Shown here: one piece after another, positions 1-46,852 of the stretch | Layout of the letters: the number at the start of each line of letters is the position of its first letter | Position numbering within the stretch: position 1 is the first letter of the stretch | Assembly: GCA_016209635.1 (NCBI GenBank) | Contig: JACQWC010000258.1 | Span: 1 to 46,852, forward strand | Direction of reading: 5' to 3' | DNA length: 46,852 nt | From: Candidatus Rokuibacteriota bacterium | Lineage (GTDB): Bacteria > Methylomirabilota > Methylomirabilia > Rokubacteriales > CSP1-6 | The notes under the pieces: model-generated | What the model was told of the DNA's origin: nothing | Databases searched by the model: none | Seen by the model: the letters and a program-made list of their open reading frames with translations, nothing else | Made by a program: the position numbers and the translations under genes

Positions 1-227
1 AGTCCGGGCTGTCGTTCCTGGGACTGGGCGTCCAGCCGCCCTACGCCACGTGGGGGAACGTCCTCAACGACGGCAAGGACTCCATCGAGATCGCGTGGTG
101 GCTGTCCCTCTACCCGGGTCTGGCGATCCTGATCACGGTGCTGTCCTACAACCTCCTCGGAGAGGGGATCCGCGACGCCCTCGACCCGCGACTCCGGCAG
201 GCGCTGGGGAGGTTTGTCACGCGCTAG
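1..227 (+). CDS. ABC transporter permease, C-terminal fragment (DppC/OppC type)
   Basis: Partial gene entering from the left edge; the readable frame begins at base 3 and ends at TAG 225-227. The 74 visible residues contain [18 protein letters not shown], a membrane stretch around [24 protein letters not shown] and the ending [10 protein letters not shown]. This tail is typical of the second inner-membrane permease (DppC/OppC/NikC type) of peptide, nickel or related ABC importers. Its partners must lie upstream of the window. Substrate cannot be told from this fragment. The last bases of the gene hold the -35 box of the tRNA-Leu promoter. Confidence 0.9.
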
Positions 228-242
228 CGTTGGCGGTATACT
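214..242 (+). promoter_or_regulatory. sigma70-type promoter of tRNA-Leu
   Basis: TTGTCA (214-219), a 17-bp spacer and TATACT (237-242) lie just upstream of the tRNA. The expected transcription start is around 249-250, a few bases before the mature 5' end at 254. The -35 box overlaps the 3' end of the permease gene. The redoxin gene 34 nt after the tRNA could be co-transcribed from it. Confidence 0.7.
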
Positions 243-253
243 GCGCCCTCGAC

Positions 254-338
<85 letters not shown>

Positions 339-371
339 TTCCTCGCTTCGCCCTGCCAAAAGGAGACGGCG

Positions 372-865
372 ATGGCGCGAGCCAGCGCGTTCATCCTCGA
401 CAGTGGCGACACGTTCCCGGCGCTCGGCTTCGAGACGGTCGCCCACGGTCGGGTCGCGCTGCCCGATGGCTTCGGCGACGGCTGGGGCGTGTTCCTCGCC
501 TATCGCGCCCACTGGTGAACGTACTGCAAGCAGCAGTTGGCTGCCTTCGAGAGGGCGCGGGATCGGCTCAGGGACGAGGGGATCGCGTCGTCGCGGCGTC
601 GACGGACCCCCGTGAGAAGGCGAGGGAGACCGTCGTCGAGTTCGGTCTCGGGTTTCCGGTCGGCTACGGCCTCTTCCTCGAGGAGACGGCGCGCGCCCTC
701 GGCGCCTTCTACGAGACGCGGCGCGGAATCCTCCACGCGACGGGCTTCCTCGTGAAGCCCGACCGCACGATCGCCGTCGCCCAGTACAGTTCGGGGCCGA
801 TCGGCCGCCTCGTCTGGCAGGACCTCCTCGCCCTCGTCCAGTTCGGGAAGCGCCAGGCGAAATAG
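372..865 (+). CDS. Predicted selenocysteine-containing AhpC/TSA-family redoxin (in-frame UGA, one frameshift)
   Basis: Reads [20 protein letters not shown]... from ATG 372, with an AGGAGA ribosome site 5 nt upstream. At 516-518 an in-frame TGA interrupts [24 protein letters not shown]. Family members have YRGxWCPYC here, so the TGA replaces the first redox cysteine and gives a UxxC motif. Translation continues in frame to about base 585. The rest ([24 protein letters not shown]... to GKRQAK, TAG 863-865) is then in another frame, as if one base were missing. Restored length is about 164 residues, normal for a small thioredoxin-fold peroxiredoxin-like protein. The expected role is thiol/selenol-dependent peroxide or disulfide reduction in the cytoplasm. 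Conservation on both sides of the TGA argues against a plain stop. The frameshift may be an assembly error or true decay. selA, selB, selC and selD are not in the window. Confidence 0.75.
516..544 (+). promoter_or_regulatory. Candidate bacterial SECIS: UGA plus downstream hairpin
   Basis: UGA at 516-518 is followed by GCAGC (530-534), loop AGTTG (535-539) and GCTGC (540-544): a perfect 5-bp stem. The apical loop starts 17 nt after the UGA and has a G in its first two positions, which fits the published bacterial SECIS model (16-37 nt spacing, early loop G). The hairpin lies in the coding sequence, as expected for bacterial SelB-dependent readthrough. Short stems are common in GC-rich DNA, so the hairpin supports the case but does not prove it. 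Confidence 0.55.
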
Positions 866-879
866 CGGTCGTTGCGGTA

Positions 880-901
880 GTGGGTCGATGCGGTGACCCA
901 C
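880..901 (+). terminator. Hairpin after the redoxin gene, possible terminator
   Basis: GTGGGTC (880-886) pairs with GACCCAC (895-901) across an 8-nt loop, beginning 15 nt after the redoxin stop. No T-tract follows, so an intrinsic terminator is uncertain. The rest of 866-975 holds a second small CCCGC/GCGGG palindrome and a possible -10 box for lipA. Confidence 0.35.
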
Positions 902-944
902 TGCGGTCCGTCTTGTCCCGCTGCGGGTCGCCCGAGGGCTGTGG

Positions 945-950
945 CATAAT
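945..950 (+). promoter_or_regulatory. Possible -10 box for the lipA-nuo operon
   Basis: CATAAT within TGTGGCATAATAAC is the only AT-rich hexamer in the spacer and lies 25 nt before the lipA ATG. No good -35 is found 16-18 bp upstream; TTGTCC at about 913 is too far away. Weak call. Confidence 0.3.
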
Positions 951-975
951 AACTCGGTTTGACCAGCGGGAATCA

Positions 976-1884
976 ATGTCGATGACGCAACCGCTTCCCG
1001 TGCTCCAGCCGCCGACCCCGCTCGAGGGCCGGAAACCGCCGTGGCTCAAGGTGCGCGCTCCGGGCGGGCCGAGCTACATGCGGCTCAAGCACCTCGTGCG
1101 CTCGCTCAATCTCCACACCGTCTGCGAGGAGGCGCACTGTCCGAACATCGGCGAGTGCTGGGAGGATGCCACCGCGACGTTCATGCTCCTGGGGGATGTG
1201 TGCACGCGCAACTGCGGCTACTGCGCGGTGACGCACGGGACGCCGACGTGGGAGGACCGCGAGGAGCCCGAGCATATCGGCCGCGCCGTCGCCCGCCTGG
1301 GCCTCGAGCACATCGTGCTGACGTCCGTCAACCGTGACGACCTCGCGGACGGCGGCGCGACGCACTGGGCCGCGACGATCGGGGCCGTCCGCCGTCTGGC
1401 ACCGGGCTGCCGCGTCGAGGCGCTGATTCCCGACTTCCAGGGCCGCGTGCGAGACCTCGAGACGGTGATCACTGCGCGCCCCGACATCCTGAACCACAAC
1501 ACCGAAACGGTGCCGCGCCTCTACAAGGTCGCGCGCCACGGCGGGCGATACGAGCGGGCGCTCGCGCTGTTCCGGCACGCGCGGACGGTCGCGCCCGCGC
1601 TCGTGACGAAGTCCGGGATCATCCTCGGCCTTGGCGAGACGCGGGAGGAGCTGGTCGGGACCATGCGCGACCTCCTCGGCGTCGGGGTGCGCATCCTGAC
1701 GCTCGGCCAGTACCTCCGGCCCTCGGCGGTCCATCTGCCCGTCGCGAGGTACTACCACCCCGGAGAATTCGAGGAGCTGGCGGGGGTCGGGCGCGCCCTC
1801 GGCTTCGCGCACGTGGAGGCGGGGCCGCTCGTGCGGAGCTCGTACCACGCGAAGCGGCAGGCGGAGGCCGCGGGAGCGCGCTGA
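976..1884 (+). CDS. lipA: Lipoyl synthase LipA
   Basis: Radical-SAM enzyme that inserts two sulfurs into protein-bound octanoate to make the lipoyl cofactor. The auxiliary cluster motif CEEAHCPNIGEC (CX4CX5C), the radical-SAM motif CTRNCGYC (CX3CX2C) and the C-terminal RSSY signature (serine ligand of the auxiliary cluster) are all present. The chosen ATG gives 302 residues, a usual length; the longer track start at 880 adds non-homologous sequence. The stop overlaps the nuoA start (TGATG), so it heads the nuo operon. The E2 subunit it would modify is encoded downstream at 12390. No lipB or lplA is seen. Confidence 0.95.
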   Translation: MSMTQPLPVLQPPTPLEGRKPPWLKVRAPGGPSYMRLKHLVRSLNLHTVCEEAHCPNIGECWEDATATFMLLGDVCTRNCGYCAVTHGTPTWEDREEPEHIGRAVARLGLEHIVLTSVNRDDLADGGATHWAATIGAVRRLAPGCRVEALIPDFQGRVRDLETVITARPDILNHNTETVPRLYKVARHGGRYERALALFRHARTVAPALVTKSGIILGLGETREELVGTMRDLLGVGVRILTLGQYLRPSAVHLPVARYYHPGEFEELAGVGRALGFAHVEAGPLVRSSYHAKRQAEAAGAR

Positions 1885-2234
1885 TGGAAGTGGCGCCGAT
1901 CCTCATGGTGTTCGCGTTCGCGGCGATCGTCGGGGGCGCGATGCTCTTCCTCCCGTCGCTCCTGGCGCCGCGGCGGCTCACGCCCGTCAAGGCCGAGCCC
2001 TTCGAGTGCGGGAAGGATCCCGTCGCGATCGCGGAGGGACGGTTCGCCATCATGTTCTCGACGATCGCGATGTTCTTCATCATCATCGACATCGAGCTTC
2101 TCTTCATCTGGCCCTGGGCCATGCTCTACCGGAAGCTCGGATGGTTCGGGTTTGCCGAGATGATGGTGTTCGTGGGCATCCTCATGCTCGGGTTCCTCTA
2201 CGTGTGGCGCAAAGGGGGTCTCGAATGGGAATAG
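1884..2234 (+). CDS. nuoA: NADH-quinone oxidoreductase subunit A
   Basis: Small membrane subunit of complex I, 116 residues. Three hydrophobic segments flank the conserved loop with KAEPFECGKDP, matching the FECG motif near the quinone site. It ends GLEWE. The start overlaps the lipA stop by one base, and the end overlaps nuoB by 10 nt, so translational coupling is likely. Confidence 0.95.
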   Translation: MEVAPILMVFAFAAIVGGAMLFLPSLLAPRRLTPVKAEPFECGKDPVAIAEGRFAIMFSTIAMFFIIIDIELLFIWPWAMLYRKLGWFGFAEMMVFVGILMLGFLYVWRKGGLEWE

Positions 2235-2683
2235 GGAGCTTCTTCACATCGAAGCTCGACGAGGCCATCGGCTGGGCGCGAAAGTATTCGATCTTCCAGT
2301 ACCCGTTCGTCACGGCGTGCTGCGGCATGGAGTACATGGCGACGGCGTGCTCGCACTACGACATCGACCGGTTTGGCGCGGGCCTTGTGCGCTTCTCCCC
2401 GCGTCAGGCCGACGTCCTGTTCGTCGTCGGAACCATCAGCCACAAGATGGCGCCTGTCCTGAAGCGGGTCTACGACCAGATGACGGAGCCCAAGTGGGTG
2501 GTCGCGTTCGGCGTGTGCACCTGCACGGGCGGTTTCTACGACAACTACGCGACGGTGCAGGGCATCGACACGATCATCCCGGTCGACATCTATATCCCCG
2601 GGTGCCCGCCGCGACCGGAGTCCGTCATCGACGGCCTGATGAAGCTCCAGGACCGGATCGCCGCGGGGGCCCAGAGGTTCTGA
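2225..2683 (+). CDS. nuoB: NADH-quinone oxidoreductase subunit B
   Basis: Peripheral-arm subunit carrying the terminal [4Fe-4S] cluster N2 that reduces quinone. The tandem cysteines are in TACCGMEYM, followed by cysteines in GVCTCTGGFYDNY and PGCPPRPES. The chosen ATG gives MGIGSFFTSKLDEAIGW and 152 residues; the track ORF from 2006 runs back into nuoA and is not plausible. GVCTCTGG replaces the more common ACANSGG-type motif but keeps the ligand cysteine. nuoC follows after 8 nt. Confidence 0.95.
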   Translation: MGIGSFFTSKLDEAIGWARKYSIFQYPFVTACCGMEYMATACSHYDIDRFGAGLVRFSPRQADVLFVVGTISHKMAPVLKRVYDQMTEPKWVVAFGVCTCTGGFYDNYATVQGIDTIIPVDIYIPGCPPRPESVIDGLMKLQDRIAAGAQRF

Positions 2684-2691
2684 CGAGGACC

Positions 2692-3177
2692 ATGATCCTC
2701 GAGCGGCTTGGGCAGACCTTCGGCGCCTCGATCGTCGAGACCCACGACCACCGCGGTGACCAGACGGCGGTCGTGGCCCCGGACGCGATCATCGCCGTGC
2801 TCCGCTACTGCCGCGACGATCCGGCGCTGGCCTTCGACCTCCTCATGGACCTGACCGCAGTCGACTACCTCCGGTATCCGGGGCGGGAAGACGGGCCGCG
2901 CTTCGAGGTCGTCTACCACCTCTACTCGATCCCGAAGCATCACCGGCTGCGGGTGAAGGTGCGGGTGGACGAGGATGACCCCCACGTGCCGACCGCCGTC
3001 GGCCTCTGGCCCATCGCCAACTGGTTCGAGCGCGAGGTGTGGGACATGTTCGGCGTGCGGTTCGACGGGCATCCCGACCTCCGGCGGCTCCTGATGTACG
3101 AGGAGTTCGCGGGGCACCCGCTGCGGAAGGACTACCCGATCACCCGGCGCCAGCCGCTGATCGGACCGAAGACCTGA
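2692..3177 (+). CDS. nuoC: NADH-quinone oxidoreductase subunit C
   Basis: The 30-kDa-type peripheral subunit, 161 residues from MILERLGQTFGAS. The family signature is clear: LTAVDYL, FEVVYHLYSI, WPIANWFEREVWDMFGV and the C-terminal HPLRKDYP. It is a separate gene, not fused to nuoD as in enterobacteria. The start at 2692 was chosen because the longer track frame (2317) overlaps nuoB with no homology. nuoD begins one base after the stop. Confidence 0.95.
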   Translation: MILERLGQTFGASIVETHDHRGDQTAVVAPDAIIAVLRYCRDDPALAFDLLMDLTAVDYLRYPGREDGPRFEVVYHLYSIPKHHRLRVKVRVDEDDPHVPTAVGLWPIANWFEREVWDMFGVRFDGHPDLRRLLMYEEFAGHPLRKDYPITRRQPLIGPKT

Positions 3178-3178
3178 C

Positions 3179-4552
<1,374 letters not shown>

Positions 4553-4573
4553 TGCGAAGCTTCCCTATGGCAA

Positions 4574-4589
4574 GGCCCGCCTGCGGGCC
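4574..4589 (+). repeat. Hairpin in the nuoD-nuoE spacer
   Basis: GGCCCGC-CT-GCGGGCC is a perfect 7-bp hairpin in the 63-nt gap between nuoD and nuoE, the longest gap inside the nuo cluster. No T-tract follows. It could stabilise mRNA ends or be a palindromic repeat; its role is unknown. Confidence 0.5.
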
Positions 4590-4615
4590 GTCGCCGGTCA
4601 ATTAAGCCAGCTAGC

Positions 4616-5095
4616 ATGACCACGCGCCCCGAGTTCTTCCCCGAGCAGCTTGCGGAGGTGCGGCGCCTCCAGGCGCTCTATCCGAACCCGCGCGGGGCGT
4701 TGCTCCCGGTGCTGCACCTGGCGCAGGAGACCTTCGGCCACATCTCGCTCGAGACCGAGGAGTATGTCGCGCGGCTCTTCGACCTCTCGCCGGCGCACGT
4801 GCACGAGGTGGTGACCTTCTACACCCTCTTCTTCCAGCGGCCGAAGGGGCGGCACGTGATCGCCGTCTGCCACAATCTCTCGTGCCACCTGGCCGGCGCG
4901 CAGGAGATCCTGGGACACCTGCGGGACCGGCTCGGCATCGAGGTCGGAGAGACCACCGAGGACGGGCGCGTCACGCTGCAGGCCGTCGAGTGCCTCTGCG
5001 CGTGCGAGCTGGCGCCGATGATGCAGGTCGACGACCGCTACGAGGGCAACCTCACGCCCGCGAAGGTCGACCGTCTTCTCGGGGCGCTGCCGTGA
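4616..5095 (+). CDS. nuoE: NADH-quinone oxidoreductase subunit E
   Basis: The 24-kDa-type subunit with a thioredoxin-like [2Fe-2S] domain, 159 residues. Ligand cysteines appear as VCHNLSCHL (CX4C) and ECLCACELAPM (CX3C). The N-terminal helical part (LQALYPNPRGALLPVLHLAQETFGHIS) is typical. Works with NuoF and NuoG in NADH oxidation. It ends in a GTGA overlap with nuoF. Confidence 0.95.
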   Translation: MTTRPEFFPEQLAEVRRLQALYPNPRGALLPVLHLAQETFGHISLETEEYVARLFDLSPAHVHEVVTFYTLFFQRPKGRHVIAVCHNLSCHLAGAQEILGHLRDRLGIEVGETTEDGRVTLQAVECLCACELAPMMQVDDRYEGNLTPAKVDRLLGALP

Positions 5096-6366
5096 CGACC
5101 GAGAAGATCCTCATGCGCAACTTCGATCGCGCCGAATCGCACACGCTCCGGGTCTATCGCGAGACGGGCGGCTACACGGCCCTCGCGAAGGCGATGGCGA
5201 TGGAGCCCGCGGCGATCGTCGAGGAGGTCAAGCGGTCGAACCTCCGGGGACTCGGCGGCGCCGGCTTTCCGACCGGGACGAAGTGGTCCTTCATCCCGAA
5301 GGGGCACCCCGGGCCGGTCTACCTCGTAGTCAACGCGGACGAGGGCGAGCCCGGCACCTTCAAGGACCGGTACCTGCTCGAGCGCGACCCCCACGCGCTG
5401 ATCGAGGGGATGCTCATCACGGCGAGGGCGATCCGCTCGGCACTCGGGTTCGTGTACGTCCGCGGCGAGTACGTGGAGCCCTGGCGGCGGTTCAGCACGG
5501 CCGTGCGGGAGGCCTACGAGGCGGGCTATCTCGGGCGGGGCTTCGACGTCGTCGTCCACCGGGGCGCCGGCGCCTACATCTGCGGCGAGGAGACGGGCCT
5601 CATCTCGTCCCTCGAGGGGATGAAAGGGTGGCCCAAGCTCAAGCCGCCGTTCCCGGCGATCAAGGGCGCGTTCGGCGCGCCGACGATCGTGAACAACGTC
5701 GAGACGCTCTGCCACGTCCCGCACATCATCGAGCGTGGCGCCGAGTGGTTCGCGGGCCTGGGGACGAAGACGCAGGGCGGGACCCGGATGTTCTCGATAT
5801 CGGGTCGGGTGAAGCGCCCGGGCGTCTACGAGGCCTCCGTCGCGGTGACGCTGCGCCAGCTCATCGACGACTACGCCGGCGGCGTCAGCGGCAGCGGGCG
5901 CCTCAAGGCGGTCGTGCCCGGCGGGTCGTCCGCGGCGGTCCTCAGGGCGGACGAGATCGACGTGCCGATGGACGTCGATGGGCTCCGGAACGCGGGCACG
6001 ATGGCCGGCTCGGCGGGCGTGATCGTGATGGACGAGACGGTCTCGATCCCCGAGGCGCTGATGGTCGTCGCCCGGTTCTACGCCCATGAGAGCTGCGGCC
6101 AGTGCACGCCCTGCCGCGAATCGACCGGCTGGATCTACAAGATGACGCGCCGGATCGTGGCGGGGAAGGGCCGCAAGGAGGACCTCGACACGATCCTGGA
6201 CGTGGCCCGCCGCGGGGCGGGCACGACGATCTGCGCCTTCTACGACGGCGCGGTCGGGCCCTACATCTCGTACATCGAGAAGTTCCGGAGCGAGTTCGAG
6301 GCGCTGGTCGAGGGCGCGGGCACCCGGGCCGTCGCCACCCGCCGCGAAGCGAGCGCACATGCCTAG
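5092..6366 (+). CDS. nuoF: NADH-quinone oxidoreductase subunit F
   Basis: The 51-kDa-type subunit binding NADH, FMN and cluster N3. GLGGAGFPTGTKW and NADEGEPGTFKDR are the flavin/NADH-binding motifs, GAGAYICGEETGLISSLEG follows, and ESCGQCTPCREST with a later TTICAF cysteine ligates N3. A GTG start overlapping the nuoE stop (GTGA) gives 424 residues, the usual length. The track ORF from 4882 is over-extended. It overlaps nuoG by 8 nt. Confidence 0.95.
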   Translation: MTTEKILMRNFDRAESHTLRVYRETGGYTALAKAMAMEPAAIVEEVKRSNLRGLGGAGFPTGTKWSFIPKGHPGPVYLVVNADEGEPGTFKDRYLLERDPHALIEGMLITARAIRSALGFVYVRGEYVEPWRRFSTAVREAYEAGYLGRGFDVVVHRGAGAYICGEETGLISSLEGMKGWPKLKPPFPAIKGAFGAPTIVNNVETLCHVPHIIERGAEWFAGLGTKTQGGTRMFSISGRVKRPGVYEASVAVTLRQLIDDYAGGVSGSGRLKAVVPGGSSAAVLRADEIDVPMDVDGLRNAGTMAGSAGVIVMDETVSIPEALMVVARFYAHESCGQCTPCRESTGWIYKMTRRIVAGKGRKEDLDTILDVARRGAGTTICAFYDGAVGPYISYIEKFRSEFEALVEGAGTRAVATRREASAHA

Positions 6367-7954
6367 GCTCACGGTCAACGGCCAGGAGGTCGAGGTCGCT
6401 CCCGGGACGAACCTGATCGAGGCCGCCCACGCGGCGGGCTTCGAGGTCCCCCACTACTGCTACCACCCGGCCCTGTCGATCGCTGGCCAATGCCGGCTCT
6501 GCATGGTGGATATCGAGCGGAACCCGCGGCCCCAGATCGCGTGCAACACGCAGGCGGTCGACGGGATGGTCGTGCACACGGAGACGGAGCGGGTGCGCGA
6601 GACGCGTCAGTCGGTCATGGAGTTCCACCTGATCAACCACCCGCTCGACTGCCCCGTGTGCGATCAGGCGGGCGAGTGCTGGCTGCAGATCTACTACATG
6701 AAGCACGGGCTCTACAACCCGCGCATGGTCGACGAGAAGGTGCACAAGCCCAAGGCGGTGCCGCTCGGCCCGCACGTCATCCTCGACGCCGAGCGGTGCA
6801 TCCTGTGCTCGCGGTGCGTGCGGTTCTGCGACGAGGTCACGCGCACGGGCGAGCTCGGCATCTTCAATCGCGGCGACCATTCCGAGATCGGCCTCTTCCC
6901 GGGCCGCGATCTGGCGAACCGGTACTCGGCGAACGTCATCGACATCTGCCCCGTGGGAGCGTTGACCGACCGCGACTTCCGCTTCCAGGTGCGCGTCTGG
7001 TACCTGGACACCGCGAAGTCCGTCTGCGCCGGATGCGCCCGCGGCTGCAACATCGAGGTGCACGTCAACCGGAAGCGCCCCCACCACGCGCAGGGCCGAC
7101 GGGTGGCGCGCCTGAAGCCCCGCTTCAACGAGGCGGTCAACGCGTGGTGGATCTGCGACGACGGCCGCTACGGGTTCAAGTGGGTCGACGACGAGACCCG
7201 CCTGACCGTGCCGACGCGCCGCGAGGGGGACGCCACGGTCGAGATGGGCTGGGACGACGCCGTCGCCGGGGTGGCCGGGACCCTCGCGCGTGTCAGGCCG
7301 GCCGAGGTCGGCGTCCTGGTGTCGCCAAAGATGTCGAACGAGGACCTGTGGGCGCTCCGGCGGCTGACCGAGCGGCTGGGTATCGGGGAGGTGGCCTTCC
7401 GGGTGCCGGCGCGGACGCCGCGCGACGAGGACGACTTCCTCATCCGGGCCGACAAGAACCCGAACACGCGTGGCGCCGAGCTGATCGGCCTCGACGGCGA
7501 CGCGGCGGCGATCCTCGCCGGCGCGCGCGCGGGCCGGCTCCGCTGCCTGTGGGTGTTCCACCACGATCTCCTGGCGAGCGCCTGGCCCGACGCCGAGACG
7601 CTCGCCGCGCTGGGCGCCGTCGAGACGCTGATCTTCTCCGGCACGAACGCCAACCGGACGAGCGCGCTCGCCCACTGGGTGCTGCCGAGCGCGGCCTGGG
7701 TGGAGCGCGACGGGACCTTCACGAACTTCCAGGGGCGGGTGCAGCGCTTCAGAGCGGCGATGGAGCCGCTCGGCCAGGCGTTGCCCGACTGGGAGGCGCT
7801 GGGGCGCGTCCTCGGCGTCCTCGGCGACGTGCCCCTGCCCCCGCGCGCCGAGCGCTGGTTCCGCGCGCTCGCGGAGGCCGTGCCCGCCTTCGCGGGAATG
7901 CGGTATCAGACGATCGCCGACGCAGGACAGACGATCGCACCGGGTGACTCGTGA
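6359..7954 (+). CDS. nuoG: NADH-quinone oxidoreductase subunit G, short form
   Basis: Iron-sulfur subunit of the NADH module, 531 residues. The N-terminal [2Fe-2S] domain (HYCYHPALSIAGQCRLCMVDIE) is followed by LDCPVCDQAGECWLQ, the two-cluster region CILCSRCVRFCDEV...ICPVGALTD, and a CAGCARGC...WWICDDGR motif resembling the fourth cluster site. A degenerate molybdopterin-oxidoreductase domain follows, ending near ALGRVLGVLGDV. Many NuoG proteins are 700-900 residues, so this domain is much reduced. There is no obvious frameshift: the frame is open and the ending overlaps nuoH cleanly (GTGA). Confidence 0.93.
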   Translation: MPRLTVNGQEVEVAPGTNLIEAAHAAGFEVPHYCYHPALSIAGQCRLCMVDIERNPRPQIACNTQAVDGMVVHTETERVRETRQSVMEFHLINHPLDCPVCDQAGECWLQIYYMKHGLYNPRMVDEKVHKPKAVPLGPHVILDAERCILCSRCVRFCDEVTRTGELGIFNRGDHSEIGLFPGRDLANRYSANVIDICPVGALTDRDFRFQVRVWYLDTAKSVCAGCARGCNIEVHVNRKRPHHAQGRRVARLKPRFNEAVNAWWICDDGRYGFKWVDDETRLTVPTRREGDATVEMGWDDAVAGVAGTLARVRPAEVGVLVSPKMSNEDLWALRRLTERLGIGEVAFRVPARTPRDEDDFLIRADKNPNTRGAELIGLDGDAAAILAGARAGRLRCLWVFHHDLLASAWPDAETLAALGAVETLIFSGTNANRTSALAHWVLPSAAWVERDGTFTNFQGRVQRFRAAMEPLGQALPDWEALGRVLGVLGDVPLPPRAERWFRALAEAVPAFAGMRYQTIADAGQTIAPGDS

Positions 7955-9039
7955 TCGCGGATCTCGGCATCGTCTTCGGGCGCGTGGCGTTCGTGATGCT
8001 GTTCGTCCTGAACCTCGGCGGCCTCCTGACCTGGGTGGAGCGCAAGCAGTCGGCGATCATGCAGGACCGGATCGGGGCGAATCGCGCGTCGATCCTCGGC
8101 TTCCGGCTGCTCGGCCTCTTCCACCCGGTCGCGGACGCCATCAAGATGCTCACGAAGGAGGACTTTTGCCCGGCCCGCGCCGATCGGTTCCTGTTCACGC
8201 TCGCGCCCTTCGTGTCGGTCTTCTTCGCGCTCGCGGCGTTCGCGTCGATCCCGTTCGGCGACGTGCTGCGCGTCGGGGATCGGGAGATCCCCCTGCAGGC
8301 GATCACGCTCAACGTGGGCATCCTCTACCTGTTCGCGATGCTGTCGCTGGGCGTCTACGGGGTCATGATGGCAGGCTGGTCGTCGGCCAACAACTACGCC
8401 CTGATGGGGGGCCAGCGGGCGGCGGCGCTCATGATCTCGGCCGAGATCGCGATCGGCGCGTCCATCATGGGCGTCATCATGGTCTACGGGTCGCTGAATA
8501 TGATGGAGATCGTCCGGGGGCAGGGGCGCCTCCTCTGGGGCTGGGTGCCGATGTGGGGGATCGTCACGCAGCCGCTCGCCTTCCTGCTCTTCGTGACGGC
8601 CGGGATCGCCGCGACGAAGCGGATCCCGTTCGACATGCCCGAGGGCGAATCGGAGATCATCGGCTACTTCATCGAGTACAGCGGCATGAAGTTCGGGATG
8701 TTTGCCATGGCGGACTTCCTCGAGACCGTGGTCATCGCCGGGATGACGACCGCGCTCTTCCTGGGCGGCTGGCAGGTCCCGTACCTCGGCGCCGACGGGT
8801 TCGGGTTCCCGTGGGGCTCGGCGCTCGCGCTGCCGCACCTGCTGGTGGTGCTGCTCCAGGTGGGAAGCTTCGTGGCGAAGGTCGTGGCCATGATCTTCGT
8901 CCTCATGGTGGTCCGCTGGACGCTCCCGCGCTTCCGCTATGATCAGGCGATGCGCCTCGGCTGGCTCGGCCTCTTTCCGCTCTCGATCCTCAACATCGCG
9001 CTCACGGGCGCGGTGCTGCTGCTCTGGAACGCCCGATGA
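7951..9039 (+). CDS. nuoH: NADH-quinone oxidoreductase subunit H
   Basis: Membrane subunit joining the peripheral and membrane arms, 362 residues with about eight hydrophobic segments. The quinone-chamber loop ERKQSAIMQDRIGANRA and the later RIPFDMPEGESEIIGYFIEYSGMKFGMF are diagnostic. GTG start overlaps the nuoG stop by 4 nt, and the end overlaps nuoI by 4 nt (ATGA). Confidence 0.96.
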   Translation: MIADLGIVFGRVAFVMLFVLNLGGLLTWVERKQSAIMQDRIGANRASILGFRLLGLFHPVADAIKMLTKEDFCPARADRFLFTLAPFVSVFFALAAFASIPFGDVLRVGDREIPLQAITLNVGILYLFAMLSLGVYGVMMAGWSSANNYALMGGQRAAALMISAEIAIGASIMGVIMVYGSLNMMEIVRGQGRLLWGWVPMWGIVTQPLAFLLFVTAGIAATKRIPFDMPEGESEIIGYFIEYSGMKFGMFAMADFLETVVIAGMTTALFLGGWQVPYLGADGFGFPWGSALALPHLLVVLLQVGSFVAKVVAMIFVLMVVRWTLPRFRYDQAMRLGWLGLFPLSILNIALTGAVLLLWNAR

Positions 9040-9575
9040 GGTTCCTCCAGCGCTTCTACGTCGTCGAGGTCGTGTCGGGCCTGGCGCTCACGACGGCCCA
9101 CTTCTTCCGGAACATGGGCCGTCACACGGCGCACGCCCTCGGGCGGAAGGACGCGCGGGGCGCCGTCACGGTGCAGTATCCCGACGAGCACCGCCCCTAC
9201 TCGCCGCGACTCCGCACGCTCCACCGACTGGTGCGTCGGGAGGACGGCTCGCCGCGATGCGTCGCGTGCATGATGTGCGAGACCGTGTGCCCCGCGCGAT
9301 GCATCTACATCGTCGCGGACGAGCATCCGAATCCCGAGATCGAGAAAGTGCCCGCCCGATTCGACATCGATCTGGGCAAGTGCGTGTTCTGCGGTTACTG
9401 CGTCGAGGCGTGTCCCGAGGACGCGATCCGCATGGACACGGGGATCCTCGAGTTCTCGTCCTACAGCCGGCGGGGGATGATCTACACGAAGGAGATGCTG
9501 CTGTCGCTCGAGCCCGCGGGGCCGGACGGTCGGCCGGCCTCGCCCGTGCCGATCCCGGCGGGGCGGACGCCCTGA
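9036..9575 (+). CDS. nuoI: NADH-quinone oxidoreductase subunit I
   Basis: Ferredoxin-like subunit carrying N6a and N6b, 179 residues. Two CX2CX2CX3CP motifs are intact: CVACMMCETVCP and CVFCGYCVEACP. The N-terminal amphipathic region includes HFFRNMGRHTAHALG. The end overlaps the nuoJ start (TGATG). Confidence 0.96.
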   Translation: MRFLQRFYVVEVVSGLALTTAHFFRNMGRHTAHALGRKDARGAVTVQYPDEHRPYSPRLRTLHRLVRREDGSPRCVACMMCETVCPARCIYIVADEHPNPEIEKVPARFDIDLGKCVFCGYCVEACPEDAIRMDTGILEFSSYSRRGMIYTKEMLLSLEPAGPDGRPASPVPIPAGRTP

Positions 9576-10066
9576 TGTCCTTCGCCGCCTTCTTCCTGAT
9601 CGCGGCCGTCGCCGTGGGCTCGGCGCTCGGGCTGATTCTCAAGAAGAACGCGATCCACGGCGCGCTCTTCCTCGTCGTGAACCTCGGCTCCATCGCCGCC
9701 CTCTACCTCATGCTCGGCGCAGAGTTCCTGGCGGCCGCGCAGGTGATCGTGTACGCCGGAGCGATCATGGTCCTGTTCGTCTTCGCCATCATGGTCCTCA
9801 TCCCGGGCAAGGAGGAGACCGGCCCCGATCCGCGGCGGCCGTACCGGCTCCTGGCCGTGCCCGTCGGCGCGTTCCTGCTGGCGCAGCTCGCGCTGATCCT
9901 GGGCTCGCCCCGCGGCGGGCGCGGGCCGGCGGACCCGGCGTCGGGGAGCGTGGAGGCGATCGGACGCTTGCTCTTCACGGACTACCTCTTTCCGTTCGAG
10001 CTGACCTCGGTGCTCCTCCTCGCCGCGATGGTCGGCGTGCTCATCCTCGCGCGGCGGCGGGTGTAG
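9575..10066 (+). CDS. nuoJ: NADH-quinone oxidoreductase subunit J
   Basis: Membrane subunit of 163 residues starting [19 protein letters not shown]. The conserved third helix reads [22 protein letters not shown], matching the family's VYVGAIMVLFLFVVM. The last helix is [16 protein letters not shown]. The track frame from 8939 is over-extended through nuoH and nuoI. nuoK follows one base after the stop. Confidence 0.95.
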
Positions 10067-10067
10067 G

Positions 10068-10370
10068 ATGGTTCCGGAGTCGTACTACACGGCGCTCTCG
10101 GCGGTGCTGTTCGTGATCGGCGTCGTCGGGGTCGTGACGCGACGGAACCCGCTGGTGATCTTCATGTCGATCGAGCTCATGCTCAATGCGGCGAACCTGG
10201 CGCTGGTGGCGTTCGGCCATCGCTTCGGGAGCCCGGACGGACAGGCCCTCGTCTTCTTCGTCATGGCCGTCGCCGCGGCCGAGGTCGCCGTCGGCCTGGC
10301 GATCATCGTCGCGATCTTTCGAGTCCGCCGCCGGCTGTCGGTGGACGATCTCAGCCTGATGCGCTGGTAG
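10068..10370 (+). CDS. nuoK: NADH-quinone oxidoreductase subunit K
   Basis: Small antiporter-like subunit, exactly 100 residues with three helices. [24 protein letters not shown] carries the conserved membrane glutamate, and [19 protein letters not shown] carries the second. It is the last nuo gene: nuoL, nuoM and nuoN, which normally follow, are absent and a pyruvate dehydrogenase gene begins 11 nt later. Confidence 0.96.
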
Positions 10371-10381
10371 CGGGAGGACGC

Positions 10382-11395
10382 ATGGCTCAGAAGACGACGA
10401 CCCGGGAGGCGGCCGCCCCGTCGCTTGGCATCGACACCGACCTGGCGCGACGGCTCCTCCGGGACATGATGCGCATCCGGCGCTTCGAGGAGAAGGCGGC
10501 CGAGGCGTACGCGCTGGGAAAGATCGGCGGGTTCCTCCACCTGTACATCGGCGAGGAGGCGGTGGCGGTCGGCGCCACGTCCACGCTCCGGCCCGACGAC
10601 TACGCGATCTCCGCCTACCGCGAGCATGGCCACTGTCTGGCCAAGGGGTCCGATCCGGCGCGGATCATGGCGGAGCTGTTCGGTCGGCGCGACGGGTTGA
10701 GCAAGGGGAAGGGCGGCTCGATGCACCTGTTCGACCGAGGCGTCAACTTCCTCGGCGGGCACGCGATCGTGGGCGCCCACCTGCCCATCGCCGCCGGGGT
10801 CGCCTTCGCCATCAAGTATCAGGGCGGCGACCAGGTCGTCGTGTGCTACTTCGGCGACGGGGCAGTGCCGGAAGGGGAGTTCCACGAGGCCATGAACCTG
10901 GCGGCGCTCTGGAAGCTCCCGGTGATCTACCTGTGCGAGAACAACCGGTACGCGATGGGGACCTCGCTCGAGCGAGCGCTGGCGCAGACAGAGATCTGGA
11001 AGTTCGGCCAGGTGTACGGGGTGCCCTGCGAGGCCGTCGACGGCATGGACGTGCTCGCGGTTCGCGAGGCGGTCGCCCGCGCGGTCGCGCGGGCGCGGGT
11101 GGACAAGACGCCATCGCTCATCGAGGCGCGCACCTACCGCTTCCGCGGCCACTCGATGCGCGACCCGGCTGGCGCCGTGTACCGCACGCGGGAGGAGGTC
11201 GAGCGGGAGAAGCAGCGCGACCCGCTCATCGTCTTCCGCGATCGCGCGCTGGCCGCCGGTCTCCTGGGCGAGGCGGACATCAGGGCGATCGAGAAGGATG
11301 TGAACGACCGGATCGACGAGGCGGTGGCGTTCGCGGACGCCTCTCCGGAACCGCCGGTCGAGTGGCTGCTCACCGACATCTACAAGGAGGGCTGA
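10382..11395 (+). CDS. pdhA: Pyruvate dehydrogenase E1 component, alpha subunit
   Basis: Thiamine-diphosphate-dependent decarboxylase subunit, 337 residues. The ThDP motif GDGAVPEGEFHEAMNLAALWKLPVIYLCENN is intact, with GGHAIVGAHLPIAAG before it and the phosphorylation-loop-like TYRFRGHSMRDPA near residue 260. A GGGAGG ribosome site precedes the ATG. Order E1alpha-E1beta-E2-E3 supports a PDH-type complex; an acetoin dehydrogenase is less likely but not excluded. Confidence 0.92.
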   Translation: MAQKTTTREAAAPSLGIDTDLARRLLRDMMRIRRFEEKAAEAYALGKIGGFLHLYIGEEAVAVGATSTLRPDDYAISAYREHGHCLAKGSDPARIMAELFGRRDGLSKGKGGSMHLFDRGVNFLGGHAIVGAHLPIAAGVAFAIKYQGGDQVVVCYFGDGAVPEGEFHEAMNLAALWKLPVIYLCENNRYAMGTSLERALAQTEIWKFGQVYGVPCEAVDGMDVLAVREAVARAVARARVDKTPSLIEARTYRFRGHSMRDPAGAVYRTREEVEREKQRDPLIVFRDRALAAGLLGEADIRAIEKDVNDRIDEAVAFADASPEPPVEWLLTDIYKEG

Positions 11396-11396
11396 G

Positions 11397-12386
11397 ATGG
11401 CGGTGATGACCTATCGAGAAGCCCTCAACCTGGCCCTGCGCGAGGAGATGCGGCGCGACCCGCGCGTCTTCGTCATCGGGGAGGAGATCGGCCTCTACGA
11501 GGGGGCGTACAAGGTCACGCAGGGCCTCCTCAAGGAGTTCGGCCCCCAGCGCGTCGTCGACACCCCGATCGCGGAGTCCGGGTTCACCGGGGTCGGCATC
11601 GGGGCGGCCATGGTGGGCCTCCGTCCCGTCGTCGAGATGATGACGTTCAACTTCGCCCTGCTGGCCCTCGACCAGATCGTGAACTCGGCCGCGAAGATGT
11701 ATTACATGTCGGGCGGGCAGTACAACGTGCCGATCGTCATCCGCGGCCCTGGCGGTCCCGCGCACCAGCTCGCGGCGCAGCACTCCCAGTCGATGGAGAG
11801 CTACTTCTACCACGTGCCGGGGCTGAAGGTCGTGCGCCCCTCGACGCCGGCGGACGCGAAGGGGCTCCTGAAGGCGGCCATCCGGGACGACAACCCGGTC
11901 ATCTTCATCGAAGCCGAGACCCTCTACGCGCTCAAGGGGGAAGTGCCCGACGACCCCGACTTCGTCATCCCGCTCGGGCAGGCGATCGTCCGCCGGGAAG
12001 GACGCGACGTCACCGTCGTCGCCTACATGGGCATGATGTACCGAGCGCTGGAGGCGGCCGAGGCGCTCGAGAAGGAGGGAATCTCGGCCGAGATCGTCGA
12101 CCCGCGGACCCTCCGGCCGATGGACACCGGGACCATCATCGGCTCCGTGCGGAAGACCCACCGCGTCGTCGTGGTCGAGGCGGGCGCGGGGTTCGCCGGC
12201 ATGGGGTCGGAGATCGCCTCGTTCATCACGGAGCAGGCGTTCGACGACCTCGACGCGCCGGTCGAGCGCGTCACCGGCGCCAACGCGCCGATGCCGTACG
12301 CGCGCGACCTCGAGCGTGCAAAGACGCCGTCGACGGAGAAGATCATCGCCGCGGTCCGCCGCGTCTGCTACACCAACGGGGGCTGA
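11397..12386 (+). CDS. pdhB: Pyruvate dehydrogenase E1 component, beta subunit
   Basis: Partner of PdhA, 329 residues. Conserved blocks include MTYREALNLALREEM, VIGEEIGLYEGAYKVTQGL, DTPIAESGFTGVGIGAAM, RGPGGPAHQLAAQHSQS and the C-terminal NAPMPYARDLE. It starts one base after the pdhA stop and ends 3 nt before pdhC. Confidence 0.95.
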   Translation: MAVMTYREALNLALREEMRRDPRVFVIGEEIGLYEGAYKVTQGLLKEFGPQRVVDTPIAESGFTGVGIGAAMVGLRPVVEMMTFNFALLALDQIVNSAAKMYYMSGGQYNVPIVIRGPGGPAHQLAAQHSQSMESYFYHVPGLKVVRPSTPADAKGLLKAAIRDDNPVIFIEAETLYALKGEVPDDPDFVIPLGQAIVRREGRDVTVVAYMGMMYRALEAAEALEKEGISAEIVDPRTLRPMDTGTIIGSVRKTHRVVVVEAGAGFAGMGSEIASFITEQAFDDLDAPVERVTGANAPMPYARDLERAKTPSTEKIIAAVRRVCYTNGG

Positions 12387-12389
12387 GCC

Positions 12390-13709
12390 ATGGCCGTGAC
12401 CAAAGTGGTGATGCCGAAGCTCTCGGAAGCGATGGAGACGGGGAAGATCATCAAGTGGCTGAAGCGCGAGGGCGACCGCGTCCAGGGAGGCGACATCCTG
12501 GCGGAGGTCGAGACGGACAAGGCGGACGTCGAGATGGAGGCCTTCGGCGGGGGCGTGCTGCGGAAGATCCTCGTCCCTGCGGGCGACCGGGCGCCGGTCG
12601 GCGGGCTCATCGCCGTGATCGCCGAGCCGACCGACGACATCTCGGCGCTGCTCGCGACGTCGCCGGCGGGGGTGGGGACAGGCGCCTCGGCTCGGAACGA
12701 CACTCGCCCGACGGCTGCCCCCACTCCTTCCTCTACTCCCGCCCCCGTCGCCCCCGTCCCGACCCCGGTGCCCGCCGCGGGCGGGGGGACGGAGGCGGGC
12801 TCCGAGCGAGTGTCGTTCCGAGGGGGGGAGCCCGCCTCCGTCCCCATGCGGGTCGCAGGTGCGCCGGCGCGTGTGAAGGCCTCCCCGCTCGCGCGCAAGA
12901 TCGCCGCCCAGTCGGGCGTCGACCTCCGTCTGATCCAGGGCAGCGGTCCCGGCGGGCGGATCGTGCGGCGCGACGTCGAGGCGGCGGCCGCGGCGCCGGC
13001 GGCCGTGCCCGCCGCGGCCGGCGCCGCGGAGTTCGAGGACCGGCCGCTCTCCCCGATCCGCGCGACGATCGCCAAGCGGATGCCTCTCGCGAAGGCCCCG
13101 GTCCCCCACTTCTACGTGACGAGCGAGGTCGCGATGGACCGCGCCTGGGCGCTCCGCGAGGAGCTGAACGGGCTCGAAGGGCAGCCGAAGATCAGCGTCA
13201 ACGACCTCGTCGTCCGGGCGTGCGCGCTCGCGCTCGGCGAGCATCCGGGCGTCAACGCGTCCTTCCAGGGGGAGGCGATCCGCGTTTACCGGCGGGCGCA
13301 CATCGGGCTCGCGGTCGCCCTCGACGACGGGCTCATCACCCCCGTCCTGCGCGACTGCCACGTGAAGTCGCTCGCCCAGATCGCGGCGGAGTCGCGCGAT
13401 CTCATCGAGCGCGCCCGGGCCCGCCACCTGCGTTCGACCGAGCTGTCGGGCGCCACGTTCTCGATCTCGAACCTCGGCATGTTCGACGTCGCCGAGTTCT
13501 CGGCGATCATCAACCCGCCCGAGGGCGCGATCCTGGCCGTGGGATCCGTCCGCCGCGTCCCCGTGGTCGACGGCGAGACCCTTCGCATCGGGCGGCGGAT
13601 GTCGATGACCCTGTCCTGCGACCACCGCGTGATGGACGGCGCGATGGGCGCACGCTTCCTCCAGGACGTGAAGCGGCTCCTCGAAGAGCCGCTCCGTCTT
13701 CTCGTGTAG
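12390..13709 (+). CDS. pdhC: Dihydrolipoamide acetyltransferase (PDH E2)
   Basis: Core acetyltransferase of 439 residues. The N-terminal lipoyl domain has the lipoylation lysine in EVETDKADVEMEAF (about residue 43). An Ala/Pro/Thr-rich linker (about 90-150) follows, then the E3-binding domain (ASPLARKIAAQSGVDLRLIQGSGPGGRIVRRDV) and the catalytic domain ending with SLSCDHRVMDGAMGARFL, which holds the active-site His and Asp. The DNA of the linker contains perfect 16-bp and 19-bp inverted repeats, giving the unusual peptides ARNDTRP and SERVSFRGG. LipA upstream is the probable source of its lipoyl group. Confidence 0.94.
   Translation: MAVTKVVMPKLSEAMETGKIIKWLKREGDRVQGGDILAEVETDKADVEMEAFGGGVLRKILVPAGDRAPVGGLIAVIAEPTDDISALLATSPAGVGTGASARNDTRPTAAPTPSSTPAPVAPVPTPVPAAGGGTEAGSERVSFRGGEPASVPMRVAGAPARVKASPLARKIAAQSGVDLRLIQGSGPGGRIVRRDVEAAAAAPAAVPAAAGAAEFEDRPLSPIRATIAKRMPLAKAPVPHFYVTSEVAMDRAWALREELNGLEGQPKISVNDLVVRACALALGEHPGVNASFQGEAIRVYRRAHIGLAVALDDGLITPVLRDCHVKSLAQIAAESRDLIERARARHLRSTELSGATFSISNLGMFDVAEFSAIINPPEGAILAVGSVRRVPVVDGETLRIGRRMSMTLSCDHRVMDGAMGARFLQDVKRLLEEPLRLLV
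12691..12845 (+). repeat. Nested perfect inverted repeats inside the E2 linker
   Basis: Arms ctcggaacgacactcg (12691-12706) and cgagtgtcgttccgag (12807-12822) are a perfect 16-bp inverted pair. The second arm lies in the loop of another perfect 19-bp pair: 12785-12803 and 12827-12845 (23-nt loop). The repeats lie wholly inside an open frame, in the flexible linker, where extra residues would be tolerated. This looks like an inserted palindromic element, although chance in a low-complexity linker is possible. Confidence 0.7.
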
Positions 13710-13736
13710 TCGTGATGGCCACGATTCGTCGCAGGC

Positions 13737-13806
13737 GGAGGTCGGGGGGACCCTCCTCGGCCACGACCGCAACGGCCACGGGTCTCGGAGAGTCCCCCCG
13801 GCCTCC
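13737..13806 (+). repeat. Palindrome between pdhC and lpdA
   Basis: ggaggtcggggggac (13737-13751) and gtccccccggcctcc (13792-13806) are complementary at 14 of 15 positions, with a G-T as the only exception. The 40-nt loop contains two copies of ggccacg, and a third lies just upstream at about 13717. It occupies most of the 117-nt pdhC-lpdA spacer. Its CCTCGGnnACGAC loop string resembles the E2-linker element. It could act as a processing or attenuation hairpin. No other gene is seen in this spacer. Confidence 0.55.
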
Positions 13807-13826
13807 GTACCCCGCGCATCGGCGTC

Positions 13827-15209
13827 ATGGCGACGCATAAGGTGGATGTCGCGGTCGTCGGCACGGGCCCCGGCGGCTACGTGGCAGCGATCCGCTGCGC
13901 CCAGCTCGGCCTCTCGGTGGCGGCGGTGGAGGACGACCGTCCCGGTGGCGTCTGCCTCAACTGGGGATGCATCCCCACCAAGGCGCTCCTCCGCAACGCC
14001 GAGGTCGTCAACCTCTTCCACCGCGCGGCGGAGTTCGGCATCCGGCTCAAGGGCTTCGAGGCGGACTACGCGGAGGCGATCCGCCGGAGCCGGTCGGTCG
14101 CGGACCGTATGGCCAAGGGGGTCGAGTTCCTCTTCCGCAAGAACAAGATCACCCTGATCTCCGGCCGGGGCACCCTGCGGAGTGCCACGGTGGTCGAGGC
14201 GGCGACCGCGACCGCGAGGGAAGCGATCGAGGCGCGCGCCGTCATCCTCGCGACCGGCTCCCGGCCGAAGTCGCTCCCCGGGGTCGCGATCGACGAGCAG
14301 CGCGTCGTCTCCTCGAACGGCGCCGTGCGGACCGAGCGGGCCCCGAAGTCGATCGTCGTCATCGGCGCCGGAGCCGTCGGCGTCGAGTTCGCGGACGTCT
14401 ATGCGGCGTACGGCGTCCAGGTGACGCTGCTCGAGGCGCTCCCGCGCATCGTCCCCGTGGAGGACGAGGAGGTCTCGACCCAGCTCGCGCGGAGCTTCTC
14501 CCGACGGGGCATCGCGCTCAGGACGGGCGCCCGGGTGATGTCCGTCCGCGCGGGCGCCGAGGGGGTCGAGGTCGAGACGGACTCGGACCGGATCCAGGCG
14601 GAGCAGGCGCTGATGGCGGTCGGGCGCGCGGCCCGGGTCGACGGGCTCGGGCTCGAGGCGCTCGCCGTGGCCATCGATCGCGGGTCCGTCAAGGTCTCCC
14701 CGCGGATGGAAACCTCCGTGAAGGGGCTCTACGCCATCGGCGACATGACCGGGCCGCCGCTCCTCGCCCACAAGGCGATGGCCGAGGGCGTGGTGGCGGC
14801 GGAGGCGATCGCGGGACGGGACCCGCGCCCCGTCGACTACGGCAACGTCCCCTCCTGCACCTACTGCCGGCCCCAGATCGCCTCGCTCGGTCTGAGCGAG
14901 GCCCGGGCGCGCGAGAACGGGCGGGAGGTGGCGGTGGGGAAGTTCCCCTTCACGGCAAGCGGCAAGGCGGTCGCGCTCGGCGAGACGGAGGGGTTCGTCA
15001 AGGTCGTGGCCGACAAGGGGACGGGCGAGATCCTCGGCGTCCACGTGCTCGGGCCCGAGGCGACCGAGATCATCCACGAGTTCGCCGTGGGCCGGACGCT
15101 CGAGGCGACGCTCGAGGAGATCGTCCACACGATCCACGCCCACCCGACCCTGTCGGAGGCCGCGCTCGAGGCGACCCTGAGCGCCCTCGGCCAGGCCATC
15201 CACATCTAG
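13827..15209 (+). CDS. lpdA: Dihydrolipoamide dehydrogenase (PDH E3)
   Basis: Flavoprotein that reoxidises dihydrolipoamide and makes NADH, 460 residues. FAD-binding GTGPGGYVAAIRCAQLG is followed by the redox disulfide GGVCLNWGCIPTKALL, the NAD-binding GAGAVGVEFADVYAAYG and the second FAD motif YAIGDMTGPPLLAHKA. The active-site His/Glu pair is in HAHPTLSEA near the C-terminus. Last gene of the PDH set. Confidence 0.95.
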   Translation: MATHKVDVAVVGTGPGGYVAAIRCAQLGLSVAAVEDDRPGGVCLNWGCIPTKALLRNAEVVNLFHRAAEFGIRLKGFEADYAEAIRRSRSVADRMAKGVEFLFRKNKITLISGRGTLRSATVVEAATATAREAIEARAVILATGSRPKSLPGVAIDEQRVVSSNGAVRTERAPKSIVVIGAGAVGVEFADVYAAYGVQVTLLEALPRIVPVEDEEVSTQLARSFSRRGIALRTGARVMSVRAGAEGVEVETDSDRIQAEQALMAVGRAARVDGLGLEALAVAIDRGSVKVSPRMETSVKGLYAIGDMTGPPLLAHKAMAEGVVAAEAIAGRDPRPVDYGNVPSCTYCRPQIASLGLSEARARENGREVAVGKFPFTASGKAVALGETEGFVKVVADKGTGEILGVHVLGPEATEIIHEFAVGRTLEATLEEIVHTIHAHPTLSEAALEATLSALGQAIHI

Positions 15210-15225
15210 AGTCGGGAGGCCCGCC

Positions 15226-16386
15226 ATCGACTTCGAGCTGACGCCCGAGCAGGAGGCCCTGCGGTCCCGGGCGCGAGAGCTCGCGGACTCCGTGTTCGCC
15301 GGGCGCGCGTCCCGGTGGGACGAGCGCGAGGAGTACCCGTGGGACAACGTGAAGGACCTCGTCGCCGCGGGCTTCATGGGGATGACCGTCCCGCGGGAGT
15401 TCGGCGGCGCCGATCGGCCGCTGCTGGACGTGGTTCTCGTGATCGAGGAGATCGCCCGCGCATGCGGCGTCACCGCGCGCATCGTCGTGGAGGGAAACCT
15501 CGGCACCGTGGGGGCGCTGCGAGCGTACGGCAGCGAGACGCAGAAGCGGATCTACCTCCCGTGGGTCCTCGAGGGCGAGAAGCCGGCCATCGCCATCTCC
15601 GAGCGGAACGCCGGCTCGGCGGCCACCGACCTCGAGACGTGCGCGGAGGAGACCGGCCAGGGGTTCCTGCTCACGGGGCACAAGCGCTGGATCACGGGGG
15701 CGGGCACGTCCCGCCTCTACCTCGTGTACGCCCGCCTCGGGGAGCGACCGGGCGCCGAGGGCATCGGCGGCCTCCTGGTGGAGCGCGACACGCCCGGCTT
15801 CACGATCGGTCCTCGCGAGCCGATGATGGGGCTCCGCGGCATCCCCGAGGGCCAGCTCCACTTCGAGCGGTGTCTCGTGCCCAGCGCGAACCTGCTCCTG
15901 GCGCCCCCCGACGGGTTCAAGAAGCTGATGCGCGCGTACAACGGCCAGCGGCTCGGCGCCGCGACCGTGGCCCTCGGGCTGGCACAGGGCGCGTACGAGC
16001 GCGCCCTCGCGTACGCGACGGAGCGCCGCCAGTTCGGGCGACCGATCGCCGACTTCCAGGGCATTCGCTGGAAGCTCGCCGACATGGCGCTCGAGATCGA
16101 CGCGGCCCGGCTCCTCGTCCACCGCGCGGCGGCCCGTGCCGGCCGCGCCTTTCCCGACGCGCTCGAGGCGGCGAAGGCAAAGACCTTCGCGGCCGAGATG
16201 GCGCAGGAGGTCACGAGCCAGGCGCTCCAGATCCATGGCGCGGCCGGCTACAGTCGCACGCTGCCCCTCGAGCGGATGGCGCGGGATGCGCGGATGTTCG
16301 CCATCGGCGGCGGCACGGTCGAGATGATGCGCAACCTCATCGCCGACCGGATCCTGCCCTCGCGCGCCGACTGGCGCCGGTCCTGA
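15226..16386 (+). CDS. Acyl-CoA dehydrogenase family protein, probable ATC start
   Basis: FAD-dependent alpha,beta-dehydrogenation of an acyl-CoA. The N-terminal helical domain begins IDFELTPEQEALRSRARELAD. IAISERNAGSAATDL and HKRWITGAG mark the middle beta domain; ERRQFGRPIADFQGIRWKLADM and the C-terminal QIHGAAGYSRTLPLERMARDARMFAIGGGT are also present. Homology starts at ATC 15226, which has GGGAGG 7 nt upstream and no ATG, GTG or TTG nearby. The first standard start is GTG 15292, which would remove most of the first helix. With ATC the protein is 386 residues, the family norm. Substrate is unknown. The end overlaps the next gene (CTGA). Confidence 0.88.
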   Translation: MDFELTPEQEALRSRARELADSVFAGRASRWDEREEYPWDNVKDLVAAGFMGMTVPREFGGADRPLLDVVLVIEEIARACGVTARIVVEGNLGTVGALRAYGSETQKRIYLPWVLEGEKPAIAISERNAGSAATDLETCAEETGQGFLLTGHKRWITGAGTSRLYLVYARLGERPGAEGIGGLLVERDTPGFTIGPREPMMGLRGIPEGQLHFERCLVPSANLLLAPPDGFKKLMRAYNGQRLGAATVALGLAQGAYERALAYATERRQFGRPIADFQGIRWKLADMALEIDAARLLVHRAAARAGRAFPDALEAAKAKTFAAEMAQEVTSQALQIHGAAGYSRTLPLERMARDARMFAIGGGTVEMMRNLIADRILPSRADWRRS

Positions 16387-17312
16387 AGCTCGGCTTCGGC
16401 CTGCCTGTCGCCGGCGCCTGGGCGACGCCGGACGCCCTCGAGCGGCTAGCACGGCGCGCGGAGGCCCTCGGGTATCACTCCCTCTGGGTCTTCCAGCGGC
16501 TGCTCTACCCGCTCCGGCCGAGGAACGAGTACTACGGCGCGCCTGGGCGCGCCTGGCCCGAGGCGTTCAGGTCGGTCCTCGATCCGCTGGTGGCGCTCGC
16601 GTTCGTGACGGCGGTGACCCGCACCATCCGGCTCGGCGCGAGCGTCCTGGTGATCCCGTTCTACTCGCCCGTCGTGCTGGGCAAGCAGCTCGCGACCCTC
16701 GACGTCCTCTCGCGCGGTCGGCTCGACGTGGGGCTCGGCCTCGGGTGGTCGCTCGACGAGTACGAGGCGGCGGGTGCCTCGTGGGCTCGCCGCGGCGCCA
16801 GGGCGGACGAGTTCCTCCAGTGCCTCAAGACCGTCTGGACCGAGGAGGAGCCGGAGTTCCACGGCGAGTTCTATTCCGTGCCCCGCGCGCGGATCGAGCC
16901 CAGGCCCGTCCAGAAGCCGCATCCGCCGCTCCTGATCGGCGGCTACAGCGACGGCGTGTTCCGCCGGGCGGCCACGCTCGCGGATGGCTACACCGGCGGC
17001 AACATCCCGCTCCACGAGATCGCGGCGGTCGTCGCCCGCCTCCGCGGGGCGGCCGAGCGCGCCGGTCGCGATCCGGCGACGCTCGCCGTCGTCTGCCGCG
17101 GCGCCTTCACCCTGACGCCGCACCCCGGGGGACCGGGGCGCCGGGCGCTCACGGGCTCGATCGAGGAACTCCGCGAGGACATCCGCCGCTACGCCGAGTG
17201 CGGCGTGACGGAGCTCTTCCTCGATCCGAACTTCCAGCCCGGTCCGCCCTCCCCCGAGCGGGTGCTCGAGCAGATGGAGGCGCTGGCGCCCTCCCGGAGA
17301 GAGGAGGCCTGA
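16383..17312 (+). CDS. LLM-class (luciferase-like) flavin/F420-dependent oxidoreductase, probable CTG start
   Basis: TIM-barrel oxidoreductase. Reads LKLGFGLPVAGAWATPDALERLARRAEALGYHSLWVF, then VTRTIRLGASVLVIPFYSPVVLGKQLATLDVLSRGRLDVGLGLGWS and PPLLIGGYSDGVFRRAATLADGY, all standard for the F420/FMN luciferase-like family. Homology begins at CTG 16383, which overlaps the preceding stop as CTGA, like the ATGA/GTGA/TTGA joints elsewhere in the window. No standard start is nearby. About 309 residues. FMN versus F420 use and the substrate cannot be told. Confidence 0.87.
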   Translation: MKLGFGLPVAGAWATPDALERLARRAEALGYHSLWVFQRLLYPLRPRNEYYGAPGRAWPEAFRSVLDPLVALAFVTAVTRTIRLGASVLVIPFYSPVVLGKQLATLDVLSRGRLDVGLGLGWSLDEYEAAGASWARRGARADEFLQCLKTVWTEEEPEFHGEFYSVPRARIEPRPVQKPHPPLLIGGYSDGVFRRAATLADGYTGGNIPLHEIAAVVARLRGAAERAGRDPATLAVVCRGAFTLTPHPGGPGRRALTGSIEELREDIRRYAECGVTELFLDPNFQPGPPSPERVLEQMEALAPSRREEA

Positions 17313-17313
17313 C

Positions 17314-17820
17314 ATGTTCGACATCTGGGTGCCCGAGATCTCCGTCCTCGAGAAGGTGCTCCGGTCGGTCGTCGTCTATCTGTTCATGCTCGCGGCGTTC
17401 CGGTTCACCGGGAAGCGCCAGGTGGGGCAGCTCACGCCCTTCGATCTGGTCGTGCTGCTCATCATCTCGAACGTGGTCCAGAACGCCGTGATCGGTCCGG
17501 ACAATTCCCTCGGCGGGGGGCTCATCGGGGCCGCCGTCATCCTGGCCCTGAACGGGGCACTCGTCGAGGCCGCGTACCGATCGAAGTGGCTGCGCCGGGT
17601 GCTCGAGGCGGAGCCGACGCTCTTGATCCACAACGGGCGGATCCTCGCCGAGAACATGCGGCGCGAGCGCGTGACGCTGGAGGAGCTCCACGCGGCGCTC
17701 CGCCGCAGCGGGATCGTCGAGCCGGGACAGGTGCGGTTCGCGGTCCTGGAGGAGAGCGGGGCGATCAGCGTGGTCCCGCGCCCGGCCGCGGGCGACGCCC
17801 ACGCTGACGGGTCCCCTTGA
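17314..17820 (+). CDS. DUF421 (YetF-type) membrane protein
   Basis: 168 residues, with an N-terminal membrane part (LRSVVVYLFMLAAFRFTGKRQVGQLTPFDLVVLLIISNVVQNAVIG) and a C-terminal cytoplasmic alpha/beta part (EPTLLIHNGRILAENMRRERVTLEELHAALRRSGI). GKRQxGQLTPFDLVVLLIIS is the DUF421 hallmark. Function is not established. It begins one base after the oxidoreductase stop and is followed 3 nt later by the Nramp-like gene, so the two membrane proteins are probably co-expressed. Confidence 0.9.
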   Translation: MFDIWVPEISVLEKVLRSVVVYLFMLAAFRFTGKRQVGQLTPFDLVVLLIISNVVQNAVIGPDNSLGGGLIGAAVILALNGALVEAAYRSKWLRRVLEAEPTLLIHNGRILAENMRRERVTLEELHAALRRSGIVEPGQVRFAVLEESGAISVVPRPAAGDAHADGSP

Positions 17821-17823
17821 CGC

Positions 17824-19113
17824 ATGGACGGAGTCTTCCGCCCCGACGCGCACACCCACAACCCGATCGTCCGCTACTTCAAGCTTCTCGGCCCGGGCCT
17901 CGCGACCGGGGCCTCCGACGACGACCCGAGCGGCATCACCACCTACTCGGTCGCCGGCGCCTCCCTGGGCTACGGGATGCTCTGGACCGCCATCGCGACC
18001 GCTCCCATGATGATCGCCATCCAGCTCATCTGCGCGCGGATCGGCCTCGTCACCGGTCAGGGCGTGGCCGCCGCCCTGCGTCACCACTACCCGCGACCGT
18101 TCCTCTACGCGGCGTGCCTCCTGCTCCTCGCGGCCAACGTCTTCAACATCAGCGCGGACCTCGGCGGTATGGCCGAGGCCGCGGCGCTCCTGACCGGTGT
18201 CCCGTCTATCGTCTTCGTCCCCCTGTTCGGCCTGGCGATCACGGCGGTCACCGTGTACTCGAGCTACGCGACGTTCGCCCGCTCGCTCAAGTGGCTGACT
18301 GCCGTCCTGTTCGCCTACGTCGCCGCGGCGCTCCTCGCGCGCCCCGACTGGAACGCGGCCGTCCGCGCGAGCGTGCTGCCGCGGATGGGGTGGGACCCGA
18401 CCACCGTCGCCACGCTGGTCGGCATCCTGGGGACGACGATCTCGCCGTATCTCTTCTTCTGGCAGGCGTCGCAGGAGGTCGAGGGGGAGCGGGCGCACGG
18501 CCGGCGGACACTCGCGCAGCGGCGGGGGGCGACCGCCCACGAGCTTGGGGACGCGCGCCTGGACGTGATGACCGGGATGTTCTTCTCGAACCTCGTGATG
18601 TACTTCATCATCCTGGCGACGGCGTCGACGCTCTATCGCGGCGGCGTCCATGACATCGCGACCGCGAGGGAGGCCGCCGAGGCGCTGAGACCCCTGGCGG
18701 GCGACGGCGCGTACGTCCTCTTCGGCCTGGGGCTGATCGGGACCGGGCTCCTGGCGATCCCCATCCTCGCCGGGTCCGCCTCGTTCGCGGTCGCCGAGCT
18801 GTTCGGCTGGCGCTCGGGGCTCGACCTCGCCCCGCGCCGGGCACACCGGTTCTACCTGGTCCTGGCGGGGGCGATCGTCGGCGGGATGGTCCTCGATCTC
18901 TTCGAGACCAACCCGATCCGGATGCTCTTCCTCTCCGCCGTGCTCAACGGGATCCTCGCCCCGCCGCTCCTCGTGCTCGTCATGCTCGTCGGCGCGAACG
19001 GCAAGATCATGGGCGAGCACACGAACGGGTTCTGGCTGAACCTCCTCGGCTGGGCGACGACCGCGGTGATGACGCTGGGGGCCGTCGCCTTCCTCCTCAC
19101 CTCACTGGCGTAG
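17824..19113 (+). CDS. Nramp-like divalent cation transporter with altered metal-site motifs
   Basis: 429 residues with about eleven hydrophobic segments. The start of helix 1 reads GPGLATGASDDDPSGITTYSVAG, and helix 6 reads GTTISPYLFFWQASQEVEGE. Canonical Nramp transporters have DPGN and MPH there, with Asp, Asn and Met binding Mn/Fe. Here the Asp is kept, the Asn position is Gly and the Met-Pro-His position is Ser-Pro-Tyr. Fold assignment is strong, but specificity for soft transition metals is doubtful; a magnesium-type or other cation role is possible. The 3' end overlaps the convergent protease gene by 12 nt. Confidence 0.85.
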   Translation: MDGVFRPDAHTHNPIVRYFKLLGPGLATGASDDDPSGITTYSVAGASLGYGMLWTAIATAPMMIAIQLICARIGLVTGQGVAAALRHHYPRPFLYAACLLLLAANVFNISADLGGMAEAAALLTGVPSIVFVPLFGLAITAVTVYSSYATFARSLKWLTAVLFAYVAAALLARPDWNAAVRASVLPRMGWDPTTVATLVGILGTTISPYLFFWQASQEVEGERAHGRRTLAQRRGATAHELGDARLDVMTGMFFSNLVMYFIILATASTLYRGGVHDIATAREAAEALRPLAGDGAYVLFGLGLIGTGLLAIPILAGSASFAVAELFGWRSGLDLAPRRAHRFYLVLAGAIVGGMVLDLFETNPIRMLFLSAVLNGILAPPLLVLVMLVGANGKIMGEHTNGFWLNLLGWATTAVMTLGAVAFLLTSLA

Positions 19114-20286
19114 CTGGTTTCCCGGCGATGGGGGCGGAATACGCCGCTCGGCGCCTGGTGTCACGGTGCCCGGCGGGACGTCGCCAGGCAGCAGGGGCCG
19201 CTCGGGCAGGCGGTACTCCACGTCGCGGTACTCCCCGTCCCTGTAGACCGTCAGCCGCACGGTCTCGCCCACCTTGAGCGACCGCATCGCCTCGATAATC
19301 GTGTCGGGGGAGTTGAGCCGCGTCGTGTTCAGGCTCGTGACGATGTCGCCGCCGATGAGGATCTCCCGTCCCCCGATCGCGATCTCGAGCTGTCCGCCCC
19401 GGATCCCCGCCTGCTCGGCCGGGCTCCCCGGCTCGATCACCTCGACCAGGAGACCCTCCACGAGGGGGATCCGGAGGAGCTCGCGGAGCGCGGGGTCGAC
19501 GTGCTGCCCGTGAAACCCGATCCACGGGCGAACGACCCGGCCCCGGGCGAGGAGCGCGGGGATCACCGCCTTGACCAGGTTGATCGGGATCGCGAAACCG
19601 ATGTTCTGGGCGTCGGGGATGATCGACGTGTTGATGCCGATGACCTCGCCGCACGCGTTCAGGAGCGGACCCCCGGAGTTGCCCGGGTTGATGGGCGCGT
19701 CGGTCTGGATGAGCGGCTCGTAGAGCGAGAGCGGGGTCTCGGGGAGGATCCGGTTGATCGCGGAGACCACGCCGCGGGTCAGGCTCTGGCTGAGGCCGAG
19801 CGGGTTTCCGATCGCGATGACGTCCTCGCCCACGCGGAGGCTGTCGGAGTCGCCGAGCGCGGCCGCGGGCAGCCCCCCCTTGGCGGGCGGGGGAATACGC
19901 AGGAGGGCCAGGTCGAAGATCGGGTCGGCGCCGACCAGCTCCGCCTGCTGGATCGTGCCGTCGTTGAGCGTCACGGTGATCGACTGACGGCCGAACGCCA
20001 CGTGAGAGTTGGTCAGGACGAGCCCCGCGGGGTCGACGATCACTCCCGATCCCACGATCCGCGTCACCCGGTCGGTCAACTGGTAGGGATTGATGGACTT
20101 GGCCGCGATGAAGACCACGGTGGGAGCGACCTCGGCGAAGATGTCGGGGATCGGTTTCGAGCAGCGCGCGCGCTCCGCGGCGGCGCCCTCTCCCGCGATG
20201 CTGCAGGAGGCGAGCGGGGCGACGAGGAGCAGGAGGAGGACGGCGGTGGCGCTCGACCTGGCGGACCGGGAGCGGGGCACGCGCAT
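19102..20286 (-). CDS. HtrA/DegP-family serine protease with lipoprotein signal
   Basis: 394 residues. The N-terminus has a signal sequence ending in lipobox LASC, predicting a lipid-anchored periplasmic protease instead of the usual soluble DegP. The trypsin-like domain has His in LTNSHVAF, Asp in IFDLALLRI and Ser in INPGNSGGPLLN. One PDZ domain follows (EQAGIRGGQLEIAIGGREILIGGDIV...). A single PDZ resembles DegS-type proteins. Expected role is envelope protein quality control. It lies 10 nt after the DUF4337-like gene in the same minus-strand operon. Confidence 0.92.
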   Translation of the reverse strand: MRVPRSRSARSSATAVLLLLLVAPLASCSIAGEGAAAERARCSKPIPDIFAEVAPTVVFIAAKSINPYQLTDRVTRIVGSGVIVDPAGLVLTNSHVAFGRQSITVTLNDGTIQQAELVGADPIFDLALLRIPPPAKGGLPAAALGDSDSLRVGEDVIAIGNPLGLSQSLTRGVVSAINRILPETPLSLYEPLIQTDAPINPGNSGGPLLNACGEVIGINTSIIPDAQNIGFAIPINLVKAVIPALLARGRVVRPWIGFHGQHVDPALRELLRIPLVEGLLVEVIEPGSPAEQAGIRGGQLEIAIGGREILIGGDIVTSLNTTRLNSPDTIIEAMRSLKVGETVRLTVYRDGEYRDVEYRLPERPLLPGDVPPGTVTPGAERRIPPPSPGNQLRQ

Positions 20287-20296
20287 CCTGCGCGCC

Positions 20297-20887
20297 TCAG
20301 TGGCCGTGGAGGACGGGGAGGCGGACGAGCAGCGCGAACCCGTTGATCGTGGACACGGCGCCGAGGACGGCCAGCGAGGCGGAGAACCAGAACATCGGGC
20401 GAGACGTCGAGAGGATCGAGACCGACGCGCAGACGATCGCGATCTGGAGGAACACCTCGGCGTAGTCGAAGTACGGGTCGCGATCCCGGTTCACGTCGCG
20501 CTCGCGCTCGAGCTTCTTCGCATCCTTCTCGATATCCTTCTTCTCCGCGCTGTAGCGCTTCTCCTCCTCGGCGAACTTCCTCGCCAAGGCCTCCAGGTGG
20601 GGCCGCTCCGGGCCCCGCCCGGAGGACGGCACGGCGAGCTGGGCCTCGAGGAGGAGTTTCTGCATGCGGTACTGGTGCTCGCGGATCACCTTCGCCTGGT
20701 AGAAAGCCCACTGGTCGGAGGACTGCTGCTGGGCGAGGAGCATCTCCTTCATCGCGTTGTTCCCGCCCAGCGACGCGATGGCGAGAACCACGGCGTAGAC
20801 GGCGGTGGTGAGGGCAACGCGACGGCTGAACGCCCTTTCGCCCCGCTCGCTCAGCTCTTGCGGGTCGGGGAGCTCGACCTCAGCCAC
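20297..20887 (-). CDS. DUF4337-like membrane protein
   Basis: 196 residues from GTG at 20887 (VAEVELPDPQELSERGERAF). One helix near the N-terminus (RRVALTTAVYAVVLAIASLGGNNAM) is followed by a charged coiled-coil (KFAEEEKRYSAEKKDIEKDAKKLERERD). Two more helices lie at the C-terminus (EVFLQIAIVCASVSILS, MFWFSASLAVLGAVSTINGFALL). The pattern NNAMKEML...QQQSSDQWAFYQAKVIREHQY is typical of DUF4337. Function unknown. The start overlaps the end of the YtxH gene by 8 nt; the longer track ORF to 21178 is a shadow of YtxH. Confidence 0.82.
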   Translation of the reverse strand: MAEVELPDPQELSERGERAFSRRVALTTAVYAVVLAIASLGGNNAMKEMLLAQQQSSDQWAFYQAKVIREHQYRMQKLLLEAQLAVPSSGRGPERPHLEALARKFAEEEKRYSAEKKDIEKDAKKLERERDVNRDRDPYFDYAEVFLQIAIVCASVSILSTSRPMFWFSASLAVLGAVSTINGFALLVRLPVLHGH

Positions 20888-21197
20888 GCTCGGCGGCGGC
20901 CTCCTTCCGGATCTCCTCCCGCATCGCTTCGCGTCCCGCCTCGAAGGCGGTGACGAGGCGCTGCGTTTGCTCCTCGAAGACCTCGCGGCTCTTGTCCAGC
21001 CACTCGCCTGCGCGGCCCTGGGCCTCGGTGGCCATCTCCCCCGCCTTCCGGGCGAGCTCGCTGCTGCGCTCGGCCAGGAGCTCGCGGGCCTCGCGCCCCG
21101 TGCGCGGTGCGAGGAGCAGCGCGGCGGCGGCGCCAGCCAGGGCGCCGAAGAAGAACCAGCCGAGGTACCCGGCCGCATCGTTTCTGTTGTCGCTCAT
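20880..21197 (-). CDS. YtxH-domain protein
   Basis: 105 residues: a single N-terminal helix (YLGWFFFGALAGAAAALLLAPRTGREARELLAERSSEL) followed by a long amphipathic helix. LLLAPRTGREARELL is the YtxH signature. Members are small membrane-anchored, stress-related proteins without a defined biochemical role. It overlaps the DUF948 gene by 4 nt (ATGA). Confidence 0.9.
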   Translation of the reverse strand: MSDNRNDAAGYLGWFFFGALAGAAAALLLAPRTGREARELLAERSSELARKAGEMATEAQGRAGEWLDKSREVFEEQTQRLVTAFEAGREAMREEIRKEAAAERG

Positions 21198-21583
21198 GAC
21201 CCGTCTCCTTGTTCCCTTCGCAGCCGATGCACGAACACGTCGATGCCCTTCCGGATGCCCGCGGCCACGCCGATGAGCTGCCCGGCCCGCGTCAGCCCCA
21301 TGAGTCCCGTCGCAAGACGGCCGAGCCCCTGCGACAGCGCGTCGATCCGCTCGACCATGACGCCGAACCGGCCCAGCTCCCGATCGGCCTGACGGCTGAG
21401 CGCTTGGAGGTCTTCGGTGAGGGCCGCCGCCTGGCCGAGAAGCGGCCGGAGATCCTGCTCGAGCACAGCGAGGATGGTGTCGGCCTTGAGCGCCGCTCGG
21501 CGGATCGCCAGCAGCGCGGGGACCGCCACGACTGTGACGGCCACGACGCAGAGGACGAGGACGAACTGAACCCAGAGGAGCAT
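21194..21583 (-). CDS. DUF948-like membrane protein
   Basis: 129 residues from ATG at 21583: an N-terminal helix (FVLVLCVVAVTVVAVPALLAIR) followed by a heptad-rich segment (VLEQDLRPLLGQAAALTEDLQALSRQADREL). This is the layout of DUF948 proteins, which often neighbour YtxH. It is the first gene of the minus-strand operon. Its ATG is only 9 nt from the -10 box, so the message is probably leaderless. The track ORF to 21874 is over-extended. Confidence 0.8.
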   Translation of the reverse strand: MLLWVQFVLVLCVVAVTVVAVPALLAIRRAALKADTILAVLEQDLRPLLGQAAALTEDLQALSRQADRELGRFGVMVERIDALSQGLGRLATGLMGLTRAGQLIGVAAGIRKGIDVFVHRLRREQGDGS

Positions 21584-21592
21584 GGGGTTCGA

Positions 21593-21622
21593 ATTATCCC
21601 CGCAAAGAATGCAGAAAGTCAA
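21593..21622 (-). promoter_or_regulatory. Promoter of the DUF948-YtxH-DUF4337-HtrA operon
   Basis: On the minus strand TTGACT (21622-21617), an 18-bp spacer and GATAAT (21598-21593) form a clear sigma70-type promoter. The ATG at 21583 begins 9 nt after the -10, predicting a very short or absent leader. The -35 lies in the left arm of the 9-bp dyad. Confidence 0.75.
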
Positions 21623-21638
21623 TAAATCCATTGACTTT
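21615..21638. repeat. Perfect 9-bp dyad holding both -35 boxes
   Basis: aaagtcaat (21615-21623) and attgacttt (21630-21638) are perfect inverted repeats around the 6-nt centre aaatcc. Each arm contains TTGACT on its own strand, so the dyad consists of two diverging -35 boxes. It may also serve as an operator for a dimeric regulator. Confidence 0.85.
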
Positions 21639-21660
21639 GCGAGATTCCGCTCCCTATAAT
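21631..21660 (+). promoter_or_regulatory. Promoter of the pccB-mutase operon
   Basis: TTGACT (21631-21636), an 18-bp spacer and consensus TATAAT (21655-21660). Expected transcription start is near 21667, leaving a leader of about 44 nt before the pccB ATG. The promoter lies back to back with that of the minus-strand envelope operon. Confidence 0.85.
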
Positions 21661-21710
21661 CGCGCAGCGAATCACGCTGGTCCTCCGACTGTCCGCCAAC
21701 GGGGAGCGCC

Positions 21711-23257
<1,547 letters not shown>

Positions 23258-23261
<4 letters not shown>

Positions 23262-24859
23262 GCGCGACCGGCGACGAGCGGAAGCCCCGGTTCCTGACCT
23301 CTTGGGGGACGCCGCTCGAGCGCGTCTACGGGCCGGGTGGCGTCTCCCGCCCGGTCGGAGAGGACCCGCTCGGCGGGCCGGGGGAGTTCCCCTACACGCG
23401 GGGCGTCCACCCCACCATGTATCGCGGGCGGTTCTGGACCATGCGACAGTACGCGGGGTTCGGCTCGGCCGCCGAGACGAACAAGCGCTACCGAGTCCTG
23501 CTCGAGCAGGGGCAAACCGGACTGTCGGTCGCCTTCGACCTCCCGACCCAGATGGGCTACGATCCCGACGCTCGACTCGCGCGCGGCGAGGTGGGCAGGG
23601 TCGGCGTGTCGATCGCATCCCTCGAGGACATGCAGGACCTCTTCGAGGGGATTCCGCTCGATCGCGTCTCGACCTCGATGACGATCAACGCGACCGCCTC
23701 CGTGCTCCTGGCGCTCTACATCGTCGTCGCGCGGCGGGGCGGCGTCGCGACCGACCGCCTCTCGGGGACGGTGCAGAACGACATCCTGAAGGAGTACATC
23801 GCCCGCGGCACCTACATCTTCCCCCCGGGCCCCTCCATGCGGCTGATTACCGACGTGTTCGCCTACTGCAAGCAACACGTGCCGCGGTGGAACACGATCT
23901 CCATCTCGGGCTACCACATGCGCGAGGCCGGGTCCACGGCCGTGCAGGAGGTCGCCTTCACGCTCGCCAACGCGATCGCCTACGTGCGCGCGGCCCAGGA
24001 GGCCGGACTCACGATCGACGAGTTCGCGCCGCAGCTCTCCTTCTTCTTCAACGCCCACAACAACCTCGTGGAGGAGGTCGCGAAGTTCCGCGCCGCCCGC
24101 CGCCTGTGGGCGCGCATCATGCGTGACCGCTTCGGCGCCCGCGATCCGCGAGCGATGATGCTGCGCTTCCACGCACAGACCGCGGGCAGCATGCTCACCG
24201 CGCAGCAGCCGGAGAACAACATCGTGCGGGTCGCCATCCAGGCCCTGGCCGCGGTGCTGGGCGGCTGCCAGTCGCTCCACACGAACTCGATGGACGAGGC
24301 GCTCGCGCTGCCGACCGAGGCCGCCGTCCGCATCGCGCTCCGGACGCAGCAGATCCTCGCGTACGAGTCCGGCGTGGCCGACACGATCGATCCGCTCGGG
24401 GGGGCCTTCGCGGTCGAGCGGCTGACGCGCGAGATCGAGGAAGGGGCGGAGGCCTATATCCGGACGATCGACGACCTGGGCGGCTCCGTGGCGGCGATCC
24501 CCTTCATGCAGCGGGAAATCCAGGACGCCGCGTACCGCTACCAGCGGGAGGTCGAGGACAAGGCGCGCATCGTGGTGGGCGTGAACGAGTTCGTGACCGA
24601 CGATCCTCCGCCGGTCGACCTCTTCCAAGTCGACCCCTCCATCGGCGGCGCGCTCGCCGACCGACTCCAGCGCCTCCGGGCCGCGCGCGACCGTGACCGC
24701 GCGGAGCGCGCGCTGGACGCGCTCGAGCGGGGCGCCCGGGGGCGGGCGAACCTCATGCCCCTCATCGTTGATGCGATCGACGCGGCGGTGACGCTGGGCG
24801 AGATCTGCGACCGGCTGCGCGCCGTCTTCGGCGCCCACGCGCCGTCGGTGACGTTTTGA
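23258..24859 (+). CDS. Methylmalonyl-CoA mutase, catalytic (N-terminal domain) subunit
   Basis: 533 residues of the B12-dependent mutase TIM barrel: [89 protein letters not shown] and [32 protein letters not shown]. The tyrosine in RQYAGF favours methylmalonyl-CoA over isobutyryl-CoA mutase. No C-terminal cobalamin-binding domain is present (no DxHxxG), so a separate small B12 subunit must be encoded elsewhere. ATG overlaps the pccB stop (ATGA), and the stop overlaps the next start (TTGA). Confidence 0.92.
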
Positions 24860-25665
24860 GGGGTCGGGCGCGGGCGATCGGACTCCTCCTGGGCGTCGCC
24901 ACCCTGTTGCCCGCCTCCTCGGCGGCGGCCGGCCTCGCCGATCGCGTCGGGGCCACCTTCGCGCTGATGGCGGCCGACTTCATCAAGGCGTTCCAGCCGC
25001 TCGAGGGGATCGTCGTCGACGTCGCCGCCGACCTGATCTACCTCGACCTCGGCGAGGCGGTCGGCGCGCAGGTCGGCCAAGAGTTCACGGTGTTCCGCAA
25101 GGGCAACGTGTTCACGCATCCGCTCACGGGGAAGCCCCTGGGGCGCTACGAAGAGGTGCTGGGCTGGGCGCAGGTGCGACGGGTCCTCGCGCGGTTCTCG
25201 GAGGCGGCGTTCGTCCCCGCGCCGGGAAAGCCGGCGCCGCGCGCAGAGGACGGAGTGCGGATCACGCGGGGGCGGATCAAGGTCGCGATCACCCCGGTGC
25301 TCGACCTGACCCGGTCGAAGGCCGACGTGCGGCGCGTGCCCTACCTCTTTGCGACCGTGCTCGAGCGTTCCAAGCGCTTCCAGGTGATCGATCCCCTGGC
25401 GGTGACGGACATGTTCGCCAACGGCTCCGTGCGCGTCGAGGAGATGCTCGCCCGTCCCGAGCGGGCGACGCGCGCAGCCAGGAACCTCGAGGTGGCGGGG
25501 TGGCTCGTGCCGGTCCTCATCGAGCGGCGGGGCGTCACGTATCTCGACGCCACCTGGATCTCGGCGGTGACCGGGACCGCGCTGTTCTCCCGCCGGCAGC
25601 CGATCCTGGCGGCCGAGGCGACGGAGGAGCAGCGCTTCCCGTGGGAGCCCCGGGTGGAGGATTGA
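24856..25665 (+). CDS. Secreted protein with FlgT-like domains
   Basis: 269 residues from a TTG start overlapping the mutase stop. The N-terminus ([23 protein letters not shown]) looks like a signal peptide. Residues about 50-125 form a beta-rich unit containing [38 protein letters not shown], recurring in the genes at 25694 and 30992. Residues about 140-260 ([13 protein letters not shown]...[17 protein letters not shown]) resemble the TolB/CsgG-like part of FlgT-type proteins. Probably periplasmic. No flagellar genes are near, so FlgT similarity concerns fold only. Placement after the mutase gene suggests co-transcription without an evident metabolic link. Confidence 0.7.
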
Positions 25666-25676
25666 TCTGCGTCTTG

Positions 25677-25685
25677 TGCTATCGT
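25677..25685 (+). promoter_or_regulatory. Extended -10 before the lipoprotein gene
   Basis: TGC followed by TATCGT (25680-25685) sits in the 28-nt gap before the lipoprotein ATG at 25694, leaving only 8 nt between box and start codon. No good -35 is seen; the TG extension may compensate. A leaderless start is predicted. Confidence 0.4.
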
Positions 25686-25693
25686 TACCGCGC

Positions 25694-26392
25694 ATGCTGA
25701 CCTGGCGCTTCGCGTGGCTCGTGGCCCTGCTGCTCGCCGTCTCGGCGTGCACGACGCTGCGCGAGCTCGCGGGATTCCCGGCGCAGGGTGACCCGTCCGT
25801 CGCGATCAAGCCCGCGGAGACCCGCTGGCTGCTCATCAAGAACCCGCGCTTCGGCGACGTGCCGAGCGAGCCGGAGTACGTCTGGGTCGAGGAGGACAAG
25901 GTCCCCTTGACGTTCAAGACGTTCTTCCGCGGCAAGAGCGCGATCATCGCGCCCCCCGAGGTGGTCGCCAGGTACGGCGCGCCGCCGGGCGGCGGAAAGA
26001 TCAGCCCCCGCCAGGGCGCGCCGTACCAGGTGTCGGCCGCCGAGCCGGCGAAGGCGGAGGCGAAGCCCGCGGCGGGCCCGGTCGTCCAGCGCGCGGGCGC
26101 GCCGGCCGTTCCCGAGGCTGCGAAGCGCGGCTATGTCGTCTACGTCGACACGAACCGGATCGTGATCGATCTGGTGGCCTCGGACGGCGTGCGCCTCGGC
26201 GCCGTCGTGAGCCTCCGCCGGGACCGGATCCCGATCGTCCATCCGGTGACCGGCGAGGTGCTCGGCAGCCTCGACGAGGAGGTCGCCACCGCCCGCGTCA
26301 CCGAGGTCCGCGACAAGTTCTCGGTCGCGGAGATCCAGGCGGTGGCCCCCGGATCGCAGGTCCAGGTCAAGGACCGCGTCATCCCCAAGTAG
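25694..26392 (+). CDS. Lipoprotein with C-terminal FlgT-like domain
   Basis: 232 residues from MLTWRFAWLVALLLAVSACTTLREL, a lipoprotein signal with lipobox AVSAC. The middle contains RWLLIKNPRFGDVPSEPEYVWVEEDKVP and a Pro/Ala-rich linker. The C-terminal unit (GYVVYVDTNRIVIDLVASDGVRLGAVVSLRRDRIPIVHPVTGEVLG...) is the domain shared with the proteins at 24856 and 30992. Probably membrane-anchored in the periplasm. The internal ATG was chosen because it starts the signal sequence. Function unknown. Confidence 0.75.
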   Translation: MLTWRFAWLVALLLAVSACTTLRELAGFPAQGDPSVAIKPAETRWLLIKNPRFGDVPSEPEYVWVEEDKVPLTFKTFFRGKSAIIAPPEVVARYGAPPGGGKISPRQGAPYQVSAAEPAKAEAKPAAGPVVQRAGAPAVPEAAKRGYVVYVDTNRIVIDLVASDGVRLGAVVSLRRDRIPIVHPVTGEVLGSLDEEVATARVTEVRDKFSVAEIQAVAPGSQVQVKDRVIPK

Positions 26393-26402
26393 CGCCGGTC
26401 GC

Positions 26403-27401
26403 GTGCCTCCCCTCACGCTCGAGCAGGTCCTCAAGGAACGCGTCACCGCCCTCGTGGGCGAGGACCTCGAGTCCGTGGAGGTGGAGATCCGGCGCGAGCT
26501 GGACTCGCCGGTCGCGCTCATTCAGGAGATGGGCGGCTATATCGCGAGCGCCGGTGGAAAGCGTCTGCGGCCCATGCTCCTGCTCCTGGCCGCGCGGCTG
26601 GCGGGATGCCGTGGAGCGCGCTGCGTGCGGCTCGCCTGCGTCGTCGAGCTGCTGCACACGGCGACCCTCATCCACGACGACGTCGTCGACCAGGCGCCGC
26701 TCCGCCGCGGGCGCCCGTCGGTGAACGCCCAGTGGGGCGACGACGCGTCGGTGCTCGTCGGTGATCACCTCTACTCCAAGTCGTTCGCGATGCTCGTCCG
26801 CGACAACGATCGCGCGGTCATGGAGACCCTGGCCCGCGCGACCGTGTCGATGACCGAGGCGGAGGTGTTCCAGCTCGAGCGCAAGCGCAGCGGCGTGACG
26901 GCCGAGGCCGACTACGTCCGGATCATCACGCAGAAGACCGCGTCGTTCATCTCCGCGTGCTGCCGCATCGGGGCGCTCCTCGGCGGTCTCGGGGCGGAGC
27001 GGGTCGAGGCGCTGACCCGCTACGGGCTCGACGTCGGCGTGGCCTTCCAGATCTCCGACGACTCGCTGGACTTCGTCGCGGACCAGGACCGGCTCGGCAA
27101 GGCCATCGGGGCCGACCTCCGCGAGGGCAAGCGGACGCTGCCCTTGATCGCAATGCTCGAGCGCGCGGACGCCCGCGACGCCGAGCGGGTGCGGGGCCTC
27201 CTCAAGCGCCGCGCGCTCCACCCCGAGGAGCTCGAGGAGATCCGGCGATACGTGCTCGAGCACGACGGCGTCGAGTACGCGCGGGCCCGCGCCCACGAGT
27301 ACGCGCAGGCGGCCAAGGTCGACCTCGAGGCGTTTCCTCCGTCCGAGGAGCGGGAGACGCTCGCCCTCATCGCGGACTTCGTCGTCGACCGCGACCGCTG
27401 A
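26403..27401 (+). CDS. Trans-polyprenyl diphosphate synthase
   Basis: 332 residues from a GTG start. Elongates allylic diphosphates with IPP. The first Asp-rich motif is LIHDDVVDQAPLRRGRPSVN and the second is QISDDSLDFVAD. GGKRLRPMLLLLAARL and KTASFISACCRIGALLGG are also typical. Length and motifs fit the octaprenyl/solanesyl class making the quinone side chain, which would serve the menaquinone or ubiquinone used by the Nuo complex; chain length cannot be read from sequence. The SAM hydrolase gene begins one base after the stop. Confidence 0.9.
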   Translation: MPPLTLEQVLKERVTALVGEDLESVEVEIRRELDSPVALIQEMGGYIASAGGKRLRPMLLLLAARLAGCRGARCVRLACVVELLHTATLIHDDVVDQAPLRRGRPSVNAQWGDDASVLVGDHLYSKSFAMLVRDNDRAVMETLARATVSMTEAEVFQLERKRSGVTAEADYVRIITQKTASFISACCRIGALLGGLGAERVEALTRYGLDVGVAFQISDDSLDFVADQDRLGKAIGADLREGKRTLPLIAMLERADARDAERVRGLLKRRALHPEELEEIRRYVLEHDGVEYARARAHEYAQAAKVDLEAFPPSEERETLALIADFVVDRDR

Positions 27402-27402
27402 C

Positions 27403-28215
27403 GTGGTCGCGGTCATCACGCTGACCACGGACTTCGGCCTCCGCGACACCTACGTGGCCGAGATGAAGGCCGCGATCCTGTCCATCACCCCCGGCGTCTG
27501 CCTGGTCGACCTGACCCACGAGGTATTGCCGCACGACATCACGGAGGGCGCGCTGGCGCTCGAGGCCGCGGCCCCCTTCTTTCCGCAGGGGACGATTCAC
27601 GTGGCGGTCGTCGATCCGGAGGTGGGCACGGCGCGGCGCGGGATCGCGCTCGCCTCGGGCGGGCACGTGTTCATCGCGCCCGACAATGGCCTGCTGACGC
27701 CCTTTTTGGCGCGGGACGGCTGGCGGGCCTGGGAGCTGCGTGCCGCCGAGTACCGTCTGCCCGAGGTCAGTCGCACCTTCCACGGGCGCGACATCTTCGC
27801 GCCAGCCGCGGCCCACGTCGCGCGCGGGGTCGAGCTGCACCGGCTGGGCCCGGCGGTGCGGGATCCGGTGCGCCTCGCGTGGCCCGGCACCCACCACGTC
27901 CGCGGGGGCCTGGCAGGGGCTGTCCTCCACGTCGACCGGTTCGGCAACCTCGTAACGTCGATCGACGCCGACGCGGTGGAGTCGCTCGGGCCTCGCGTAA
28001 CGATCCGCATCGCCGGGAGGTCCCTTCCGCTGGTCGGGACCTACGCGGACCTGCCCCCCGGCCGCGCCGGCGCGCTCCTGGGCTCGCGGAACCGGCTCGA
28101 GGTGGCGGTGCGGGAGGGCAGCGCGGCGGCCCAGCTCCGGGCGCGCCGGGGCACGCCCGTCGTGGTCAGTCGGACGACTTCGTCGACGAAGGGGCGGGCG
28201 CGGAAGAAGTCGTAG
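27403..28215 (+). CDS. SAM hydroxide adenosyltransferase (SAM hydrolase, DUF62 family)
   Basis: 270 residues from GTG. ITLTTDFGLRDTYVAEMKAAIL, VDLTHEVLPHDITEGALAL, VHVAVVDPEVGTARRGIAL-type strand (read as IHVAVVDPEVGT), FIAPDNGLLTPFL and FHGRDIFAPAAAHVARG are hallmarks of the fluorinase/chlorinase-like family. VLHVDRFGNLVTSI follows. Bacterial housekeeping members split SAM into adenosine and methionine using water. No halogenase context is present. The last 50 nt overlap the convergent fmdB-type gene. Confidence 0.9.
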   Translation: MVAVITLTTDFGLRDTYVAEMKAAILSITPGVCLVDLTHEVLPHDITEGALALEAAAPFFPQGTIHVAVVDPEVGTARRGIALASGGHVFIAPDNGLLTPFLARDGWRAWELRAAEYRLPEVSRTFHGRDIFAPAAAHVARGVELHRLGPAVRDPVRLAWPGTHHVRGGLAGAVLHVDRFGNLVTSIDADAVESLGPRVTIRIAGRSLPLVGTYADLPPGRAGALLGSRNRLEVAVREGSAAAQLRARRGTPVVVSRTTSSTKGRARKKS

Positions 28216-28504
28216 CCGCCGCCGGCGAGGTGCTAGACTTCTCGCCAGATGGCGTGTCCTTCTTCTCGGCCTTCTCGGCGCCCTTCTCGGCGCCCTTCTC
28301 GGACTCCACGGCCTTCTTGCGCGCCTCGGAAGGGTAGTCGGTGACGTGCCAGCCTCCGCCCTTCAAGATGAACGGAGCGGGGGAGAGGAGCCGGCGGACC
28401 GTGCCGCCGCAGGCCTCGCACGTCGCGAGCGGCTCCGCGGAGATCCGCTGCCGCACCTCGAACACCCGCCGGCAGCGCTCGCACTCGTACTCGTACGTCG
28501 GCAC
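28166..28504 (-). CDS. FmdB-family zinc ribbon protein
   Basis: 112 residues from a GTG start (MPTYEYECERCRRVFEVRQRISAEPLATCEACGGTVRRLLSPAPF). Two CxxC pairs form a zinc ribbon, and MPTYEYxCxxC is the FmdB/CxxC-CxxC-SSSS signature. After GGWHVTDYPSEARK the tail is low-complexity and rich in Lys, Glu, Ala and Ser (EKGAEKGAEKAEKKD). The family is often near porin/amide-uptake genes and is called regulatory, without firm proof. The 3' end overlaps the convergent SAM hydrolase gene by 50 nt. Confidence 0.9.
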   Translation of the reverse strand: MPTYEYECERCRRVFEVRQRISAEPLATCEACGGTVRRLLSPAPFILKGGGWHVTDYPSEARKKAVESEKGAEKGAEKAEKKDTPSGEKSSTSPAAATTSSAPAPSSTKSSD

Positions 28505-28512
28505 GACTCGAA

Positions 28513-28541
28513 ACGCTACATGGGCAGGCTGAAGGTGTCAA
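28513..28541 (-). promoter_or_regulatory. Promoter of the fmdB-type gene, inside the neighbouring gene
   Basis: On the minus strand TTGACA (28541-28536), a 17-bp spacer and TAGCGT (28518-28513) lead to GTG at 28504, 8 nt after the -10. The -35 is perfect and the -10 is weak. The site lies within the first codons of the divergent TPR gene, since only 15 nt separate the two starts. Confidence 0.55.
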
Positions 28542-29212
28542 GCCGAGTCGGCTCCTGGCTCATCCTCATCATGAGCGTGGCGGTCCTGCTCTCCGGCTGC
28601 GCGGGATCGAGCAAGCAGGCGACGGAGATGCAGCGCCTCCGGGCGCGCGCCGCGTACGAGCGGGGCCTGAGCTACATCCGCGACAAGCAGGCTTCGCTCG
28701 CCCTGGCGGCGCTCCAGGAGGCGATCTCCATCGACGGCACCGTCGTCGAGTACCGGAACACGCTCGGCCTCCTGTTCCTCGAGATCCGCCGTCCCGACCT
28801 CGCGCTCGAGCAGTTCCGGAAGGCGACGGAGCTGAACCCGCTCTCCGGCGAGTCCCACCTCAACATGGGCATCGCGCTGGCCGAGATGGCGCGGTGGGCC
28901 GAGGCGGTGGGCGCCTACCGTAAGGCCCTCACCGCGCCGACCCTGCCGACCCCCCACGTCGCCCACCAGAACCTGGGCCTGGCCCTCTATCACCTCAAGA
29001 GCTACGACGAGGCCGAGACGGCGCTCCGGTTCGCGATCAGCCTCGAGCCTGAGCTGGAGGCCGCGTACTATAACCTCGGTTTGGTGTTGATCGCGCGGGG
29101 CAGGATGGACGAGGCCAAGCTGGCCCTCCGCCGGGCCCGCGACCTGGCCCCCGAGTCGCCCTTCGGGCAGGCGGCGCTCCAGAAGCTCCGGGCCCTCGGA
29201 GAGGGCGGGTAG
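28520..29212 (+). CDS. TPR-repeat lipoprotein (PilF/PilW-like)
   Basis: 230 residues with lipoprotein signal SWLILIMSVAVLLSGCAGSS (lipobox LSGC). About five tetratricopeptide repeats follow, e.g. RGLSYIRDKQASLALAALQEAISIDG, NTLGLLFLEIRRPDLALEQFRKATELNP and NLGLVLIARGRMDEAKLALRRARDLAP. The layout matches PilF/PilW-type pilotins of type IV pili, but no pilus genes are in the window, so a general scaffold role is equally possible. An in-frame GTG at 28535 would also keep a signal peptide. Confidence 0.8.
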   Translation: MGRLKVSSRVGSWLILIMSVAVLLSGCAGSSKQATEMQRLRARAAYERGLSYIRDKQASLALAALQEAISIDGTVVEYRNTLGLLFLEIRRPDLALEQFRKATELNPLSGESHLNMGIALAEMARWAEAVGAYRKALTAPTLPTPHVAHQNLGLALYHLKSYDEAETALRFAISLEPELEAAYYNLGLVLIARGRMDEAKLALRRARDLAPESPFGQAALQKLRALGEGG

Positions 29213-29260
29213 GGCCCTGGAATCCGGCGTTCGACAGCGACGAACGAACGCAAATTTCGC

Positions 29261-29290
29261 TTGACCTTAGCTCGGACCGCGGGGTAAAAC
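29261..29290 (+). promoter_or_regulatory. Promoter of the porin gene
   Basis: TTGACC (29261-29266), 18-bp spacer, TAAAAC (29285-29290). It lies in the 178-nt spacer between the TPR gene and the porin and predicts a leader of about 95 nt, unlike the short leaders elsewhere. The rest of the spacer holds nothing else I recognise. Confidence 0.55.
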
Positions 29291-29379
29291 TATGCCCGCC
29301 GTTGGAGTTTGCACCGCAGCTGTTGGTGATGGTCTGTGTGGCGCGTGACGGGATGTCGACGTCGTTCAATCACCACATG

Positions 29380-29388
29380 AGGAGGGGG
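29380..29388 (+). promoter_or_regulatory. Strong ribosome binding site of the porin
   Basis: AGGAGGGGG ends 2 nt before ATG 29391, with its AGGAGG core at 5-nt spacing. It is the most complete Shine-Dalgarno in the window and fits an abundant outer-membrane protein. Confidence 0.8.
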
Positions 29389-29390
29389 TA

Positions 29391-30911
29391 ATGAGGAAGA
29401 CGGTTGCGGTAGCAGCCGCTCTCGTCGCCATCCTCGGGATGCTGGCCCCGCCGGTTTTCGCGCAGGCGCCCGCCCCGAAGGTGACGATCAGCGGCTTCGT
29501 GGACAACATCAGTTCGTGGTCCCACAACCTCAGCACCGTGGACCAGAACTACGCGCGGAACGGTGAAACCGAGTGGTACGCGCGTACCCGTGTGCGGCCG
29601 GACATCACGGCCGAAGTCGGGAAGACCAAGTTCGTGCTCGGCCTCGAGATCGACTCGACGTGGGGCCAGACGGGCGCCACCGACATCACGGCGCCCAACC
29701 GGTTCGGCACGTCCTCGAGCTGGGACCTGAACACGGACACGCTCGGCAACATCGAGCTGAAGTGGGCGTACACGGAGTTCGACGTGCCGTTGATCCCGTG
29801 GGCGTCGCGGCTCCGCATGGGCGCCCAGCCGTTCTCGACCACGTACAAGGCCGCGATCCTGGCGACCGGTGACTTCGCCGGCCTCCACTGGACCACCACG
29901 TTCAACCCGGCGGTCAAGGGTAACCTCACGTACGCAGCGATCGAGGAAGAGTCGACCGGGCCGCGTGACGGCTTCGTCCGCGGTGAGGACTACGCGATCA
30001 TCGCGAGCCTCGAGATCACGCCCATCAAGGGTCTCGATCTCCGGCCCATCTACGCGTTCGCCTCGTACGACGGCATCACCAGCGGCTCCTCGCGACAGGG
30101 GCGCGGCGGTGTCTCGAACACCACGGCGTTCTTCCCGGGTGGTAACACCGAGTCGCGTCACACCCTCGGTCTGGACATGAAGTGGAGCTCCGGCCCCTGG
30201 TCGCTCGACCCGACGGTGTTCTACCAGTTCGGCGACCGCACGCTGACGCCGGGCGCGCCGTTCACCGCCGTCGGCCGGGAGGACCAGGACCGCAGCGCCT
30301 GGCTGCTCGACATCCGCGGCGGGTGGCGGTCGGGCCCGCTGCTCCTCGAGGCCGCGTTCATCTACACCTCGGGTAACACCGCCGGTGAGGATGTGCGCGA
30401 TCCGAACCAGGAGATCAACTACTACGAGCCCATCAACACCGACACGTCGTACTACGCGACCTGGGCCGAGATCTGGGCCCTCGGTATCGACTACTTCAAC
30501 ATCATGTACGCCGCCTCCGGCCTGAACCCGGGCGTGGCGATCGGCTACGACAAGTACGGTCTCATCCGCCTCGGCACCCGCGCGACGTACGCGCTCACGC
30601 CGAACTTCAGCCTCCGGGCGAACCTCACGGGGAACTGGACGGCTGAGGCGGTCGACAGCTCGTCGACCTACAGCACGGCGGCGGGCCTCACGCCGGGTGA
30701 CGGGAACGGCAACTCGAGCTACCTCGGGACCGAGTTCGACCTGGGCTTCACCTGGCGCTTCGCGCCGGGCGTCGCCCTCGACCTGGTCGGCGCCTACATG
30801 TGGGCCGGGAACGCGCTCAGCTACCATCTGGGTGGCGCCTCCGGCACCGTGAACGGCCGCGACCCGCAGGACGTCCAGGCGATCGCAACTCGAGTCCGCT
30901 TCTCGTTCTAG
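29391..30911 (+). CDS. Outer-membrane beta-barrel porin
   Basis: 506 residues. Signal peptide MRKTVAVAAALVAILGMLAPPVFAQA, then alternating beta-strands rich in aromatic, Gly and Asn residues (ISGFVDNISSWSHNL, FVLGLEIDSTWGQTG, LKWAYTEFDVPLI, GLDLRPIYAFASYDG). The last strand ends VRFSF, with the C-terminal Phe recognised by the BAM machinery. It is a single-gene unit with its own promoter, strong ribosome site and terminator. GGT and similar codons are more frequent than in neighbouring genes, consistent with high expression. Pore specificity is unknown. Confidence 0.85.
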   Translation: MRKTVAVAAALVAILGMLAPPVFAQAPAPKVTISGFVDNISSWSHNLSTVDQNYARNGETEWYARTRVRPDITAEVGKTKFVLGLEIDSTWGQTGATDITAPNRFGTSSSWDLNTDTLGNIELKWAYTEFDVPLIPWASRLRMGAQPFSTTYKAAILATGDFAGLHWTTTFNPAVKGNLTYAAIEEESTGPRDGFVRGEDYAIIASLEITPIKGLDLRPIYAFASYDGITSGSSRQGRGGVSNTTAFFPGGNTESRHTLGLDMKWSSGPWSLDPTVFYQFGDRTLTPGAPFTAVGREDQDRSAWLLDIRGGWRSGPLLLEAAFIYTSGNTAGEDVRDPNQEINYYEPINTDTSYYATWAEIWALGIDYFNIMYAASGLNPGVAIGYDKYGLIRLGTRATYALTPNFSLRANLTGNWTAEAVDSSSTYSTAAGLTPGDGNGNSSYLGTEFDLGFTWRFAPGVALDLVGAYMWAGNALSYHLGGASGTVNGRDPQDVQAIATRVRFSF

Positions 30912-30935
30912 TCACATCGCAGTCCTGAGTCAGGC

Positions 30936-30973
30936 CCACGGGGCCCGGGAGTCCTCCGGGCCCCGTGGTGTTT
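30936..30973 (+). terminator. Intrinsic terminator of the porin gene
   Basis: A perfect 13-bp stem (30936-30948 with 30956-30968; ccacggggcccgg / ccgggccccgtgg) with a 7-nt loop, followed by tgttt, lies 24 nt after the porin stop. The T-run is short but the stem is very stable. Confidence 0.75.
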
Positions 30974-30976
30974 CCA

Positions 30977-30985
30977 TGCTATAGT
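30977..30985 (+). promoter_or_regulatory. Extended -10 before the 622-residue envelope protein
   Basis: TGC plus TATAGT (30980-30985) immediately follows the porin terminator and is 6 nt from the ATG at 30992, predicting transcription from or next to the start codon. No clear -35 is seen. Confidence 0.5.
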
Positions 30986-30991
30986 GGCGCC

Positions 30992-32860
30992 ATGCCGAGA
31001 CTCATCCCGCTGATTTCCCTCGCCTTTGTCTTCGGCACTGGGCTGCTGGGCGGCCGGATGGCGGTCGCCCAGACGGTGACGCCGGCGTCACCGCCGCCCC
31101 TTTCGCTTGGCGCGCTGATCGACCAGACGCTGGCCGTCTTTCCCGAGGTCGAGGGAGACGTCGTTGAGGCACGGGGCCCGGTCCTGACCCTGTCACCCGG
31201 TCGCCGGAGCGGGGTCCAGCCGGGGCTCACGCTCGAGGTCTTCCGCGAGGGTCGGGAGATCCGCCACCCGCGCACCGGCCAGCTCCTCGGCAAGGCCGAG
31301 CAGCCGCTCGGTCGGGCGGTCGTCACCGAGGTCTTCGAGGGGTACTCGTTCGCGAGGCTCGACGGGGAGGGCGCCAGGCCCGGCGACCGGGTGCGCGCGC
31401 CCTCGGGCAAGGTGAAGCTCATGCTCCTCCCGCTCGCCGGTGGGGGCGTGAAGGACGGCCTGATCGAGGCGATGACGAACGAGATCTACGAGGGGCTGAA
31501 CCGCTCAGGGCGATTCCAGGTGGTGCTCGGCGATCCGGTCGGCCTCTGGCTCGCGCAGGAGAGGATCAAGCCCGAGGAGTTCCTCGGGGGCCGCGGCGTC
31601 CGCGAGGCCTTCGAGCGCTTCAAGGCGGAGAACATCCTGGCCCTCCACTTCAAGCAGGTCCAGAAGAAGCCGTTCCTCGAGGCGCGGCTGTTCTCCACGG
31701 GTCGAGCCGATCCGATGCTCACGACCGCCTTCGTCGTCCCGCCGTCGATCAAGCCGGCGCAGCCCGGCCGGTTCTCGGCGTCGGACCGGACCCAGTCGCC
31801 GACCCCCGAGAAGAAGCCGAAGTCACTGCTGGCCCGGCTGCTCGGCGGCGACCTCGAGCCCGGCACCTACTCGAGCGGCGAGTCGTCCATCCCGTTGAAG
31901 GAGGTCGCGCGCCTCGGGTTCACCGTGGTCTCGATGGACGTCTCGGTGGCGCCGGCGGACCGGATTCCGAGGCTCGCCATCACCGACGGCGACCGCGTCT
32001 GGGTCTACAGGATCGTCGACCGCGCGTTGGAAGCCGAGTGGACCTACTCCGCCCGTGCGATCGGTCGCTACATCTCCGTCCAGCTCGCCGACCTCCAGGG
32101 CGATGGTGTGCTGAGCGTGGTCGCGAACCGGTTCGACTCCAAGATCGGGATGAACTCCGCAATCATCGGGCTCCGGGGCGGCAAGCCCGCCGCGATCGTC
32201 GAGAACGTCAGCGCGTTCCTCATCGCCGTTGACGAGCGCGGCACCGGCGTCAAGCAGACGCTCTGGGCGCAGCGGTACAGCGAGGAGTCATTCTTCACCA
32301 AGGGACAGGCCGACCAGGTGGTCGTCAAGAACGGTGCCCTGGTGAAGGAGCGCGCGGCGCTGGTCCCCGACACCTTCCGGGCGACGGGCGCCACGTTCAG
32401 CAACATCGCCGGGAACGACCGGCAGGCCCTGGCCTTCGTCGACGAGCAGAACCGGCTCCGGATCACCGCCGGCGCCGACGAGATCTGGCGCTCGTCGAGC
32501 GCCGTGGGCGGCGGGGGGCAGAAGATCGAGGTCGTGCGGATGCTCGAGCGCGGGGGCCGGAGCTACTTCTACCAGATGGAGCCGGCGCCGCTCTCGATCG
32601 ACCTGGACGGCGACGGGGTCCAGGAGGTCATCGTTCCCCAGAACCACCTCGAGGGCGGCATCCTCGGCGTGGCCTACCGGGGCCCCGCGGGCATCCGCTT
32701 CCAGCAGGTCAACTCCGGCTTCGAGGGGGTGATCGCCGGGATGGGCGCGATCCCGAGCGACGACGGCGGCTCCCCCACGCTGGTCGCCGCGATCGTCCGC
32801 TACAAGGATTTCCTCAAGGTGAGCGGGGAGACACAGATCATCATGACGACGCCGGACTGA
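30992..32860 (+). CDS. Secreted protein: FlgT-like domains plus propeller-like C-terminal region
   Basis: 622 residues. Signal peptide PLISLAFVFGTGLLGGRMAVAQ. Residues about 45-125 carry the shared unit (SGVQPGLTLEVFREGREIRHPRTGQLLGKAEQPLGRAVV). Residues about 130-250 (KVKLMLLPLAGGGV...IYEGLNRSGRFQVVLGDP) match the TolB/CsgG-like part of the 24856 protein. The C-terminal ~300 residues contain FG-GAP/VCBS-like Asp-rich calcium-loop motifs (LADLQGDGVLSVVANR, IDLDGDGVQEVIVPQN), suggesting a beta-propeller. Probably periplasmic or surface exposed. First gene of a run continuing to glyS. Function unknown. Confidence 0.75.
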   Translation: MPRLIPLISLAFVFGTGLLGGRMAVAQTVTPASPPPLSLGALIDQTLAVFPEVEGDVVEARGPVLTLSPGRRSGVQPGLTLEVFREGREIRHPRTGQLLGKAEQPLGRAVVTEVFEGYSFARLDGEGARPGDRVRAPSGKVKLMLLPLAGGGVKDGLIEAMTNEIYEGLNRSGRFQVVLGDPVGLWLAQERIKPEEFLGGRGVREAFERFKAENILALHFKQVQKKPFLEARLFSTGRADPMLTTAFVVPPSIKPAQPGRFSASDRTQSPTPEKKPKSLLARLLGGDLEPGTYSSGESSIPLKEVARLGFTVVSMDVSVAPADRIPRLAITDGDRVWVYRIVDRALEAEWTYSARAIGRYISVQLADLQGDGVLSVVANRFDSKIGMNSAIIGLRGGKPAAIVENVSAFLIAVDERGTGVKQTLWAQRYSEESFFTKGQADQVVVKNGALVKERAALVPDTFRATGATFSNIAGNDRQALAFVDEQNRLRITAGADEIWRSSSAVGGGGQKIEVVRMLERGGRSYFYQMEPAPLSIDLDGDGVQEVIVPQNHLEGGILGVAYRGPAGIRFQQVNSGFEGVIAGMGAIPSDDGGSPTLVAAIVRYKDFLKVSGETQIIMTTPD

Positions 32861-33609
32861 TGACGACGCGCCGGGCCCTTCCTCTCCTCCTGCTCCTGCT
32901 GGTCGGCGCCGCCTCCGTGACGCCCGTCGCGGCCGTCGAGTATCGCCTGCAGGTGGCGAGCCTCCACCAGGACACGTTCACCCACTACCTCGAGGGCAAG
33001 ATCGGCTCGGGCGTGGGCGAGCTGGTCCTGGCGCGCCTCGCGGCCGCGATGGACGCGGGGCAGGTGGCGAAGGGCGGCCTGCTCTACGACCGCCCGCTCC
33101 AGGGGGTGCCGGGGACCGTCGCGGAGGGGTTCCGCGCGGTCAAGATCCGCGCGGAGGTCGTCCGCGGGGGCGAGGGCAGCCGGCTCTGGGACGAGGTGGT
33201 GTGGGACGGAACGCCCGGCGAACGGAGCGTGTGGCTGATCGGCGCCACCACCCCGCACTTCCCAGAGGTGCGGCACGTCGGGCTCAAGGCCGCCTCGCCG
33301 CTCCGCTACTACATCCCCTACAGCGTGCCGCTCCGGCCCACGCCTCAGCGGGTGGTGGCGTTTCCGCTCAACTTCGTGCAGTGGCAGGGGGAGCGGGGCA
33401 CCCTCTGGGACAAGTACCTCGGCCGGGCGGTGAGCCCCGACGAAGGGATCGCCGTCGTCATCGGCGTGAACGACAACATGCGATTCGCCGACTGGGTGTA
33501 CTTCATCATCGAGCAGCCCCGAGAGCCGCAGACGTTCAAGGCGGTGCTGGGCTGGGAGCGCCGCCGCAGCCTCACCGACGAGGCGCCCAGGCTGAAGCAG
33601 GATCAGTGA
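32860..33609 (+). CDS. Secreted protein of unknown function
   Basis: 249 residues with signal peptide RALPLLLLLLVGAASVTPVAA. The mature part (VEYRLQVASLHQDTFTHYLEGKIGSGVGELVLARL...) has no motif I recognise; it contains WLIGATTPHFPEVRHVGLKAASPLRYYIPY and VVAFPLNFVQWQGERGTLWDKYLG. No transmembrane helix after the signal and no lipobox. Its start overlaps the preceding stop by one base (TGATG), so it probably works with the FlgT-like/propeller protein. Confidence 0.75.
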   Translation: MTTRRALPLLLLLLVGAASVTPVAAVEYRLQVASLHQDTFTHYLEGKIGSGVGELVLARLAAAMDAGQVAKGGLLYDRPLQGVPGTVAEGFRAVKIRAEVVRGGEGSRLWDEVVWDGTPGERSVWLIGATTPHFPEVRHVGLKAASPLRYYIPYSVPLRPTPQRVVAFPLNFVQWQGERGTLWDKYLGRAVSPDEGIAVVIGVNDNMRFADWVYFIIEQPREPQTFKAVLGWERRRSLTDEAPRLKQDQ

Positions 33610-33631
33610 GGGCGCGCCCCTCCGACCCTCC

Positions 33632-34150
33632 GTGATCCACGCGTACCAGGGGTATGTCCCGAAGGTCCACGCGACGGCCTTCGTGGCGCCGTCGGCCCAC
33701 ATCATCGGTAACGTCGAGCTGGGGGAGGACGCGAGCGTCTGGTTCGCGGCCGTGGTCCGCGGCGACGTGAACATGGTCCGCATCGGGCGCGGGACCAACA
33801 TCCAGGACGGGACGGTCATGCACGTGAACCGGCACGGCCACCCGACCCTCCTCGAGGACTTCGTCACCGTCGGGCACGGGGTACGACTTCACGGGTGCCG
33901 GATCGCGTCGAACTGCCTGGTCGGGATCGGCGCGATCGTGCTGGACGGCGCGGAGCTGGGCGAGGAATGCCTGATCGCGGCCGGCTCCCTGGTGGCGCCG
34001 GGAACGAAGGTGCCGCCCCGGAGCGTCGTGATGGGGTCGCCCGCCCGCGTGCGCCGCGAGGTGAACGAGCAGGATCTGGACCTGATCCACCGCTCGGCGC
34101 GGAACTACATCGCGCTGAAGGACGAGTACCGGGCAGGCCAGGGCCCATGA
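33632..34150 (+). CDS. Gamma-carbonic-anhydrase-family protein
   Basis: 172 residues of left-handed beta-helix hexapeptide repeats from a GTG start. The three zinc-ligand histidines of the gamma class are present in VMHVNRHG, VTVGHGVRLHG. VFVAPSAHIIGNVELGEDASVWFAAVVRGDVN is the usual N-terminal signature (read as AFVAPSAHIIGNV). Active CO2 hydration is plausible, but many YrdA/PaaY-like members have unclear activity. The stop overlaps the hisS start (ATGA). Confidence 0.9.
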   Translation: MIHAYQGYVPKVHATAFVAPSAHIIGNVELGEDASVWFAAVVRGDVNMVRIGRGTNIQDGTVMHVNRHGHPTLLEDFVTVGHGVRLHGCRIASNCLVGIGAIVLDGAELGEECLIAAGSLVAPGTKVPPRSVVMGSPARVRREVNEQDLDLIHRSARNYIALKDEYRAGQGP

Positions 34151-35409
34151 CGATCAAGGCCGTCCGCGGCGTGCACGACATCCTGCCCGACGCCTCGTCC
34201 ACCTGGCAGCGGCTGGAGGCGACGGCCCGTCGCGTGTTCGAGGCGTACGGGTACCGCGAGATCCGCCTGCCGATCTTCGAGCGGACCGAGCTGTTCGCCC
34301 GCGGCATCGGCGAGGTGACGGACATCGTCCAAAAGGAGATGTACACGTTCGACGACCGGACCGGGGAGTCGCTCACGCTCCGGCCCGAGGCCACGGCGTC
34401 GCTCCTCCGCGCCTACATCGAACACGGTCTGTACGTCCAGCCCAAGCCGGTCAGGCTCTACACGATGGGGCCGATGTTCCGCTACGAGCGCCCGCAGGCT
34501 GGCCGCTACCGGCAGTTCCACCAGCTCAACGTCGAGGCCCTCGGCGAGGACCACGCGGGCGTGGACGCCGAGGTGCTGGCGATGCTCGTCGAGCTGTTCC
34601 GCGCGCTCGGTCTCGCCGACCGGCTGGAGCTCCAGCTCAACACGCTCGGCGATGCAGCGTGCCGTCCCCGCTACCGCGAGCGCCTCGTCGAGTACCTCCG
34701 CCGGCACGCGGCATCGCTCTGCGAGGAGTGCCGCGACCGGACGGAGCGCAACCCGTTGCGAGTGCTCGACTGCAAGAAGTCCCAGTGCGCCTCCGTGCTC
34801 GAGGGCGCACCCTCGCTCCTCGCCTCCCTCTGCCGCGAATGCGACGAGCACTTCGCCCGCGTGCGGGCCCACCTCGAGGCGATGACGCTCGCGTTCGTCG
34901 TGAATCCGCGACTGGTCCGGGGGTTCGACTACTACGTGCGCACGACCTTCGAGCTCACGACGCGCGAGCTCGGGGCGCAGAACGCGGTCGCCGGGGGAGG
35001 CCGCTACGACGGCCTCGTCGAGCTGTTGGGCGGGCCCCCCGACGCGGGGATCGGTTTCGCGATCGGCATGGAGCGCGTCGTCCTCCTCCTGGCCGCCGAT
35101 GCGTCGACGGACGCCCGGCCTCTGGCGCTCCTGATCCCGCTCGGCGCGGAGGCGTTCGCCCGGCTCCTGCCCGTGGCCCAGGCCGTCCGCGCCCGCGGCG
35201 TGGCAGTCGACCTCGCGTACGGCGAGCGCAAGCTCCGGAGCGAGCTGGAGCGGGCGAACAAGCTCGGCGCCGCCTACGCCGTCATCGTCGGCGAAACGGA
35301 GCTCGCCCGTGGCGAGGCGACGGTGCGCGAGATGAAGTCGGGCGAGCAGCGCGCGGTTCCGCTGAGCGAGTTGGCGTCGGAGCTCGGCGTGCTGGGGGGG
35401 CGCGCGTGA
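34147..35409 (+). CDS. hisS: Histidyl-tRNA synthetase
   Basis: 420 residues, class II. KAVRGVHDILPD at the N-terminus, motif 2 region MGPMFRYERPQAGRYRQFHQLNVEALG, TLRPEATASLLRAY, the histidine-A motifs LVRGFDYYVRTTFE and GGRYDGLVE, and motif 3 GIGFAIGMERV. A C-terminal anticodon-binding domain follows. The ATG at 34147 overlaps the preceding stop; the track ORF from 33895 is over-extended. Confidence 0.96.
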   Translation: MTIKAVRGVHDILPDASSTWQRLEATARRVFEAYGYREIRLPIFERTELFARGIGEVTDIVQKEMYTFDDRTGESLTLRPEATASLLRAYIEHGLYVQPKPVRLYTMGPMFRYERPQAGRYRQFHQLNVEALGEDHAGVDAEVLAMLVELFRALGLADRLELQLNTLGDAACRPRYRERLVEYLRRHAASLCEECRDRTERNPLRVLDCKKSQCASVLEGAPSLLASLCRECDEHFARVRAHLEAMTLAFVVNPRLVRGFDYYVRTTFELTTRELGAQNAVAGGGRYDGLVELLGGPPDAGIGFAIGMERVVLLLAADASTDARPLALLIPLGAEAFARLLPVAQAVRARGVAVDLAYGERKLRSELERANKLGAAYAVIVGETELARGEATVREMKSGEQRAVPLSELASELGVLGGRA

Positions 35410-37196
35410 CCGAGGGGCTTGGAGGCTGGCAGCGGTCCCACCCTTGCGGGGCGCTCCGGGCCGGGGACGCCGGAGCCCCGGTCACCCTGATGGGATGGGT
35501 CCATCGCCGGCGGGACCACGGCGGGCTGATCTTCGTCGACCTCCGCGACCGGTCGGGCCTCGCCCAGTGCGTGTTCGACGAGGCGACGGGACGGAGCGCG
35601 TACGAGCGGGCGCAGGCCGTTCGCGGCGAGTTCGTCGTCGCCGTGCGCGGCGTCGTGGCGCGGCGTCCGGCCGGGACCGAGAACGCGAAGCTCCCGACCG
35701 GCGAGGTCGAGGTCCACGTCCGGGCGATGAAGGTCCTGAACGAGTCGCGGCCGCTCCCGTTCCCCATCGAGGACACGGTCGACGTGGACGAGTTGACCCG
35801 CCTCCAGCACCGCTATCTCGACCTCCGCCGCCCGTCGATGTACCGGAACTTCGCGATCCGGGACGCCGTGTACCAGGCCGTCCGCGACTACCTCCACGGG
35901 CACGGCTTCCTGGAGGTGGAGACGCCGTTTCTCACCCGCTCGACCCCCGAGGGGGCGCGCGACTTCCTCGTCCCGAGCCGCCTCAGCCGAGGGAGCTTCT
36001 ACGCGCTCCCCCAGTCGCCCCAGCTCTTCAAGCAGCTCCTGATGGTCGCCGGGTTCGAGCGGTACTTCCAGATCGTGCGCTGCTTCCGCGACGAGGATCT
36101 CCGCAAGGACCGCCAGCCCGAGTTCACCCAGATCGACGTCGAGACCTCGTTCCTGGACCGCGACGACTTCCTGCCGTTGATGGAGGGAATGGTCCGCGAG
36201 GTGGTGGGTCGCGTGCGTGGGATCGAGCTCCCGCAACCGTTCCCGCGGCTCACCTACGCGGAGGCCCTCGACCGCTACGGGTCGGACAAGCCCGATCTTC
36301 GCTTCGGGCTCCCGCTGATCGATCTGACCGATCTCTTCCGCGGGGGGGAGTTCCAGGCGTTCGCTCAAGTGGCGGCCACGGGCGGCGCGGTCAAGGCGCT
36401 CCGCGTGCCGGGCGCGGGAGGGATCAGCCGGAAGGAGGCGGACGACCTCGTGGCAACCGCGAAGGCCCTCGGCGGGCGGGGACTCGTCTGGGTGAAGGTC
36501 GCGGGCGAGGGGCTCCAGTCGCCCGTCGCGAGGTTCCTCGAGTCGATACGGCCCGCGTTGCTGGACCGGCTGGGCGCCGTGGCGGGCGATCTCCTGCTCC
36601 TGGTCGGCGACGCGATGCCGACCGCCGCGACGGTGCTCGGGCGGTTCCGCGTCGACCTGGCGCAGCGCCACGGGCTGATCCCGGCGGACCAGCACGCAGT
36701 CCTCTGGGTGGTGGACTTCCCCTTGGTCGAGTGGAGCCCAGAGGAGCGCCGGTGGCAGGCGATGCACCACCCGTTCACCGCGCCCCGCGACGAGGACGTG
36801 GCCCTGCTGGAGACCGATCCTGGCGCGGTGAAGGCGAAGGCCTACGACCTGGTCCTGAGCGGCCAGGAGGTGGGCGGTGGCAGCGTCCGCATCCACCAGC
36901 AGTCGATCCAGCAGAAGGTCTTCGACCTCCTGGGCATCACGAAAGACGAGGCGCGGGCGAAGTTCGGCTTCCTTCTCGACGCCCTCGAGTTTGGCGCGCC
37001 GCCGATGTGCGGCGTCGCCTTTGGCCTTGACCGGCTGGTCGCCATCCTCGCCGGGGAGGAGTCGATTCGAGAGGTCATCGCCTTCCCGAAGACGCAGAAG
37101 GGGACCGACCCGATGATGGAGGCCCCGGCGCCGGTGAGCGCCGCGCAGCTCCGGGAGCTCGGGATCGTCGTCATCGATTCGGAGAAGGACTCGTAG
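35406..37196 (+). CDS. aspS: Aspartyl-tRNA synthetase, probably non-discriminating (Asp/Asn)
   Basis: 596 residues, bacterial class II type. The N-terminal OB fold reads GWVHRRRDHGGLIFVDLRDRSG. The catalytic domain has FLEVETPFLTRSTPEGARDFLVPSR, RCFRDEDLRKDRQPEFTQIDVE and the final GVAFGLDRLVAIL, with a bacterial GAD insert between. His in RRRDHGG, where E. coli has RRRDLG, is associated with non-discriminating enzymes. GTG overlaps the hisS stop (GTGA); the track ORF from 34659 is over-extended. Confidence 0.95.
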   Translation: MTEGLGGWQRSHPCGALRAGDAGAPVTLMGWVHRRRDHGGLIFVDLRDRSGLAQCVFDEATGRSAYERAQAVRGEFVVAVRGVVARRPAGTENAKLPTGEVEVHVRAMKVLNESRPLPFPIEDTVDVDELTRLQHRYLDLRRPSMYRNFAIRDAVYQAVRDYLHGHGFLEVETPFLTRSTPEGARDFLVPSRLSRGSFYALPQSPQLFKQLLMVAGFERYFQIVRCFRDEDLRKDRQPEFTQIDVETSFLDRDDFLPLMEGMVREVVGRVRGIELPQPFPRLTYAEALDRYGSDKPDLRFGLPLIDLTDLFRGGEFQAFAQVAATGGAVKALRVPGAGGISRKEADDLVATAKALGGRGLVWVKVAGEGLQSPVARFLESIRPALLDRLGAVAGDLLLLVGDAMPTAATVLGRFRVDLAQRHGLIPADQHAVLWVVDFPLVEWSPEERRWQAMHHPFTAPRDEDVALLETDPGAVKAKAYDLVLSGQEVGGGSVRIHQQSIQQKVFDLLGITKDEARAKFGFLLDALEFGAPPMCGVAFGLDRLVAILAGEESIREVIAFPKTQKGTDPMMEAPAPVSAAQLRELGIVVIDSEKDS

Positions 37197-37199
37197 GAG

Positions 37200-38201
37200 T
37201 TGAGCGAAGCGACCACCATCACGCGCCGTCTCTCCCTGGCACCGGATGTCGACCTCCTCCCGCTGCTCGGGCGAAATGACGACCACCTCCGCACGCTGGA
37301 GTCCGAGCTCGATGTCCGCATCGTCGCCCGGGGACACGAGATCATGCTGAAGGGCGAGGAGCGACAGGTGAAGAAGGCGGAGCGCGCCCTGACCCAGCTC
37401 GCGGAGCTGGTGCGGTCCGGCGCGCCCGTGCGCTCCGGCGAGGTCCGCGCCGCCCTCCGGATGCTGTCCGACGACGAGGGCGCCGACCTCAAGTCGGTCT
37501 TCGCCGACGCGATCGCCGTGCCTTCCCGGAAGAAGTGGATCGCCCCGAAGACGCTCGGCCAGAAGCGCTACGTCGACGCGATCCGCGCCCACGACATGGT
37601 CTTCGCGATCGGGCCGGCCGGGACCGGCAAGTCGTTCCTCGCGGTGGCGATGGCGGTGTCGGCGCTGATGAAGCGGGAGGTCGCGCGGATCGTGCTCACA
37701 CGTCCCGCGGTGGAGGCGGGCGAGCGGCTCGGCTTCCTGCCCGGTGACCTCTACGAGAAGGTCCACCCCTACCTCCGCCCCCTCTACGACGCCCTCTACG
37801 ACATGCTCGAGTCGGAGAAGGTCGCGGGCCTCCTGGAGAAAGGCGCGATCGAGATCGCGCCGCTCGCCTACATGCGCGGGCGGACGCTGAACGACTCCTT
37901 CATCATCCTCGACGAGGCGCAGAACAGCACGACCGAGCAGATGAAGATGTTCCTCACGCGGCTCGGCTTCAACTCGAAGATGGTCATTACGGGCGACATC
38001 ACGCAGGTCGACCTACCGGCCTCGCGCGGCTCGGGGCTCATCGAGGTCCAGTCGGTGCTCAAGGGCATCCCGGGGATCGAGTTCGTCTACTTCACCGACC
38101 AGGACGTGGTCCGGCACCAGCTCGTCTCCGCGATCATCCGCGCGTACGACGCCCACGAGACGCGGGCGCGCGAGGGCGGCGCGGGCGCCGCGGAGGCGTG
38201 A
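37200..38201 (+). CDS. PhoH-family ATPase
   Basis: 333 residues from TTG, 3 nt after aspS. An N-terminal RNA-binding-like region (LLPLLGRNDDHLRTLESELDVRIVARGHEIML) precedes the P-loop domain: AIGPAGTGKSFLAVAMAVSAL (Walker A), ILTRPAVEAGERLGFLPGDLYEKV and SFIILDEAQNSTTEQMKMFLTRLG (Walker B). Sits directly before ybeY and era, the usual bacterial order, implying an RNA/ribosome-related role. Confidence 0.93.
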   Translation: MSEATTITRRLSLAPDVDLLPLLGRNDDHLRTLESELDVRIVARGHEIMLKGEERQVKKAERALTQLAELVRSGAPVRSGEVRAALRMLSDDEGADLKSVFADAIAVPSRKKWIAPKTLGQKRYVDAIRAHDMVFAIGPAGTGKSFLAVAMAVSALMKREVARIVLTRPAVEAGERLGFLPGDLYEKVHPYLRPLYDALYDMLESEKVAGLLEKGAIEIAPLAYMRGRTLNDSFIILDEAQNSTTEQMKMFLTRLGFNSKMVITGDITQVDLPASRGSGLIEVQSVLKGIPGIEFVYFTDQDVVRHQLVSAIIRAYDAHETRAREGGAGAAEA

Positions 38202-38662
38202 TGGGCGCGGTGGTCGTGAACCGCCAGGACCGGGTCCCCGTCGCCGGCGCCCGGCTCGCCGCCGCGGCCCGGCGCGCGCTCGCCGCGGTGGGACGGACGG
38301 GCGCGGCGGTCGAGGTCGCGGTGGTCGACGACCGGGAGATCAGGCGGCTGAACCACGCGTTCCGGCGGGTCGACCGACCGACCGACGTGCTGGCGTTTCC
38401 GCTCGAGGTCCCCGAGGCGGCGGGCGGCCTCGTCGGACAGGTCGTGATCTCGGCCGAGACCGCGCTCCGCCAGGCGCGGCGCGCGAGAGTGCCGGTCGCG
38501 CTGGAGCTGGACCTCCTCGTCACCCACGGGGTACTGCACCTCGTCGGCTACGACGATCGGGATCCCCTCGAGGCCGAGCTGATGCACCGTCGCGAGTCCC
38601 AGATCCTCGGCGCGCGCCGCCGACCACCGGCGCGGCTCATGGAGGGGCTCACCTCCGCGTGA
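38198..38662 (+). CDS. ybeY: Endoribonuclease YbeY
   Basis: 154 residues. Metal-dependent RNase for 16S rRNA 3' processing and ribosome quality control. RPTDVLAFPLEV and the metal motif THGVLHLVGYDDRD are recognisable. The usual third ligand is His (HGxLHLxGYDH); here it is Asp, a substitution also able to bind zinc. GTG 38198 (GTGA overlap with phoH) or ATG 38201 could be the start. GTGA overlap with era. Confidence 0.9.
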   Translation: MMGAVVVNRQDRVPVAGARLAAAARRALAAVGRTGAAVEVAVVDDREIRRLNHAFRRVDRPTDVLAFPLEVPEAAGGLVGQVVISAETALRQARRARVPVALELDLLVTHGVLHLVGYDDRDPLEAELMHRRESQILGARRRPPARLMEGLTSA

Positions 38663-39552
38663 TGCGTGCGGGCTTCGTCTCCCTCATCGGCCGTCCCAAC
38701 GCGGGAAAGTCAACGCTGCTGAACCGGCTCGTCGGTCAGAAGCTCGCGATCGTCTCCGCGCGTCCGCAGACGACCCGGAACCGCATCACGGGGATTCGGA
38801 ACCTTCCGGGGGCGCAGATCGTCTTCGTCGACACGCCGGGCCTCCATCCGGCGAGGGGGAAGCTCTCGGAGTTCATGGCGAAGACGGCCGAGCGGGCCGT
38901 CGAGGACGTCGACCTCGTCTGCCTCGTGGTGGACGGAGCGGAGCCCGGGGACGCGGACCAGCTCGTGCTCGGTCCCCTGCGCCGGCACCACGGGCCCGTG
39001 TTCTGCGTGCTGAACAAGGTCGACCGCGTCACGCCGAAGAGCCGCGTGCTCCGCCTGATCGAGACGTGGAGCCGCGCCCACCCGTTTCGCGAGGTGGTCC
39101 CCACCTCGGCCACGGACGGGACTAACTGCGATCGCCTCCTCGACCTCGTCGTCTCGCTCCTGCCCGAGCACCCCCCGTTCTTCCCCGAGGACGCGACGAG
39201 CGACCAGCCGGAAACCTTCTGGGTAGCCGAGGTGATCCGGGAGAAGATCTTCCACCTGACCCACCAGGAGGTGCCGTACGCGACCGCGGTCCGGGTGGAC
39301 GAGCTCGTCGAGCGGACCGGCCCCGAGTGCCTGTACATCGGCGCGACCATCTTCGTCGAGCACGACTCGCAGCGGGGCATCCTGATCGGGCGCGGGGGCG
39401 GGATGCTCAGGCGCATCGGCACCGCCGCCCGCCTCGAGCTCGAGGCCTTCTTCGGGATCAAGGTGTTCCTGTCGCTAGCGGTCCAGGTGCGGCGCAACTG
39501 GCGAAAGGACGCGCGCGCGCTGCGCGAGTTCGGGTTCCTCCTGACCTCCTGA
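38659..39552 (+). CDS. era: GTPase Era
   Basis: 297 residues. G1 [13 protein letters not shown]2 region [13 protein letters not shown]3 DTPGLH and G4 NKVD are intact, followed by the C-terminal KH domain ([30 protein letters not shown]). Binds 16S rRNA and helps 30S maturation. Starts at GTG 38659 or the adjacent ATG 38662. recO follows after 2 nt. Confidence 0.96.
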
Positions 39553-39554
39553 GC

Positions 39555-40333
39555 ATGGGGCTCGAGCGCTCGGCCGCGGTGGTCATCGGAAGCTTCCCGC
39601 TGGGGGAGAGCGATCGCGTCGTGACGTTCTTCACGCGGCAGTTCGGCAAGGTGCGCGGCGTCGCGAAGGCCGCGCGCCGGATGCGGTCGAGATTCGCCGG
39701 CGCCCTCGAGCTGTTCACGCTCGGCGAGCTGGTGTTCTTCGACACCGGTCGGAGCGATCTCGTGCGGGTCGATCACTTCGACATCGTGCGCCCGTTCGAC
39801 CGCGTCCGCGACGATCTCGACAGGCTGGGCCAGGCCGCGTGGATGGCGGAGTGCGTTGCCCGCCTCACCGCCGACCACGACGCCAACGCCGCCGTGTACG
39901 GGTTGCTGGTGCGTGCGCTCCGGAGCGTCGAGGCCTTGACCCCGCCGGGCCGGGTGGCCGTCGTCTTCGGCGTCCGCTGCGTCGACGCGCTGGGCCACCG
40001 GCTGCGCACCGATGCCTGCGTCGGCTGCGGCCGCGCGGCCCTCGCGGCGGGCCCCACCGCATGGATCGACGTCGCGGGCGGCGGCGTGGTGTGTGGAGCG
40101 TGTGCGACGGGCAACCCGGACGCCGTCAGGGTGGCGCCGGGGACCGTGAGCGCGCTGCGACGGTTGCGCCTGCTCGACTGGACCGAGGCGACCGGCGGGA
40201 GGCTCGGCCGGGCGGAATACGAGCTCCGCGAGGTTCTCGAGGCGCAGATCGCCCGCCTCATCGGCCAGGCGAGCCGCGCCTCGCGATTCGTGCGCGAGGT
40301 GAGCCGCGCCGCGTCTGTCCCGACGGGGTCGCG

Positions 40334-40337
<4 letters not shown>
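39555..40337 (+). CDS. recO: DNA repair protein RecO
   Basis: 260 residues: an N-terminal OB fold ([48 protein letters not shown]), a helical middle, and a C-terminal zinc finger with CVGCG and VCGACA. Loads RecA at gaps with RecR. The ATG at 39555 starts the conserved OB fold; the track ORF from 39327 is over-extended into era. ATGA overlap with glyQ. Confidence 0.93.
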
Positions 40338-41214
<877 letters not shown>

Positions 41215-41218
<4 letters not shown>

Positions 41219-43287
41219 CGCACGCGCTGCTCTTCGAGGTCGGCACCGAGGAGCTGCCCCCGTCGGAGCTGCCGACGGTGCTCCAGGCGCTCGAGGAGGG
41301 CGCCGGCCGGGCGCTCACCGAATCCCGGCTCGCCTTCGAATCGCTCCGCGTCCTCGCCACGCCACGGCGGCTGGCGCTCGCCGTCTCCGGGCTCGCGGCG
41401 CACCAGACCACGCAGCGCCTGACCGTCACGGGACCGCCGATGAAGGCGGCGTTCGACGCGGAGGGACGGCCCACGAAGGCGGCCGAAGGCTTCGCGCGCT
41501 CGCAGGGCGTCGGCGTCGACCGCCTGACCGTGATCCCGACCGAGCGGGGGGAGTACGCTGCGGTGGAGCGGACCGAGGCGGGCCGCCCGGCGGCCGAGAT
41601 CCTCGGCGAGCTGCTCCCACGTCTGGTATCCTCGCTCCCGTTCTCGAAGCAGATGCGCTGGGGCGCGGGCGACGTCCGCTTCGTTCGCCCGATCCGCTGG
41701 GTGGTTGCGCTCCTCGACGCGGGCGTCCTTCCCCTCGCGGTGTGCGGGGTAACCGCCGATCGCGTGACCTACGGGCATCGCTTCCTCCGCCCTGAGCCGA
41801 TCGTGTTGAGCGAGCCGGGCGAGTATCCGGCGCGGCTCGAGCGCGCGTTCGTGATCCCCGACGTGACGGCGCGCCGCGACATGGTCCGGGACCAGGTGGA
41901 GTCCGCCGCCGCGGCGTCCGGCCACCGCGCGCGCGTCGACGCCGCGACCCTCGAGACGGTTGTCCACCTGGTCGAGTACCCGGTGGCCGTCGTCGGGACG
42001 TTCGCGGAGACCCACCTCAAGCTGCCGCGGGAGGTCGTCGAGACACCGATCCGGCGCCACCAGAAGTGTTTTCCGGTGGAGACGCCCGGCGGCGAGCTGG
42101 CGCCGCTGTTCGTGACGGTATCCAACATGCCCGGCGCGGATCCGGCGGAGATCCGTCGCGGCAACGAGCGGGTGATCCGGGCCCGGCTCGCCGACGCTGA
42201 CTTCTACTTCCGGGAAGATCTGAAGGTCGCTCCCGCCGACCGCCTGCCCCGGCTCGCGGGAATGGTGTTCCACGAGCGGCTCGGCAGCTTGCTGGAGAAG
42301 ACCGAGCGGGTTACCGCGCTCGCCGAGCACTTGGCATCGGGTTTCGACCCCGTGGAACGGGAAGCGCTTCGGCGGGCAGCCCGCCTGGCGAAGTCGGATC
42401 TCCCCTCGGGGATGGTCCGCGAGTTCCCGGAGCTCCAGGGTGTGATCGGCGAGGAGTATGCGCTCCGGGCCGGAGAGCCGCCGGCCGTGGCGCTGGCGAT
42501 CCGCGAGCACTATCTGCCGCGGTCGGCCGACGACGCGCTGCCCCGCTCGCTGCCCGGCGCGATCCTGAGCGTCGCGGACAAGGTCGACTCCGTCGTCGGC
42601 TGCATCGCCGCGGGGCTCGTGCCGACCGGCTCGCAGGACCCGTACGCGCTCCGGCGCCACGCCCAGGGCATCGTGCAGATCGCGCTCGGGAGACCGCTGC
42701 GCTTCTCGCTCGAGGGCCTCGTCGACCGCGCGCTCGCGCTGGTCGCCGGAAGGCTCGTCGAGTCGCCCGAGGCGACGCGCGAGCGGGTGTTGGAATTCTT
42801 CCGCCTCCGGCTGGAGACGACCCTGGCCTCGCGCGGGCTGCGCGCCGATGTCGTCGACGCCGTCCTGTCGAGCGGATTCGACGACATCGTCCAGGCCACG
42901 AAGCGGGCCGAGGCGCTGACGACGCTGATGGGCCGTCCGGACTGGGAGCCGCTCGTCATCACGTTCAAGCGCACGATCAACATCCTGCCACTGCGCGCGA
43001 TCGGTGCGGTGGATCCAACGGCGTTCGTGGACGACGCCGAGCGCCAGCTCCACGTGGAGACGGAGGCGTGCCGCCCCCGCGTCCGCGCGGCGCTGGACGC
43101 AGAGGACTTCGCGACGGCGCTGAGCGAGCTAGTCGTGCTGCGGCCGCTCGTCGATCGGTTCTTCGACGCGGTGCTGGTGATGGACAGGGACCCTGCGATT
43201 CAGGAGAACCGCCTGGCCCTGGTCAAGGCGATTGCCGACCTGGTACTCCCGGTCGGCGATCTTCGAAGAATCCAGCCGGCAGCATAG
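41215..43287 (+). CDS. glyS: Glycyl-tRNA synthetase beta subunit
   Basis: 690 residues from [20 protein letters not shown]. Conserved blocks include [41 protein letters not shown] and the HD-like region [26 protein letters not shown]-terminal anticodon-binding domain follows, ending [19 protein letters not shown]. The last 65 nt are also coding for mrcA on the other strand. Confidence 0.96.
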
Positions 43288-45343
43288 GGGTGCGCTCGGG
43301 CGTCCACGGGTCGGTCGCTCGGCGAGGGCCGCAGAGGACCGACGGTTCGGTGCCTCGGACGAACGCCATGGTGACGACCCGGACGCACTCGTTCGATGGG
43401 TCGAGATCGACCGGCGCCGTCACCACCCGGTCGGGGACCGGAAAGTCCTCCTTCGGGCTGTCGCCGAGGACCCGGCCCATGTACGCCACCCAGATCGGCA
43501 CCGCCACCCGCGAGCCTGTCTCGTCGCGGCCGAGGCTTCGCGGCCGGTCGTAGCCCACCCACACGCCCGTCGCCAGCCGCGGGGTGAAGCCGATGAACCA
43601 GGCGTTCGAGTAATCGTTCGTCGTCCCGGTCTTCGCCGCGATCGGCCGCGCGAGGACCTTCGCCCCCTGGCCAGTCCCTCGCTCGATCACGCCACGCAGC
43701 ATATGGGTGACCACGTACGCGGTCTCAGGTGAGATCGCCTCCTTGCCCTGGGGAAAGTGCTCCTCGAGCAGCTTGCCCTGCGCGTCGGTGAGGTAGCGGA
43801 TCGTCGTGGCGGGTATCCAGATACCCTGGTTCGCGAGCGCGGAGTAGGCGGACGTCAGCTCGAGCAGCGTGAGATCGGAGCTGCCCAAGGCCAGCGTGAG
43901 GTCGGTGTTCAGCGGGCTCGAGATGCCGAGCCGCCGCGCGACGTGGATCGTGCGATTGATCCCAACGCGCTCCTGGAGCTTGACGGTGACGACGTTGACG
44001 GAATCCTCGATCGCCTGCTGGAGGGTTGTCGGCCCGCGGAACTTCCGGTCGTAGTTGTCCGGTTTCCAGGCCTGACCGTTCTGGCCGACCGGGTAGGTGA
44101 CCGGCGAATCCTCGATGCGCGTCGCAGGGGTGAATCCGGCCTCCAGAGCGGCGATGTACACGAACGGCTTGAACGCCGACCCGGGCTGGCGCTTCGCCTG
44201 GACCGCGCGGTTGAACTCGCTGCGGAAGAAATCGTAGCCGCCGACCATCGCACGCACGTAGCCGGTCTGCGGCTCGATGGTGACGATCGCGCCCTCCGGG
44301 TGCTCGCCCGGACGTGTCTTGCTCGAGCGGGTCTCGAGCGCCTTGAGGCCGTCGCGGAGCGCCTGCTCGGCGATGAGCTGCATCGACGGATTCAGCGTCG
44401 TGTAGACCTGGAGCCCTCCTTTGAAGACCATGTCGGCACCGTACTTCGCCTCGAGCGTCTGCTGGACGTATTCGAGGAAGTACTGCCCGGTCGTCCGGCG
44501 GCGCTCGGGCGGGATGAGCCCGAGGTCCGTCCTCGCGAGCCGCTTCGACTCGCCGTCCTTCAGCTTGCCGTACTCGACGAGGCGGCGGAGCACGAGCTCG
44601 CGCCGGCGCTTGGCGGCCTCGGGATGGTCGAAGGGGGAGTAGCTCGTCGGGGCGCGCGGCAGTCCGGCGAGGAGGGCAGATTCGCGCACGTTCAGCTCCG
44701 AGACCGACTTGCCGAAGTACGTGCGCGCCGCCGCCTCGATCCCGTACGCGCCGTGGCCGAAGTACACCTGGTTGAGGTACATCTCGAGGATACGGTCCTT
44801 CGAGTAGCGCCGCTCGAGCTCAAGCGCCAGGACGGCCTCCTTGAGCTTACGCTCGAGGCTCTTGTCCGGCGTGAGGAAAAGTACTTTCGTCAGCTGTTGG
44901 GTGATCGTGCTCCCGCCCTCGACAATCCTTCCCCGCTGGGTGTTCTGGAAGATCGCGCGAGCGACCCCGATCGGGTCGATCCCCCAGTGGTAGTAGAAGC
45001 GTCGGTCCTCCGTGGCGATGACCGCGTCTCGGAGCGTCTGCGGGACCTGGGCGAGGGGCACGAAGATTCGGCGCTCGACGTGCAGCTCCGTGATCAGCTC
45101 GTCGTTGTCGTCGTAGAGCTTGGTCCCCTGGAGCGGCTGGAACGACTCGAGCGCAGTGACCGAGGGCAGGGACCGCGGGAGGAAAGCGAACGCCCACAGC
45201 GCGGCGACGGCCACGGCGGATCCCAGGAGGAGCGCGGTCACGCCGGCGCCGATCAGAATGCCGCGCAGCCAGCGGCGCGGCCGGGCGTGGGACGAGGCGC
45301 GCCGCGGGCGATGGGTGGCCACCTTCGACTTCTCCGAGACCAT
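43223..45343 (-). CDS. mrcA: Penicillin-binding protein 1A (bifunctional glycosyltransferase/transpeptidase)
   Basis: 706 residues. A cytoplasmic basic N-terminus and one membrane anchor (GILIGAGVTALLLGSAVAVAALWAF) precede the GT51 domain (ATEDRRFYYHWGIDPIGVARAIFQN, GGSTITQQLTK). The transpeptidase has GSAFKPFVYIAALE (SxxK), EDSVNVVT (SxN) and AAKTGTTNDYSNAWF (KTG). Polymerises and cross-links peptidoglycan in the periplasm. The ATG lies 8 nt after a TATAAT. The 3' end overlaps glyS by 65 nt. Confidence 0.96.
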   Translation of the reverse strand: MVSEKSKVATHRPRRASSHARPRRWLRGILIGAGVTALLLGSAVAVAALWAFAFLPRSLPSVTALESFQPLQGTKLYDDNDELITELHVERRIFVPLAQVPQTLRDAVIATEDRRFYYHWGIDPIGVARAIFQNTQRGRIVEGGSTITQQLTKVLFLTPDKSLERKLKEAVLALELERRYSKDRILEMYLNQVYFGHGAYGIEAAARTYFGKSVSELNVRESALLAGLPRAPTSYSPFDHPEAAKRRRELVLRRLVEYGKLKDGESKRLARTDLGLIPPERRRTTGQYFLEYVQQTLEAKYGADMVFKGGLQVYTTLNPSMQLIAEQALRDGLKALETRSSKTRPGEHPEGAIVTIEPQTGYVRAMVGGYDFFRSEFNRAVQAKRQPGSAFKPFVYIAALEAGFTPATRIEDSPVTYPVGQNGQAWKPDNYDRKFRGPTTLQQAIEDSVNVVTVKLQERVGINRTIHVARRLGISSPLNTDLTLALGSSDLTLLELTSAYSALANQGIWIPATTIRYLTDAQGKLLEEHFPQGKEAISPETAYVVTHMLRGVIERGTGQGAKVLARPIAAKTGTTNDYSNAWFIGFTPRLATGVWVGYDRPRSLGRDETGSRVAVPIWVAYMGRVLGDSPKEDFPVPDRVVTAPVDLDPSNECVRVVTMAFVRGTEPSVLCGPRRATDPWTPERTPMLPAGFFEDRRPGVPGRQSP

Positions 45344-45351
45344 GTGAACTC

Positions 45352-45357
45352 ATTATA
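45352..45357 (-). promoter_or_regulatory. -10 box of mrcA
   Basis: Consensus TATAAT on the minus strand (plus-strand attata), 8 nt from the mrcA ATG, predicting a leaderless or nearly leaderless message. No good -35 stands out 16-18 bp upstream. Confidence 0.55.
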
Positions 45358-45387
45358 CCGGGACGGCCACCCGGGGGGTGCGGCGCC

Positions 45388-45416
45388 TTGCACGCTGGAG
45401 GGGCGTGTGATACAAC
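45388..45416 (+). promoter_or_regulatory. Promoter of tyrS
   Basis: TTGCAC (45388-45393), 17-bp spacer, TACAAC (45411-45416), in the divergent mrcA-tyrS spacer. The tyrS TTG start at 45426 lies 9 nt after the -10. A two-codon ATG-CCT-TGA just before it is out of frame. Confidence 0.5.
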
Positions 45417-45425
45417 GCCGATGCC

Positions 45426-46649
45426 TTGAGCCGGACCACGTTTTCCGCCGTCGACGAGCAGATGCGGGTGATCGCACGCGGCACCGCCGACATCATTGTA
45501 GAAGCCGAGCTGTGCGCGAAACTCGAGCGCTCACGCGCGTCAGGCCAGCCGCTCAGGGTGAAGCTCGGACTCGATCCGACGGCTCCCGATCTCCACCTGG
45601 GTCACACGGTCGTGCTGAGGAAGCTGCGGGACTTCCAGGACCTGGGACACCAGGTGATCGTGATCATCGGCGACTTCACCGGCATGATCGGCGACCCCAC
45701 CGGGCGGTCCGAGACACGAAAGCCGCTGACCTGGGACGAGATCCGCGCGAACGCGGAGACCTACCGCACGCAGCTCGACAAGGTGCTGGAGATGTCGCGC
45801 ACGCGGATCGAGTTCAACTCGTCGTGGCTCGGGCCGCTCGCCATGGAGGACGTGATCCGCTTGACTGCGCACGTGACCGTCGCGCAGATGCTGCAGCGGG
45901 AGGACTTCGCCGCGCGGTACGCCGCCGGGCGGCCCATCAGCCTGCACGAGCTCCTCTACCCGATCGCCCAGGGCTACGACTCGGTGGCCCTCGCCGCCGA
46001 CGTAGAGCTGGGAGGGACCGACCAGACGTTCAACCTCCTGGTCGGCCGGGACCTCCAGCGGGCGTGCGGGCAGGAGCCCCAGATCGCGCTCACCGTCCCG
46101 CTCCTCGAGGGACTCGACGGCGTGCAGAAGATGTCCAAGAGCCTCGGGAACTACGTCGGGATCAACGAGAGGCCGGAGGACATCTACGGCAAGGTGATGT
46201 CGATCTCCGACGAGCTGATGTGGCGCTACTTCGACCTGCTGACGCGCATTCCGGAGACCGATATCGCGGCCCTGCGTGCGGGGCACCCGATGGAGGCCAA
46301 GCAGCGGTTGGCCGCGACGCTCACCGCCGACTATCACGGGGCGGCCGCGGCGACGCGGGCGGCCGCTCACTTCGCCCGGGTCCACCAGAAGCGCGAGGTC
46401 CCCGTCGAGGTCGACGAAGTTCGGCTGTCCGGGCCCCGGCCACTCTGGGCCGTCCTGCGGGACGCGAAGCTCGTGGCCTCGGGCTCCGAGGCCCGGCGCA
46501 TGATCCAGCAGGGCGCGGTCGAGGTGGATGGACGGCAGGTCTCCGCCGGCGGCGAGGCGTTGAGCCCCGGCCGCGGCTACCTGATCAAGGTAGGAAAGCG
46601 CCGGTTCAAGCGGGTGATCCTCGAGGGCGGGGCCGAGCCGGCGGAGTGA
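45426..46649 (+). CDS. tyrS: Tyrosyl-tRNA synthetase
   Basis: 407 residues, class I. The HIGH-type motif is in GLDPTAPDLHLGHTVVLRKL, the KMSKS motif in GVQKMSKSLGNYVGI, and Tyr-binding elements include QGYDSVALAADVELGGTDQTFNLL. A C-terminal S4 RNA-binding domain is present (ASGSEARRMIQQGAVEVDGRQVS). Belongs to the TyrZ-like bacterial branch with the linker and S4 tail. TTG 45426 was chosen for homology upstream of the first in-frame ATG (45462). Confidence 0.95.
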   Translation: MSRTTFSAVDEQMRVIARGTADIIVEAELCAKLERSRASGQPLRVKLGLDPTAPDLHLGHTVVLRKLRDFQDLGHQVIVIIGDFTGMIGDPTGRSETRKPLTWDEIRANAETYRTQLDKVLEMSRTRIEFNSSWLGPLAMEDVIRLTAHVTVAQMLQREDFAARYAAGRPISLHELLYPIAQGYDSVALAADVELGGTDQTFNLLVGRDLQRACGQEPQIALTVPLLEGLDGVQKMSKSLGNYVGINERPEDIYGKVMSISDELMWRYFDLLTRIPETDIAALRAGHPMEAKQRLAATLTADYHGAAAATRAAAHFARVHQKREVPVEVDEVRLSGPRPLWAVLRDAKLVASGSEARRMIQQGAVEVDGRQVSAGGEALSPGRGYLIKVGKRRFKRVILEGGAEPAE

Positions 46650-46659
46650 GCCGAGGTAC

Positions 46660-46688
46660 TTGACAAGTGTTGGGCGGGACCGTATAGT
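46660..46688 (+). promoter_or_regulatory. Strong promoter, probably of an rRNA operon
   Basis: TTGACA (46660-46665), 17-bp spacer, TATAGT (46683-46688): the best match to sigma70 consensus in the window after the pccB promoter. It starts 10 nt after the tyrS stop and is followed by 160 nt of non-coding sequence with antitermination features. Confidence 0.75.
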
Positions 46689-46756
46689 CGGTGTTCGCCC
46701 ACGGTAACGTGAGGTAGCGGTCTACCAGTTCAGGTTTCTTTCCAGGCCGACCGCAG

Positions 46757-46768
46757 TGCTCTTTGAAA
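46757..46768 (+). promoter_or_regulatory. boxA-like antitermination site in an rRNA leader
   Basis: TGCTCTTTGAAA closely matches the rRNA boxA consensus TGCTCTTTAACA bound by NusB/NusE. With the strong promoter 70 nt upstream and no open frame in 46650-46852, this points to a 16S gene just past the right edge. No rRNA gene body is visible. Confidence 0.65.
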
Positions 46769-46784
46769 GCCGCATATGCTACTG

Positions 46785-46805
46785 GCTCACCGAAAAGGTG
46801 TGAGC
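46785..46805 (+). other. Hairpin in the presumed rRNA leader
   Basis: GCTCAC (46785-46790) pairs with GTGAGC (46800-46805) around a loop that includes GAAAA. It lies just after boxA, where rRNA leaders often carry processing stems. The rest of the leader to 46852 holds no feature I recognise. Confidence 0.4.
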
Positions 46806-46852
46806 ACCATCCGTTCTATTCGAGTGCCTTGCGCTCGGGCCGAGTGACTGCA

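Follow-up and report, generated by a model that had tools for sequence, protein, structure and literature searches.

Between a pccB-like gene and a divergently transcribed gene for a DUF948-like membrane protein lies a predicted promoter pair that is real, conserved, and divergent; its palindromic core is unusual, and an element upstream is conserved as well. The pair was found in the window, that is, the whole stretch of 46,852 nucleotides analyzed here, from contig JACQWC010000258.1 of a Candidatus Rokuibacteriota bacterium. The reading that we consider likely is one of two back-to-back sigma70-type housekeeping promoters, which would share a 24-bp core that includes an upstream contact, would be served by competing polymerases, would give a leaderless minus mRNA, and would have reached their tight form from a wider one. 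The genes and promoter elements concerned are as follows.

21711 to 23261, plus strand: pccB-like carboxyltransferase subunit.
23258 to 24859, plus strand: methylmalonyl-CoA mutase large subunit, overlapping pccB.
21194 to 21583, minus strand: DUF948-like membrane protein of 129 aa, the first minus-side gene (profile match with E 4.7e-5, below the Pfam cut-off; relatives).
20880 to 21197, minus strand: YtxH-like protein.
20297 to 20752, minus strand: DUF4337 protein.
19102 to 20286, minus strand: HtrA/Do-type serine protease with a PDZ domain, last of the minus gene set.
21615 to 21638, no strand: 24-bp palindromic core with 9-bp arms and a 6-bp center; the two -35 boxes lie in it, as does, on either strand, the AAAG patch that belongs to the promoter opposite (sequence, conservation).
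21631 to 21636, plus strand: -35 box TTGACT of the pccB promoter, unchanged in 19 representative relatives with a plus promoter.
21655 to 21660, plus strand: -10 box TATAAT of the pccB promoter, after an 18-bp spacer (sequence, relatives).
21617 to 21622, minus strand: -35 box TTGACT of the minus promoter (sequence, relatives).
21593 to 21598, minus strand: -10 box GATAAT of the minus promoter, after an 18-bp spacer and 9 nt before the ATG (sequence, relatives).
21615 to 21630, plus strand: upstream element of the plus promoter, AAAG at 21615-21618 and AWYCR at 21626-21630 (conserved; absent from 40 other family promoters).
21667, plus strand: predicted transcription start of the pccB operon, 7 nt past the -10 box (sequence).
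21586, minus strand: predicted transcription start of the minus operon, with a leader of about 3 nt (sequence, relatives).

The hexamers, the spacers, the 9-bp perfect inverted repeat, and the 8 bp between the -35 boxes, as read in the original prediction, were all correct when we re-read the letters directly. The plus promoter has TTGACT at 21631-21636 and TATAAT at 21655-21660, the minus promoter has TTGACT at 21622-21617 and GATAAT at 21598-21593, and both -35 boxes fall within AAAGTCAAT (21615-21623)-N6-ATTGACTTT (21630-21638), whose arms are 100% complementary. Under a crude i.i.d. model, the 9-bp inverted repeat by itself is unremarkable, with ∼11 expected per window; for a divergent pair of such promoters, the same model gives a chance expectation of ∼2e-10 per window. 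A scan of 16 kb returned just these two sigma70-like sites (shuffles gave 0.5 +/- 0.6). The sole occurrence of TTGAC-N18..20-TATAAT in the 4.16-Mb genome is the pccB promoter, and a search for the dyad that tolerated up to 3 mismatches gave one genome-wide copy, at pccB. The intergenic region is 127 bp long and contains separate -10 boxes, with the two predicted starts ∼81 bp apart. By its predicted elements, the arrangement is a divergent sigma70 pair, with -35 and -10 boxes spaced at 16-19 bp on both strands, each set upstream of a gene and kept in relatives as promoter elements.

The gene arrangement is conserved across the family, in keeping with the claim that the pair serves propionyl-CoA carboxylase/mutase on one side and a gene set that ends in HtrA on the other. 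By PccB identity (86-88%), the closest named genomes are Ca. Rokubacteria. The DUF948-like gene was found in 54 of 57 family genomes, and comparison of coordinates places it divergent from and adjoining pccB in 52 of the 53 that have this pccB. Its start codon at 21583 is supported by the relatives, whose proteins begin M..W.Q; an extra in-frame ATG upstream has no counterpart in them. The one exception to the arrangement is G010, where pccB has moved ∼4.7 kb (L216, contig C81) and now stands beside a sodium-pump decarboxylase-like gene and a biotin carrier. We note that copies of the 24-bp palindrome occur there at both the old and the new pccB site.

Across the 57 family genomes, TTGAC-N18/19-TATAMT occurs at 316 sites against 3 for the reversed control, and the sites sampled include 6S RNA loci, which together mark it as the housekeeping promoter class of the family. 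Matches to 6S RNA (RF00013) lie at strong TTGAC-N18-TATACT promoters in L221, L228, L231, L237, and L245, where the DNA upstream of the -35 box is also conserved. A further promoter, TTGACTTTCTTTTTTnCAGCCGCCTATACT (L220 and its orthologues), is near-identical in many genera, spacer included, and is without an Rfam match. Leaderless-type starts, taken as start codons with a -10 box some 6-9 nt upstream, appear to be common in the family, as TATAMT-N6..9-ATG is found 1845 times versus 187 in the reversed control, an approximately tenfold excess; the corresponding numbers for TATAMT-N16..19-ATG are 458 and 215. The minus -10 box of the window ends 9 nt upstream of its ATG, and in 38 loci this distance is 8-10 nt. 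The minus mRNA, predicted to start 2-3 nt before the ATG, is probably leaderless. No paper in the literature that we searched joins "leaderless" with "Rokubacteria". On the plus side, a structured 5′ leader of pccB was sought by folding score and rejected (z-score -0.45).

The original prediction proposed a search for conserved dyads upstream of pccB orthologues. What is conserved there is the promoter pair; the distance between the hexamers is not. The -35 boxes are 8 bp apart in the tight group (7 bp in L033), 28-32 bp apart in basal family members, and 20 bp apart in a different family within the order, in a comparison of draft assemblies throughout that omits the minus-site values of L032 and L035, where other minus sites had been picked. 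One hexamer has decayed beside an intact partner in L014 and L015, and one is gone in L025 and L179. Since the gap varies and the hexamers decay independently, a fixed hexamer dyad read by a regulator is unlikely, and by these comparisons the pair is two separate promoters rather than one such dyad bound by a dimer. A fixed helical phase of the gap (8 versus 29 bp, two turns) was also considered and is weakened by gaps of 20, 28, 30, 31, and 32 bp.

Beyond the hexamers, position-wise conservation of the plus promoter picks out two blocks before TTGACTT: AAAG, 16-13 bp ahead of it, and AWYCR, 5-1 bp ahead, which fall at about -51 and -41 relative to the predicted start. The spacer positions that neighbor them have drifted completely. 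Both blocks are still conserved when the wide-gap group, whose opposite -35 box has another position, is taken by itself (two of the positions have A in 14 of 15 rows). No such conservation was seen upstream of 40 other family promoters, and an upstream A-patch as a general feature of the promoters of the family was dropped. Searched family-wide with one mismatch, the extended element occurs almost exclusively at pcc. It matches both strands in the tight form, because each TTGACTTT supplies the AAAG of the other promoter, and the minus strand only in state C. UP elements are A-patches near -41 and -51 upstream of strong promoters, bound by the C-terminal domain of the polymerase alpha subunit. 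The window likewise has A-patches near -41 and -51, counted from the predicted start, to which binding is putative; unlike UP elements, its patches are short, and the tight form places them in the -35 region of the opposite promoter. We read the element as a putative UP-type polymerase contact; the main rival reading, which would fit the element equally well, is the operator of a local regulator.

Such an operator would be the conserved AAAG-N16-CTTT, bound over the -35 boxes by a dedicated dimeric regulator that controls both operons. Although the hexamer gap ranges over 7-32 bp, the AAG-N16-CTT spacing is kept in 9 of 12 tight loci, 8 of 14 wide loci (four more have N15), both F loci, and all 17 C loci, state C being one clade that counts as about one event, and other spacings are rare. 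This retained spacing is what speaks for a dimer, together with the restriction of the element to pcc rather than to promoters in general; against it, the sequence between the half-sites varies by group, and the element is absent in all D and E loci, where the gene pair persists. G010 retains the left arm next to pccB, though no minus -10 box follows. The bare two-hexamer model leaves that arm unexplained, and it would fit either a UP-type contact or an operator. None of the window genes scanned proved to be a regulator, and no second target of the dyad recurs across the family, where it totals 57 against 25 for the control and the one site in the window's own genome is pcc. A global regulon of the dyad was rejected on the same ground. 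What stands of the shared dimeric regulator originally proposed is the conserved, pcc-specific AAAG and CTT 16 bp apart; the variable gap, the independent decay of the hexamers, the near-confinement of the element to pcc, and the lack of a regulator in that scan count against it, and we regard the operator as unlikely overall.

We infer the activity, competition, and regulation of the promoter pair from sequence. In the reading of two competing promoters that we prefer, each housekeeping promoter would drive one side of the conserved divergent gene pair, and the tight form would use one 24-bp stretch as -35 box and upstream contact for both. The TTT of each TTGACTTT would form the A-patch near -51 of the other promoter, as in a UP element, so that two polymerases would compete for the shared upstream DNA and strong firing in one direction would lower the other. 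Competition is plausible, given that the two promoters are close to consensus and that their counterparts in relatives overlap even more or use a common -10 box. The original prediction held that two polymerases could hardly bind together; with predicted starts ∼81 bp apart, their simultaneous binding is possible. The symmetry could instead be incidental, the pair being two ordinary close promoters without interaction and the extra conserved bases slow-evolving flanks. The gaps of 20 and 28-32 bp in relatives give two polymerases more room, and in E. coli bidirectional promoters, whose starts lie 10-23 bp apart, competition is absent at basal activity and appears once a -35 box is improved (PMC12825309). 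However, AAAG and AWYCR are conserved though the neighboring spacer has fully drifted, and relatives have compacted the region repeatedly; we judge incidental symmetry to be quite improbable.

The words TTTGCG / CGCAAA belong to the PccR/ScfR binding motif. A PccR/RamB-type (ScfR family) site that controls pccB, marked by these words beside the dyad where CGCAAAG (21601-21607) and CTTTGCG (21635-21641) form a second inverted repeat, would have a precedent in the PccR-type regulators that control propionyl-CoA carboxylase in alphaproteobacteria (PMC10370305), but it is exceedingly improbable because the words are not kept in the other tight-form relatives, among which TTTGCAAA-type repeats upstream of pccB are not conserved.

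Back-to-back divergent sigma70 pairs are known, and this one is an instructive variant. In lambda, PR and PRM form such a pair, with starts ∼80 bp apart, a TTGACT -35 box, and known interference. The window resembles them in its two promoters that face apart, its start-to-start distance, its TTGACT, and its possible interference, and differs in that its -35 boxes, 8 bp from each other, make up a perfect palindrome and in that both promoters are near consensus and without an adjacent repressor gene. As in the bidirectional promoters of Warman and Grainger (PMC12825309, PMC10268837), symmetry in promoter DNA would drive divergent mRNAs. In the window, however, the symmetry lies in the -35 region and the predicted starts are ∼81 bp rather than 10-23 bp apart, and separate divergent promoters are not classed as bidirectional (PMC12825309). 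The window therefore falls outside that class, and L011, L017, L020, L022, and L184, which have a shared palindromic -10 box and starts a predicted ∼21 bp apart, fall within it by their sequence.

In a tree of 60 PccB proteins, the wide form is basal in the family and the tight form falls in a strongly supported clade (36 rows, 100/99), in line with a tight form that would derive from a wider arrangement, some descendants having compacted further to nested promoters or to one shared palindromic -10 box. The 17 state C loci lie within the tight clade. They have lost the separate plus promoter, have no recognizable strong one, and place the pccB ATG close behind the minus -35 box; their plus strand may rely on TGGAAA-17-GAAACT, a weak nested promoter that lies 9 nt upstream of the ATG. 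Some internal nodes are weak (for example, the placement of L012 among the C rows), so the number of plus-promoter losses is uncertain. A shared palindromic -10 box, ATTATAAT or ATTATACT, appears in three separate places, namely one G007 copy, G028, and G017/G035/G062, and abutting -10 boxes appear in a fourth, G005/G026. The intergenic regions of all these are 24-34 bp long, and those of the shared-only loci 24-27 bp. G028 lies within a C clade, and compared with its neighbor G065 a short deletion turns TTAT...ACTAGG into TTATACTAGG. G007 has two pccB copies, one tight and one with the shared -10 box; its two divergent pccB/DUF948 pairs (L011 and L046) offer an internal comparison within one genome. 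The shared -10 box of L022 and L184 is 9 nt from one ATG and 7 nt from the other. A stronger version of our preferred reading can be entertained only tentatively: the 24-bp palindrome would be -35 box and upstream contact both ways, making the polymerases exclude each other by design, and several Rokubacterial lineages would have collapsed independently to one palindromic -10 box that drives divergent, near-leaderless mRNAs from a 24-27-bp region.

The roughly tenfold excess of closely placed -10 boxes suggests that leaderless transcription is common in this uncultured soil phylum. The chief interest of the promoter pair is the series of architectures at one locus, a natural series of separate promoters, a tight mirror-image pair, nested forms, and shared-box forms across more than 20 genera. 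Bidirectional promoters are described as common among bacteria, and this series opens the question of how they arise, by a step from two promoters to one, to tests with short pieces of synthetic DNA.
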